DNA of 64,000 nucleotides from positions 310,001 to 374,000 of the forward strand of contig JALLLS010000002.1 of NCBI GenBank assembly GCA_025094145.1, read 5' to 3'. Origin of the DNA: Spinellus fusiger (Eukaryota; Mucoromycota; Mucoromycetes; Mucorales; Phycomycetaceae). Made by a program: the position numbers and the translations under genes. Positions within the stretch are counted from its first letter, which is position 1, and every line of letters starts with the position of its first letter. This document shows, in pieces, positions 1 through 64,000 of the stretch. The notes beneath the pieces are model-generated. The model was not told the origin of the DNA. It made no database searches and saw nothing but the letters and a program-made list of their open reading frames with translations.

Positions 1-1021
1 AGTCCTAGACATGTGTCAATGAATTCATAGACAAGATCTGTTATTGTTACCTGAGGCGTAATGCGTTGGAATAGACGTAGCACACGAAGAGGATTTAGAT
101 CGTCCTGGGCTTTACTGACGTGTGCCTTTAATTCTGGCATGCCATTGACTGCATTATCAAACGTCTTTCGGAACTTTTCTGCTTCGTCTGCCAAGCGCTT
201 CAATCTGTATTTATCATGGGTGATCTTCATTGGACCCACTTTCTTCACCACACCTAATCCACAAAACAAGTAAGAATGCTGATCCCTCAATGTCTCTTTT
301 AGATAGATAGATAGATAGATAAATGTACCATTGGTAGCTTGGCAGTGAGGACAGAAAGTAACTTTTTTGCAGCGTTCATTAATGGCCTTGATCACTCTTC
401 CACGCTGTAAGTTATCGAGACCAGGAGCACGTAATCGCTTAAGAAATGTACGCCGTTCTTGTTCTTCCAACATGACACGACTGCAGGACTAGGAAGAAAA
501 GAGAATGAATTTTTATTTTCCTCGTATCTCTATTCTTTCTTGTTCTTGTTCTTGTTCTTTGACTTACTTTACAAATCTCCTGAAGAATATTTATGACAGC
601 TCTGAAATATCCAATATGAAAAATAGGAAGAACAAGCTTAAGATATCCCCAATGTCCAGCACATTCCTGCATCTTTTGTCCACAGGTATCACAGACAGCT
701 TCTTTATTGGAAGTACCCTAGAATATCGAGACTATAAGAGTGGATCTTTTTTTTTTCTTTTTTTTTCTTTTTTTTCTTGCCGTATGCTATTCCACCCACC
801 AGTCTTAAATCAAGAACACCTCCCTTGACCGGGATACGACTTTCAGGTTGATACAGATCACGCTGGGTGATCTCGAATTCTGAGATCTTGATCATGTTGT
901 GGGGTGACATGACACCAAACTGGATGTTGCGGCTATCAAAGACACAAGATATGAGTCAGTGTTTTCTTTGTTCACTCACTTACATTCGCTTGGGTGTATT
1001 ATCATTCACTTGTTCCTTCAT
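1..1021 (-). CDS. RPC1: RNA polymerase III largest subunit RPC1, N-terminal part (runs off the left edge)
   Basis: Catalytic largest subunit of nuclear RNA polymerase III, which makes tRNA and 5S rRNA. Five exons join in phase: 984-1021, 800-932, 568-717, 329-488 and 1-253, the last continuing past the window edge. The N-terminus starts [12 protein letters not shown]. The clamp-core zinc site is visible as [15 protein letters not shown], followed by [20 protein letters not shown] and CKSCSRVM, all typical of RPC1 and distinct from RPA1 and RPB1. A second Cys pair (CPHC) lies in exon 4. The 38-nt first exon holds only 12 codons plus two bases; the ATG at 1021 is the only one giving a continuous frame into the conserved block. 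Introns are 51-82 nt with normal GT-AG ends (one donor is GTGGGT). Identity is secure; only about 240 residues are present. Confidence 0.93.
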
Positions 1022-1748
1022 TGTAGGTAGTCAATGGGCTTGTGACTAAAGAAGTATGTTAAAAAACAGTCATTTCCTATGAAGAAGGGAAAAAAAACAG
1101 TCCACGCCAAGTCTTCTTCTTTCTCTTTTTCTTTCTCTTTCTCTTTCTCTCTTCTTTTCTCTCTTCTTCTCTCTCTCTCTCTACGCACATGACACAGCAA
1201 TAACAATGCACAACTTCATGGTGCCTTTTTTTTTGCTTAACTGATAAATAGAAAAAAAATCGGACTTTTGATTTCAGTAGGCATGTCCTTAATACGATTA
1301 AAATTTTATGTTGTGGCAGTTTGTGTGCTGGTTATGAGTGAATCCATGTTAAATAATGGATAGTCAATAGACAGGAGTGGTGTGTTAGTTATTATAGAGT
1401 GGACAGTATAAGGTGTTATTTACTATTTACTATTTGTTAAATGGATAGCCTATATTATTTAGTATGAACTGTAAAGTGTTAATATTAAGCATTATCTATT
1501 CAATATAAAGTGTTATCTACTCAACATCACTTGCTAACTAAATATCAAGACATTGACCTGTAGAATAGACTCATCATCTGCTATAGTCTTTGAGCAAAAG
1601 CTTTCTATATTTCTGTCTTTCTATATTGCTTTCTTTCTTTCTTTCTTTATACAAGGGGGGGAAATGGGTAGGTATACAATTAGGTAGGTTCAATTAAGTT
1701 AGTCAATGAAGTTCGTCAATGAAAGAATATTTCCAGTCTAAGCCTGCT
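1022..1748. other. Intergenic: promoter of RPC1, CT tract
   Basis: No credible ORF. Holds a pyrimidine-rich tract on the + strand at about 1110-1182 (a purine tract on the RPC1 sense strand, directly upstream of its start), AT-rich DNA with scattered TATTTAC-type repeats at 1400-1530, and a CTTT microsatellite near 1625-1648. Probably contains the RPC1 promoter and the TTC27 3' region. Confidence 0.5.
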
Positions 1749-4298
1749 CTAAGCCTGCTTCAAATCCTCAAGCCTCTCCTTCAAACGCTCATAGGTGGTT
1801 GTGTCATCAAACACATCTCTTGTTTTGCCCATCAATCCCTTCACAATCAGCCGTGACTGATATTTCCAGTCTGAACAAACAGCAACTCCCTCTACCTTCT
1901 TCTCTCCCAGATTCTCATACATGTCCACAGTGTCCAAAGCCACATTGGCCACCTCCTCAAATCGCTTGGCATCTGTCTCTATTCTCACATCATGCATGAC
2001 AGATCTGTAGGCCTTGACAGATGACTCAAGAGCCTGCGTATACTTCTTCTGCCAAAGATAGAACTTGGAAGCCACTGACCAGATATCAGGCGAGTTCGTA
2101 ATGCGCGTAAGAATCACATCCTCCAGCAATCGCTGCACTTGGCCTGCCAAACGAACCCCCTCACGATCATGGGCATCCTTCCAATTCTGCACCACACTCT
2201 CCACAATCAGCCGCAACACAGGCACATCCACAGCCTCCTCACGCACTTTATCCCACCGCATGTCCACAATGCGCTGCATGGCCCAAATGGCATCTGCAAA
2301 CTGTCCAAGATCCACAGACACATACAGCAGATTCTGCCACATCTTCCAGCTACTGTAGTTGATGCGTGTGGCCTGCTTCAGTGCCAGGTAGGCATCGGGC
2401 TTGCGGTCGAGATGAAGATAGATGCTCGACAGGTTATTCCATGCCTCTGCCTGCTCCTGGTCCAGGGCCACCACACGCTGGAAGGCACGCATGCCCACCT
2501 CCCACTGCTCAGCCTGCATGGCAGCACATCCCAGCACATACCACGACCCCTCAAACAGCGGGTTGATGGACAGCGCCTTTTGGTAGCAGTCAATGGAGGC
2601 AGCATAGTCGTGGTGCTTGTAGTGGTAGGCGCCCAACGAGCGCATGGCACGAGCAAAGGTGTGGTTGGACAGTGTCCATGCCTTTTGCCAATAGTCAGGA
2701 TTCACCTCCACATCGCCAAGAAGGCACCACAGCTTGGGCGACTGTGGTGTCTCCTGCATCAGCTGCTCAATGACCCGTCTGGCCTTGGCGGGTTGCTCCA
2801 GCATCTGGTAGCAGGCCACCACATCCTCCCACAGCTCCAGACGCTCAAAGATCTCCAGGGCCGACCGGACCACGCCCAACGAAATAAACCGCTGTGCCAG
2901 CTCACGCTCCATGGCCCACTTGCTCGGCAGGGGGAGGTCGTAAAAGTAGGCCAGGCGTTCTTCTGCGCCCGAGTCCTCTACTTTGATCTGGTCCACCAGG
3001 GCCTGGAGCTGCAGGGCCGAGCGCTCGACGGTGCGTGACTTGTCGGACTCGAGGCGGGTGCGCAGCAGCAGAGCCATGGTGTGGACCATCCAGTTGTTGA
3101 CATTCTCTGCCACACGCACCACGTAGGGCTTCATTTCCTCAGAGGTGATGCCGTGGTCGGGGTTGGTGTTTTTAACATTGCAGCAAAAGGCCAGCAGCAG
3201 GCACTGGTCAATGATGTTGAGATTGCCGTGGCGCTTGGTCTGGTCTTGGTCGTTTTCTGTGGTGCTTGCATAGGCCACGCTGTCTAATAGCGTGTCGTCG
3301 TTCAGTGGCAGTGTTTCTGGATGGGCTACTTCTTGCGGCTCCACGGCAGCAGCACCGCTCTCTATCATCGTCGCTGTTGTTGTTGTTGTTGTTGTGTCTT
3401 GTTGGCTCTCTGCATGCAGTACCAGTTGGGATACATCAAAGGTCTGGAATTTGGTGCGTCGACCCAAGGCACCTGTCAAGGACCATATAAGGCCAGAGGT
3501 TGCCTGGGCCTCTTTCATCTTCTCATAGGCCTCCTTGTCCTGTCCATAGTAACTGTGGACAAGGGCCCTGTCGAGAGCGTGGCGGACACCAAGGGCTGTG
3601 GTGGTGCTGTTGGCAGATGTCAGGGGAAGAGAGAGACCCAGAGCCCTGGTGCTCTCTTGGTGGAGGAGCTGGAGGAGAGACTGGAGAGACCCTGCCCCTT
3701 CGTCCAGCAGCTGCTGTTGGAGAAACACAGCCCGCTGTGCCCACATGGCAGCTGTGGTGGTGTGGTGTCGCAGTGTGTCGGACAGCAGCAGATGGCGGGC
3801 CATAGCCAACCACCCCAGCTGCTCTGTCAAGTGGTACACCTCCTCACTGTCGGCTGCGAGGGACTGGAGAGTGTAGGCCTGGAGGTGCTGGGTGAGTGTG
3901 ACTGCTGTGTCGGCGTCGGTGGTCAGCAGCGAGGCGAGAGGGGTGTGGAAGACAGGACCGGTCCAATTGATTTGAACAAAGACATGGAGACAGACAACAC
4001 CAGTGATAAGTAGGTGGAAGCGTGTGACTGTGTCTTTGGGGAGGGTGGCTATGCGTTGGGAGAGCCATGTGTCAATGTCACCCGTAGCAGCAAGGGCTGT
4101 GACTGTGTCTGTAAGGGTGAGGTCAAAGAGGGGACTGTGTTCAAGTACGCGGCTGTAGTTCCCCTTGAGCGTGTCCTGCACTGCCTCACAGAGAACCTCG
4201 GGAAGTATCTGGGCTGTCTGTGCGTCAAGTGGCTTGTTAAGGACAAGACTGTGTTCTGCCGCTGTGTAGGCCTCCTTTTCTGTTCTACTGTGGGTCAT
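1749..4298 (-). CDS. TTC27: Tetratricopeptide repeat protein 27 homologue (TTC27/EMW1)
   Basis: Intronless 849-aa protein; human TTC27 and yeast Emw1 are of similar size (about 840-900 aa). The family is essential in yeast and linked to cell-wall integrity, ribosome biogenesis and protein complex assembly. The diagnostic central block LPSKWAMERELAQRF, then SALEIFERLELWEDVVACY, begins at about residue 455 and is followed by tandem TPR helices (for example YHYKHHDYAASIDCYQKALS and AWNNLSSIYLHLDRKPDAYL) up to about residue 680. The N-terminal 300 residues are less conserved and contain a Thr run coded by a CAA/GTT-type microsatellite near 3380. The G+C content is visibly higher than in the surrounding DNA. 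The start at 4298 is the first ATG of the frame. It is divergent from the next gene, with a TATATAA motif about 90 bp upstream. Confidence 0.9.
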   Translation of the reverse strand: MTHSRTEKEAYTAAEHSLVLNKPLDAQTAQILPEVLCEAVQDTLKGNYSRVLEHSPLFDLTLTDTVTALAATGDIDTWLSQRIATLPKDTVTRFHLLITGVVCLHVFVQINWTGPVFHTPLASLLTTDADTAVTLTQHLQAYTLQSLAADSEEVYHLTEQLGWLAMARHLLLSDTLRHHTTTAAMWAQRAVFLQQQLLDEGAGSLQSLLQLLHQESTRALGLSLPLTSANSTTTALGVRHALDRALVHSYYGQDKEAYEKMKEAQATSGLIWSLTGALGRRTKFQTFDVSQLVLHAESQQDTTTTTTTATMIESGAAAVEPQEVAHPETLPLNDDTLLDSVAYASTTENDQDQTKRHGNLNIIDQCLLLAFCCNVKNTNPDHGITSEEMKPYVVRVAENVNNWMVHTMALLLRTRLESDKSRTVERSALQLQALVDQIKVEDSGAEERLAYFYDLPLPSKWAMERELAQRFISLGVVRSALEIFERLELWEDVVACYQMLEQPAKARRVIEQLMQETPQSPKLWCLLGDVEVNPDYWQKAWTLSNHTFARAMRSLGAYHYKHHDYAASIDCYQKALSINPLFEGSWYVLGCAAMQAEQWEVGMRAFQRVVALDQEQAEAWNNLSSIYLHLDRKPDAYLALKQATRINYSSWKMWQNLLYVSVDLGQFADAIWAMQRIVDMRWDKVREEAVDVPVLRLIVESVVQNWKDAHDREGVRLAGQVQRLLEDVILTRITNSPDIWSVASKFYLWQKKYTQALESSVKAYRSVMHDVRIETDAKRFEEVANVALDTVDMYENLGEKKVEGVAVCSDWKYQSRLIVKGLMGKTRDVFDDTTTYERLKERLEDLKQA

Positions 4299-4779
4299 GA
4301 CGAGTGAAAAGAGAGCAAGTGGCCAACCTATTTTTCCCTTTCTATTTATTTTACTTTCTTATTTTTATTTATTTTAGTATGATGCTTATATAAGCCACGC
4401 TGACAAATTGAGAGCAAACTTCCAGCAAATGCGATTCATTGCTAGAGCCTTTGAAGAGTCAGTAACTCTTTTTCTTTCTTTCTTTCTTTCTTTCTTTTTT
4501 GTCTTTCTTTCTCTATGCTGTAGAAGATAAAGTGTTATTCTGTAGGGGCACCACTACAGGAAGAAGAAGAAAAGCAGTCCCACCAGTCTCAGTGTGTGTG
4601 TGTGTATTTCTTTCCTTCTTTCCTTCTTTCTTTTCCTGTGGGTGTGCCTTGGTGTGTCTGTCTATGCTTTACTTTCTTGTAGGTGCAGTCCTCTCCTGCC
4701 CCACCAGTCACAGCCAGTCACACCAAGCCACTCTTGTCTTAACATTACTCTGGGTCGGCAAGAAGCACACCTTGTCCTA
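4299..4779. other. Divergent promoter TTC27 / AROS-like gene
   Basis: 481 bp between two divergent starts. Contains a CTTT microsatellite (about 4470-4497), a GT run near 4589-4600 and a pyrimidine-rich stretch before 4640. No supported gene; an open frame runs through it only because of the low-complexity tract. Confidence 0.5.
4387..4393 (-). promoter_or_regulatory. TATA-box candidate for TTC27
   Basis: The palindromic motif TTATATAA sits about 90 bp upstream of the TTC27 start in the divergent promoter shared with the AROS-like gene. Because it reads the same on both strands it could serve either direction. Only the motif and spacing support it. Confidence 0.35.
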
Positions 4780-5296
4780 ATGTCAGCTCAACTTGCCCGC
4801 AAGTCACTTCAGTTGCTTCTCAAGCCCACCCCTGCTCCCTCTGCTGAGAAGAACACGGCCAAGACACGACACACAGAGACCCGTGTTCCTCGTGCACTAC
4901 CAAAGACAAAGACGGGTCTTAAGAAGATCAAGTATGAGCTGCGTTATGGACAGCACCAAAGAACAAAGCAGCGGCAGGAGCAGGAGAAGAAGAGAGCCCA
5001 TCCCATAGGTACACTCTACTCTTTTTCTTTCTTTCTTTATGTACAAGACAGCCTGGACTCATCTCTCTGCTAGTGGCACTGGTTAAGGATGAAAAGGCAC
5101 TGGATGACAATCTAGCTAGAAATGTAAGAGTCCTGACAAGCAAACTACGGGCCAGCAGAGTGGAAAGACAACTGCACAAAGTAAGTGGCTTTCTATTTCT
5201 ACTTTTGTCATTCATTCATAAGAACAGGCACTGCACTCTAAGGGTCACAGTCTTCGTTCAGGCACTGCACCCGCTTTAGGAGAAGACAGCGACTAG
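4780..5296 (+). CDS. RPS19BP1/AROS-like small basic protein
   Basis: Three exons (4780-5008, 5074-5180, 5228-5296) give 134 aa. The start MSAQLARKSLQLLL and the length agree with human RPS19BP1 (AROS, 136 aa, beginning MSAALLRRGLELL). The order also agrees: basic linker with PKTKTGLKK, a charged helix, then an Asn-Leu-Thr block (NVRVLTSKLRASRVERQL). RPS19BP1 binds ribosomal protein S19 and belongs to the small-subunit processome; it was first described as an activator of SIRT1. The assignment rests on N-terminal motif, size and layout, not on a search. The donors GTACAC and GTAAGT and both acceptors keep the frame. An upstream in-frame extension exists but is low-complexity pyrimidine-derived sequence, so I chose the ATG at 4780. 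Alternatively, an unrelated small nucleolar basic protein. Confidence 0.5.
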
Positions 5297-5441
5297 GCAC
5301 TCCATGTGTAGGCGTGCTGACATAAGAAAGAGAGGAAAGAGAAGAATAGAAAACAGTCCTTGCTGACTACGCATTGCTTATTGTCACCTGACAACGGCTG
5401 TAGAAACAATAGCAAGTAGAGAATCCCAATAAAAAAGATAA

Positions 5442-5641
5442 AGACAAATACAAATATAAATATAAATACAAATATAAATATAAATACAAATATAAATATA
5501 AATATAAATATAAATACAAATACAAATATAAATACAAATATAAATACAACTACAACTACAACTACAACTACAACTACAACTACAACTACAACTACAACTA
5601 CAACTACAACTACAACTACAACTACAACTACAACTACAACT
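5442..5641. repeat. Compound hexanucleotide array (AAATAT/AAATAC then CAACTA)
   Basis: From about 5442 to 5545 the + strand is a run of AAATAY hexamers. It switches abruptly at about 5546 to an almost perfect array of roughly 16 CAACTA units ending at 5641. The opposite strand is open through the whole array and would encode a Val/Phe/Ile homopolymer, which is an artefact of the repeat. Confidence 0.85.
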
Positions 5642-6184
5642 GCAAATACAGGCAGAGTGGGTTGCATTGAATGCAGGCTACTCTTTTTTACTATTTTGTA
5701 TAGACCTGTCCATAAACAGTCATGCCTTGAGAGAACATACCCTCTTTCCATTCATGGCAGTTGTGATGGTCCGCCCACTCTATTGGTGGCTTGTGGTGCA
5801 GTAGATGAGTGGAGAGTGGTCCAAGGCCAACCCTCACTAAGAAAAGAGGGTTTGAATCGCCCTTTGAACATTGCCTTGAGATCGCCTGTGGAAGGGTCGG
5901 GAGTTGAAAAAGAAGAGAGTCGTGATGATGGATGAAATACACAGTGCATGATGAAGGGTGTTTGATTGGACTATCCTATCCTCGTGGTAGCATGAGCCAA
6001 TCAAAGACATGGATGAGTGTGAGGCAGCTACCCAATGCTATGGAGAAGGTGGTGCAGAACAACACCTTGTGCAAGTGTACAAATGAGGTCCCAAGGAAGA
6101 GAGTGGGGGTGCCATTGTTAGTAGGGTGGTCCTAGTAGAATGATGATGATTCTAGAGGAGGGAGTCTTGGTGGGAATCAGAGTC

Positions 6185-6241
6185 TATCTATATTAATATC
6201 TATATTAATATCTATATTAATATAGATATTAATATAGATAT
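6185..6241. repeat. Tandem palindromic TATATTAATAT cluster
   Basis: Three or more copies of a TCTATATTAATA unit followed by their reverse complement (TATTAATATAGA) form a 57-bp AT inverted repeat able to make a long hairpin. It is followed by three GAGTATGAAA repeats. Confidence 0.7.
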
Positions 6242-6576
6242 GAAAGAGTATGAAAGAGTATGAAAGAAAAAGACCGCATGGGACACTTACAAGGACCAAG
6301 AAGAACAGGAATCAAGCCTTGCTCTCTTCCTTCTCACAGTGAGCAATTAACCCCACACGATTTGCTCACAAACCTCCCTGCAAGTCCTCCCCTTTCTTTT
6401 GATGGTCTCTACTTTTTTTTTTCTTTTTTTCCATCTGCATAGGAAATAGAAAATAGAAAATACAACTCCACTTTAGAGTGCTTTTAAATACGCTTTCTTT
6501 TGCTTTCTTCTAATTTCACTCCTTCCTTTCTTTTCCTTTTCCCTCTCTCTTTTCTTTCTTTTCTTCCTTCCTCATC

Positions 6577-8137
6577 ATGTCTGGTAAGTGACTTGGTATT
6601 TCTGTATTCCTCAGTGGCTCATCTTGCCGTTGTACTCGACAGATCAAGTCAACAGTACCTCATCGGGTGTAAGTTCTCCCTGCACTAGTCCACCCACACT
6701 GACGCTGGTAGATTACAGTTGTACGTAAGAAGCTCCAGGGCTATGTTGGATTTGCCAATCTGCCCAACCAAGTCCACCGCAAGTCTGTGAAAAAAGGCTT
6801 TCAATTCACTGCCATGGTGGTGGGTAAGTCCTGTCTGCTCATCTTCATCTTGGCTCCTCATCTCTACATCTTGACTCTTGACTCACTGTTCTGCTGCTGT
6901 GTCTCTTTGATAGGCGAATCAGGCTTAGGAAAATCCACTCTTGTCAACACCCTCTTCAACACTTCCCTATACCCTCCCAAGAACGGCACTGAATTGAGCC
7001 ACGAAACCCCCCAGACAGTCGAGGTACAGTCCATCACCTCTGACATTGAAGAGAACGGCGTCAAACTTCGATTGACAGTGGTGGACACTCCCGGCTTCGG
7101 TGACTTTGTGAACAATGAAGAAAGGTAAGAGATCACGTGGCGTCCTGAACATCCATCTCAGTGGAGTCTGAATTCAATCCAGCTGGAAGCCTATTCTCGA
7201 TAACATTGAGTCTCGTTTTGACGCCTACCTCGAGCAAGAGAACCGCGTCAACCGCCGCCGCATGGTGGACAACCGCATCCACGCCTGTCTGTACTTTATC
7301 GCCCCCACGGGCCATGCTCTGAAGCCGCTGGACGTTGAATTCATGCGTCGTCTGCACACCCGCGTCAATCTGATCCCTGTGATTGCCAAGGCAGACACCC
7401 TGACAGAAGAGGAAGTCACTGCCTTTAAGCAGCGCATCCTGGCCGACATCCACTACCACAAGATCCAGATCTACCAGGCACCTGCCTACGAATACGACGA
7501 CAAGGAGACCGTTGCCGAGAACCGTGAAATCATGTCCAAGATCCCCTTTGCTGTCGTGGGATCGGATAAGGAATTCGACATTGAGGGTGGCCAGCGTGTG
7601 CGGGGTCGCAAGTACCCTTGGGGTGTCATTGAGGTGGACAATGAAGAGCACTGTGACTTTATCAAGTTACGCCAGATGCTGATCCGCACCCACATGGAGG
7701 AGCTGAAGGAATTCACAAACGATGTTCTCTATGAAAACTACCGCACAGAGAAACTCCAGGCCATGGGTATTCAGCAGGATCCCTCGGTGTTCAAGGAGGT
7801 CAACCCAGTGCAGAAGATGGAGGAAGAGCGAGTGGCCCATGAGCAGAAGTTGGCCAAGATGGAGGCAGAGATGAGAGCTGTTTTCCAAGCCAAGGTTCAG
7901 GAGAAGGAAACTAAGTTGAAACAGTCTGAAGAAGAGGTAATGGTTTATTATTAGAAATGCAGTCGGCTCATGCATGGCCATGTCGTCTTTTAGCTCTATG
8001 CTCGTCATAAGGAGATGAAAGAGGCTCTTGAGAAGCAGCGTCTCGAATTAGAAGAAAAGAGACGTCGACTGGAATCCGGCCGACCCATGACTCCTGAGAA
8101 GTCAAGCAAGAAGAAGGGCTTCTCCTTCAACAAGTAA
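6577..8137 (+). CDS. Septin, CDC3/AspB type
   Basis: GTP-binding filament protein of the septin ring, acting in septation and hyphal morphogenesis. Six exons: 6577-6583, 6643-6668, 6712-6823, 6914-7124, 7183-7936, 7994-8137; 417 aa. The polybasic region precedes [20 protein letters not shown], which is typical of Cdc3/AspB. The G1 P-loop GESGLGKST is split by an intron after its first Gly; G3 is DTPGFGD and G4 AKAD. The septin unique element (about residues 260-320) is present, and a C-terminal coiled coil rich in Glu/Lys starts after [10 protein letters not shown]. The 7-nt first exon encodes only Met-Ser plus one base. The exon 2 to 3 junction could use either of two nearby donors; I chose GTAAGT with the acceptor before ITVVRKKLQ. 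Convergent with TIM21, 169 bp between stops. Confidence 0.92.
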
Positions 8138-8306
8138 AACTAATAGTCGATAGGCAGTAGGCAACAAGGACCCCCTTTCTCTTTTTCTCTTTCTCTTTCT
8201 CTTCCTCTTCTTCTTTCTCTTAATGTTATTAGTACTAGTATTATCATGGTCATGATCAAACAAAGACACTTTTTTTTTCTCTTTTTTCTTTCTCTTTTTT
8301 GTATAA

Positions 8307-9230
8307 CTATACAATGACAAATCTCCGGGAGGGTAGGCCCTGACCAGGTACATCCACCACTAAGCTCTTGAACTCCCACTGGTCTTTATCATTCTATAGA
8401 TAGTAAAATAGTAAAATAGTAAAATAGAATCAATCAGAGTGCATGTGTCTCCATGACAGCAGAGAGAAGAAGGGAGAGAGAATAAACGCACCTTGACCAT
8501 ATCCACTCGACCTGTTCCTTGGCTCAAGGATCCCTCCATATGAAATACCATCAGCATATGGGGCTCTCCATACGCATCCTCCGCCAATCGGTAGTGAATA
8601 CGACGGTTGCGTCTTCTTGCATTGGAACTGGGTGTACCGTAACTCTGAATAGGCTCGCCCAACAGAGCCACCAATGAAGAGTTGGCTTTGGCTCGCTCTA
8701 CTGCTTCTCTAAAGATGGCAGTAGGGCTCTGAGAACTCAGCAATTCAGAGGTCACATAATACACTGCTCCTAGAGTAAGAGCAGCTCCCACAGACAAGAG
8801 AAGAACATTGAACGAGGTCTTTGAGGCGGCTACCACTAGGTGTGTCCTTGGAGGATGAGTGAATGAGGGTAGGGTGGCTTCGTGCAGCTTGGCGTTGTCT
8901 GGTAGCTACGACTATTTATGCCAACAAGGTACCTTTCTGAGGACGAGTCAGTTCGTTCCAGGCTCTGGGGGTGTTCTGGGCAGCTATCAGTTCAGCCGTC
9001 GTCCGTTGTTTGGGCTGGGCTGGGTTGACATAGCAACGCACACGCGCACATGAACGAGAGACAGGAGAGCGTAATAATCTATAGGACAAGTATCAATAGG
9101 AAGATAAAGAGGTGTGTCTACTATGTGTACACACGGAGCATAGACACTCTTCTTTATAGGAACAGACGGAAGGGGCAATGTACACCTGTTGGAATATTGA
9201 CAGTAGCACTATTTACCTTGATGCGAACAT
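8307..9230 (-). CDS. TIM21: Mitochondrial import inner-membrane translocase subunit TIM21
   Basis: Tim21 couples the TOM and TIM23 complexes and links import to respiratory supercomplexes. Four exons: 9217-9230, 8933-9078, 8492-8835, 8307-8393; 196 aa. The reconstructed N-terminus is an ideal matrix-targeting presequence (MFASRLLRSPVSRSCARV). One transmembrane helix follows at about residues 60-82 (FNVLLLSVGAALTLGAVYYV). The intermembrane-space domain has the family signatures LGEPIQSYG, NRRIHY and VFHMEGS, and ends in QWEFKSLVVDVPG and RRFVIV. The 14-nt first exon is inferred: it is the only upstream ATG that joins in phase to the Arg-rich exon 2, through a 138-nt intron. Slightly shorter than yeast Tim21. 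Identity is firm; the first exon is less so. Confidence 0.87.
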
Positions 9231-10607
9231 AAGAGTGACGTTGGTGCAAAAAAAAGGACTTAGTTTTCTCAGTAATATTCTCTCTCTCTCTTTAGAAAGA
9301 AAGATAAAAAGAGAGAAAAAAAGGAGTCTCCACCTTCGCTGTTTGAATACATCAGGTACACACCATGGATGACGTAGACAACAAAGCAAAGAAGGGACAC
9401 AATAAAATACACAATAAAAGGTGTCTACTGTAGACCAGCCGTCTGATTGCACACTAACCCTATGAATATTCCCTATTGACTGTAGAAGGAAATCAATGGG
9501 TATTTTTCAGCACAAGACAAGCGGTCATACTAGCCCTTCTTGGGGCAAATAAGAAGTCTACAGAATAGATCAACAACCTTAGTGGTATTCTAGAGTGGAC
9601 TTGCAAGTACAACATCGGAGGATATTTTAGTGGTGGAGGAGTCTTGTTTTTAGAAAGAGTGCATTGGACTGTGAGTGAATTCATGACGTAAAAAAGAAAA
9701 AAAAAAGGATCGGTCTTTGCACTAACTCCATGTCCAGTTCAAAGTTCAGTAAGTGTTCATTTTCTTGGTGGATGGCCTTTGTTTGAGCCATCGTCACAAC
9801 AATGTACTCTCCAAGTATTCTTTTGCTGATATGGATACACCAATAGCCATCGATTTGTTATTATTATAAGACAGGAAAAAGATAGTAAAGAAATACAGAA
9901 AGGGTTACAGAGTAGCCATAGGAATAGATGACTGAAGAGTAGAGAGTAATAATTATGATTATCTCAGCTGATAATAATTATTTATTATTTATTATTTACT
10001 ATTTATTATTTACTATTTATTATTTACTATTTATTATTTATTATTCATCACTTGTTACTTATCACTTGTTACTTATCACTTGTTACTTATCACTTGTTAC
10101 TTATTATCTATCATTCACATGCAGACTATACAGTTCTGAACTAGAGGGGCTATTATCAACATTCATATCTTAACAAGGCAATGGTCATTGAATACAGTGT
10201 GTTATTGTAAAGGCTAAAGTATATGTTCATGGTAGAAATAGTTTAATGATGAATTATCACCTATGAATGATGAATGATGAATGATGAATTATCACTTATT
10301 AATTATCACTTATTACCACTTATTATTAGCAGACTCCTCTGTGCTCGTTAGCATGGTGTTTTGATATTCATAACTCTCCGTACTGACTAATTCCTCAAAT
10401 GCACAAATATGAGTCTGTTTCGATTGCTATAAAAAGGCTCTTTTTCTCTTTCTTTCTATTCCTTGTGTTCTCTTTTTTCTCTTTCCTGCTTTCCTGCTTT
10501 CCTGCTTTCCTGCTTTCCTGCTTGCTACAGAGCTACCTTTGAATACACACCCTCCTCCCTTTTCTATTGATACACGCCACATCCTTTCTACTCTATTTCT
10601 TGCTCCA
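9231..10607. other. Intergenic, AT-rich tandem repeats; hexokinase promoter
   Basis: About 1.4 kb. Contains TATTTATTA-type runs (9973-10045), about five copies of a 14-bp TTATCACTTGTTAC unit (10047-10110), GATGAATGAT repeats (10262-10285), a CTTTCCTGCTT array (about 10483-10522) and a TATAAAAA box. Short open frames here are repeat-derived. Confidence 0.5.
10428..10435 (+). promoter_or_regulatory. TATA box of the hexokinase gene
   Basis: TATAAAAA lies 180 bp upstream of the hexokinase ATG and is followed by a long pyrimidine-rich leader including four to five CTTTCCTGCTT repeats, an arrangement typical of strongly expressed fungal genes. Confidence 0.5.
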
Positions 10608-11758
10608 ATGGTGTTTGGCCTAGAAAAGTTCTACTCTCGTCTTTCCTTCAATTCTAACAATTCCAATGCACAGAAAGACGCATTTGAACAAATACTGCAG
10701 GACTTTGATATCTCTACCAAGGACCTGCAGGAGATTATTACCAAGTTTGGTGCAGATATGAACAAGGGACTGGCCTCCTCCGAAGAAACATGTAAGTACA
10801 AGAGAATGACTCGACATGTATCGGGACACAGAAGCTGGGGACTAATCAGATGTTGTGGGACATCTGCAATCACCAGTGGCCATGATTGGTAGCTATGTTG
10901 CCGGAGCACCTACAGGAGAAGAGACGGGCAGATACCTTGCTCTTGACTTGGGAGGCACCAATTTACGTGTGTGTGGGTTTACACTGCTTGGCCATGGTGA
11001 ATACACAGTGCACCAACAGAAATACGTTGTCTCGGATGAACTCAAAAAGGGAGACATTCGCTATCTCTGCGACTTTATTGCTGACTGTGTCGACAACTTT
11101 ATCACCGAGAATGGCTCTGAAAGCGTGGGGTCTGATTTGCAGCTTGGCTTTACCTTTTCTTTTCCAGTGCTTCAGACAGCGATCAACCGTGGTACAGTTT
11201 TACGCTGGACAAAAGGATTCAACTGCAGTGGGGCCATTGGTAAAGACATTGTTGTTCTTCTTCAAGACGCTTTCTTGCGTAAGAACGTCTGTGTTCAGAT
11301 TGCTGCTGTAGGTGAAGATTTCATTTTATTCCATGTTTTATGTTTTGTGTTTTGTGTTATATATTCTATTCTATTCTATTCTATATTCTATTCTATTCTA
11401 TTTTACTTTCCTGACCTTGGTGGTGGTGTGGGTGTGGGTGTGTGTCTGTGTCTGTGTGTGGGGTATTTTCTGGGAGCTCGCGGGAGTTTTTATTTTTATT
11501 TTGGACGGACGGGACTATCTTTGGATTTCTCATTCTCACCTTTCTCATCTTTCTCATCTTTTTATTCATGGGCTTGTCGGGGATGAAATAGCTCGTCAAT
11601 GATACAGTAGGTACTCTCATGGCCCATGCCTACAAGTATCCTGAAACAAGTATGGGTGTTATTCTGGGCACAGGCACTAATGCAGGTACGTGCTACTCTT
11701 TTGCTCCTTGTTCGATAACAAAAAAAAAGTAAAAGTAATAATGTACTCCCTTTTTCTA

Positions 11759-11789
<31 letters not shown>

Positions 11790-12527
11790 GCCTATCTGGA
11801 AAAACTCACCAACATCACAAAATGGGAGAGGGAATCTACAAGCACTGAAATGGTAGTCAACATGGAATGGGGAGCTTTTGACAATGAAAGAAAGGTTCTC
11901 CCTCTCACTGTTCACGACAACAAGTTGGACAGAGAATCCATCAACCCACACAAGCAGACATATGAGAAGCTGATCTCTGGCATGTACTTGGGAGAAATTG
12001 CTCGCAATGCCATTCTGTACCTCGTAGATCGTATGCTGTTATTCAAAGGCTTCTCTTCTGATGAAATGAACAAGCAGTGGGGTCTTGACACAGCCTATAT
12101 CTCCGCCATCAGTGGTGATCATACAAGTGATCTTACAGAGACAAAACATATTCTGGAAAGTGTAATGCAGATTCCTCAAACAACCCTTACAGACCGTCAA
12201 ATGGTCAAAGAGATCTCCATTGCAGTGGGCCGTCGTGCTGCACGTCTTTCTGTATGCGGTATGAGCGCAGTGATTGCCCAACAAGGCAGAATGGGTATGG
12301 ATTCTCTTGTGGCCATTGATGGGTCTGTGTACGAGTTCTTCCCCAAATTTGAGGAATACATGACAGAGGCACTGGTTGAACTGTATGGAGACAACGGTCG
12401 ACGTATCAAGTTCGCATTGGCGCGGGACGGCTCTGGTCTTGGTGCAGCTATTATTGCAATGATGTCTCACAAAACATCGAAAGCCAACGCAGGCATCAAC
12501 AGTACACAAAAAGATACCTCTGATTAA
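10608..12527 (+). CDS. Hexokinase
   Basis: Phosphorylates glucose and other hexoses with ATP, the first step of glycolysis. Four exons: 10608-10791, 10877-11307, 11592-11685, 11791-12527; 481 aa, the normal single-domain fungal length. Visible are the phosphate-1 loop LALDLGGTNLRVCGF, the sugar-binding segment LGFTFSFP, WTKGFNCSG, the catalytic LVNDTVGTLMA, GVILGTGTNA and, near the C-terminus, the adenosine-binding region (AIDGSVYEFFPKF, DGSGLGAAI). Intron 2 uses donor GTAGGT inside what would otherwise read Ala-Ala-Val, and is 284 nt with GT- and ATTCT-rich repeats. Intron 3 ends in a perfect run of about ten AAT units directly at the acceptor. The start is the ATG before VFGLEKFYS. Whether it is a hexokinase or a glucokinase in specificity cannot be told from the sequence. 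Confidence 0.93.
11760..11790 (+). repeat. (AAT)n microsatellite forming the 3' splice site of hexokinase intron 3
   Basis: About ten uninterrupted AAT units run straight into the AG acceptor. Length changes would alter the distance between branch point and acceptor. Confidence 0.8.
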
Positions 12528-14590
12528 GTCTACACCAGGAGATCTCTCTGGCTTTTAAGAGGTGAGATTACCTTTTTTTCTTTCCTTCTTTCTTTTACGT
12601 GGTCTGCCTACTTTCTTTTTATAGAATACTATTTAAAATCGAAGGTTTGCTGGCATCCAACTTGTTATTTCCTTTTGTAGAATACCTCACTATCAAATTG
12701 TATTATAAAGTACATTGTTTATGAATAAAAGTGTTGATGATAATGCTATGGTTGATACTATAATACTATAGCTACTGCCCAAGTATATTCTGTAGAGCAG
12801 TAGAAACTACACTCTAAAAGCCTTGTGATTTATCCTTGGGAGATAGATAACTATTCTCAGTAGTATACCTTAGACACCCTAGACAGTAGAGAAGACCACC
12901 TAAGACTGACTTGAAAGGAGTCTTTGCTTGCCTAATAACAATACAATGAGTGTCTTGTGGATTAGAATAAACCATAGCCCAGAGGAAGACACTACTTACC
13001 TTTTTATCACTAGAATAGTCCTAGGTAGTGTCTATCACTTCCTTCTATTGTTTCTCTTTGTTAATCATAGTACATTACCTTGCTCAGTTATGCTCATCTC
13101 AATGAGTGCTTAAGTATCAAATTGTATAGACAGTGTGGGAAATAACAAAAGGAGGGGAATATCAAAACAAATAATAATGTTTCATCTATTATTTTAGTGA
13201 TCTATTACACTTTAACCTCAACTCACAAGATCCACAAGTCAAAATTCACAAGTCAAACAATTCACACTTTATTTGGCTTGAGCCTAAAGTCCAGTATTAG
13301 AAACAATATCTTGTTATCATTAAGTACTATTGTTGATACCAGTTACAATGAGATAATTGAGGTGATTGTGAATACTGAGTCAATAAATGGCTATAATGTT
13401 CTTAATATAAGTAAGTTTGGTTCTATTTTATGGACAATGACCACTAGAGTTGATTCAGTGTGTTCTATAATAAATCTTTCTCAATCAATGTTATGCTGAA
13501 AATATTGTGGGCTTATGGATAACAAACTATGTTAAACAATAAATTCAGTGATTGAGTTGCAATGTCAGGTTTACCTCTTCCTTTTATCCAACTTTATAGT
13601 GTTTAATTGCACAGTCCATAGTCAATGCTAAAACAGACAGACAGTGAGAAGGTTCTTTTCAAGCACATTAGCCAACCAAAGAAAACAAGTTGAGAATAAG
13701 AAAAAGTCAGCTACTCAAGTCATTAAAGCCTATCTTGTTTATACTCTAGGAAGCTATTTGGATCAAAGTCTATTTTATTAAAGATGTAGATAACTACACT
13801 TTTATATTAGTTTGGTATTTCTTTTTTTTTTACTATGAATTTGAATATTTTGCTGTTCTCAAGCAATAGATATGGTCTTCATAGAACATTCAGGCAGACT
13901 GGGAAAGTTAACTGTTCTGTTCTATAGTGTGTATAATCTTGGTCATGTATTTCAAGGCCATAGAATTCCATAAAGTGATTTTGTTGTAAAATATCTCCTT
14001 TATTTTGTAATAAAGGGCACTATGATTATCAACAGAACTACTAGAGAGACGAATTGGTAGTAGTTCGGTCTCTAGCAGGAACAACGAAATGGAGTATTGG
14101 ATACAAAGGCTAGTCTAGGGAAATCAAAGAGAGTACATGAACAGGAACACAACACACGATTTGATCACAACGGGTAACTAGGCAACTGTTCTTTAAGCAA
14201 TTCTTTTCTTTCTAGAATGTTGTTATAGTCTGCATTACTTTGGTAGTTCTGATTAAGCAAATGACTTGTGAAAATTCGATTTATTCTTTTCTGCTCAGAT
14301 ATTAATACCTGCCAACCACACTGTCTGTTGTTCTTCATAACTTCTACCTTTATTTTGTTTGCCTTTGTCTGGCATATAAACCAACAGTTGTGATCTGGTG
14401 AGTGTTTGTGTATGTTTATTATGTCTGACATGTTAGTCAGTTTCTATTGTATATTCTTTTATTTTAATAAACCCAGTGAATCTGTTAAAAAGACAAAGGC
14501 AAGAAGGTGCCAGTTCAAGGGTAATACGACACACACCTAGAGTATGTTGATACATCTCGAACTAATTATTTTTACTATTATTCTATTATT
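12528..14590. other. Gene-poor AT-rich stretch
   Basis: About 2 kb with no recognisable gene. Short open frames at 13197-13499 (+) and 14165-14431 (-) encode unrecognised peptides of 88-100 aa; the second is lysine-rich with CGWQVL and HNCWFICQT and might be a fragment of an unknown repeat protein. An imperfect stem (CTAGAGAGACGAA ... TTCGGTCTCTAG) lies at about 14040-14073. Confidence 0.35.
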
Positions 14591-15064
14591 AAAAAGGGGT
14601 ATTGGCACCTAAAAGGATTGGAGTATGATCCTGCCAAACTGCCATTCGTTGCTTATAGTGCAAGAATGAAAGGAGAAGATACTATCAAGTTTAAAGGTCA
14701 TCGTGTTGGTTTGACGAGAATTTTATATCAATCATTGAAAAAAAGAGACAAAAAGATGGAGATCTTCTTATGGTTGATGTTGATGAGTTCGGAATATCGA
14801 GAGTAAACCTGATTGACCTCTCACCTAATATGAAACGTTCTTCTAACAGTTACTCTGTTTTCTTTTTTTGTTCTAAAGATCTGCCATACTTATAACACAA
14901 ATAACCTCACCGAAGTATTAGTGAATTTCAACAATATCCACGCTTGCCAAAGTTGTGAAATTGTTTAGAACAGAGATGTGAATGCATCAAAGAATATCTA
15001 TACAATTGCAGAAGAGGAGTTAAAGGGTCTCCACCGACCAGTTCCATTCTGTAGAAAAGAATAG
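14591..15064 (+). pseudogene. Decayed TnpB/Fanzor-type (IS605 OrfB-like) nuclease gene, C-terminal third
   Basis: RNA-guided nuclease family of transposons. The readable frame begins around LPFVAYSARM and FKGHRVGLTRILYQSLKK. A one-base frameshift near 14750-14758 (A-rich) moves it into GDLLMVDVDEFGISR, which matches the RuvC-II acidic segment. After a plausible intron (GTAAAC ... AAAG, about 14804-14878) the frame gives ICHTYNTNNL, then ACQSCEIV, a TAG stop, then NRDVNASKNIYTI, matching the zinc ribbon and RuvC-III. Three lesions are therefore visible: the frameshift, Tyr in place of the second zinc-ribbon Cys, and a stop where Trp is usual (TGG to TAG). No N-terminal part is detectable upstream, so this is a 5'-truncated relic. 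Assignment is from motif order recalled from mucoralean proteins of this family. Confidence 0.6.
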
Positions 15065-15083
15065 ATATTCTTTGATGCATTCA
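14979..15083. repeat. 23-bp perfect inverted repeat across the 3' end of the TnpB-like relic
   Basis: 14979-15001 (in the RuvC-III coding segment) is exactly the reverse complement of 15061-15083, which overlaps the relic's final stop codon. The loop is 59 nt, so the RNA could fold into a long hairpin. Confidence 0.8.
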
Positions 15084-17837
15084 TATCATATATCGCCACA
15101 TCGAAAGTGGTTTCCTCCGGGATTCAGATATTTACAGGTAAATTTACATAATAATCTTATTAAGAACTAACATGAGTATATCTCACTTTATTTTTGCTCC
15201 TCAAATCGATGTCATCTCTTAAACAATTGTATGTCGATTATTTCCTTTTATATCCTAAAGATCTCCTGGTGTGTAGATATAGAAATAGAAATAGAATTAC
15301 AAACATAATATCCAATTAAAGAAATGATGATAATTAATAGTCCGTTTGTTTTATTTTATATCCCAAATACCTTTGAGCGTGAAGAAAGCAACAGTGTAAT
15401 TTACAAAAATAAACTATTCTTCAATAACATTGTTTATTATATAGTAATGATTAGCAAATAATGGTTGTTAGTGTAGCTGTTGATCTAGAGTAGTGAAGAG
15501 GCAGTGGGTTTATCTATCTCATTGAGTATAAACAGATAAATATTATGGAAAAAAAAAGAATCTTTCTTATTATTATTTACTTTAAAGTTCTTTAATTATC
15601 TGGAAATAGAATAATGCATTAATTAAAAGTGAATTAATAGAAACAACTTACAAGGCAGAGTTAGTTAGGATGATCCATCATCTTGTTCTCGTTTATGAAT
15701 TTAGATTGTCACTTGTATTTGAATAGAATACAGGTGTTATTTACATATCAAATGTTTTATTATGATTTAACAGGACTTTTTTTTATTTTATCTATTGATT
15801 CCATAATGATAATAAAGCATGAGAGTGGTTGTCGGTAGTGCAAGAATATGTGAAATACATCTAATGTGTGTCAATTCTTATTATAATAGTCATTCACTTT
15901 GGATCTATTGGCCAGTGCAAAGAATACAAAATATACTTGCATATATAGTTTATCAGATGCATAAAAACAAAGAATAAAATATTAAATTTATAGGATCGAA
16001 TCATGTTGGTAGCTCTTTATTTATTCTTTCTATCTGTTATGGTGTTTTCTCGGTGCTAAAACATAAAATAAATGCAAACAATGGATTTTGGCTCAATGAA
16101 GTATTTCTCTTTCTTCATTTGTGTATTTAAACGGAGAAAATAAAAACAGCCAATCATAAAGGTAGATGGGCCCGTGGAATATATCATTTCTTTACAAATT
16201 ACATGGTTCTTTTGATCTAAGTATTGGCTCAGGACGTTTTGTTTTATTTTAGTTTTGGTAAGCTTGGTAATCTTGGTTGCACTGGAAGGAAATTAAGCAC
16301 AAAGAAAGCCGGAAAACCCTGAAAGTCGGACTATTAACCTACTTTCCTAGTCTCTGTATCTTCTGATTTATTCCAGATTATTCCGTTGGGTGCATTTATC
16401 TGACAGAGGTGTAAGCACTTGTTACTGTTGGGTGTGAAATAAAGATTTACTGTTTTTGTAGACACCACATGTATTCATATGCATAGAAAATGCACTGATA
16501 AGAGACAGAATTTGATATACATAAGGCTTTAATAGTCTTTAACGAACAGATGAGTTGTAACACTGAGCCGCCATTGTCAGGAAATAAAAGCGGAAACCCA
16601 CAGGGGTGGGAGGGGTGGGAGATTTCCATGTCTTTCCGTCTTCCCCACTTTATTAAGTTTAAAAACTGGATAAACACAATAAAATGGAGATAATAAGAAT
16701 AGTAGAAAAGTTATGGTAACAGGTGCCCAATATGGAGAATGGACTCAGGTCCGTTTGTCTTACACCTGACCTGCATTAGCACAGTAGAATATCTCCTCAA
16801 GGTCTCATTTGACTAGACCTTTATAGCTAATAAGCCAGATACTAGTAAAAGAGAACGACATAGACAATGATAAAGATGTTCTGGAATAGACTATAGGCTT
16901 TTATTACTGATAATATTAATAATAAATGAGATATATAAAAAGATAGATATAAGATTAACACCACCACATCTCTTCTGACACATCTAATATATAATTATAA
17001 ATATATTATATGGGAAGCTGAGGAAGATTTATTGTAAGCCAAACTGTCATCAATAATGAGAATATACTCTTTCTTTTTACTCCCAGTCAAGAGAAGGTGT
17101 GGATTTGTTACATTTATCAGCTCATTTAGATGTTTGGTTTGTTTGATGATACTTATGACATCTGAACACCTTTTAAAGAAAGAAAATACAAGTATAACAA
17201 TAAGTCAAGTGCTCATCTTTCTGTAGGGTAGTTTTTTTTATTATTATTTTAATTTCTTAAAAAAACATAACATAACATAACATAACATAACATAACATAA
17301 TATAATATAATATAAACTGACTTATTACTCGATATATTCTTATGCATACTAACATTGATGTTCTTGATCGTTTCTTCTGTTTATCATTTTGCTCTTTTAA
17401 TGATGAGCTCAATGTAACATAACACTTGGCTTGGAAGTGTTCATCTTTAATGCAAGGAATATTAATGATTGTAGAGATTGTATTCTCTTTTCTAAGTGGG
17501 CCGAGCCCTAAACAAGAGACAATAGTATTCAGTATCACTGGTGATGATAATGCCTCTACTAACAATGCTGATTCTACTAATAGCACTAATTCTTGCAACA
17601 GTCTTTTCATCAGTATCGTGTTGTAACTATGAAACACATGAACATTAAGAACCCCGACAGCAGTGCTGTGGTATACAGTCCCAAGTAATAAGTGAGTGGA
17701 CAGAAAATTTTATTTTTCTATTTTTTATTTTGAGAAATAAAGGTATATCTATCAGTTTAAGATGTTCTTAATAAAAGATTCATGAAATAACACAAGATTT
17801 TTAATAGTTGTTCTTTAGATGTTTGTCTATATTCTTA
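15084..17837. other. AT-rich gene desert
   Basis: About 2.75 kb with no recognisable coding sequence on either strand. Contains a (CATAA)n microsatellite at about 17266-17300 that changes to TATAA. Probably decayed transposon DNA. Confidence 0.45.
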
Positions 17838-18280
17838 TTATAAAAATATTACTCGGTGCTTTGTAATAGAGTCTTTATTTTTAATCACTCTAGTCCCTTT
17901 ATCATTGCCCACAACTGTAAAGCGGGACTCATCAGACCAAACAGCCTTGTTTTCACATCATTCATATCTCTTAAATGAAGTGTAATTATTTGCATAGGGT
18001 TTCTGCGAATAGACAAAACGATAGCCAGTTTTGAAGTAGATGACACCTCTTCAAGTCTTTCTATATGCATTCTGGGTCGATTTATGCCTTTGTTTTTATA
18101 CAATTGGACACTCTTGCCCACTGTGCTCTTTGGGATATCAATACTGTCAGAAATCTCTTGATAAGTAGCATGTCTTTTCCATTGTCCTATGGTCTGACCT
18201 CTAATAAATATATCATGCTCTCTAAGACTATCTTTATATTCTTGGCTAAGACTTGGCTGATTTTCATTGCTTGGAGTCAT
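17838..18280 (-). pseudogene. Decayed Tc1/mariner-family transposase
   Basis: Begins with an N-terminal helix-turn-helix region (TIGQWKRHATYQEISDSI, then IPKSTVGKSVQLYKNKG) followed by RRNPMQIITLHLRDMNDV, typical of Tc1-like transposases. Then a frameshift and an apparent internal deletion of roughly 50 residues occur near 17955, after which the other frame reads AVWSDESRFTVVGNDKGTRV, the segment carrying the second catalytic Asp of the DDE/DDD triad. The frame stops soon after (17838), so the last acidic residue is missing. Inactive. No terminal inverted repeats were found around it. Confidence 0.75.
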
Positions 18281-18698
18281 TTCTTGAATAAGTTATAAGA
18301 GAGAAGAAAAAGACCTCTATTTTATTTTTCAAATATAAATAAAAAATTGGTTAGCCATCCACTCATTGATTGCATGGAACTATATATCTTAATTGCTCAG
18401 AAGCTATCATAAGGTGATTATTAGGCTCAATGCGTGAATAGCAACTAAACACCCAAAAATAAAAATAAAAATACTTTGAGCTGTAGCACTATCGTATTTA
18501 TGGGTGGACTTTATATGGCTTGCTAATGTACTATTGCTTCTATATTTCGAAGCATACTTCTATATTTCGAAGCATACTTCTATTGCCATTCTTAGTAATA
18601 AACTACTACTCTGACTTCATTGTAGATAGTAGAATATAGTTTAATATTCATATTCACCAATAAAGATAAGATCAAACACAATTATTTATAGGATAAGT
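18281..18698. other. Short intergenic stretch with a tandem duplication
   Basis: Between the Tc1 relic and the HTH-array gene. Contains two tandem copies of a 19-20 bp ATACTTCTATATTTCGAAGC unit near 18535-18580. Nothing else seen. Confidence 0.5.
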
Positions 18699-20189
18699 TC
18701 AAGTCTCATCATTGGCCTGTAAAAGGTGGACTGTACAGCTGGATTGATCATGCTCCTGCTTAATCTCTTCATTGTCTGTAGTGAGCTGTGATTCCACTTG
18801 TGAGTTTGGCTCAACTTCATTGGTAATTATGGACTTGGTCTCGATATCTTTTGTAGGTTCAAGACTTTCATTCTTCCTGGATGCCTTCAATATATTGTAA
18901 ACAGTCGATAAACCAATGCCAACCATGGCAGCTATCTTTTTTTGACTGAGTCCATTGACCTTGTGTTCATGTACGATGGTTTTGCGCATGTCTTCATCAA
19001 CACGTTTTCCCTTTTCACAAGTCTTATGTAGAGTTCCAGTACTAAGTGTATGTTCATTCAATATTTTACTAACAGTCGATAAGCTAGTACCCACTATGGC
19101 AGCTATCTTTTTTTGAGTGAGTCCATTGACCTTGTACTCATGTACGATGGTTTTGCGCATGTCTTCATCAACACGTTTTCCCTTTTTACAAGTCTTATGG
19201 GGAATTCCAGTACTAAGTGTATGTTTCCTCAAAATATTGCTAACAGTCTTTTGGTCAATATCAACCATGACAGCTATCTTCCTTTGACTGAGTCCATTGA
19301 CCTTGTGTTCATGTATAACAGTGTTGTGCATGTCTTCATCAACACGTCCCCACTTTTTACGAGTCTTATGGGGAACTCCGGTGCTAAGTGTATGTTTCCT
19401 CAATATTGTACCAACAGTTGTTTGGCTAGTGCCAACCATGGCAGCTATCTTCCTTTGACTGAGTCCATTGACCTTGTACTCATGTACAATAGTTTTGCAC
19501 ATGTCGTCATCAACACGTCCCCACTTTTTACGAGTCGTATGTAGAGTTCCAGTACTAAGTGTATGTTCATTCAATATTTTACTAACAGTCGATAAGCTAG
19601 TACCCACTATGGCAGCTATCTTTTTTTGAGTGAGTCCATTGACCTTGTACTCATGTACGATGGTTTTGCGCATGTCTTCATCAACACGTTTTCCCTTTTT
19701 ACAAGTCTTATGGGGAATTCCAGTACTAAGTGTATGTTTCCTCAAAATATTGCTAACAGTCTTTTGGTCAATATCAACCATGACAGCTATCTTCCTTTGA
19801 CTGAGTCCATTGACCTTGTGTTCATGTATAACAGTGTTGCGCATGTCTTCATCAACACGTCCCCACTTTTTACGAGTCTTATGGGGAATTCCAGTACTAA
19901 GTGTATGTTCATTCAATATTTTACTAATAGTACATGTACTGGTGCCCACCATGGCTGCTATCTTTTTTTGAGTGAGTCCATTGACCTTGTGTTCATGTAA
20001 GATGGTTTTGCGCATGTCTTCATCAACACGTTTCCCTTTTTTACGAGTCTTATGGGTATCTTCATCACTGAAATTCTGTTTATTGGTGTCCGTTTCCTCT
20101 GTATTGTTTCGTTGTTCAGTCATGCTTGCTTCTTCATTCGTGAAGGCCTTTTCAATATCATTTGCTTCTTCAGTGAATGAAATAGACAT
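18699..20189 (-). CDS. Seven-unit tandem helix-turn-helix array protein, no catalytic domain
   Basis: Intact intronless 496-aa ORF. It has a 45-aa acidic Ser/Thr/Glu-rich head, seven consecutive units of exactly 57 aa (residues 46-444), and a 52-aa acidic tail. Each unit has a basic lead (HKTRKKGKRVDEDM), a first helix (KTIVHEHKVNGL) and a helix-turn-helix (SQKKIAAMVG then TVSKILNEH), closed by the linker TLSTGIP. Two flavours occur, one ending KILNEH and one ending ILRKH, in the order A-B-A-B-B-A-A. The fold resembles the homeodomain-like HTH of Tc1-type transposases or Psq-like domains, but no DDE domain, nuclease or zinc finger follows. Seven units kept in one frame argue for a translated DNA-binding array. 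Function unknown: possibly a transposon-derived DNA-binding or repeat-binding protein. Confidence 0.8.
   Translation of the reverse strand: MSISFTEEANDIEKAFTNEEASMTEQRNNTEETDTNKQNFSDEDTHKTRKKGKRVDEDMRKTILHEHKVNGLTQKKIAAMVGTSTCTISKILNEHTLSTGIPHKTRKKWGRVDEDMRNTVIHEHKVNGLSQRKIAVMVDIDQKTVSNILRKHTLSTGIPHKTCKKGKRVDEDMRKTIVHEYKVNGLTQKKIAAIVGTSLSTVSKILNEHTLSTGTLHTTRKKWGRVDDDMCKTIVHEYKVNGLSQRKIAAMVGTSQTTVGTILRKHTLSTGVPHKTRKKWGRVDEDMHNTVIHEHKVNGLSQRKIAVMVDIDQKTVSNILRKHTLSTGIPHKTCKKGKRVDEDMRKTIVHEYKVNGLTQKKIAAIVGTSLSTVSKILNEHTLSTGTLHKTCEKGKRVDEDMRKTIVHEHKVNGLSQKKIAAMVGIGLSTVYNILKASRKNESLEPTKDIETKSIITNEVEPNSQVESQLTTDNEEIKQEHDQSSCTVHLLQANDET
18858..20054 (-). repeat. Seven 171-bp tandem coding repeats
   Basis: Units on the minus strand: 19884-20054, 19713-19883, 19542-19712, 19371-19541, 19200-19370, 19029-19199, 18858-19028. 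Units 2+3 (19542-19883) and 5+6 (19029-19370) are a 342-bp duplication differing by one base that I can see (T at 19327, C at 19840, giving His versus Arg), offset by exactly three units (513 bp). Confidence 0.93.
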
Positions 20190-21403
20190 TGAGTAATGAA
20201 GGTAGAGAATTGATATAGCTACGCTCCGGTGTAAATAAAGTAAACAGAAAGCAACCTCGGATATTTCAAATTCCGAACTGTTTTCATATCAAGACAACAT
20301 ACAGTCCAGAGTATATTATTTTATTATTATTTTAGGTGTAAATGCTATTTGCACATTGAGCATATTAGCCACTTTATCATAGCTTTTGAACAATTAAGAC
20401 ATACATATAAACACTATAAATACAAAAGTGAAAAGATAATGGGAAATGAGTAGAAATGACAGTAGATGCTAAGTTAAGAATAGACATCCAAAAAGGCCAT
20501 AAAGTCAGCAAGGAAACCAGGACACCAAAATAAAAGATAACCATCATCCTGTGGCGATTCGAAATCCGACGAGGGATAATTAGAGCAACTTGGACAATCC
20601 TGAAAATAAATACAGCAACTACACTTGCAGCTTCTGGCTTTGATAAACAGGTTATGAATGGGTGGTAGAGAAGTATTTGCACTCTATAGCAGTGTTGGTA
20701 TTCCCACTCAACACACCCATCAGCAGTTTATAGTTACAGACATGTCTTTTTCTCTGAGAATTTAAACACAAAGCTAAATCAGAGAACAAGCCTCCCCTTT
20801 TTTTCACTATTGAGACTGAATTGCCATGAAAGAGATACCTCACCAAGTCTATTTCTACGTTTTTATAGAGGGAGAGGTTGTAAGTGGTTTATATCTATTC
20901 ATAAAAGAATCATGGACCCTTTCTTATTTGTAATGTTGATTGAACAGAAGAGAAAAGATGTTAATAGACAGGCATTCAATGTCTTGTCTTGAAAGCGGCC
21001 AGCCAAATATAACAGATCAAGGCTTGAGAGGAGAGTTAAAGAAATGGCCGGAGAGCGGAATGTTGACTGAGGTAGAGGACGCCGGAAAGGATGGAGCCTT
21101 CCTTTCTTTTTCGTACTTTGTACTTGGTGAGTGCATACCATGAGTCTATAGAATCCTCCTAGTCTACACGATGCATGCATCTATATATATATCCATCCAT
21201 CCATCCATCCATCCACCTATATCCACCTATATCCACCTATATCCACCTATATCCACCTATATCCACCTATATCCACCTATATCCACCTATATCCATCTAT
21301 CCATCCATCTATTCTTTCATCATAAAGGCTTAATACGTGCATAAATCAGTTTTGACGTGATATCAAAAAGACAAGATTACTCACTCATCCTAGGAATATA
21401 GCC
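20190..21403. other. Intergenic, upstream of RPL10
   Basis: About 1.2 kb. A hydrophobic 101-aa open frame (20377-20682, minus) is unrecognised and unsupported. The last 220 bp carry ATCC and ATATCCACCT repeats next to RPL10. Confidence 0.4.
21182..21318. repeat. (ATCC)n followed by a 10-bp CTATATCCAC array upstream of RPL10
   Basis: Six or so ATCC units, then about eight near-identical copies of CTATATCCAC, then ATCC again. The array ends about 85 bp before the RPL10 ATG, so it lies inside the core promoter region. Confidence 0.85.
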
Positions 21404-22054
21404 ATGGGTCGCCGTCCCGCTCGCTGCTACAGATACTGTAAGAACAAGCCTTACCCCAAGTCCAGATACTGCCGTGGTGTCCCTGACGCCAAGCTGAGAA
21501 TCTACGACTTGGGCCGCAAAAAGGCACATGTCGACGACTTCCCTCTCTGCATCCACTTGGTCTCCAACGAGTACGAACAATTGTCTGCTGAAGCTCTTGA
21601 AGCTGGCCGTATTTCCTGCAACAAGTACATGGCCAAGACCTCCGGAAAGGATTCCTTCCACATGCGTATCCGTGTTCACCCCTTCCACGTCACCCGTATC
21701 AACAAGATGTTGTCTTGTGCCGGTGCCGATAGATTGCAAACCGGTATGCGTGGTGCTTTCGGTAAGCCCAACGGTCTGGTGGCTCGTGTCAACATTGGTC
21801 AGGTCATCTTCTCTGTCCGTACCAAGGACAGCAACAAGGCCGTTGTCATTGAGGCTTTGAGACGCTGCAAGTACAAGTTCCCTGGTCAGCAGAAGATCAT
21901 TGTCTCCAAGAAGTGGGGTTTCACTCCTCTCTCTCGCGAAGACTACGTCGAGGCCCGTGAGGCTGGCAAGTTCAAGCCTGATGGTTGTTACGTCAAGTTC
22001 CTCCCCAACAAGGGTACTCTTGCCAAGTACTTCCACGAAGTCAGCAGAGCCTAA
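21404..22054 (+). CDS. RPL10: 60S ribosomal protein L10 (uL16)
   Basis: Intronless 216-aa protein, the normal eukaryotic length. Opens [20 protein letters not shown], with KAHVDDFP, the P-site loop region ([18 protein letters not shown]) and the C-terminal KYFHEV. uL16 sits near the peptidyl-transferase centre and is the last essential protein loaded in cytoplasmic 60S maturation. Codon use is strongly biased to C-ending codons (GTC, ACC, AAG), unlike neighbouring genes, as expected for high expression. Surrounded by AT-rich intergenic DNA; the tandem array upstream may influence its promoter. Confidence 0.97.
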
Positions 22055-22867
22055 ACTCTTTTAATATCCAAATAAAAGAATACTTTATGTACACACGCGC
22101 ATACCATGTAGATAATATACTTTTGAGTAGAAATATGTAAGAAAAAGAGTGATTTATGGTGTACATCAGTAGGATATATATCTCTTTGTATTTGTAACAT
22201 AAGAGTTGAGAGGGGCTTCTATGGATAATATTTTAGGCCCTTGTTGATAATAATAAAATAACACTATTGACACTTGGATCATCAGTCTTTATGATATTGT
22301 TTTTATATCTTTACACTGTTAACAGTGCGATAAGATACAAAAGAGTATTTATTCTATTATGAGGCAAATACCATCCGTAGTGTAATAGCAAATGTTTAAC
22401 CTGTTCTTATCTATAAATCTCTATGCTTGGAGTTATTCCAATTCTATTTACTATTAATACTAATACAAAGTACTATCTAACATACACACACACAAACTCT
22501 CTTTTTTCATTGACACTTTACATGCAAGAGTTGCATTCTTTTTTTTTGTATTATTATCTTTTTCCATTAGAGAAAAAATAATAGGGTTTTATCGGAGTAT
22601 ATTTTAGTAGGTTTATTTAATCATCGACGTCACATTCAATACTATTCATACTCTGGTCCAATATAAATCTAAGATACTGTCTGATATTGAATAGGTGAAT
22701 GCACTGAGTTTATAATGTATTCCCAGTTGAAGTAGTGTCACACTCAAGCAGGTTCAATGAGTTTAGAATACTAAGAGTGACTTGTTACAAGACCGAGGTT
22801 TTCAACTATATTTAACTACAAGTGTTTAATTGGCAGCGTATCCTTTTATCTTTGTCTAAAGTAAAGG
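22055..22867. other. Intergenic AT-rich region
   Basis: About 0.8 kb with no gene. RPL10 3' region (AATAAA-like motif at about 22071) and a CA-rich run at 22483-22497. Confidence 0.5.
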
Positions 22868-23763
22868 ATGCTTAGGTCTACTTTAGTGGCGGCAGCACTG
22901 ATATTTGCCAGTACAACATTTGCTTGTGAGCCAGAATGTCGACACGGACTGGCCAGGGATTTCACCACATTCTATCGACCCGTGATGGAACTAAGCATGA
23001 GTGATTTACACAAAAGACTTACAGCTACAACAATGAAGCCTGTGGCTATTGCCGAGCAATTGTCTGCTATTGTTATGGAAGAGACTATTCGTGAAGATGT
23101 TCGCAACAGTATTAATAACTCCCTCGAGAACTTTGTCAACACAGCTTCCGGAAAAACACTCGAAAGTGGTATTTTCAAAGTGATGTTTGCTGAGGAGAAT
23201 CCCTTCAAGGGAGACTGCAACCACCCAAAACGATTGGAAAGAAACATGCCACCTCCAGGAGAAAGCTGGAGAAGAGATGAGTGTAAGTGACTTGTAGGCA
23301 GGTAGGATAACAACAAGCCACTCATTCCTATGTATTGACAGGTGAAAAGATGGACTATATTTGTGGCAATCCTCCCGCTATCTGCCATTTCCTGAGTGAT
23401 GTATATATCCTGAATGTTATAAATGCTGAAACTAACATAGCATAGATTAAGGAACGTATTGTGGGTCGCATGCGTGATCAATTAAAAGACCATGCTAGAT
23501 ACCAGCAAGGTCTTTTGTTTCGTGAGATTGCCCAAGGGTATCGCCAGTCTGTCTACAATACACTTGTTCGCTATGGAGCTGGATCAATGGCCAACGATCC
23601 TAGTGTGATGGATTATATCAACGTCCAAGTTGATTATGGAAAATCTGCCTTGAATGACTGGATAAATGAAGATTTGCCAAGACTATGCAAACTTCCCGAA
23701 CATAACGAAATATGCAATGGATGGGATGAAAAGATCATTCCAGAGATCCTCAAATGGCCTTGA
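22868..23763 (+). CDS. Secreted protein of unknown function
   Basis: Three exons (22868-23282, 23342-23400, 23446-23763) give 263 aa. A clear signal peptide (MLRSTLVAAALIFASTTFA, cleavage before Cys20) is followed by a mostly helical, hydrophilic chain with about eight cysteines spaced in pairs (CEPEC near the N-terminus, DECEK, YICGNPPAICHF, RLCKLPEHNEIC), suggesting disulphides. I recognise no catalytic motif. All three splice junctions (GTAAGT, GTATAT donors) keep phase, and the reading frame is continuous and unbiased, which supports a real gene. Could be a lineage-specific extracellular or cell-wall protein. Confidence 0.75.
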
Positions 23764-24285
23764 AGGCTTAACATTTAGCGTTACAATTTGAATAAAATTT
23801 AATGATCTTTATAACCTTATATATAAATAAACAAGTGAGGTATTCCTCAAAGCATTGCTGGCATCTAAGGAATGACTTGAAGTCTATAAAGAAAGAATGG
23901 ATAAATGCATTGGAGTTGAGTGGCCTGGTCATGCAAAAATAGGCGTAGAGAGAGCACTCTTACTACTACTTAGAGTGTGTTGGTAGGCAAATGAGAATAT
24001 CCTATAAAAAGAAAAGTGAGCCTATGGTCTCATTGAAGGCATCTGTGAATCTCTAATGAATCAGTCTGTTTATTTTTTCTAATTTAAAGCACTATGCCTT
24101 CAGAGTATATTTCTAAATAATAAGCGACAATGCAATGCAGTGTAATGTGATGAATATATTTAGTGAATGATGGGTGGTGGGTGGAAGTGTGTATTATTTC
24201 TATATACAAAGATTCCTAAGAAAGTATGCTAAGAGTTTTAAGTACAATATATATATCGCTAATATCAGCCATATTAATCTATAGA
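23764..24285. other. Intergenic, convergent 3' regions
   Basis: 522 bp between the convergent stops of the secreted-protein gene and the RING gene. AT-rich; no gene or structured repeat seen. Confidence 0.5.
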
Positions 24286-26019
24286 CTATTCTTTCATCTC
24301 TTTAGTGGATGAAGAAGTGGATGAAGGAAGGGATTTTGCAGTAGATAAGGAAGTGTGTTCTTTGGTGGCTTTTTCATTGATGTGTTCTATGGGTTGTTCC
24401 ACTGGCTGCTCGGTAGCCTTTTCTTTAGTTTGGTCTATAGACTGCTCATCTGGTGCTTCATTAGTCTGTCCAGTGACCTTTTCAGTAATGATCCCAGCAG
24501 ACTGCTCATTAGACTGCTCAGAGGAAGAGGGCTCAGAGGGTTGTTCGGGGAACTGTTCATTATGGTGTGTTGACGATGACTCATCCATGTATTGCATATT
24601 AATGGCTTCGTGCTGTGGACGTGACTCAAATGGAAATACAATGCTCAAGTCTATTTCATCATCATCTGTAAGGCTTGGAGTAGGGTTGCAGTCCCATTTA
24701 CAGACAGGACATGTGGTTGACTTTTGTGTAAGCCATTGATCTGTACATCAACATAAAGCATAAGTAAAAGTGATAACACTACACATAGTTCTCTATCTAC
24801 CTATACACATCACACAAAAACCGTGACTACAAGGCAACATACGGATCTCAGTAGTATTCTCAACAAAGTCCTCAAGACAGATGGCACAGTTATTGTTTTT
24901 TACTATTCCTACTGTGTAGGGCTTGACAGGGTATGAATTGACAATTTCCACAGGCAATGGATGGTTGCTGTTTCTAATGTAGAGCTGTGCACCAGGTCTA
25001 CTATTTTCATATACTTGTTGACTTCTGAGATAAATGATTCTACGACGAGTGATCCACCAGCGCGCCAGAATAAAGACTAAATCGCACATTAGTTTTTGTT
25101 TTGAACCTGCATTCTGTCTCTCTGCACTTACTTATTGCTAATACTCCAATGACAGCAAGAGTATAAGTCAGATAGCCTCGACCCGAGATAAGTCCAGAAT
25201 CAGTATCATCAGAACTACTGTCAGGATTGCTATTCCATGGAATTGTAGTAAAGAAAGCAGTCAATTGAACGAAACTTTGAAAGGCGCCCGTGTTATTTGC
25301 ATTAAGAGAGACTGCTAATGATTTTAAATCTACACCATAGCTGTTGGGTGCGAAATAAAAAGGCATTGATAAACTACTAATGTCGATGTCGTTGTCGGTC
25401 ATACTAGAGATCATTCGTACGGCAGGAAGTGGTGTAGTGTAGTTGTGCACATTGGTCTGCCCATTGGTGGACTCAAGCACATAGCCAGCCTCTCCAGAAT
25501 AAGTGGTATTATCATACAGTATAATTGCTTGTACATTCAGATTATTTAAACTGGATATATTCTTCAAGACAGATAGCTTTTCACTCCAATTGCAATATCC
25601 ACGCTGGACTAATGCAATCTTTGGCATTGTGTGGACAGGAGGTAGTTGAATTCCATTGTCATTCAGCTGTTCTATAGAGGATAGACTCATATTTGTTGAC
25701 AAACAACAATAAGAAAAGTCGAATAGAATACGTTGGCCCTACACATCATGGTTAATTTACCATCTTATGTATTTATATTTACCATTAGTGGAATTCTTAT
25801 GTCATTTCCAGTATTCAGTACTTGAAAATCTTGTGAAATGGCTACAAGTGATTTATCTTTTACAAGTTTTCCAGGATCACTTGCATCCGAGATATTATAA
25901 ACAATTGGCTGTTGCCACAGTGCAGGATTGGTTGCAGTCTGAGAAAACACCATAAGAACAAGACCATGAAGTACTAGAAGCCCAAGGATTGCCTTGGAGA
26001 TGGACTTTGGAGATAGCAT
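24286..26019 (-). CDS. PA-TM-RING family E3 ubiquitin ligase
   Basis: Membrane-anchored RING ligase of the endosome/vacuole type (RNF13/RNF128-like architecture). Four exons: 25783-26019, 25132-25738, 24801-25076, 24286-24740; 524 aa. A signal peptide occupies about residues 1-26. The lumenal protease-associated (PA) domain includes KIALVQRGYCNWSEK, AIILYDN and the later LPAVRMI; many NxS/T sites follow. One transmembrane helix is at about 268-289 (YTLAVIGVLAIIFILA). The C3HC4 RING uses C345-x2-C348, C364-x-H366, C369-x2-C372 and C384-x2-C387. The cytosolic tail is low-complexity, rich in Glu-Gln dipeptides and Ser/Thr. The exon 2/3 junction falls inside the membrane helix and restores the hydrophobic run, a good check on the model. 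Confidence 0.88.
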
Positions 26020-29000
26020 TGATTGAGTTTTTAGTGTTAAAAATATGAGAATAAAGAGAGAAAAGAAAAGAAAAAAAAATAGAAAAAAGAAAGTTTAATG
26101 GCAAGTGAAAAAAGAATAAAACCACAAATATAATAAAAAAAAATTCACTTGACAGCTCAACTAAAACTATAAGCACAATCTTAGTTTAGAAATTGATTGT
26201 TTCGAATGACGCATGTACTTAATTTTGTTCTGCACATTTAGTAACGCGATCGACTGTAATTAAAATAAACTTACATTCAAAAGGTTTGAGCTCAATAGCT
26301 AAGTAAGGTAGGACACAGTCCAAGAAAATAAATATTTGGAAAATGTGATTCACAAAGAGAGTTGTTTCAATAAGCCTGTCTAAAGAAGAGCTACTCATAG
26401 ACAATTGTTGGTGCCAAGCTGCAGTTTAGAAGTATAATAGAATAGTCATTTATGTCGTAGTCTCTGTGAAAGGCCGCTACGGTAGTGCTGCTAGAAAGTA
26501 TGCCCATTTGTTGGTCAATACTACGTCTTTATTCATTAAAGTATCTCCGATACTCATTGAGAAGATTGGGATCTTTATTCTTAATCAATAAAAAATAAAT
26601 AAAGGTAGACATAGCACACTTATAAGGAAATCAACATTTGCTATATTTCCCACATCTAGTTTTATTATAATCTTCAAGTCAAATTAAATGCAGAGGTGAG
26701 TTATTTTGTTTGCTAATCATATGAATGGTAAAGCAATTCATTCTACCCAAAATAATAAAAAATAAAAAATAAAAAATAAAAAAACTGCCTCAACGAGTAT
26801 GTCTAGACTTTTGTTGATGACAAAATAAAGTAAATAAACCTACACTACACAAACAGTACACCTAGAGTAATGGCCCACATTGAAAACATACCAACCAGAG
26901 CATCATGTCAATAGATAGACCATTCAATGTCAATCCACTTGCAATTGTACACCATGCTTCTATTCTTGCTTGTGGTTTCAACATAAAAAGAATTCAGATC
27001 TCAAGTGTATGAATAAACTCTAATTATACCTGTTTTGTATACTGTAAATTTAGTTGAGAGAATATCCATCCAGTATCCAATGAAATGAATTTCAATGATA
27101 TAGCTTGTATTTCAACTTCCAGCCTAAGAATACTAAGAGCTTGTAGGATAATCTATAGTCTTATTCTATTCTTTATTGTTATTATTCTTTGTTTAACTGA
27201 ACATTAGTATCTAAATTATATATAAGAGAGACACTGGCATTTCTACACCTCTAATAAAGAGTTTTTTCTTTTCTTTTTAGTGCTATAATTTTGCCAAGCG
27301 GGTAATATCATTATTTATTTGTCTTTGCCACGTTTATTACTGATAAAGCTAAGCTCAGAACACAATAGAGTTGTTGTAGTCACTAGACATTTCTCTTGGA
27401 GACCCTAAGATACTAAGCATTCTATATCTCGGCTCTGTGCAACAGTGGATACAATAGTAATTTATCATTATGAGATTCCCAAGCATCCGAAGAAATGTTT
27501 GTACATTCCTTTGGCATTGACTACCAATGTGGGTTATTGATCAAGGAATTCTGTCTCTTTTTAGATTTCTGTCTTCTAAAAAAGAAAATCTCCCTATTTG
27601 GTATACATCTTACTTGCTTAGAATCCTTTCAATTTGGGTTTCATCTGTCTAAAAGTTGTGGATCTCTTACTGTTGCCTCATGTTAAGAACAGGCCTTGTT
27701 TTGTGTGTCACTAAAAGTGGTAGATCATCTTCTTCTCATGTTGTGTTAAGCTATCTACTGTGTGTAATTTCACAGCTATCTAAGGAATAGATTGAGATTC
27801 AAAATTGTAGGCAATAAGGAAGATTTCCTTATTCGATACTTCTTGTTCTCAAGTGGTACTTTTGTCATCACTATTACTCTCATTTGTGACAAAGACATGG
27901 TTTAAGAAGTGTGTTCTTAAATACACATACATATGAAGATCACACTAAGCCTTAGTGCAGACAATTATGAATTGTAGTGAGGTGGTCTTTCACAAAGACG
28001 GTGTAAAATAGTCAACAAGACTCAGCGTCTGCAAGAATTCAATGATTCTATCTGAAAAGCAATAAGAGAGTGCATCTACATATGTTATATTTAAAAATAC
28101 ATACAAAAATAGGCATGTAGTATTCTACTTTTACAGTGAAGTGTTGGGTCTGACTGCTTTGTATCAACATCAATTCAATATGTCATTCATTTCTCTATAT
28201 TTTATAGGTAACAACACCCTAAAAATGATGAAAAGATGAAGAATAGAACTTCATTCTATAGCCAGCCAGTGATATAGCTGAAATTGATCAGTTCACTCAT
28301 TGTGACTAATAATATGTGTTAAATAAAACAGTGAGGCCTTCTCATTATTATTATAGACATAGATGAAGCATATGAAACATATTGTTTTTAAAAAATAAAT
28401 ATAAATAAATAATTCAGCTGACCTTATTATTACTCTGCCTTTCTAAAATGGCCAAGGAAATATATATACTTTTTCTGGAAATAATTGGCACACTTTTCTT
28501 TTTGGCAAAACTTGTGTTATTTTTAAAGAGGATTTTCATAAGACACACATTAAATTTCGAAACAGAGTAACGACAAGAACCATGCAGGTCACTAATAAGC
28601 ATATTATTACAAACATCAGATTATCAACTCTTAAATATTTTATTCTATAAAGGTCTCTCTCTCTCTTACGTTTGCTTTTCTAATTATCCGACAAGTGGTA
28701 GAGAAATAGACAAGAAATTATAGTAGCCTTGAATTGAAATTGTGCCAATTACTTCAAAGACTGTGTTAATCATTTCCGAGAAAAGGTATAGTACAGCTAT
28801 CTAGTGCACTATTAATATGTGTTGCTTAACAAATTATATTTGACATCTTAGTAATGAATATAAAAGTCAGATACAATAATAATCAGTGTGTGTCACCACG
28901 GGTTATCATTCATGGATAAAAACAGTAATTTCACCTTTTTAGAGTGTGGGACAATACATATTTCACAACTTCAGACATGAGATTGTTGGAATAATATACT

Positions 29001-32000
29001 CTCTTATCTGTACGTGCTACCTTCAATATAAAGCTGTAGTGCCTGTGATAATAATCCTTTTCTTGTATATAAGAAATCCAGCTTTACATTGACTCATAGA
29101 TACAGTCTATCAAGAATGAGCATATAAGTATCTCATAGATTAACAGAAAGGCATGTACTTTCTGTAATTGCATTTACACCTTTTTTTTCATAAACCATTC
29201 ACACAGTTGCTGAAATAAATTGCTTAGTTTTAAATAAATAAATAAAAATGCACAAAATATGTATATTCTGTATTATAAAAACTCTTTATGCACAGGTTTT
29301 TAAATGTGTAATTTGCTTCAGGAGCTGTGCAAATAGTGCATGAAAAAGGTATACTTATAATTGAATTCACATATGACAAATTCTATAACATAGATTGAAG
29401 AATACAAAGTGTACTGGAAACTCTATTTTTGCAAGCCATTCCCAATTAAACTTCAGTCATAAATAAATCTAGACTCTAGGCATTTCTATTACAGAAAGTC
29501 AATTCTGTGGCTGCTAGGGTGGCTACGTCATACAACTGTCGTTTTGCTTATTAATTGGCATTGAATAAATGATTGAAGCAAACCATGACTCATTTATCCT
29601 TGAAGATGAGCCGGTTTGCTCGGAAGATCCTTATTTTGGTGGGCTCAACTCAAGATAGAAAACTCAATTATGGTCTATGCGCGATCAAGAACCAGACCAC
29701 AAGAAGAAGAAAAAAACTTTTAATGCTGTGCAACAGCCGAAAAAAAAAACTTTTCGACCTATTCCCAATGCTGGAAGGATATTCTTGGTCCATCTTTACC
29801 CGGGGCTTGGTCCACTTAATCTTATTATCTTTTTATCATACCTCAGTCTATGGCCATAGCAACTGGTCTGTGAATAGGTAATGGGTCTTTTAAATATAGG
29901 AATCAAGCAAGAAAATGTAGAACTAGAGTTAACTGGGGTTAAAAGTAAACACTCACTGCAATCTATATGAGATTATAGGGATGCAGTAAGAAAACATAAA
30001 TAGTTCTATGCTTTCAAACTACACGCTATGTTTATATTTCTTTTTCAAGCACGACCCTAGATGAACTTTCTTTAATGAGATCTTTAGACAGAGAGTTCAG
30101 ATTGTTGATAAATAAATTAGTGTTTTGTTATAAGAAAGTCTCACAAAATATCAATATTTGGTGTGACCCTTTGTGGCATTCACTAGAGGCTAGAATCTCC
30201 GCCCATTGTTGGTGAGAAGAGTGTTTATAAAGTTGCAAGTCATTTTCTTCCTCCCAACACCAATGTGTTCTCCCTTCCTCTTATAAGGGCCTAAACAAAT
30301 TTCTATCTTTTTAATTGTCATTTATCTTTATTGTTTTTTTAGACTAGAAGACAGTGAGTATGACTCAATTGAGTGTGGCCTCTATGTTTTTTTTGTCTCT
30401 CACAACTTTGCCTCTTATGTGAAACACAATGTTTTGTTTTTGTATGAAATAACTGTATCTAAAATATATAAATGATAAATGGCAGCATTTGAGATAATTA
30501 TTCTCAAAGATATTATTGTACTTGTTAGAGTTTCAATTATCATCCACTATGCATAGAATTTTAACGCTTTCCCCACAAATTTTTTTTATAATATCTTTTT
30601 GGAGCTCAATTGTCTTGAATAAACGTCTGTGATCATTTTATTGAAGACTCAAATAAACCATCATAAGATCATGCAGAAAATACCCACTGGTGATAAGTTT
30701 ATTCAGGCTTTGCTTCTAGATGTGTTTTTTATAGACATCTTATAGGCCTGCTTAAATAAAGTAAATGTTAGTTTAAAAACACATCTATTACTTATTTTTG
30801 GAAATCACCTTCTGTAATATCTAAGCAAAAAGCAGTTTTTGTCTAAAAGAGATTTCAAACATCTTTCAGAAAGTCATTTTACCAAGCCCCCTCCTTTTTT
30901 TTAATTAAAAAAAAGTTTCTTGTGATATTAGGACAACTATAACTCATCTTCCTTCTTAGTATAAGCTCAAGTGCTATCTCATAGTAAAGTATATCACGTT
31001 AAGCATATGAGTAATGTATACATTTAAGTCTCTGATTGGTATGAATTCCTACACAATGACAGTATGCTTACTAATACTATCATCTTTACACTTCATGAGA
31101 AACAATTGTGTAGGTGTTTCAATGCTGCCAAATGGAAAAATAAATAGGAAAAATAAAATAAACAAACACAGCAATGGGTGTAGATTTTTAATTAAAAGAT
31201 TCTGCCTGTTTTTTTTAAAGAAAACTTAACTTCTTAGTATATATTTATCCAATACTCCGTACTACCGACTTTGTTTATTGTCTATTTTGACTATTATGTC
31301 ATTGATAGTTAGAGTCTAACTACATTTATACCATTTTTCCTTTTAATTTGAATAGTATCAGTGGCAGTACAAGACTGATCAATTATCGTCTCCTAGTACA
31401 TTCCTAGAATACTAGCCATTTTAGTTTTTCTCCGTATTCCGTATTCCATGTTTCAATTTGATTTTGCTTTCTTGACTTTGCAGAAATAATAATAATATTG
31501 AAATGAAACAAATTCAAGCTGAGAATAAAGACAAATATGTAATACTGTGGGCTTAAGATCCTTTTCAAGTGTAGAACTTGAAAGGTGGCTATGACACTCA
31601 TTTTTCTATGATTCAACAGAATAAGAAAACTATAATCCAATGTCATTATAAAAAAACGATGAATTATCAAGTGCATCGAATCATCAGAGCCCCATTGCTT
31701 ATAGCATCAATAATTTCTAACCACTACCCTGTCTGTTATTACACAGGGCTTGTGAGTTATTGGACTCAGAAATGAATATTTGATTTACTATAGTTTGAAG
31801 AAAAGGGTTTCAATGTATAAATCAATGGTTTCAGTACTTGTGCCAGCCTTTCAACTCAATAAAATGTAAAAATAGAGCGCTGAGTCGCCTATACAAAAGT
31901 TTGATTTTGGAATACTCTTCTTAAAATAAGTTATTCTTTACATGTACTATGTTTCAATGCCTTTAGCCTATACTAACAATAAAGAACCCAATCAGACCAC

Positions 32001-32623
32001 TGGACATTCATTAGTGTTGAATTATTTAAAGACATTTCACCTAAATTGTATCTGCTAAGGAGGACCTATTTTCTGTACCTTCCAAAGCATATCAATGAAT
32101 TATAATTTGAAAAGGTGAGATCCTATGTACATCAGTACATCATGATATCTGTACCTTTATTATTTTTGTTCTTCAATTCAATTATTATGGTATAGAATAT
32201 AGGCTTATTAGACCATGAACTCAAACAATACAGCAGTATATGCATCTAAGATTTAATTCTGTGATAATTCAAGTCAAAGACCCTAACGTTATAGGGCGAT
32301 TAGATTAGCTTCTAAGAATAGCATCACGCATAATATAAATTCAATCTTTTCTCTTTCTTTTTATTTCTTCAAAAATACCTGTGCATGAATGACATTGAAT
32401 AATACTATGAATAGTATTCTATTTTATGAATGATGTGAATGCTTCTTCAAAAATCGATATTTAGCTTTTATTCATCCCGAAGAAGTCTATACATTGCAGA
32501 TATCGACATCTGTATCTTATTATAGTAATTTTGACTTAAAAAAAAGAAGAGATGACGAGTTATTATAATTTCAAAAATAGAAACATTGTCAAAAATAATT
32601 TTTTTAGATGATACATACTAATA
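26020..32623. other. 6.6-kb AT-rich gene desert
   Basis: No recognisable gene on either strand. Only short open frames (60-100 aa) without family motifs, for example 27495-27686, 29573-29881 and 31404-31676. Small AT microsatellites occur (AATAAA runs near 26750-26780). No paired terminal repeats or long internal duplications were noticed here. Likely decayed mobile DNA next to the TIR element. Confidence 0.45.
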
Positions 32624-32998
32624 CAGTCAAACCTGTGGAATTTGGCGTTTTCTCAAAAATAAATGTTGGAATTAGAAAAATAAGTGTCGAAATTAGAAAA
32701 ATAAATGTCATGAGCTTAAGTTGTTTTTGTCCACTTTGGTTAAAACAGTTGTTGGAACTAGCTAACTAAAATTGGTGGTCGTAGGCGTAGGCATAGGCAT
32801 AGTCGTCGTAGTCAAAATCATTGCTTTTTTCTCAACAGTCTACAAAGGTTACATAATGTCTGATAAAGGTATTGATTTCGCTTTGATAAATGCACTGTCA
32901 ACTGACTTTTATCTGTCAAGATATAAGCTCATTTCCTTTGCCTTTAAGCTGGAAACCAGGCTCAAACTTGATGAGCAAGCTATTGTTTAACAATCCCA
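32624..32998 (+). repeat. Left terminal inverted repeat
   Basis: 375 bp. Contains short subterminal direct repeats (GGAATTAGAAAAATAA and GAAATTAGAAAAATAA) that could bind a transposase, plus the first 45 codons of the nuclease-like frame starting at the ATG at 32856. Confidence 0.9.
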
Positions 32999-33684
32999 CG
33001 GATTTCAAGATAAAGTCAGTCGTGATTTTATGAACAGAGTCATAGGCTATTCACTATCAGCCTGTTGTCGATATAAAGCTTACCCAATCGTCCTTATCTT
33101 TGCAATCAAAGGATTTTTAAGCGTTGATATAGAGAAAGAGTTTTCTTGCGATGATGAAAGCCCATTCTTAAAAATTGAATCTAAATTCTGGGCTAAGGAT
33201 TTTATTTTTATCTCACAAAGCTCAATAGATAAATTCTTAAGTCGATCGCCTATGGAACCTATTGTCGCTTTAGGCTATTATCTTATTGTAGGAAGTTTTT
33301 CTTTGGGTTCATTAGAGTATCAACTTGATCCTACAGTAAAACTTCTTTATCAAACTTCCAAAGACTTAGTAATGAAAGAGTTACTGCCGAAAAACAAATC
33401 TGTAGAATCCATGCAATTAGTTCTTGAGAAGATAAAAAAGACAACTTGAACATGTTGTAGACGAAGACAAGGACACAAGAAATCTCGCTGTCAAGAAAAT
33501 AAAAGAATGTGTAAACAAAAGTTTGGAATTAATAAGTGAGCAAAACGAATTTCTGACAACGGATTCATACCAAGGAGAAATCAAAGACAACAAATACACT
33601 GAACAAGATATCTTATTCATCGAATCCAACAGCACAGTCGGAAAAAATAAAAACTGGAAACGAATTTTTGATAAGGAAAAGTAG
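32856..33684 (+). pseudogene. Left-arm nuclease-like gene (Rpn/PD-(D/E)XK style), broken
   Basis: From the ATG at 32856 the frame gives MSDKGIDFALINALST, then KLDEQAIV and a TAA stop at 32988-32990. The same frame then continues as QSHGFQDKVSRDFMNRVIGY and YPIVLIFAIKGF, FWAKDFIFIS and PMEPIVALGYYLI up to 33449. A one-base slip in an A run (about 33434) moves the frame into a tail ending NWKRIFDKEK at 33684, with YQGEIKDNKYTEQDI on the way. The layout (hydrophobic strand, acidic-x-Gln position, RRV-type helix, PIVLV strand) resembles Rpn/PD-(D/E)XK transposase-like nucleases that are common in mucoralean genomes. The family call is tentative. Confidence 0.45.
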
Positions 33685-33797
33685 AAGGTTTTTTCAAGTC
33701 ATACTCTTCATCTCACAGTCTAAAGACTTCCTATTGGCACTACCGAAGAAGAAACAAAATATAAAATATTTATTATCAAAAATAAAAGCTACTGTTC

Positions 33798-34511
33798 TTA
33801 AACATTACTCTTTGATTCGCAAGTAAAGCAAATACTATGAGGTTGAGCCTCATATAAGGAAAATGTTTTACTGGGGCTTGAGATAAACTGACATAATGCA
33901 ACTAACGATGTAGGTGTAGATCTGTCATGTGCGCTACTGATACCAGAAGGAGAGAACAAAAAACACTTGTACGCCCAAAACGTAGATTTAAATAGTATCA
34001 AAAATGTGTCTTCACTAATACCTAATTCTTCTCTATTGATGGACGTAGAAAGAATGATCAAAACGATTGGAGAAATCTTATATTTTTCATAAACAAGTGT
34101 TGAAAACAGAATCGTATCTGACATCGAATCAGAATCAACTACTTCTCGAATATTAATGACTATAGGTGTAAATCTGCTAGAACTTTCATTTTGTGAGATG
34201 TATACTATGAATGTACTATTAAAATCATCAGCCCACTCGTTTGATGCTACAGTATAAATATCTTCTGGGACATCTGTGCCTACATTGCAATGCGTGTGTT
34301 AAGAACTAGTACATTTATATTTCAAGTATAAACACCTAGTAGTGATTTTAAAACCAAATTCACAATCATGGGATTGTTAAACAATAGCTTGCTCATCAAG
34401 TTTGAGCCTGGTTTCCAGCTTAAAGGCAAAGGAAATGAGCTTATATCTTGACAGATAAAAGTCAGTTGACAGTGCATTTATCAAAGCGAAATCAATACCT
34501 TTATCAGACAT
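33798..34511 (-). pseudogene. Right-arm nuclease-like gene, diverged and broken
   Basis: Shares the TIR-encoded start (ATG at 34511) and the TAA at 34377-34379 with the left gene. Inside the element it continues as a related but diverged domain: KYKISPIVLIILSTS, FWAYKCFLFSPSGI and PTSLVALCQFI align with YPIVLIFAIKGF, FWAKDFIFIS and PMEPIVALGYYL of the left gene. The segment between the TIR and this domain (about 34130-34370) has extra stops. So the two arms carry paralogues in opposite orientation that have diverged while the TIRs stayed the same. Confidence 0.45.
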
Positions 34512-34743
34512 TATGTAACCTTTGTAGACTGTTGAGAAAAAAGCAATGATTTTGACTACGACGACTATGCCTATGCCTACGCCTACGACCACCAATTTTA
34601 GTTAGCTAGTTCCAACAACTGTTTTAACCAAAGTGGACAAAAACAACTTAAGCTCATGACATTTATTTTTCTAATTTCGACACTTATTTTTCTAATTCCA
34701 ACATTTATTTTTGAGAAAACGCCAAATTCCACAGGTATGACTG
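34369..34743 (-). repeat. Right terminal inverted repeat
   Basis: Reverse complement of the left repeat, including the same ATG (34511) and the same TAA stop (34377-34379) in the nuclease-like frame. Confidence 0.9.
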
Positions 34744-35284
34744 TATCTCATCTATTAAAAGTCATACTTTCTTATTCACTACCTGCCCTGTGACATGACA
34801 TAAGTAACTATTAAGCATATGTATTTCTGGGAAATAGGGACAGTGGCAGTCATGGTTCTATTGAGAACTTACTCTAGTAGACTCTAAGTACATATACATT
34901 AAATAGAGAAAGTTACCCCTGAGGTATAGGGAAAAAGGGTATATAAGATAGCAACTAAGCTAGACAACTGTATCCTTGACAAATATACATAGTGTTGAGT
35001 ACTCCCCTCTCTGCCTACGTATTCTCAACAGTATCTATTTTATCTATTCAATTGATGAATCACTAATCAGTAAAAAAAGTATATTTATTCACCAAGATGT
35101 AACTCTTGGCATTATGGTTTGGAGCGTCCACTTTTATAATGCAGAATGCTAAGACTTCACTTGCTCTCTGCCCAAGTATCTCGAAATAAACAGTCACATG
35201 ATAGGCGAATTGTGTAAAGCGAAGGTTTTACTGGTAGGCTGAAATTCGAGTCGACCTACTTTCATTTTGAGTATTGCCCACAGT
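34744..35284. other. Intergenic between the transposon and the TCAIM-like gene
   Basis: About 540 bp, AT-rich. A TATATAAG motif at about 34940 could serve the gene starting at 35285, although 345 bp is a long distance. No gene seen. Confidence 0.4.
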
Positions 35285-36105
35285 ATGGCAAATGCAAGTG
35301 CTCTAGTAAAACCTTATCTCAGAAAGTTCGTCTTGCAAATCCACCCTGATTTCTTTGGTCATGACCTATCAAAAAAGAAGTTGAACGCAGACTCTTTACA
35401 GCAACTCTATACAGTGCTTGGACCTATTCTCAAACAAACTCCTTCCACAGTGAAAGAAAGCACACGGCTTTTGTTCTATAGTAAATCTGACAAAAGGCAG
35501 ATAGAAGGAGTTTTCAATCAACCCTCATCACAGTGGTCCACCTTGTATTCATTTCTGAACTTGTGCCAAAAGGTCAATATTCCTATCACACCTACAGACA
35601 TGCAGATAGTAGAAGGGCAAATGCCACAGCCTAAAAAGTCGACTCCAGAACAGCACTACTTATCACTAAAGCAGCAGTTTGCAAATGCATTATACACTAC
35701 ACATTCTACAAAAGCAGTCTCCGAGCGTACCCATCAGTCTATATTAGAGAATCGACTCCTAGTCATAGATCCTTCTCTGGATAAGTATAAGATAGCAGAA
35801 CAATTGAGTGTCCACCTTCCTCAATTAGAACCACAGCATTGGTGGGGAAGATTGCCTGTGATGATAGTCAAATCTTCTGCTGATCTGTCAGATCTATCTA
35901 CTCATGGCATTCTAGTGTTTACAAGTGATATGCAATGTTCAGGTAATTCACTAGCCCACGTACAGGATGCTTACTTTTACTAATATACATACACAATTAT
36001 TCTATAATAGACATGTCCAACTATTTGGCTGAAAATCTCGAAAGAAAGACGACTGAATATAAAAACAGCACCAACAAGACCACTGCAAAAGCCAAAGAAA
36101 GTTAA
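35285..36105 (+). CDS. TCAIM/DUF4460-like mitochondrial J-domain-related protein
   Basis: Two exons (35285-35942, 36011-36105) give 250 aa. The N-terminal block LRKFVLQIHPDFFGHDLSKK, with NADSLQQLYTVL after it, is characteristic of DUF4460, the J-domain-like N-terminal region of T-cell activation inhibitor, mitochondrial (TCAIM). The His-Pro-Asp triad of J domains is present. The middle (PEQHYLSLKQQF) and WWGRLPVMIV fit the second conserved block. At 250 aa it is about half the length of the human protein, so the family's C-terminal DUF4461 part is missing or very short; the C-terminus here is Lys/Thr-rich. The start is the first ATG of the frame, but a presequence-bearing upstream exon is possible because an AG precedes it. 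Biochemical role unknown. Confidence 0.6.
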
Positions 36106-36381
36106 AGACGTATAGCCTTACTTATTTTCTTCTTCTAATGTATTCTTATTTCCACACCAAATTGAACTCAAAATCTAATATTAAAAATGAAAAGTAATAA
36201 TAATAATAAACAGTGAATGACAAAAGAGCATCGTAACCTATTCTACCCATAATGTCTTTTGCCCTATGCCTCCCTCCACTGACTGAAAAGACCTATATTT
36301 TAACACCCGACACACACTGTGACTCTTTACCTAAAAAACAAGGAACTCATCGAGATCTATTCCCTCTTCTACACCCACACG

Positions 36382-39011
<2,630 letters not shown>

Positions 39012-39158
39012 GCCCATTTATTTTTTATTTTTATTCTATTCAATGGATGACTTACATATTAGAAACGCCTACACATCCCTACATTTTATTATACAAAAAG
39101 AAAGAAAGAGCAATAAAGAAGCAATAAAGTCAACCTATTTTGCCATAAAACAGTAGTA

Positions 39159-40154
39159 CTAAAATAACAGTTCATTCATAATGCGGGCTAATAACATCTG
39201 TGTTTCTTGGACAGAGCATGTCTGCCGTACTTTCCATGGTCCCTCACTTGATGAAATTTGTGTATCTTCCAAAGGGGATTGACGAGTGGTTTTACTAGTC
39301 GCTACACTGGTCGCTACACGAGTCATTACACTGGTCGCTACACTAGTCCTATCCAATGACACCCTAAGAGACATGTGCAGTCTTGGTCTGGCATAGTTAA
39401 GACACATGGCATGTTCAAATAGACGAGTCAGTTCCAACTCCATAACAAGTTTTGTCCTCTGTCGCTTGTCAGAATGTATTAATGCCATTGACTCTACTTG
39501 ATCATATTTTCTTCTCTGTCCATGTCCAATAATAACAGACGGGGATGGCCTTGAAGATGCCATTGGATGGGATTGAGGTTGTGTTGAGTAGTGCATAAGA
39601 TCCAGATCCATCAGCAGCATAGGCCAGGTATTGCTCCATGCTATGGATTGACGTACTTGGACTGTCTGATACTCCTCCTTATCAGTGTGTGTGATTTCCA
39701 GGGGAAGATGTGAAGGGACATTCTCTGCTATTACCCTACGAGTGTAGACAGAAGAAGCAGGCTGGAAATACCGAGCCAGTGTGTTCCTAGTTGTGTTTAT
39801 GTTGGTACTAGTACTGTTACTAGTACTGGTATTGGCACTGGTATTGGCAGTAGCCTTGTGGGGATGGGGTTGAGTGCGTCGGGTGCCTTTTCTTATGGCT
39901 GGTTTTGTTTTGTAGTCTTTTCTCAGTGGTAGGATGGGACGCACTGCCAGTGTGTTTGTTACTGCAGAGAGAGGAGGTCTTGTCAGGCACTTTAGTTGAG
40001 TAGCACCTGTCATTGCATTTTCTTCTGTTCTTTTTCCTTTAGACTGAGAAGACACACACCTTTGCTTCTGTTGTTGTTTTTGTTTTTGTATTTGGTGGTG
40101 GTGGTGGTGGTGCGACTTGCGCTGAACAAAGCCAAAATCACTGAGAGTAGACAT
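39159..40154 (-). CDS. Unknown low-complexity protein
   Basis: Single open frame of 331 aa from the ATG at 40154 (MSTLSDFGFVQRKS). A longer in-frame upstream extension is hydrophobic and pyrimidine-derived, so I excluded it. The sequence has a His run (six), Gln/Lys-rich and Asn/Thr/Ser-rich segments, then a less biased middle (SIAWSNTWPMLLMDLDLMHY; KLVMELELTRLFEHAM) that may be the conserved core. Near the C-terminus a short repeat (RVATSVAT type) is coded by a 15-bp CGCTACACTGGT-like minisatellite at about 39295-39350. No domain recognised. The uninterrupted length supports a real gene, but the product could have missed introns. Confidence 0.5.
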   Translation of the reverse strand: MSTLSDFGFVQRKSHHHHHHQIQKQKQQQKQRCVSSQSKGKRTEENAMTGATQLKCLTRPPLSAVTNTLAVRPILPLRKDYKTKPAIRKGTRRTQPHPHKATANTSANTSTSNSTSTNINTTRNTLARYFQPASSVYTRRVIAENVPSHLPLEITHTDKEEYQTVQVRQSIAWSNTWPMLLMDLDLMHYSTQPQSHPMASSRPSPSVIIGHGQRRKYDQVESMALIHSDKRQRTKLVMELELTRLFEHAMCLNYARPRLHMSLRVSLDRTSVATSVMTRVATSVATSKTTRQSPLEDTQISSSEGPWKVRQTCSVQETQMLLARIMNELLF

Positions 40155-40652
40155 AGAAGAGGAGGAAGAGAAGGAGGAAGACAGGGAGAGGAAGAAGAGC
40201 TGCAGTGATAAATTCCAAAGAACATACCAAAATAGTAAATACTTGAAAGAAAAGTCATAAAAGAAAGTCTCTTTACTGAATTTCAAAATACAAACAGCTG
40301 TTATTTTTTTTCTTTCTTTCTGATAAACAATGGCAGAGATCAACAGATCTAAAATGGGCTTATTGATAACAAAAGGTGATACTAAGCAGACACATATCTA
40401 TCTATAGAAAGAGATAATAATAAAGAGGGAGGAGATAGAATCAACAGGCAGAAGTGGTAAATAACTAGTGGTAAATAGACACTCTAAGCAGTAGTCAATA
40501 ACTCATAACAAGTAATAAAAGAAAAAAAGTGTCTGCTTCTTTCTTTTCATGCTCTCATCTCAACGCAAAGATTAAAATCACGTCTTTGTTACCGTGTCTC
40601 TTTGTTTGTGACGGTGTTATGCAGTAAGAACACAAAAGCACTCTCCTTTCTT
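40155..40652. other. Intergenic between the unknown gene and MIC60
   Basis: About 500 bp. Promoter side of the 39159-40154 gene; contains a GAGGAAGAG-rich purine tract (40157-40200) and AT-rich DNA. No gene seen. Confidence 0.45.
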
Positions 40653-42378
40653 TTATTCACTGTTCAATACAATCCCAGCATAAAGATGGAGTCGTACCAC
40701 CTACATTGTCAGTCACTATCGATTCTTACCCACATCCTACCTCGAGTGTTTGCTGTACTTCCAAATGACGCCTGGCTGCCTCGATCCAGTCGAATGCAAG
40801 CCGCTTGGGCCATCCTTGCAATTGATTCAACTCCCGCGTGGCATTCTCCAGATCCTGTTTCTCCAGATAATAGCCTGTGCGTGATAAAATAGCCTCTACA
40901 TCCTCCCCTTGCACCAGTCCCTTTTTTGTAAACATGACTGTGGAGAGAAGTCTGCTAACTATATGGGCACCCAAGCCACCCTCCTCAGGAACAAGTGCCG
41001 CGTGTCTGATTCGCTTGGCCACACCCTCAAATCGGTAGGAAAGATCCTTCACTCCATCAATGCCCTGGTCTGCTACATCTCTAGGCACACTCTCCAATGC
41101 CTCACAGCCAATGTCCAGCTTCCTGGCTGTTGTGCAGAGTGCCTCCAATTCCTGTGCAAATGGTTTCTTATCCCCCGCCACTGCAGATGCCAACGCACTC
41201 CACAGTGTGTAGAGGGTGTGGAGATGTCGTGAGCGAGAGAGTGCCTCTGCATTCCACTCTGTTTCCTCTCTTATAGCCCCCAGTCTTCCTGCTACTCTCT
41301 GTAGTCTTTCTTCCTGTCTCTCTCTCTCCACAGTGGCCATGGCATCTCCATGGTGGGTAAAGTAGGCCTCCATGGCTGTGGTTTGCTGTACAAGAGCCTC
41401 CTCCCTCTCCTGCTCCATGACGGCTTGCTGGGCTCTCTTGTCTTGAGTGAGTTGTGTAGAAAAGGCCTCTCGTGTGGTGGCTTGGCTGTCTGTGCACTGC
41501 TGCTGGAACTGGGTCTTTCTCTGTCTGTCTGTCTTTAGAATGTCTTGAAGGACGGTCTCCATGGTCTGCAGAGTCTTCTCTCTCAATTGATCAATGTTCT
41601 TGTTCAGCAGATCCGCCTTCTTGTCCAGATCCCCGAGTGTCTTTAGTGTCTTTTTATGTCCCATTGACAGTATCATCCACCGGGATTCAAGGGCATCCAA
41701 TGCCTCTTGTAGGTCCTCTATCACCGATCTTCCCTGGACACTGATCTCATTTTCACTCAGCAGATCCTTCCAATGTCTTGCTACTGAACTGAAGCTATGG
41801 ATCATCTCCTCATAGGACCGACGCTCAATGTCTTTTCTCCAGAGTGGGTGGGTTTCTGTAGCAGAGTCATAAGCACCTCCATGCACTCTTCTCCATTTTA
41901 TGCCCTACTTATTGACAGTGGCTGTCCTTTCTTCTGTGTCTGTGTGTCTGTGGTGTCCTTGTCATGTCGACCCTCGAGAAGAGGTGTCTTTTCATTCTGG
42001 CGCCATGCTACAGCACATGTTCCTATGGCAGCAGCAGCAGCAGCAACACTTAGCTTAGGCCATGCTCTCCCGGGGACTGTGTTTGTGGCTGCTTTTGTTG
42101 TGTGAAGTCTCTGTAACAGTTACCCCCTTTCTTTTTAGTTATTCCCTTGACACAGACACGCATAGACTTACTCTCACCCACCCATATCCATGTCCATGTC
42201 CTAAGGATCCTCTTGACACAGACAAAAGAGAAGGAGGAGGAGGAGGAACGCGTGTGATTCTCAACATGAAAGAAGGCTTACAAAGAGAGAGAGAGAGAGA
42301 GAAAACACTTACTTTTGTTCTTAGGAATTCTCGATAACAACTCAGTTGAAACCCCGTTAGCAGATGTCCCAACGCCAT
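40653..42378 (-). CDS. MIC60: MICOS complex subunit MIC60 (mitofilin)
   Basis: Inner-membrane protein that holds crista junctions. Four exons: 42313-42378, 41909-42110, 40741-41876, 40653-40700; 483 aa. Exon 1 encodes a presequence (MALGHLLTGFQLSCYREFLR). Exon 2 encodes the membrane anchor (LSVAAAAAAIGTCAVAW). A long coiled coil rich in Gln/Glu/Arg follows (about residues 110-290), then the conserved mitofilin signature: RRAS-like ALVPEEGGLGAHIVSRLLS, EAILSRTGYYLEKQDLENA, ELNQLQGWPKRLAFDW and RRHLEVQQTLE. The last 15 residues come from a tiny 48-nt exon. Two introns are very short: 41877-41908 is 32 nt and 40701-40740 is 40 nt. Without the 32-nt intron the frame is broken, so it is either spliced or a frameshift. 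Divergent from ENY2. Confidence 0.9.
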
Positions 42379-42607
42379 GAAAGAAAAGAGTAGTTCTCTT
42401 CTCCCTCCATGGATAGAGCAGACGACTGGAAAAAAAGAAAAAGAAAAAGAAAGACAGAAAGACAGAAAGACAGAAAAGAAAAAAGAAATAGAAACAGACC
42501 ATGACATAGATTAATATAAATATACCGTGGTGACTCTGTTTTAGTACCTGCAGTATGTTCTTGAAATAGCGGAGTCATTCCTACAAGCCCCTTCCCCTTC
42601 CCTGGTG
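42379..42607. promoter_or_regulatory. Bidirectional promoter MIC60 / ENY2
   Basis: Only 229 bp separate the two start codons. It contains an AAAGACAGAAAGACAG purine tract next to the MIC60 side and an AATATAAATATA motif at about 42513-42526 that may act as TATA element. Confidence 0.55.
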
Positions 42608-43051
42608 ATGTCTGAACAAGAGAAGATTAGAGCTGCCATTAGCCGACAGTTTATAGAGTCTGGCGAGAAGGAAAGGTAAGCTGTAGGCGAGAACAAAGAC
42701 GTCTATAACAGAATACCACCAGAATGATGCAATTACTGAAGGAGCGTCTGACGGATGCAGGCTGGAATGACAAGCTATATGCCTACTGCAGAGGTAGTTT
42801 TGGATAGTTCACTCCATGGAGCAGGGAGACTGACATGAGCAGAAACAATTATGAGTGGCACATTACAAGACACAACCCTAGACACCCTTGTACAAGAGAC
42901 ATCGCACTATGGCAGGAGCAAGTTGTCTTTTTTCTTTTTCTTTTTCTGTGGTCTATAGTCTAACCAGTAACGTATAGGCACTGTCAATGAGTCTGTCAAG
43001 AAGGAGATCCTCACAGAGATAAAGAAGTTCTTGAGTGAGAATCTGGAATAA
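42608..43051 (+). CDS. SUS1: ENY2/SUS1 transcription and mRNA export factor
   Basis: Small helical protein shared by the SAGA deubiquitinating module and the TREX-2 mRNA export complex. Four exons: 42608-42675, 42723-42793, 42843-42917, 42978-43051; 95 aa, the family length. It reads MSEQEKIRAAISRQFIESGE, LLKERLTDAGWNDKLYAYCR, then HYGR and VNESVKKEILTEIKKFL, matching ENY2 along its whole length (human: INQKLIETGERERLKELL). The third intron starts GCAAGT instead of GT: with exon 3 ending at 42917 the join yields HYGRSTVNES in frame, and no GT donor nearby gives the conserved sequence. Convergent with NAA10, with 49 bp between stops. Confidence 0.92.
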
Positions 43052-43100
43052 GCAGGACCTTCTTTATTACTATGATTATTATGATTACTATGATTACACG

Positions 43101-43927
43101 TTAAGCAGCAAGTTGGTTGACTTCTTCCACAACTCCTCTGGGCTTCTTCACAAGATCCTTCAGCTGTAGACGCATAGCATAGGCATCTTCTCCATCTGCA
43201 TAGTACTTCTTTTCTACTTCATGGACACTGCATTGTTTACACTATAAGACAGACTGCTTTTTCTTTCTTTTCTTTTTTTTTCTTTCTTTTACTATCTACC
43301 AGCAAGACTTACGAGAACTTGAGGGTGTCTCTGTACAGACCGATGGCAGCACGGTTGGTTTTGCGTACGTGTAAAGAGACATAGTGGGCTCCAAATACTT
43401 GTAGCATTTGCTGTGTAGACTGCTGCATCATCTTCTCAGCAAGACCCAGGCGTCTGTAGGTGCGCATCACTGATAAGGAAGTAATGTGTCCATGGGGAGA
43501 ACTGTTGTCTTCTTCGTCCCTTGTAGAGTGAACAGTCAGTCAGTCAGTCAGTCAGTCAGTCAGTGCGTCAGTCAATGCGTCAGTCATGGCACTGCAGAAG
43601 AGACAGTGGCCTTACATTTTAGCCAAAACATAGCCTACAATCTTCCCTTGGCTGTTTTCTGCTACGTAGCTTAGTTGGGGCCATGACAGGGCGTGGTAGA
43701 GATCTAGTCACAGCAAGCATAAGCAAGAAAGAAAAAGAAAAAGAAAGAAAAAGAAAAAGAAAAAGAAAAAGAATCTTATGGACAAGTAACTTGCAGTATT
43801 TCATTTGGTAGTTCTCGGGCAAATCCAGCAAATTGCAGTTCTGGATAGCTATCAAGTCTTCTACCTAACTGTCTATGAGTGAATAGGCTATGGGGCTGTT
43901 GCTTACAGTGGCCTGTCGGATACTCAT
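43101..43927 (-). CDS. NAA10: N-alpha-acetyltransferase catalytic subunit NAA10 (ARD1)
   Basis: Catalytic subunit of NatA, which acetylates N-termini of nascent proteins on the ribosome. Five exons: 43907-43927, 43795-43864, 43616-43703, 43313-43519, 43101-43227; 170 aa. Signatures: [46 protein letters not shown], the acetyl-CoA loop RRLGLA, and [18 protein letters not shown], ending [13 protein letters not shown]. It is shorter than the human protein (235 aa) because the acidic C-terminal extension is absent, as in many fungi. Intron 2 (43704-43794) begins GCAAGT and ends AG; only this GC donor restores the invariant Tyr-Tyr. Intron 2 holds a CT-rich microsatellite and intron 3 a (GTCA)n run. 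Confidence 0.93.
43530..43586. repeat. (AGTC)n microsatellite in NAA10 intron 3
   Basis: About seven perfect AGTC units followed by degenerate GTCA/GCGTCA units, wholly inside the intron between exons 3 and 4. Confidence 0.85.
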
Positions 43928-44670
43928 GGTGACGGAAGTAGGAGAAAAGAAGAGGCGCGTTCATAACCCATTTTGAATTACGTTTTATGATAAGCCACCG
44001 TTGAATTGATTCTCATGCTGATAATTTATAATAATAATAAAAAGGGGAGGGGCTATGGAAGAGAGAATAGAGAGGATGCAAGGGAACATGTCTGTTTTCC
44101 AAAGTGACTGTTGGATTGGGTTGAGCATTGTGCTTGGTAGATCAAAAAGAGGTGCTGTTCGATTGGTCTATGCCCGAGTCATTTGTTAGATGAGTAGCTA
44201 GAGGGTGGGATAGAGAGTGGGATGGATGGACTCCCGACATAGCAGACACTAGAATAGACCACCTACACTTTAGAATGTAGGTAATAATGTAGGTAACAAT
44301 GTAGGTAACAATGTAGATAACAATGTAGGTAACAATATAGGTAGCAATGTAGATAGCAATGTAGGTAGATTGGGCAGGGTCCTTCAAATAATAAAATAGG
44401 CATGGAACAATAGTAGTACCGCCCACGAGGAGGACTAAGCAACAAGACAAGGAGAAGAGAAACGAATAAAGACAAGAAAATAAAAGAAAGAAGCAGTCAG
44501 CAAGAAACTAAACAGAAAAAGAAGAGGAAAAAGAACAAACCTCCCCTCCCCTCCTCTCCTTCCCCTCCCCTCTTTTCTTTCCTCACTTTATCTCCCTGTC
44601 TTTTCTCTTTTTCCTATTTCCTATTTCTTCTTCTCTTTTCCTTTCTTCCTTACTGCTCTTCCTCCCTACC
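43928..44670. other. Intergenic with 12-bp minisatellite
   Basis: About 740 bp. Holds the minisatellite at 44274-44368 and a long CT-rich leader (44555-44665) just before the next gene. Probably promoters of both flanking genes. Confidence 0.5.
44274..44368. repeat. 12-bp minisatellite GTAGGTAACAAT
   Basis: About eight tandem copies with variants (GTAGATAACAAT, GTAGGTAGCAAT). The reverse strand is open and would give a Tyr-Ile-Val-Thr repeat, an artefact of the array. Confidence 0.85.
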
Positions 44671-46705
44671 ATGCATGACGAGAGCAGCAGTCATGTTAGT
44701 CTCTTCTCATCACTGCCCTTTGATACTATGACCTCGCCACATAACCCTGTCCAACTCACAGCCATCTCTAACTACAAACTAGCACAACTGACATTTGCAC
44801 CGCCTGATCTCCATTCCCTACGCAAAACCGCCATCGTCAAAAATGTACTCGAGACACTCTACCAAAACACACCTTCAGCGTGGCTCCATCCCATGACTCG
44901 CTGGACCTTCTTCACTCCAGAGTAAGTCGCTCACTATGAATAATATCAGCTCATCTTGTGGTAGATCCCTCCAGGACATGACGCAAGAAGGCCTCGAGGC
45001 CATGTTCGAAGTCTATGTGCAGATCATGGATCGGTATCAGCCCCTCATGTCTCTCGACAGCGATAACGAAACAGACGACGCCATGGACGACGACTTTGAT
45101 GAAACAGACACTCGGAGGCTGTATGAATCCTCCATCTTCTCTCATCCCGGGGCCTCTTTATCGAATGAGTCACTTGCTCGCCCTCCACAGCTAGTCAATA
45201 GCGACGAAAAGCCAACTCTCGCAGACTATGCTGTAAACAACAACTATCTCATCAATAACCCTCATCCTATTAATATGACACCTCATCCTATGCATACCAA
45301 TAGCCCGGGAGAAGACATCACACCACGCATAAGGAGTGTGAGTCCTGTAAGAAACAGATTAAGCTGGACAAGTGATACAGGGGTGACCTCCAGTGCAGTG
45401 GCCCAACATTTGGCGAATGAGATTATGAACCTGTTTGATATGGAGTTCTCGGTGGATATTCCCGGTGCTTCTTCTCCTCCTTCCTCTTTTCCATCCACCT
45501 CCTCTGCCTCTTCTCCTCCTCCTTCGCCTTCCTCCCAATCTATGGGTGCAAAATCCCTTGAGTTGTTGGAGTCGGTGGAGGGGTCGGTGGATAGTCTACC
45601 GACACATATGCCAACAACAGATAGGACATTACACATTGGACCTGAGGTGGAGCGAGTGACTCTACAGGACACACCTTTTCCTGTTTCTTCACGAAGACGT
45701 TCCTCAAGTGTTCCTCTTCCTAATGCATCCTCCGAGCCTTCTTTACAGCGAGTGCCACCCCAACGGTCCTCCTCTCTTAAATACCGCCAACCTTCTATTC
45801 CAACACAGACGTCCTCACATCCACCCACAAAAGCACCCACAAAAGCACCCTCCACCCCATTCTCAAAAACACCAAAAACATCAAAAGCACCCGAATCCTC
45901 TCATAGCACCAGCCCACTTGAAAATGACAAACTATTCACCCTCTCTAAAAAACCCTCCATTCGCAAACTCGCCACTCTTGTCGGCTATGAAGAAAAGTCC
46001 TCCTCAAGCTACACTCCTACCACCACTACTACCGCCACTACCACTCTTACCGTTCCTACCACCAACAGCAATCTGAATGAAGACACAGCCGCTCTTCTCA
46101 GTCTCTCCCGTTCTTCTCTTGCCTCCACGCTCTCTGTCTCCACCTCTTCCTCTTCCTTATCAGAAACCACCCTTCCTGTCAAAGCAGTTGCCATTGAAAG
46201 AAACAACCCGCGGACAGCCCACCCACCATTACCACTGGATGGCACAACAGGTAGAGCCAAACGACGAAGCTATCAACTGGTACGCCCTGAAGTTGTGGAC
46301 ATTCAACATGTGCGTCGTGTTCATACTCTTGGACATCGCTACACACCCAAGAAGAAGCGTGCGTCTCTTATGGAAAAGACACCTGTCAAGCGGAAGAGTG
46401 TACTATTGGATTCACAACTACAACTACAACAGCAAGATGACCATGAACATGCATTGCCGACAGTTGAACTTTCTCGGTCCAAATCAGCCTTTATTCGTAT
46501 TGGAAGAGGGTTGCGTACTTCCAAAGGATCATTGCGTAGAAGGAAAGACAAGAAGAATGAGGCAACGCCCTGTACATGTGCTACACCACCTGTGTCCAAT
46601 GAGCCTCATTCACAGTGTAAGCCTCATCTACCAGCCACAGGAGGGGGTGGATTTGTGAGGCGGATGGCGTCGATAGGTAAACTGATGCGATTGCAGCGTG
46701 TATAA
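44671..46705 (+). CDS. Large disordered protein of unknown function
   Basis: Two exons (44671-44921 and 44965-46705) give 663 aa. Residues 20-125 look folded: YKLAQLTFAPPDLHSLRKTA, VLETLYQNTPSAWLHPMTRW, then SLQDMTQEGLEAMFEVYVQI. The rest is Ser/Pro/Thr-rich and disordered, with PTKAPTKAP repeats, a Thr run and a basic C-terminus (SLRRRKDKKNE; then FVRRMASIGKLMRLQRV). Several RRxS sites (SRRRSSS, KRRSYQ, KRKSV) are candidate PKA/AGC kinase targets. The acidic patch DSDNETDDAMDDDFDETDT lies at about 108-126. I recognise no family; a signalling adaptor or cortex protein is a guess. The junction GA|A keeps the frame and the folded block crosses it. Confidence 0.72.
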
Positions 46706-47156
46706 AAACAAAAAACAAAAAACAGAGAGAGAGAGAGATTAGAGATGTGCTATACCCTTCTCTGTCTGTTTCTCTTCTAGTGTAATTTCTTGGTGGTAGT
46801 TGGTATTGAGAGGAGAGAGGAGAATAGAATCATAGAAATCCAGCAGAATGTAATGAAATGATTGTTCTTGGTGTTGTTATAGTTCTTGGTGTTGTTGTTG
46901 TTTTTCTTTCTTTCTTTCTTTCTTTCTTTCTTTGTAGAAATATCATCTTGTACCATGATAACATTACCCCATGTGTTTGGAGAATGAGTGTTAGTGCTAC
47001 TGCTTTTATGATATGCCTATAGATAGATAACAAGAGGTCCATCTCTTGTCTTTAGGATGGACATGTATCTTTATGTGTCTATTAACTATAGCATACTATA
47101 GTGTGTTATTGATTGATATTTGATATTTGAGATATATATTTATTATTATTATTATT
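46706..47156. other. Intergenic, convergent 3' regions
   Basis: 451 bp. Contains a CTTT microsatellite (46905-46935) and TATTATT runs; no gene. Confidence 0.5.
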
Positions 47157-47468
47157 TCAACACACAACAGATTCAATATTAACAGGTGGCATGTCGATTG
47201 TATAATGTGCAGGAGCAATGTAGAGTCTGCCTTGACAGTGAGGAGATGTCCAAAGAGCACAATGGAGACTACCAGAGTTTTCGATTTTTACAGCATGGAA
47301 GTCTGTAGGGAAGGTGGTACAGCTGTGATCTTTGGCTAGAAAGTTGGTGCGAGTAGAGCCATCACTAGCATGGAGGGTCATTGAGGCATCAGGATCACCA
47401 AAAGCAGAGACATTGGCCAGAAGAGGAAGAATCAGTAGAAGAATCAGTGCAGTAAATGAGAATGCCAT
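47157..47468 (-). CDS. Small secreted cysteine-containing protein
   Basis: Single exon, 103 aa. Signal peptide MAFSFTALILLLILPLLANV then SAF (cleavage about residue 22). The mature part of about 80 residues has four Cys in the order SCTTF, HCALW, HCQGRL and the C-terminal SVVC, with a Ser/Gly/aromatic pattern (KIENSGSLHCALWTSPHC, then APAHYTIDMPP). This looks like the small beta-rich (crystallin-like) secreted proteins common in fungi. That fold is an inference from Cys and Gly spacing, not recognised homology. May be a cell-surface or effector-like protein. Confidence 0.7.
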   Translation of the reverse strand: MAFSFTALILLLILPLLANVSAFGDPDASMTLHASDGSTRTNFLAKDHSCTTFPTDFHAVKIENSGSLHCALWTSPHCQGRLYIAPAHYTIDMPPVNIESVVC

Positions 47469-48670
47469 TGTGAATAATAATAGAGAAGAATCAGTAGTCT
47501 ATTGAGATAATAATAATATATAATAATATATATATATATAAGAATCCATTTCCAACTCAAACCATGATGCTACAAGTAAGAATGACGCTTCCTGAGGAAT
47601 CCGATATTCTATTGGTAGACACGCCAAACTCACTCACTCACCCACTCACTCACCCACTCACTCACCCACTCACTCAGAAGATGAGTGGAGAGGGAGGGAT
47701 TCACATTAGAAAAGAACGCCATGACTAGACTCAGCTCTGATGGCATTGCAGAGTACATAGGCGGTGGTAGGATGTGTCATATAGATACAAATATATCCTT
47801 TCTCATGACAGACTGTGGCTAGTGAACAGTTCTAGATTGCACTATAATGTGTTTACTATAGAGACAATAGTACCTCTTTGACAAAGACAAATGGACTCTT
47901 TATAGAAAAGGTAGTGGTAGTGTTATTAATAGCAGCAGCAGCAGCAGCAGCACTGGTTGTACTATTGTTATTATTGTTATTTTGTAAATACTTTATATTA
48001 TATACTAAATACTAGATCCTATATTTTAGTGTTATTTCTATCCATACCACCTCACTATACCAACACATATCCAATCACATTCCACCTTATGCTTTCACCG
48101 TGCGGATCGTACAAGATGCCCACAGAGTTTTAGTCAAGTCTTTTTCTATCTACTATTGGCGGGGAATGAAATGTTTATATGCAGCCGGGAAGGAAATAAT
48201 CTCAACCCACTGTCTACTCTCTAGGAATAAATATTTACCCGATGATCTACCCTAAAAGAGAGATGTGGGGTATTAGGTAACTATGGCCTTTATTCTTCCT
48301 ATTTCGATGTATTACTTGGTGAATACAAGTGCACAGATGACGAAGAGTATGAACTGTAACTCAACAAGGACCTACTACTGCTAAATATGAATCAGTAAAG
48401 GTGAACACAAGGAATTACCCCACACACATAAACAGTGCATGGCAACACACACACACACACACAAAGAGAGAGAGAGAGAGAGAGAGCATAGTAACAATAA
48501 TAACACCAATAATAATAAAGTCTAATGTATAATTCCTTTAATTCATTACCTTGTTGACAAAATATAAAAGAACATAAAAGAACATAGCAACAAAATAAAA
48601 ACAAAAACAAAACAAGGTTGGGGAAAGGGGTTGGAGGAATATGCAGGTGCACTATTATTTCCCAGCCTTG
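47469..48670. other. Intergenic with microsatellites
   Basis: 1.2 kb. Contains TATATA (47518-47540), CACTCACTCACC repeats (47629-47675), (GCA)n (47932-47952), (CA)n (48447-48463) and (GA)n (48464-48486). No gene recognised. Confidence 0.5.
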
Positions 48671-50384
48671 TTATGCATGTTTGTGTGCCAACCATGCCTT
48701 GAGTTGGCCAATTTGAGCCTGCACAGAAGAGCGTGCCGTACCACCAGGAGCATTTCTCTTCTCCACACTGGCCTCAAAACTCCAAACACTGGCAACGTCC
48801 TCCTCAAAGGAAACATGCAGTGTCTTGAGGTCTTCTACTGACAGTTGGTCCAAGGCACTTTCACGGTCCTCTGCCATTTTAACAGCTGCACCTGAAATAT
48901 GATGGGTCTCACGAAAGGGAACACCTTTACGGACAAGATACTCTGCGAGATCAGTAGCAAGCATGTCGGCACTTAGACTGGCCAACATCTTCTCAGGGAA
49001 TATCTATAGGTAGGGGCCATGAATGATAATGCGTTACAATGCGTTACAATGCCTATCCCAGGGAATACTCGTGGGATCCCATCCAACATGACTGTGTATG
49101 GAAGAGGGGATGGCTTACCGTCAAAGTACTCAAGACACCTGCTGTGATTTGGAGAGATCCAGAAAGAGTGTCTACTGCATCAAACAAGGGCTCCTTGTCT
49201 TCTTGAAGATCCTTGTTGTAGGTGCTTGGAATTCCCTTGTAGCTCATCATAAAGCCAGACATCTATTTCATTAGTGTCCATTCCAGGTGAGACGCGTGTG
49301 TATGTGTTTTTGCTTTGTACTTACACTGCCAAAGACACGTCCACACTTGCCACGAAGCAACTCCAGACTGTCGGGGTTTTTCTTTTGAGGCATCAGACTG
49401 GACCCAGTGCTATAGGCATCTGCTAGTTTGACAAACCCAAATTCACCTGTAGAATAGATAATAAGATCCTCTGCAATGCGTGAAATGTGGGTCATGGTCA
49501 GACTGGACCAGAACAAGAATTCGGCAACAAAGTCACGATCACTGACAGCATACAGGGAGTTGGGAATGGGTTCACGGAATCCGAGTTCACTGGCAAGGAA
49601 GTCACGGTCAATGGAAAAGGCGTGGCCTGCAAGTGCCCCTGAACCAAGAGGAAGGACATTCAGACGGTCTATCAGCTGAGAAAGACGGTTGGCATCTGCC
49701 TGCCATAACCACGCATGAGAGAGCAAGAAGTGGGACCATCGAATAGGCTGGGCTCTCTATAACAATAAGTGACAAAGGTCAGTGGGGTTGTTTTCGAATG
49801 GACTCTCATCAACAGCCGTCCCGTCTCCTATAGATCAATAGATCAATGGATGGAGATGGAGATGGATGGAGATGGATAGAGACGGATGGATGTGTACACT
49901 GTACCTGCAAATGGGTATACCCAGGCATCAACACGTCCACCTCTCTGTCTGCTCTGGACACTACCACAGCAATCAGCTCCTTCAAATGCCCGAGTAGCTT
50001 GGAGGCCTCTTCCCTCAACCATAGACGCATGTCCGTAGCCACCTGGTCATTGCGACTACGCCCTGTGTGGAGTTTTCCTGCCACACTGCCAATGATCTCA
50101 CCCAGCCGACGTTCATTGGCGGTGTGGATGTCTTCGTCTCCCTCCTTTAGCACAAACTGACCCGAATCCCACTCCTCCAGCACCTTCTCCAGTCCCTTGA
50201 GAAGAGAGTCACGCTCTTCTTCTGTGATGATATTGTTCTTGCACAGTGCCTTGCTATAGGCCATGGAGCCAATCACATCAGCGGCATACATTCGCTTGTC
50301 AAAATGAATGGAGGCATTGAAGGCGTCCATCAATGGATCCACTGTGCCTGTGAATCTTCCTCCCCAGAGCTTCTTTGTTGTCAT
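48671..50384 (-). CDS. ASL: Argininosuccinate lyase
   Basis: Cleaves argininosuccinate to arginine and fumarate, the last step of arginine synthesis (ARG4 in yeast). Four exons: 49905-50384, 49325-49756, 49119-49262, 48671-49003; 462 aa, the family length. It starts [13 protein letters not shown]; the substrate loop [39 protein letters not shown], the fumarase-superfamily signature [12 protein letters not shown] and the [15 protein letters not shown] block are all intact, including the catalytic Ser in GSSLMPQ. All introns lie at codon boundaries. No signal or presequence, so cytosolic. Transcribed in the same direction as the upstream sorting nexin gene, 172 bp apart. Confidence 0.96.
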
Positions 50385-50556
50385 TATAGTAGTGGTAGTG
50401 GTAGGAGTAGTAGTGGTAGTAGTAAAGAAGAGAAAGAAAGAAATAGAAGGGGTATTTATTCATTTATGCTTTCTTTCTTTTTTTCTTTTTTTTTCTTCTT
50501 CCTTCATCCTTGTTCTTTTTGGGTGACTCACAGTACGTAGGATGAATAAAACACCG

Positions 50557-53192
50557 CTAGTCAAAGAGACCAACGTGGGTGGGCATACTGAGGACAGCCT
50601 CAAGTGACTGCCAATGATCTGCACGCTGACGAGAGAAGGCTGCAATGTCACGTACAAAGTTGTGGTACAGACACGACACAAAGGCCTGTTGTTTGTGGAG
50701 ATAGATGAGTTCTGCATAAATACAGTGCCTGGTGAACAATTGGTGGGATTTCTGGTCATGCACCTGCTGTTCATCCTGTCTCCACACAGAGCAAAAGAAA
50801 AAAGAAAAAGAAAAAAAGAAAAGGTGAGTTCACTCCCACCCATCTCCCATCCTTCAAGCAAGTCGTTCCCATCATGACTTACAGCCACAAGAGTGTCCTG
50901 CAGTTTGGCCACTTCCATTTCTGTGCCTGGGATGCCTTTGAGTTGGGTGATTTTTGTACGATGGGTGGCTATTCGTTTTAGCAGTGTTTCCATGTGTTTT
51001 CCTGAGAGTCTGTCCCTGCGCTCGTACAATGTCTACCCGATCCTTCCTATTAGTATGGGGTGTTTTGCATGGAGTGTCTTGCATGGAGTGCTCTGCTTCT
51101 TACCTTGAAAGAGAGCAGCAAATCTCTGTACCGTTTAAGATTCTCAAGCACACCATCGGCATCCACCTCCACCTAGAATGATGTGTTACTGTTATTGATC
51201 TTCTTCTTATAGTAGGGTGGTGGTGGTGCTTGGAGTGAATCTTCCTCCCAATGACCCTTTCTCTGTATTACCTGCTGATCTAGTAAATGGCCTTCCTTCT
51301 GCATATGGCTTGCTACTGTCTCGTATCCCTTGACAATAGGCTGGCAATTCACACATTCAGAAGTATGGTAACGATGCTCACTCTCTGCCAAAGAACTAGG
51401 CCCATGGAAGAAGAGAGTATGTGTGAGTGTGTTTTCTATCCATACAAAGAAGACACCCACTTCAAGGCAGCACTGTAACGCACATAGTCTGTAGCCTGCC
51501 CGTGCATGCGTCGGATCATACGCTCCATTAAATGACACAGGTTCACATAATACTCAATGGCCGCACTGACACGGTGCTTGTTCTTCTGCATCTGCTCATC
51601 CAGTGTATCAGGCAGAACACTTTCATCTGTCTCCACCACCTCCCTCCGTCTATACTCTTCTTCCAGTGAGGGCGGGTTCTGTCTACGCCACAGGACCAAC
51701 TCCTTGCACACAATCAACACGAGCCACGCCCACTCTGCTCACTTACCGATGGCTCTGTCAGGAACCGAGCCACCACCTCATCCGCACGCAGCACAGGATG
51801 GCGCACAATGGCATTGAGGTATCTTGATAATCCCTTGCGTCTCTTTTCAAGAAAAGTGCCATCGCCTATGTTCTTGGGTGAATGTTCTCTCATGGAAAGA
51901 GTGGATGTATCTCTATACTAAGGGGCACTTACGTCCACTGATCTTCTTGGGAGGCAGACTGGGCAGGGCACGGTAAGGATACCTTTTCATCAGCACATCC
52001 ATGAGCCACCAGAAATCACTGAACCGTCTCAGCACAATCGAGGACCGCTGTTGGCTCTCAATAATGTAATTGACATGCTTGAATATAAAGCCTTCTCTCT
52101 CGGGAGCAAGGGTCACCTTGATGTGTTCAGTACTCTCTGACCCTTGTGTGGACTGCTTTTGTTTTCTTGGCAGTGCTGAGGGTTGTGCTGGGGATGTCTT
52201 TGTGGTGTGTGGTGTGTGTGTAGCATAAACGTCTTTGCTGTGGTATGTGTGGGGGGCAGGCAAGGTGGTCTGGGTCTGAGTTGGAATGGGGTCTGTTAGA
52301 GGTGTGGCTAGAGTGACAGGTGGCAACGACAGCGGTGATTCCTGCCTCTGTTCCTGCCTCTGTTCTTGCCTCTGTTCTTGCCTCTGTTCCTGCTCTTGTT
52401 CCTGCTCTTGTTCCTGCTTCTGCTTTGTGCTCAGAATAAGCTCAGGTAAGGCTTTTCATGTGAGTCACCGTCACACTCCTCTCCACCTACCGTCTCGTTG
52501 TCGATACAAGGATGTCAAGGAGATGTCTGTGCCCAGGAAGAGAATGTAAGCATCCCATTCTCTAACAATGCCATGCCATGCCATGCTTCTCTTACCTATC
52601 TGTTGCTGGGCACAGGCCATCAGGGCCAGCGCAACATAAAACTCCTGACGAGTCACAAAGGACTGTCCCTTGGAGACGATCTTTACTATCTTTCATGCCC
52701 ACACCATGTGAGTTTCCTTGAGGACAGTCCAAGGCCATTCAAGGAACATCCTACCTTTTCCGAGTCAGAGGCTGTAGTATGGGCTAGTGTCAAAACACGA
52801 TCCAAAGAGACCAACGACACTCTTCCGCTCTTTTGGTAGGAAGAAAAGTGTTGGGCATACGTCTCGGGTAATGCCACACCATCTACTTTATAAGTGACAG
52901 GTCTATTTTCTCTGTTTCTCTGTTTCTCTCTTTCAATGGCCTTACAAAGTACAGTGTCCACGTCCAATGCATTGAATGAGGAATCCACCTCAGGGGCCAC
53001 TGCTCTCGTGTGGTGCAGTCCAGTGGATGAACTTACAGAGAGTGTGCTGCCCCATGGGTCATTGTCATATTCATAGTGAGAGGCATACATGGACGTCTCC
53101 AATGACTGAGAACCTTGGAGTGTCCCAAAGAAGGAAGGTTTCGCATCAAAAAAAGAGCCTGACAATGGGTCTTCTTCATGTAATGGATTCAT
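50557..53192 (-). CDS. MVP1: Sorting nexin MVP1/SNX8
   Basis: Endosomal PX-BAR protein for retromer-linked sorting. Ten exons: 52755-53192, 52596-52680, 52491-52526, 51933-52451, 51747-51865, 51461-51702, 51272-51395, 51104-51172, 50883-51032, 50557-50775; 666 aa. An N-terminal disordered region is followed by an EH-like domain (VSLVSLDRVLTLA, TRQEFYVALALMACAQ). Then comes a Gln/Glu repeat (EQRQ units), the PX domain from about residue 270 (GFIFKHVNYIIES, VLRRFSDFWWLMDVLMKRYP, FLEKRRKGLSRYLNAIVRHP) with the PI3P-binding Arg-Arg-Phe-Ser, and a BAR-type helical C-terminus (YERRDRLSG, THRTKITQLKG). EH-PX-BAR order is diagnostic of Mvp1/SNX8. All junctions stay in frame. Divergent from the NNF1-like gene (270 bp). 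Confidence 0.92.
52330..52430 (-). repeat. Coding Gln/Glu minisatellite in MVP1
   Basis: Four 12-bp units (CAGAGGCAGGAA type) and three CAAGAGCAGGAA units encode Glu-Gln-Arg-Gln and Glu-Gln repeats in the linker between the EH-like and PX domains. The array keeps a multiple of three. Confidence 0.85.
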
Positions 53193-53462
53193 ACAAAAGG
53201 AATAAAAAAGGAATAAAGAATAAAAAAAAGAATAAAGAATAAATAAAGAATAAAGGGTAAAGAAGACAAGTTGTACGTGTGCATAGTGGAAAGACAGATC
53301 ACAAGTCACATAAGAAACCATGGACACCCTATTCAATGTCCGTCTCTTTCGCTCTCTGTCTCTGTCTCTTTTTTTTTCTTTCTTTCATTCTCTCTTTTTT
53401 GGGATGTCTTGTTTTCGGCTGACAAACGCAAGTCACACTCTTCCCCTCTCGTGTTATATGCG

Positions 53463-54422
53463 ATGCCTACAAGTGAACGGCACGCAAAGAGTCGAGTGGA
53501 GCGGTTGGATCTTCTCTGTCATAAATACGTAGAGACGATTGTTAGGTCTATCAAGTAAGCCTTGTCTGGAATAGAAGAAGCAGGGCGTCAAGGGCTTATC
53601 TGTGTGTAGCCATGACCACAAGCCAAACTACATGAAGAGCCTTATGGACACCTACAAGGACACTTCCACAGCAGAGAAGCAGATGGAGGAGTATGTAGAG
53701 ACATGTTTAGAGGTGAGTAGACAAGAGAAGAGGCATGCCCTGACCAGCCACGATAGACTACCTTTGACCAAGTCAACAAGCGCCATGACTTGCATGATAA
53801 AATACAGCGACTGGAGACACTGATCCATACAGCGAGACTACAAGGACAACAGGCTATGGGTGCAAGGTAGATGTCAAGGCAGCCTTTATATATATATATA
53901 TGTCTGTCTGTCTATCCATAGATATAGACAGACTGATGAACTGATGAACTGATGAACTGATGTGCTTCCCTTCCCCTTTTTTCTTCTTTCTTTCTTCTTT
54001 CTTCTTCTTTTCTCTGTGGAAGAGTCATTCCTCGTCCAGAACATATCATTCGAGCCTCAAGCATCCACCTCAAACAACAAGAACTGCAGCGACTTGAGGC
54101 AGCAAAACAAGAGGTAGAGAGCAGTGCTACTATCAAAGACACAGAGAAATAGAGAAACAGAAAGAACAGTGTTTGACAGGAATAGATCAGTCACAATAAC
54201 AGAGTCACAATGCAACGTGTCCATGAGAAAAGACAAAGGGCTCTCCATCTTCACAGTGCCCTTGTCACCAGCATAGAGGATTTCCAACAAGTAAGCCAAT
54301 AAGCACACACCGCTCTTTGATATTGACTCCCCTCCTAGGCAGTGACTACAGCACAGTCCATTCAGCTGGAGCAGCTGGAGTCTGTCATATGCAGGGTGGT
54401 ACAGCACGGACCTCCAAAATAG
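53463..54422 (+). CDS. Probable NNF1/PMF1-type kinetochore protein
   Basis: Six exons (53463-53554, 53610-53712, 53757-53866, 54023-54113, 54186-54290, 54339-54422) give 194 aa, almost all predicted helical. Layout matches fungal Nnf1, a subunit of the MIS12/MIND kinetochore complex: an N-terminal helix (RVERLDLLCHKYVETIVRSI), a second (KQMEEYVETCLETTFDQVNK), the linker RHDLHDKIQRLETLI, a Pro-containing turn (VIPRPEHIIRA), then a long coiled coil to the end. Nnf1 homologues show the same order, including an acidic-Phe-x-x-Ile helix followed by L-x-x-L-D/E-x-L-I and a PxxIxRAH segment. Sequence conservation in this family is low, so the call is by architecture. The acceptor of exon 5 was chosen among two candidates by phase. 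Otherwise a generic coiled-coil protein. Confidence 0.5.
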
Positions 54423-55247
54423 ACTGTCCGCGGTCAATCCCTCTTTTTCTTTCTTCTTTTCTTTTCCTCTTTCCTTTTTTGGGATGACCTACAACGTCCA
54501 TTGTCCAGGTGACGTCAATTCTGAGATGAAAGAGTAAAGAGTCCCCCTCCAAGCAGGTCCACGAAAGAAGAAGAAAGAAGTGTTTTATTTTATCAATGAC
54601 TCAATACAACCCATTCAACAAGAGAGAAATAGAGAGAGGGAAAAGATCATCTCACATGAGAGACATTCAACAGCACAGCCAAATGAGAGGACATGGATTG
54701 ATTGTTTTGATCGTCTTCTCAGATGGAGGATGGAAGTGTGACTGTGGGACAATGAAAAAGTACATGAACATAGATTTTTTTTCTTCTTCTCTTGATAAAG
54801 AGACGTCACAGGGCATTGGAATACTCCTTGTCATAAGAACAATGGAATCCAAAAGAAAGAAAGGTGCATTGTAGAGAGCAGCATGTTGATGATAGAGGAT
54901 AGATGATTGGCTGTTCATCACAACATCCATCTGTACCTGCACTTGTATCGGCTGTAGGGCATAGCACATAGCACATAGCACATAGGGCGTGAAATGGTAG
55001 GGGATCAAGGACAATGGACATAGCCAATGCCAAAAGACAGCAGGTGATATGTAAATCACATGTTTCCTGTCCTGTCCTGTCCTGTCCTGTCCTGTTTTCT
55101 CTCTCTCTCTCTTTCTCTCTCTCATTTTCTTTCTTCTTTTTCTTTCTAAGTGGTTTAATAGACAAGTCACACCACTCCTTTTCTCCTTCTTTAAAAAAAA
55201 GAAAAGAAAAAAAAAACATAATTTAGTGAAATCCAAGTTTGAAATCC
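54423..55247. other. Intergenic upstream of the WG/GW protein gene
   Basis: About 825 bp. Includes an AGCACATAGCAC repeat (54965-54988), five CCTGT units (55068-55095), CT runs and an A-rich leader before the ATG at 55248. No gene supported. Confidence 0.5.
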
Positions 55248-58200
55248 ATGGATCCCTCTACTAATGTCGTGTCTATTGAGCAGTCCAAAGTGAACAAGGA
55301 AGTAAATCGCTTCAGAAGTTGCACCAGTAACATCCGTGACATTTATTGTCGTGAATGGGCACAGTTCATCTACAAGAAGAAGATCATAGGGAGTGCAAAG
55401 GGCCAAGAAGACTTGGTCCAACAACACCACGACAAAGTTCTTTATGTTGGGAGATTCAAACTTGCTATTCGTCAGTTCAATGAACCCACGCCCACCATTC
55501 CCATGCGCACGTCTGAACACCTGCTGGACTACCGAAGCAGAGTGGAGCTAGAGAAGGAGGGCGACTCGACTGGCGTAACCATGGCCAAACAGCTGGTAAC
55601 TTCTTACCTGGCCTGGGTGGAGATGCCAAGTCGCACAAAATGGCTTCCCAGGGCATTTGCACCTCTCTCCCTCCAAAAGTACTACGAGACCCTGGTCCAG
55701 CACTCCAGCAGTGACGCTCCCTTTGAGGCGTTTTATGACGCCCTGTCCGGGGATAAAAAGACACTGTGCATTGATCAACAGACACTGGATCTGTATGCTC
55801 CCGTCATCGAAGAACTCATCCCCACCCACAAGGTGCCTGTGTGTGGTCATCTGCGGTCCGAATTCCATGCTCCCAGTGATCTGGAGGTGGAGTGCAACAT
55901 CAATAACGAGAATCTCGCAGGGGCCATTAAAAAGACAAAGGAGAAGATGGAAACTGCCATGAGCAGATCCTGGTACTCTCTTATCAAGTTCATTGAGCAG
56001 GTCCTCCTACTCGACGATAAAAAAATGTACCTGATTGGCAGCAGATGCACTAGCAAGATGGAGAGCTTTGTGAAGAGCCAGGTCCTATCGAACTTTGATG
56101 ATTACTGGCTGTCCAAGGTCAATCCCAGCGACATCAAGCATATGACAGCAGAGGAATTGGAACATATCTTTGGGCTGTACTGGGATGAGGTCTCCACTGC
56201 TGTGCTCTCTTTCAAGGGGGACTTTGTTTACACGCATCTGGACGAGGTGCATCTGTGGATGAACAGCTTCAACCAGCTCCTCTCCCAAGTGAAGGGCGAG
56301 ATTGCACGACGCCTTGAGTCTCAGGAATACATCAGTGGAGGTCCGTTTTTGAAATGCAGTCAGCTACAGGACGCACTGAAAGAGTTCGAAAAGACGTTGG
56401 ACATTTCGGATAGTGTAAGTCATGTGCAGTCACAAATGGAAGAGCGGGTGGATGACTATCTGCATGATCTTCATATACTGAGGGAGGAGTTTGTCAAGAA
56501 TCTCTTCACAGCCACTCCTATGAAGCTCGACAAATTATTCTCCAAGGATGTGAAAAAATACATTAAAAAGGCAGAAAACGGCTATACGTCTCTCCGTAGC
56601 CACTTTCGCTATCTTCTCACCAAACAAATCTTCTCTGAAAATACATTCTGCAACATCATTGTTCTGTGTGCAGAGGCACTGATTGAAGAGGCAGAGGCAG
56701 CAGAATTCCTGACTGTGGATGAAGAAATCGTTGCTTTTTCAAAAACCTACCGTGTCTATCTGGATCGACGTGTGGAGCTGATAGAGGCCATTGAGGAGGG
56801 TGTTCGTATAGGCAACCAGGAGTTTGCTGGTCTTGCTGGGTCTCTCTTTCTGGCGGAACAAAGGCGCATAGAAGGCCAATCCGTTGTTGTTGCTCAGCAT
56901 GATCACTTGTTAAAGGACCTTGATGGCAGCACCAGCACATCGTCCAGTGGGAAGAAATCCAAGACCAAGAAGAGTGCAAAGGACAATGACTCTCTCCCCT
57001 CCACAACACATGCAGAGGAAACAGCGTCAGTGGTGGAAAAAAAGACTCGGAAAATTCGAGGTAGCAAGGCCACCAAGTCAGATGTTGAAGCAAGTGAGAC
57101 GTCTAGTGTTCAAACAACATCCACTGCTTCAAAGACGAGAGCCGAGGGAAAGATGGAGGAGGCTAAGCAGTCAGAAACAAAAGAGAAGAAGATTTCAGAA
57201 ACAAGTATGGCTCGAATAGAGAAGACAAACCAGGGTAAGCTTGAGAGAGATGCCAAGAGAGAAAAGAAGAAGCTGGAGGAAGAGGCCATCAAGGTGGAAA
57301 AACAGATAAAGGCTGAACTAGAAAAGGAAGAAAAGGCACACAAGTTGGAGGCTAAGAAAAAGGCAAGAGAAGAAGCAAAACTCAAGGAAGAACAGGCCAG
57401 AATTGCAGCAGAAGGTGAGGCAAAAGAGCAAAAGAAGAAGACAAGGGAGAGCAAGACAAAAAGTAAGGAAGACACAAAGGCCGTAGAAGCAACGTCGACA
57501 TCCCGTAAGATAAGAGACGAGACAGAGACAGAGACAGAGACAGAAACAGAAGTTAAACCATCAAAGAAGACAGGAACCAAGACAAAGACAAAGACAGAAA
57601 AGGAGACAAAGGCAAGAGTACGAAAAAAGGGAATCCAGGAGGATTCAGAGGCAGAAATGTCAGAGAGAACAACAGGCTGTGTTTCTGAAGGTACAGCTAC
57701 AGAGACAGATGCCTCTGTTGCACACACAACACTATTAAAAAAGTCGAGGGCAAAGGTAAGTTCGCTGGTAAGATGAGACATAAGCTCATGAAACCCTCAA
57801 GCCCAAGACAGTGAAGAGTACAGAGCCCAAGCTCAAGGCTGCCTCCAGATCTAGAAAAATAAAGAAAGAAATTCAAGATGCTAGTGAATATGAAAGCGAA
57901 TCAAAGCACACTGATGTCTTCTCCAAGCACGAATATGATACTGAAATGGAGAGTCACGACGAGTCTATACAAGAACACTACACAGAAGCAGATAGCCATG
58001 GTGAATCTGTGCAGGAACTTGATACAGAAGCAGATAGCCATGGTGAGTCTGTGCAGGAACGTGATACAGAAGCAGATAGCCATGGTGAATCTGCACAAGA
58101 ACATGATACAGATGCAGACAGTTATAGCGAGTATGTACAAGAACATAGCGACAATGGAGAGGGCTGGCAAGAAGTACCTTTCATGATTAAACCAAATAAG

Positions 58201-60122
58201 AAAAAAGGCAGAGTGATTTCTAATGAAACTATGCAAAAGACAGAGGGTAGTTATATGACACATGTAAATAACCCTCCTGTCAAGTGGCAGGAATCAGAAG
58301 AGAACAAAAACGTCGAGCGTGTAAAGAGTAACTCTAGTGCTGTATGGCCACCCACAGATGAGACTGGCTATACGAGTTTCGTACCGAACAATCAGGATAA
58401 TACGTGGCAGGCCACACATCTCAGTGCTTCTAATGACTGGCAGACACCTTCAACTAATGCTTCTATTAAACAGTCCTCTGCTATAGAAAATAATGGTTCT
58501 TCTGAATGGATTAGTGTAACTAATAGTAATCTCGCTGATCCTACACGTACATCTGCGAAGAACATCCAAACAAAAAATGAATCATACCAACTCATGTCTC
58601 CTACACCTACTCCTGCTACTCCTGCTACAAACACTGCCACTGACACTGCTATGAGTGGCTGGGGTAGTACTACAGGCACTACAGACAAGGTACCTGATGG
58701 GTGGAACAACACTGCTACGAGTGGCTGGGGTAGTACTACAGGCACTACAGACAAGGTACCTGATGGGTGGAACAACACTGCTACGAGTGGCTGGGGTAGT
58801 ACTACAGGCACTACAGACAAGGTATCTGATGGGTGGAACAACACTGCCACTACGGATACATTGCACGATACGTCCAATCATGGTAATGATCAATGGAATA
58901 ATAAAGAGCCAAGCATTAACGCATTCTGTATGTAGATGATACTCATTCATCGGACACTACAGGCAATGGCTGGACTATTGTAGAAAGAGGCAATGGCAAT
59001 TCTAATAAAAAGACAGCCCACCAGCCATGGCAATCCACCACTGCAAAAAAAAATGGCCAATATGATACTACCAGTGACAAACCAAAAAACACATGGGAGC
59101 ACTCTGGAAACAACTCTTCTACCACCACCAATTCACCATGGACAAGAAATAATAAGTCATCCAATACAAGTGCTTCATGGCGGGAGAATAAGAAACCTAT
59201 TACAAAACAAGGTGGATACGCTCCATCAGAAAAGGCTTCTGGTGTTTCTAACTACTCTAAACAAGAGTCCCGATGGAACACTACAGAAGAACCCACCAAG
59301 GAATCAGGATGGGAGGATCATTCTGCCGCACCTGGAGACTCATCATCAGCAAACCGTTGGCAATCTGCTGTGGATCCAGTGACGAAATCCCAGTCCAACA
59401 ATCCTGTGAATTCTACATGGGATTCATCTCAAAACAAACCTGGCTGGAAACAGGGATGGGAAGAGACAGGTAGAGATGGCAATAATAATGAGGCAGAAGA
59501 ACAGCAACCCCAGCCTTCTTCAGCTCCTTTAACTCCTCCAGCTCCTTCAGCTCCTTCAGCTCCTTCAGCTCCTTCAGCTCCTTCAGCCATAAAAGAACCC
59601 TTCTATGGCCACTCTAAAAACTCATCCGAAGTAGTTCACTTTTCTATTAAGAACCTAGCTGTGACGCAGCCTCCTGGTCTTTCTTCTACTCCGTTCTTAA
59701 GCACCAACTACTTCCAGCAGTCGCCACAACTCCAAGGCATGGAAGTCTCTAAAAGAGACAGTCTCTTTACCATGAACCAAGATAGCATTGTGTCCATGGT
59801 ACAATCCCTACAACAAGAGAAGATCCAGATTATGCAGAGTCTTTTGAGAGCCCAGCAAGACATGACAATGATGCGCACCCAGTACACAGAAGTGATGGGA
59901 CTAACACGCGAAAAAGAGGCTCAATTGTATCATTTGTATGAGATCCGCAGACAAACAGACAATGAAGAATCACGTCGTTACATTAATTCTCTTGAAGACC
60001 AATTAGCCAGCCTCCGAAAGCAATTGCAAAGTACTGCTAGTAATAAGAACATGGGTGCCTCTGGGGCTCAGGATCTGTTTGCTGGGTACCGTGAAGAAAT
60101 GCAGAGGGAGCGAACCACATAA
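55248..60122 (+). CDS. 1597-aa protein with Trp-rich WG/GW platform (Argonaute-hook-like)
   Basis: Three exons: 55248-57755, 57802-58927, 58963-60122. Residues 1-540 form a folded helical region that I do not recognise (for example KWLPRAFAPLSLQKYYETL; VEMPSRTKWLP; RSHFRYLLTKQIFSENTF). Residues about 555-840 are Lys/Glu-rich with a charged coiled coil (EKEEKAHKLEAKKKAREE). Next come four 14-aa repeats (TEADSHGESVQEL type), and then about 450 disordered residues with roughly 24 Trp, nearly all in small/polar surroundings: three tandem copies of a 22-aa unit with SGWGSTTG and PDGWNNTA, then NGWTIV, SPWTRN, SGWEDH, PGWKQGWEE. An APS repeat and a C-terminal coiled coil (VQSLQQEKIQIMQSLLRA) end it. 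This Trp pattern is that of Argonaute-binding WG/GW platforms. The last intron is only 35 nt. Confidence 0.75.
57979..58146 (+). repeat. Four 42-bp coding repeats (14 aa)
   Basis: Units encode TEADSHGESVQELD-like segments; the first three are nearly identical and the fourth is diverged (TDADSYSEYVQEH). Acidic linker between the Lys/Glu coil and the WG/GW region. Confidence 0.85.
58654..58851 (+). repeat. Three 66-bp coding repeats (22 aa) carrying two GW motifs each
   Basis: 58654-58719, 58720-58785, 58786-58851. They are nearly identical at DNA level (a CCT/TCT change and silent third-position changes), so recently amplified. Each adds one GWG and one GWN motif to the Trp-rich platform. Confidence 0.92.
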
Positions 60123-61918
60123 TTTCCAATACCAAGGGACGCAATAGACAAAGAGAGAATAAGAGAGAGAGAGGAAGGCTATCAGATCTAGTATGACTTT
60201 ATTCAATTTGTAGACAACTCATTTGTATAGCTATAACTTCATGAATGTGTGAGGTATAGACTTGAGAATATTCCACACATTAAAAATGAAAATGAAAAAA
60301 TATGAAAAAAAATGAAAACAACTAAGAAAAATATTTTGTATAGAATAAAGACCATTAAGTAGCAAATTAGAAATAGGCTTTTATTTTGTAGTAAAAGACA
60401 AACAGATGCTCCTTCTGTTTAAGAAAATGCAAGGTAGACAGGACATCCGAATGGTAGAATTCACAGTGATTGGTAGTCATTAGTTTTTCTCTTATTACAA
60501 GTCTACATGCCCTACAAATCCAATGTATTCTATCGGTAAAGAAGAACCTTAAGAACACATGTAATATCTCTTTGTATCTATCTCTTTGTATCTATCTCTT
60601 TGTATCTATCTCTTTGTATGTGTGTCGTTACTGTAGTAGTAAAGAGCATTGATCCTATTTCTGTCATTTAACCCATTCTTGGTAGTGAACTTTAATTCTA
60701 CAGTGGATAACAAAGGAGTCGTATGCATCTATAAATATATAAGAATAACACGTCAAAAGTAATAAGATGATTTAGATAAAAGTCGTCATGTTTCCTTTTC
60801 TATTGTTTATTTTATATAATGACGATTCTATAACAAATGCTTTTATGTCTCCTTCCTAAAATATTAAGGCATAAAGAGAAAGAGAGAGAAAGTATTTTAT
60901 ACCAAGAGAGATAGTTTTATTAGCAAGAAGCATTTGACATTTAATAGATTCATCCCCACCCTATACTAACAATACAATGGCAGAAGAGCAGAAGTTTTTG
61001 AGTGTGTAGATGGAATGAATGGCAGTCTTATTCTCTTGGACACTACCCTACTACCCTATTATTCTATAAAGACAGGCGAATTCATGGTAAATAGTCATTG
61101 GTCTGGATTGACAGACCTTATTCAGTGGCTGATTATGATCAATAGATAGATAGATAGATAGATAACTAGATCTATAAATAGAGAGACAAATAGAGAGATA
61201 AACAGAGGGATAAACAGATAGTTAGATATATAGTTAGATATATAACAAGATATAAAGAGAGAAAGATAGTTAAATAAATAAACACTGTACATAATAGTAG
61301 AACAATCCGAGAACTTGGAAGAATATGTCAATGGTAGTGTCTCTATGAATTGTCCTTCTCCTGCAGGTATTGGCCTACTTTAGGATTTAGAAATGACAGC
61401 CTGCAAATACCAAATAATAAACCTCCTTGACCAATTTCTATGGGTATTTCGGAGTTAATATCACCTCTTTCTCTACCCCTTGACTCCCACATCCCGTCAC
61501 TAACACTGTCATTGACACTATCTTATACACTATTAAACTTGTTGTTGTTGTTGTTGTTGTTGTTGAAGGGGAAAGTGTAGGTTACATATCCACTTTGTGC
61601 CATTGACTTGTATGAACTGGTGTAATATAACTTACTGGAAATTCACACCAGATTGATACTACTAGTTATCGAGTCCTCTCCATGCACTGTATGTAGGCAT
61701 GTGCATGTGCATGTGTCTATAGGATGGTGCGAGTCAATCCAAGACCAATCCAACGACAGACAACTAACTTATGCCAACCGATTTCCCCAAACAGCCTTTC
61801 TCTCTAGTGTAGCCATGAGAATACACACGTTGCTATGGCATGAATGAGCTCCGTTTTAGGCTAATAGGAATGGGCTTTATGGATCTTCCTTATTACAGTG
61901 GAGTTTGATGTTATTCTT

Positions 61919-61968
61919 CCACCTACTGACCCACCTACTGACCCACCTACTGACCCACCTACTGACCC
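61919..61968. repeat. 12-bp tandem repeat CCACCTACTGAC
   Basis: Four perfect contiguous units, the last running into CCACACACC. No unique spacers, so not a CRISPR. Confidence 0.85.
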
Positions 61969-62872
61969 ACACACCTACTCATCTTTTTTCTATTCTTGCC
62001 TACACTCAACCAAAAAGAAAAGAAAAAAGAGTGGTGGGTGGGAAAAGACATCCTAGACAAAAGATGAGTCCATGAGTGACACCTCTGTTTCATCTCGGAA
62101 TAAAGTCACATTCTTGTTATTGTTGTTATAAAAACAAAGGCTGTGTGACGCATACCATGTGCCTTGTTGACTAAGCAAAAAAGTGGTAGTTAACGTAGAG
62201 AGTTCATACACAACAGTTCAAATGAGAATCAGATAGTAGGCATGGAGACACATGGAAGAACAAATAAGGCAATTCGGATGTTGAAGGGTGTCATGGCTTT
62301 GCACGGGTCACACTTTTGTGTGTGTAGTGTGTGTTTTAATTTCCCCTTTTATGAATAAAGTGTGTTTCTATTTTACAGCCAACAAACCAACTTTACCGCC
62401 TCAATAGAAATAAGAAATAATAAACAAAAAAAAGACGGTAGACGTGTAACAATGAGGTGTTGTAGAAGGTCAGAAGGAAGGCAACATGATTTTTTCCACA
62501 GTGACTCTTTTCTTTCAATAAAGAAAGAAAGAAAGCCATTTAGACATTTGTCGCAATGGACAAAGAAGTTCATCACTCCCACTACGGTCTTCGAACCCCC
62601 AATGTTCGGGGGTTATTACACCACAATCTACACTCACCGTTTGAGTAATGTTTACTCACGGGATGAGTCCTGACATTGGCAATAGCTGTGGAGGATGTTT
62701 TCATTGTTGTTGTTTTCATTGTTCTTTGTGTATGCATAAGAATAGAACCCCTTTTCTTCTTGTTTTGGTCATGACTATCCAAAAGATATCCAACTATCTA
62801 CTCCTCCTACTAGGATCCTGTTTTGCTTTGTCTTGTCTTGTTCACTCAGACAGTCGGAGGAGCAAGCACTCT

Positions 62873-62887
62873 TTTATTTATTTATTT

Positions 62888-62923
<36 letters not shown>

Positions 62924-62930
62924 TTTTATG
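62873..62930. repeat. (TTTA)n microsatellite
   Basis: About thirteen TTTA units with one slip (TTTATTATTTA). The open frame through it (Leu/Phe/Ile/Tyr) is not a gene. Confidence 0.85.
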
Positions 62931-63279
62931 TTTTTATTTCCCAAGAGAAAAAAGAAAAGGAAAAAGAAAGACTTGACGCATCAAAGAAGAGGGTGCAAGC
63001 GTCAAGTGTCAATGGGCTATGTAACTATGAAGAGCAGTGGACAAGTCATTCAGCAGTGACACTACATCACACCAAAAGACATTGTGTCCACTGTGAAGGA
63101 GAAAGACAAAGGGGGGAAATAAGAAAAGAAAATTAAAAAAAAAGACAAAGGGGAAGGGGAGGGAAAAAGAAAAGACAGAGGGAGAACAAAGAAGGAAAGT
63201 CTTCTGTGCTTGTTATATATATGTACAAGGAGGGAGGCATTGGAAAACACATCACTACAGCAGTGGGGCGGGTTAGGAT

Positions 63280-64000
63280 TTAGGCCTGCGGACACTGAGG
63301 ATCCCACCACCAGAAGGATTTGTGGGCTGTCTCTTTCCCTGTCTGGACATTAAAAATCAATGCATTCATAATCAACCCGTCATAGATGTCTTCGTAACAG
63401 GCAGGGATGTGTTTCTGGTGGGGTGGCGTCATTGTATTGGCCAGTTGCAACATGAGAGAGATAAAGTAGCCGGCTGCCTGGGAGAGGGTGGTGTTGTCCG
63501 TGGCAGCAGGAGGGTGGAGGGGATGTCCGCCAAGAATCGACTGGTAATCCCACTGCGGCATCACTGCACTCGACACAAGAATGGAGTTGTCCTGTCGATA
63601 GGTCTCTCTTGCCTTTGTGCCTAGAATGCTGAGGTCTTTGTGGAGATTGGGCTTGAGGGAGGGACGAGGCGAGGGAGTCCGCACAAGATCACACGACCCA
63701 TTCTGTTGGAGGAGCTGGTTTTGGCGTCTGAGGTGGTCGACTTCTGTTCTCAGCTGTTTGTTCTCGTCCTCCACATAGCCAAGACGGTCCTGCAGTCGTT
63801 CGGCGTGTTTCTTGTGTGTGTCCACCTGCTCCTCCAATGTGGTGATGTATTCTGCTCCCAACAACAACAGCCATAAGAATAAAGTCCACCGTGCAAGGGC
63901 TCAATTTCTTGCTCTCTTATCATTCATTACCTTTACGGCGCACTCTAAAGTTGCGAGCTGATATTTTGTTCCGCAGCTGCCTCCTTTCTTTAGGGGTCAA
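63280..64000 (-). CDS. bZIP transcription factor (N-terminus beyond the right edge)
   Basis: Two exons are in the window: 63931-64000 (continuing past the edge) and 63280-63851. The basic region reads LTPKERRQLRNKISARNFRVR followed by RK and EYITTLE, which contains the invariant Asn-x-x-Ser-Ala-Arg-x-x-Arg. The leucine zipper continues with heptad Leu/Val positions (LEEQVDTHKKHAERLQ, YVEDENKQL, VDHLRRQNQLL). The intron splits the last codon of the basic region (G|AA). After the zipper are about 130 residues, partly disordered (RTPSPRPS), with a helical C-terminus (AAGYFISLMLQLANT; ACYEDIYDGLIMNALIFN) ending in a Trp-rich tail WWWDP. The basic region resembles the fungal group with KERRxLRNKISAR found in Mucoromycota and Basidiomycota. 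The target promoter is unknown. Confidence 0.9.

Follow-up and report, generated by a model that had tools for sequence, protein, structure and literature searches.

What is encoded by an intact reading frame built of seven helix-turn-helix (HTH) units joined head to tail, and what might such a protein do in the fungus that carries it? The question is raised by a tandem-HTH array gene on the reverse strand at 18699-20189 of a 64,000-nucleotide window (the whole stretch of DNA analysed) from Spinellus fusiger (Mucoromycota; assembly GCA_025094145.1, contig JALLLS010000002.1, positions 310,001 to 374,000; C110:310001-374000 in our numbering). On balance we favour an account in which this protein and its relatives are modular DNA-binding arrays of diversifying specificity, probably directed against transposon-derived DNA.

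The preliminary description of this locus, made from the letters alone, had called the frame intact, with seven evenly spaced HTH modules, acidic ends and no enzyme domain, and in each of these respects it was borne out. From its ATG the frame stays open for 496 codons (496 aa) with zero internal stops. The seven unit starts are all spaced by 57 residues, without exception or change of length, and Tandem Repeats Finder recovers from the window DNA a 171-bp unit in 6.8 copies (82% matches, score 1502), a periodicity far stronger than chance would give. In Pfam, seven stretches of the protein are assigned to HTH_23 (E 8.3e-38 for the whole protein) and likewise seven to HTH_SB, the Sleeping Beauty transposase HTH, in agreement with the earlier assignment of the units to a transposase type. 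By charge count, an acidic N-terminal segment of 46 residues (20052-20189 (-), net charge -10) precedes the array, which carries +41, and the last 61 residues, end of unit 7 included, carry -9; the C-terminal tail, which is conserved in close relatives, and the stop lie at 18699-18854 (-). Seven units and short tails fully occupy the ORF, and no enzyme family is found among the best 25 of its 62 Pfam matches. Neither is a KRAB or other repressor domain found among those 25 matches, and the short tails could still hold a short linear motif.

Delimited by the 57-aa periodicity, the units on the reverse strand are unit 1 (19881-20051, recognition residues TC..SK), unit 2 (19710-19880, QK..SN), unit 3 (19539-19709, LS..SK), unit 4 (19368-19538, QT..GT), unit 5 (19197-19367, QK..SN), unit 6 (19026-19196, LS..SK) and unit 7 (18855-19025, LS..YN). 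At the DNA level unit 6 is an exact copy of unit 3, and unit 5 matches unit 2 at 99.4%, so that a unit block was recently duplicated. Units 1, 4 and 7 differ, giving five recognition types within this one protein, where only two unit types had been proposed. A structure model of a single unit (unit 3) yields three helices, at residues 7-24, 28-35 and 39-53 (pLDDT 78), so the fold is predicted to be the HTH expected from the preliminary description. The model of three units was poor (pLDDT 48.6) and was left out of any reading of array geometry.

Where the preliminary description treated a single protein, the window ORF turns out to belong to a large family with dozens of related genes. When the genome (38.08 Mb, 197 contigs) was searched in six frames, at least 103 rows matched, merged by eye to at least about 73 places (395 candidates, of which 86 were scored), and a single isolated protein or an artefact is ruled out by these ~73 family places. 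Fifty-nine of them were read, the other 14, mostly weak matches, being left out. The largest ORF holds one unit at 8 of the 59 places, two at 10, three at 10, four at 16, five at 5, six at 3, seven at 3, eight at 1, nine at 2 and ten, the maximum, at 1; at 15 places the ORF runs up to the edge of the contig or of the sequence retrieved, so its true length is possibly greater. Two or more units stand in the largest ORF at 51/59 places, and a single ORF contains every unit found at 53/59. Homologues with intact frames and 1-10 units, as the preliminary description had envisaged, are thus present in the fungus's own genome. For residue analyses we kept 206 of 232 unit matches (full length, ungapped; 195 distinct), and these 206 units from the 59 places carry 128 different recognition tetrads; the variation of the recognition helix claimed for the window protein holds there and across the family. 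Unit order matches between the paralogues L016 and L034 in the unit tree. We further note that array frames are more often open than related Tc1 transposase copies, with in-frame stops in 27/103 array rows vs 120/150 Tc1 rows (Fisher p 1e-17; stops counted by eye, rows from one place non-independent, row lengths unequal, and the Tc1 rows being 150 of 2246 candidates scored). At one locus (L019, 2985-5819 on C140) two array genes are arranged head to head, and an inverted repeat of 174 bp (97%) is found close to where they begin.

Judged by their sequences, the array units descend from the PAI half of the DNA-binding domain of a Tc1-type transposase, and the transposon origin first proposed for the window protein gains support from both alignment and tree. 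An array unit shares 41% identity with a Tc1 PAI from this genome and 25% with that of Sleeping Beauty; the genome holds at least 150 matches to its Tc1 family and at least 174 to DDE_3. In a tree rooted on the Tc1 PAI (read from the listed part, without internal support values) most last units are closest to the root and the inner units are nested, unit 7 of the window protein falling among the last units of other arrays, close to the Tc1 outgroup. The last unit of L042, at least, clusters with its own array instead, and the columns beyond the last helix, which differ in last units, may contribute to the clustering of the others. The RED region of local Tc1 transposases aligns with the C-terminal ends of L016, L024 and L019b (hhalign 97.6%, E 4.2e-12 for one template), ends that Pfam does not recognize, and L034 has a similar end by eye, so that four diverged members appear to keep a RED-like end. 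The window copy retains, by eye, at most a linker-like start of the tail from the RED side. In 24 oriented array loci no DDE domain overlaps the array ORF, and separate Tc1 DDE relics occur in the fetched flanks of 15 of these 24. An ordinary transposase is ruled out by this absence at the 24 loci and by the lack of a DDE domain in the 25 best of the window protein's 62 Pfam matches. The PAI and RED likenesses, the tree and the absent DDE are best read as a transposase DNA-binding region in which the PAI was amplified and the nuclease lost.

Analysis of the pattern of change within the unit indicates where the family varies. Profile numbering is unit residue minus 2, with the recognition helix beginning at 37, and the tested set comprised positions 37, 38, 41 and 42 (recognition-helix positions 1, 2, 5 and 6), taken as putative DNA contacts from their place in the helix. 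Among 162 distinct units amino-acid entropy is 3.20 bits at 38, 3.17 at 37, 2.84 at 6 and 2.72 at 42, with 41 ranking ninth (2.32 bits). In parsimony counts on the tree, an excess of nonsynonymous change at p<0.01 is reached singly by positions 1, 6 and 37 in all units and by 1, 6, 37 and 42 in units over 55 bits; positions 38 (omega 1.23, 1.12) and 41 (0.97, 1.12) are not singly above neutral. Several scaffold codons are strongly constrained, with omega 0.05 at position 18. Pooled over 160 distinct array units, the four positions give omega 1.48 (S 75, N 312) vs 0.67 for the rest, on a tree whose model is violated by unit exchange between arrays, and the contact value exceeds the rest in 30/30 resamples by ORF. 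The Tc1 PAI control (40 sequences fetched from the 150 Tc1 rows, 39 distinct) gives 0.48 vs 0.48, with few changes at the contact positions (S 12.5, N 13.5).

The same excess is seen between close relatives. With each unit used once, in disjoint pairs, the four positions give 1.76 vs 0.63 in 46 pairs of 85-98.5% identity (p 0.0018), 2.72 vs 0.55 in 27 pairs of 90-98.5% identity (p 0.0017) and 1.48 vs 0.59 in 51 pairs of 80-98.5% identity (p 0.0007), and a larger set of 54 pairs from 195 units gives 1.75 vs 0.63 (Fisher p 0.0011). Synonymous change at these positions is not raised in the 195-unit set (pS 0.099 vs 0.097), which disfavours a mutation hot spot. The choice of the four positions followed inspection of amino-acid entropy in these very units, and random sets of four match the observed ratio in 1.35% of draws in the 160-unit tree test and in 8% in the 195-unit pair test; they do as well because change is also rapid at arm positions 1 and 6 (4.04, 195-unit set). 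Outside the units, the C-tail is constrained (dN/dS 0.31; eight close relatives, 49 codons beginning in the end of the last unit) and the N-tail little so (0.82; ten copies). Both estimates come from close relatives among the 24 oriented loci, L031 being dropped from the C-tail set as shorter.

Because change is unusually rapid at residues that would be in contact with DNA, the arrays have the look of DNA readers that are evolving as a set, on an unusual scaffold. That the family consists of sequence-specific DNA-binding arrays we consider very likely. That their specificities are diversifying under selection seems reasonably likely, an estimate lowered by positions 38 and 41, which are not singly above neutral. 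A target range made up mainly of transposon-derived DNA is a prediction that falls somewhat short of an even chance. More tentative still is the fullest version, in which dozens of PAI-derived HTH arrays would form a fast-evolving genome-defence repertoire against Tc1/MITE elements, in which about four residues of each unit's recognition helix, together with arm residues, would determine specificity, and duplication would determine unit number. Arrays grow when blocks of units are duplicated, units 2-3 and 5-6 of the window protein being an example. Within the unit the scaffold is constrained, and change is faster than elsewhere on the exposed face of the recognition helix and at two further residues, one of the basic arm and one where helix 1 starts, subject to the statistical limits given above. 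The array protein would lie along DNA with one unit per short subsite, in which case seven units could read several tens of base pairs, and the conserved C-tail may contact partners. Such proteins would regulate in a sequence-specific way, most likely by repressing or competing at DNA derived from Tc1 and MITE elements, and would be drawn into an arms race like the one proposed for tandem zinc-finger proteins.

The arrays could instead be transcription factors of the host that act on ordinary genes and have expanded in the manner of other lineage-specific TF families, the transposon neighbourhood being incidental; we regard this as somewhat unlikely. It would account for the mostly intact frames, the conserved C-tail and the unit order kept between L016 and L034. 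It would also fit the 5' flanking region common to a close subfamily (20190-20299 (-) in the window): a 25-mer from this region (20256-20280 in the window, 3 mismatches) occurs at 15 genome places at up to 3 mismatches, and comparison of positions puts an array gene downstream of it at all 15, about 1.1 kb away at C110:247556. The fast change of the recognition residues argues the other way, as rapid change of this kind is unusual in factors tied to many gene targets.

Doubtful, too, is the suggestion that the array is an element-encoded selfish gene, the cargo of a composite element between two inverted MITEs with which it spreads, its protein aiding or regulating the element through end binding or copy control and serving the element, not the host. 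MITE-like elements with TA + CAGTTCAAAGTAT-type ends do stand beside many copies of the window subfamily, and the spacing between MITE end and array gene is similar for several copies. The clearest case is L032 (2951-5343 on C147), where a two-unit gene lies between 727-bp inverted arms that are 99.7% identical and have TA at both outer ends; L026 has 725-bp inverted arms of 99.9% identity, and the Tc1 DDE relics in array flanks point in the same direction. The window copy is arranged differently. Upstream of it is a truncated or rearranged MITE-like element (20300-20726) with the inner end TACAGTCCAGAGTAT, and downstream an inverted, degenerate MITE end (18383-18485) with the tip TACAGCTCAAAGTAT. 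These tips point toward the gene, so the window copy is not inside one simple transposon, and the idea of simple transposon cargo whose TIRs would be the MITE ends is ruled out there; outward-pointing ends with TA are found only on the larger L032 block. The end motif has no match at up to 2 mismatches in 7 of the 20 loci L009-L028. Joining the flanks of L032, of which the left is a genome repeat resembling a Tc1 HTH relic by eye, gave no empty site: the joined sequence matches flank by flank, with 1/40 rows running 9 bases past the join. A fixed end-binder, moreover, would not need diversifying recognition residues.

A decaying by-product, in which functionless transposase relics carry a coding minisatellite, is highly improbable. 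The stops in some array rows, the 171-bp repeat and the loosely held N-tail would suit it; against it stand the constraint on scaffold codons such as position 18 and on the C-tail, and frames open more often than in related Tc1 copies.

Two further elements of the inverted-repeat kind were observed. At L049 (740-3333 on C119) inverted arms of 583 bp (94.5%), related in pieces to the MITE arms beside arrays, enclose a 335-aa ORF for a Tc1 transposase. In the window, an element of about 0.8 kb (17674-18485) with TACAGTCCCAAGTAA and inverted TACAGCTCAAAGTAT ends contains a weak HTH relic ORF (17885-18280 (-)) and is perhaps a deleted Tc1.

Returning to the arrays as diversifying DNA readers, tandem zinc-finger proteins appear to be their closest analogue in behaviour, and in the C2H2 type the DNA-contact residues change fast. 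TAL effectors also have tandem DNA-binding units with variable recognition residues, which are 34-aa hairpins; the arrays differ in fold and unit size, each unit being a whole 57-aa HTH. CENP-B-like domesticated transposases, in which transposase HTHs have been retained as chromosomal proteins, are pogo-derived with two HTHs and a DDE relic, whereas the arrays are Tc1-type with many HTHs and no DDE seen. Pipsqueak of Drosophila has a fixed four units, and we know of no diversification of their recognition residues. Tc1/mariner transposases (PAI + RED; Sleeping Beauty, Tc3) share the PAI-type HTH, and some diverged arrays appear to keep a RED-like end, but the arrays repeat the PAI up to ten times, with RED decayed, no DDE seen and the recognition helix diversified.

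Tandem zinc-finger proteins, KRAB-ZFPs included, form a large family of proposed silencers of foreign DNA (PMC4592553). The arrays are likewise composed of DNA-binding units in a large family, with unit number varying among array genes; their HTH scaffold is unrelated to the zinc finger, and unlike KRAB-ZFPs the window protein has no KRAB or other effector domain among its best 25 of 62 Pfam matches. The preliminary description knew of no protein of such a design, a claim that is not supported: Drosophila Pipsqueak has four HTH domains in one protein (PMC10379775). HTH-Psq factors are described in PMC10027918 as pogo transposase-derived and expanded in several animals. Pipsqueak is thus a precedent for stacking several transposase-derived HTHs in one protein, and differs in being pogo-type with a BTB domain (PMC10379775, PMC10027918), whereas the arrays are Tc1-type and the window protein has 46 residues before unit 1 and no N-terminal BTB/POZ. 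HTH_psq does not appear in the 25 best-scoring of the window protein's 62 Pfam matches, and searches of open-access papers turned up no description of a Tc1-PAI array family.

Relatives of the window protein at E<=1e-3 were absent from the 7999 protein-database candidates sharing most words with it and from viral, bacterial and archaeal contigs, as were relatives at E<=1e-5 from plasmids. This says little about distribution outside the genome, as the searched collections appear to contain few fungi. A search with a 10-member alignment retrieved one weakly matching metagenome protein, P0001 (249 aa; E 5.9e-7, 27% identical across 40% of the query), with about four HTH units in a row by eye, a likeness that could be convergent, the design perhaps having arisen independently there.

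Few kinds of modular array read long stretches of DNA, the familiar examples being zinc fingers and TAL repeats. A large natural family of whole HTHs, with 128 tetrads in 206 units, would make an HTH recognition code testable on natural variants, and if the genome-defence reading is true such a code could be read from the family itself. The family would also show the conversion of a transposase into a diversifying set of DNA-binding proteins.

Beyond the upstream MITE-like element, the window carries an RPL10 gene at 21404-22054, whose best PDB matches are ribosome entries that we take to be fungal, and the general appearance of the genes is fungal as well. Just upstream of RPL10, at 21188-21312, lies a short tandem repeat with a 10-bp unit, ATCCACCTAT, and variants of it.
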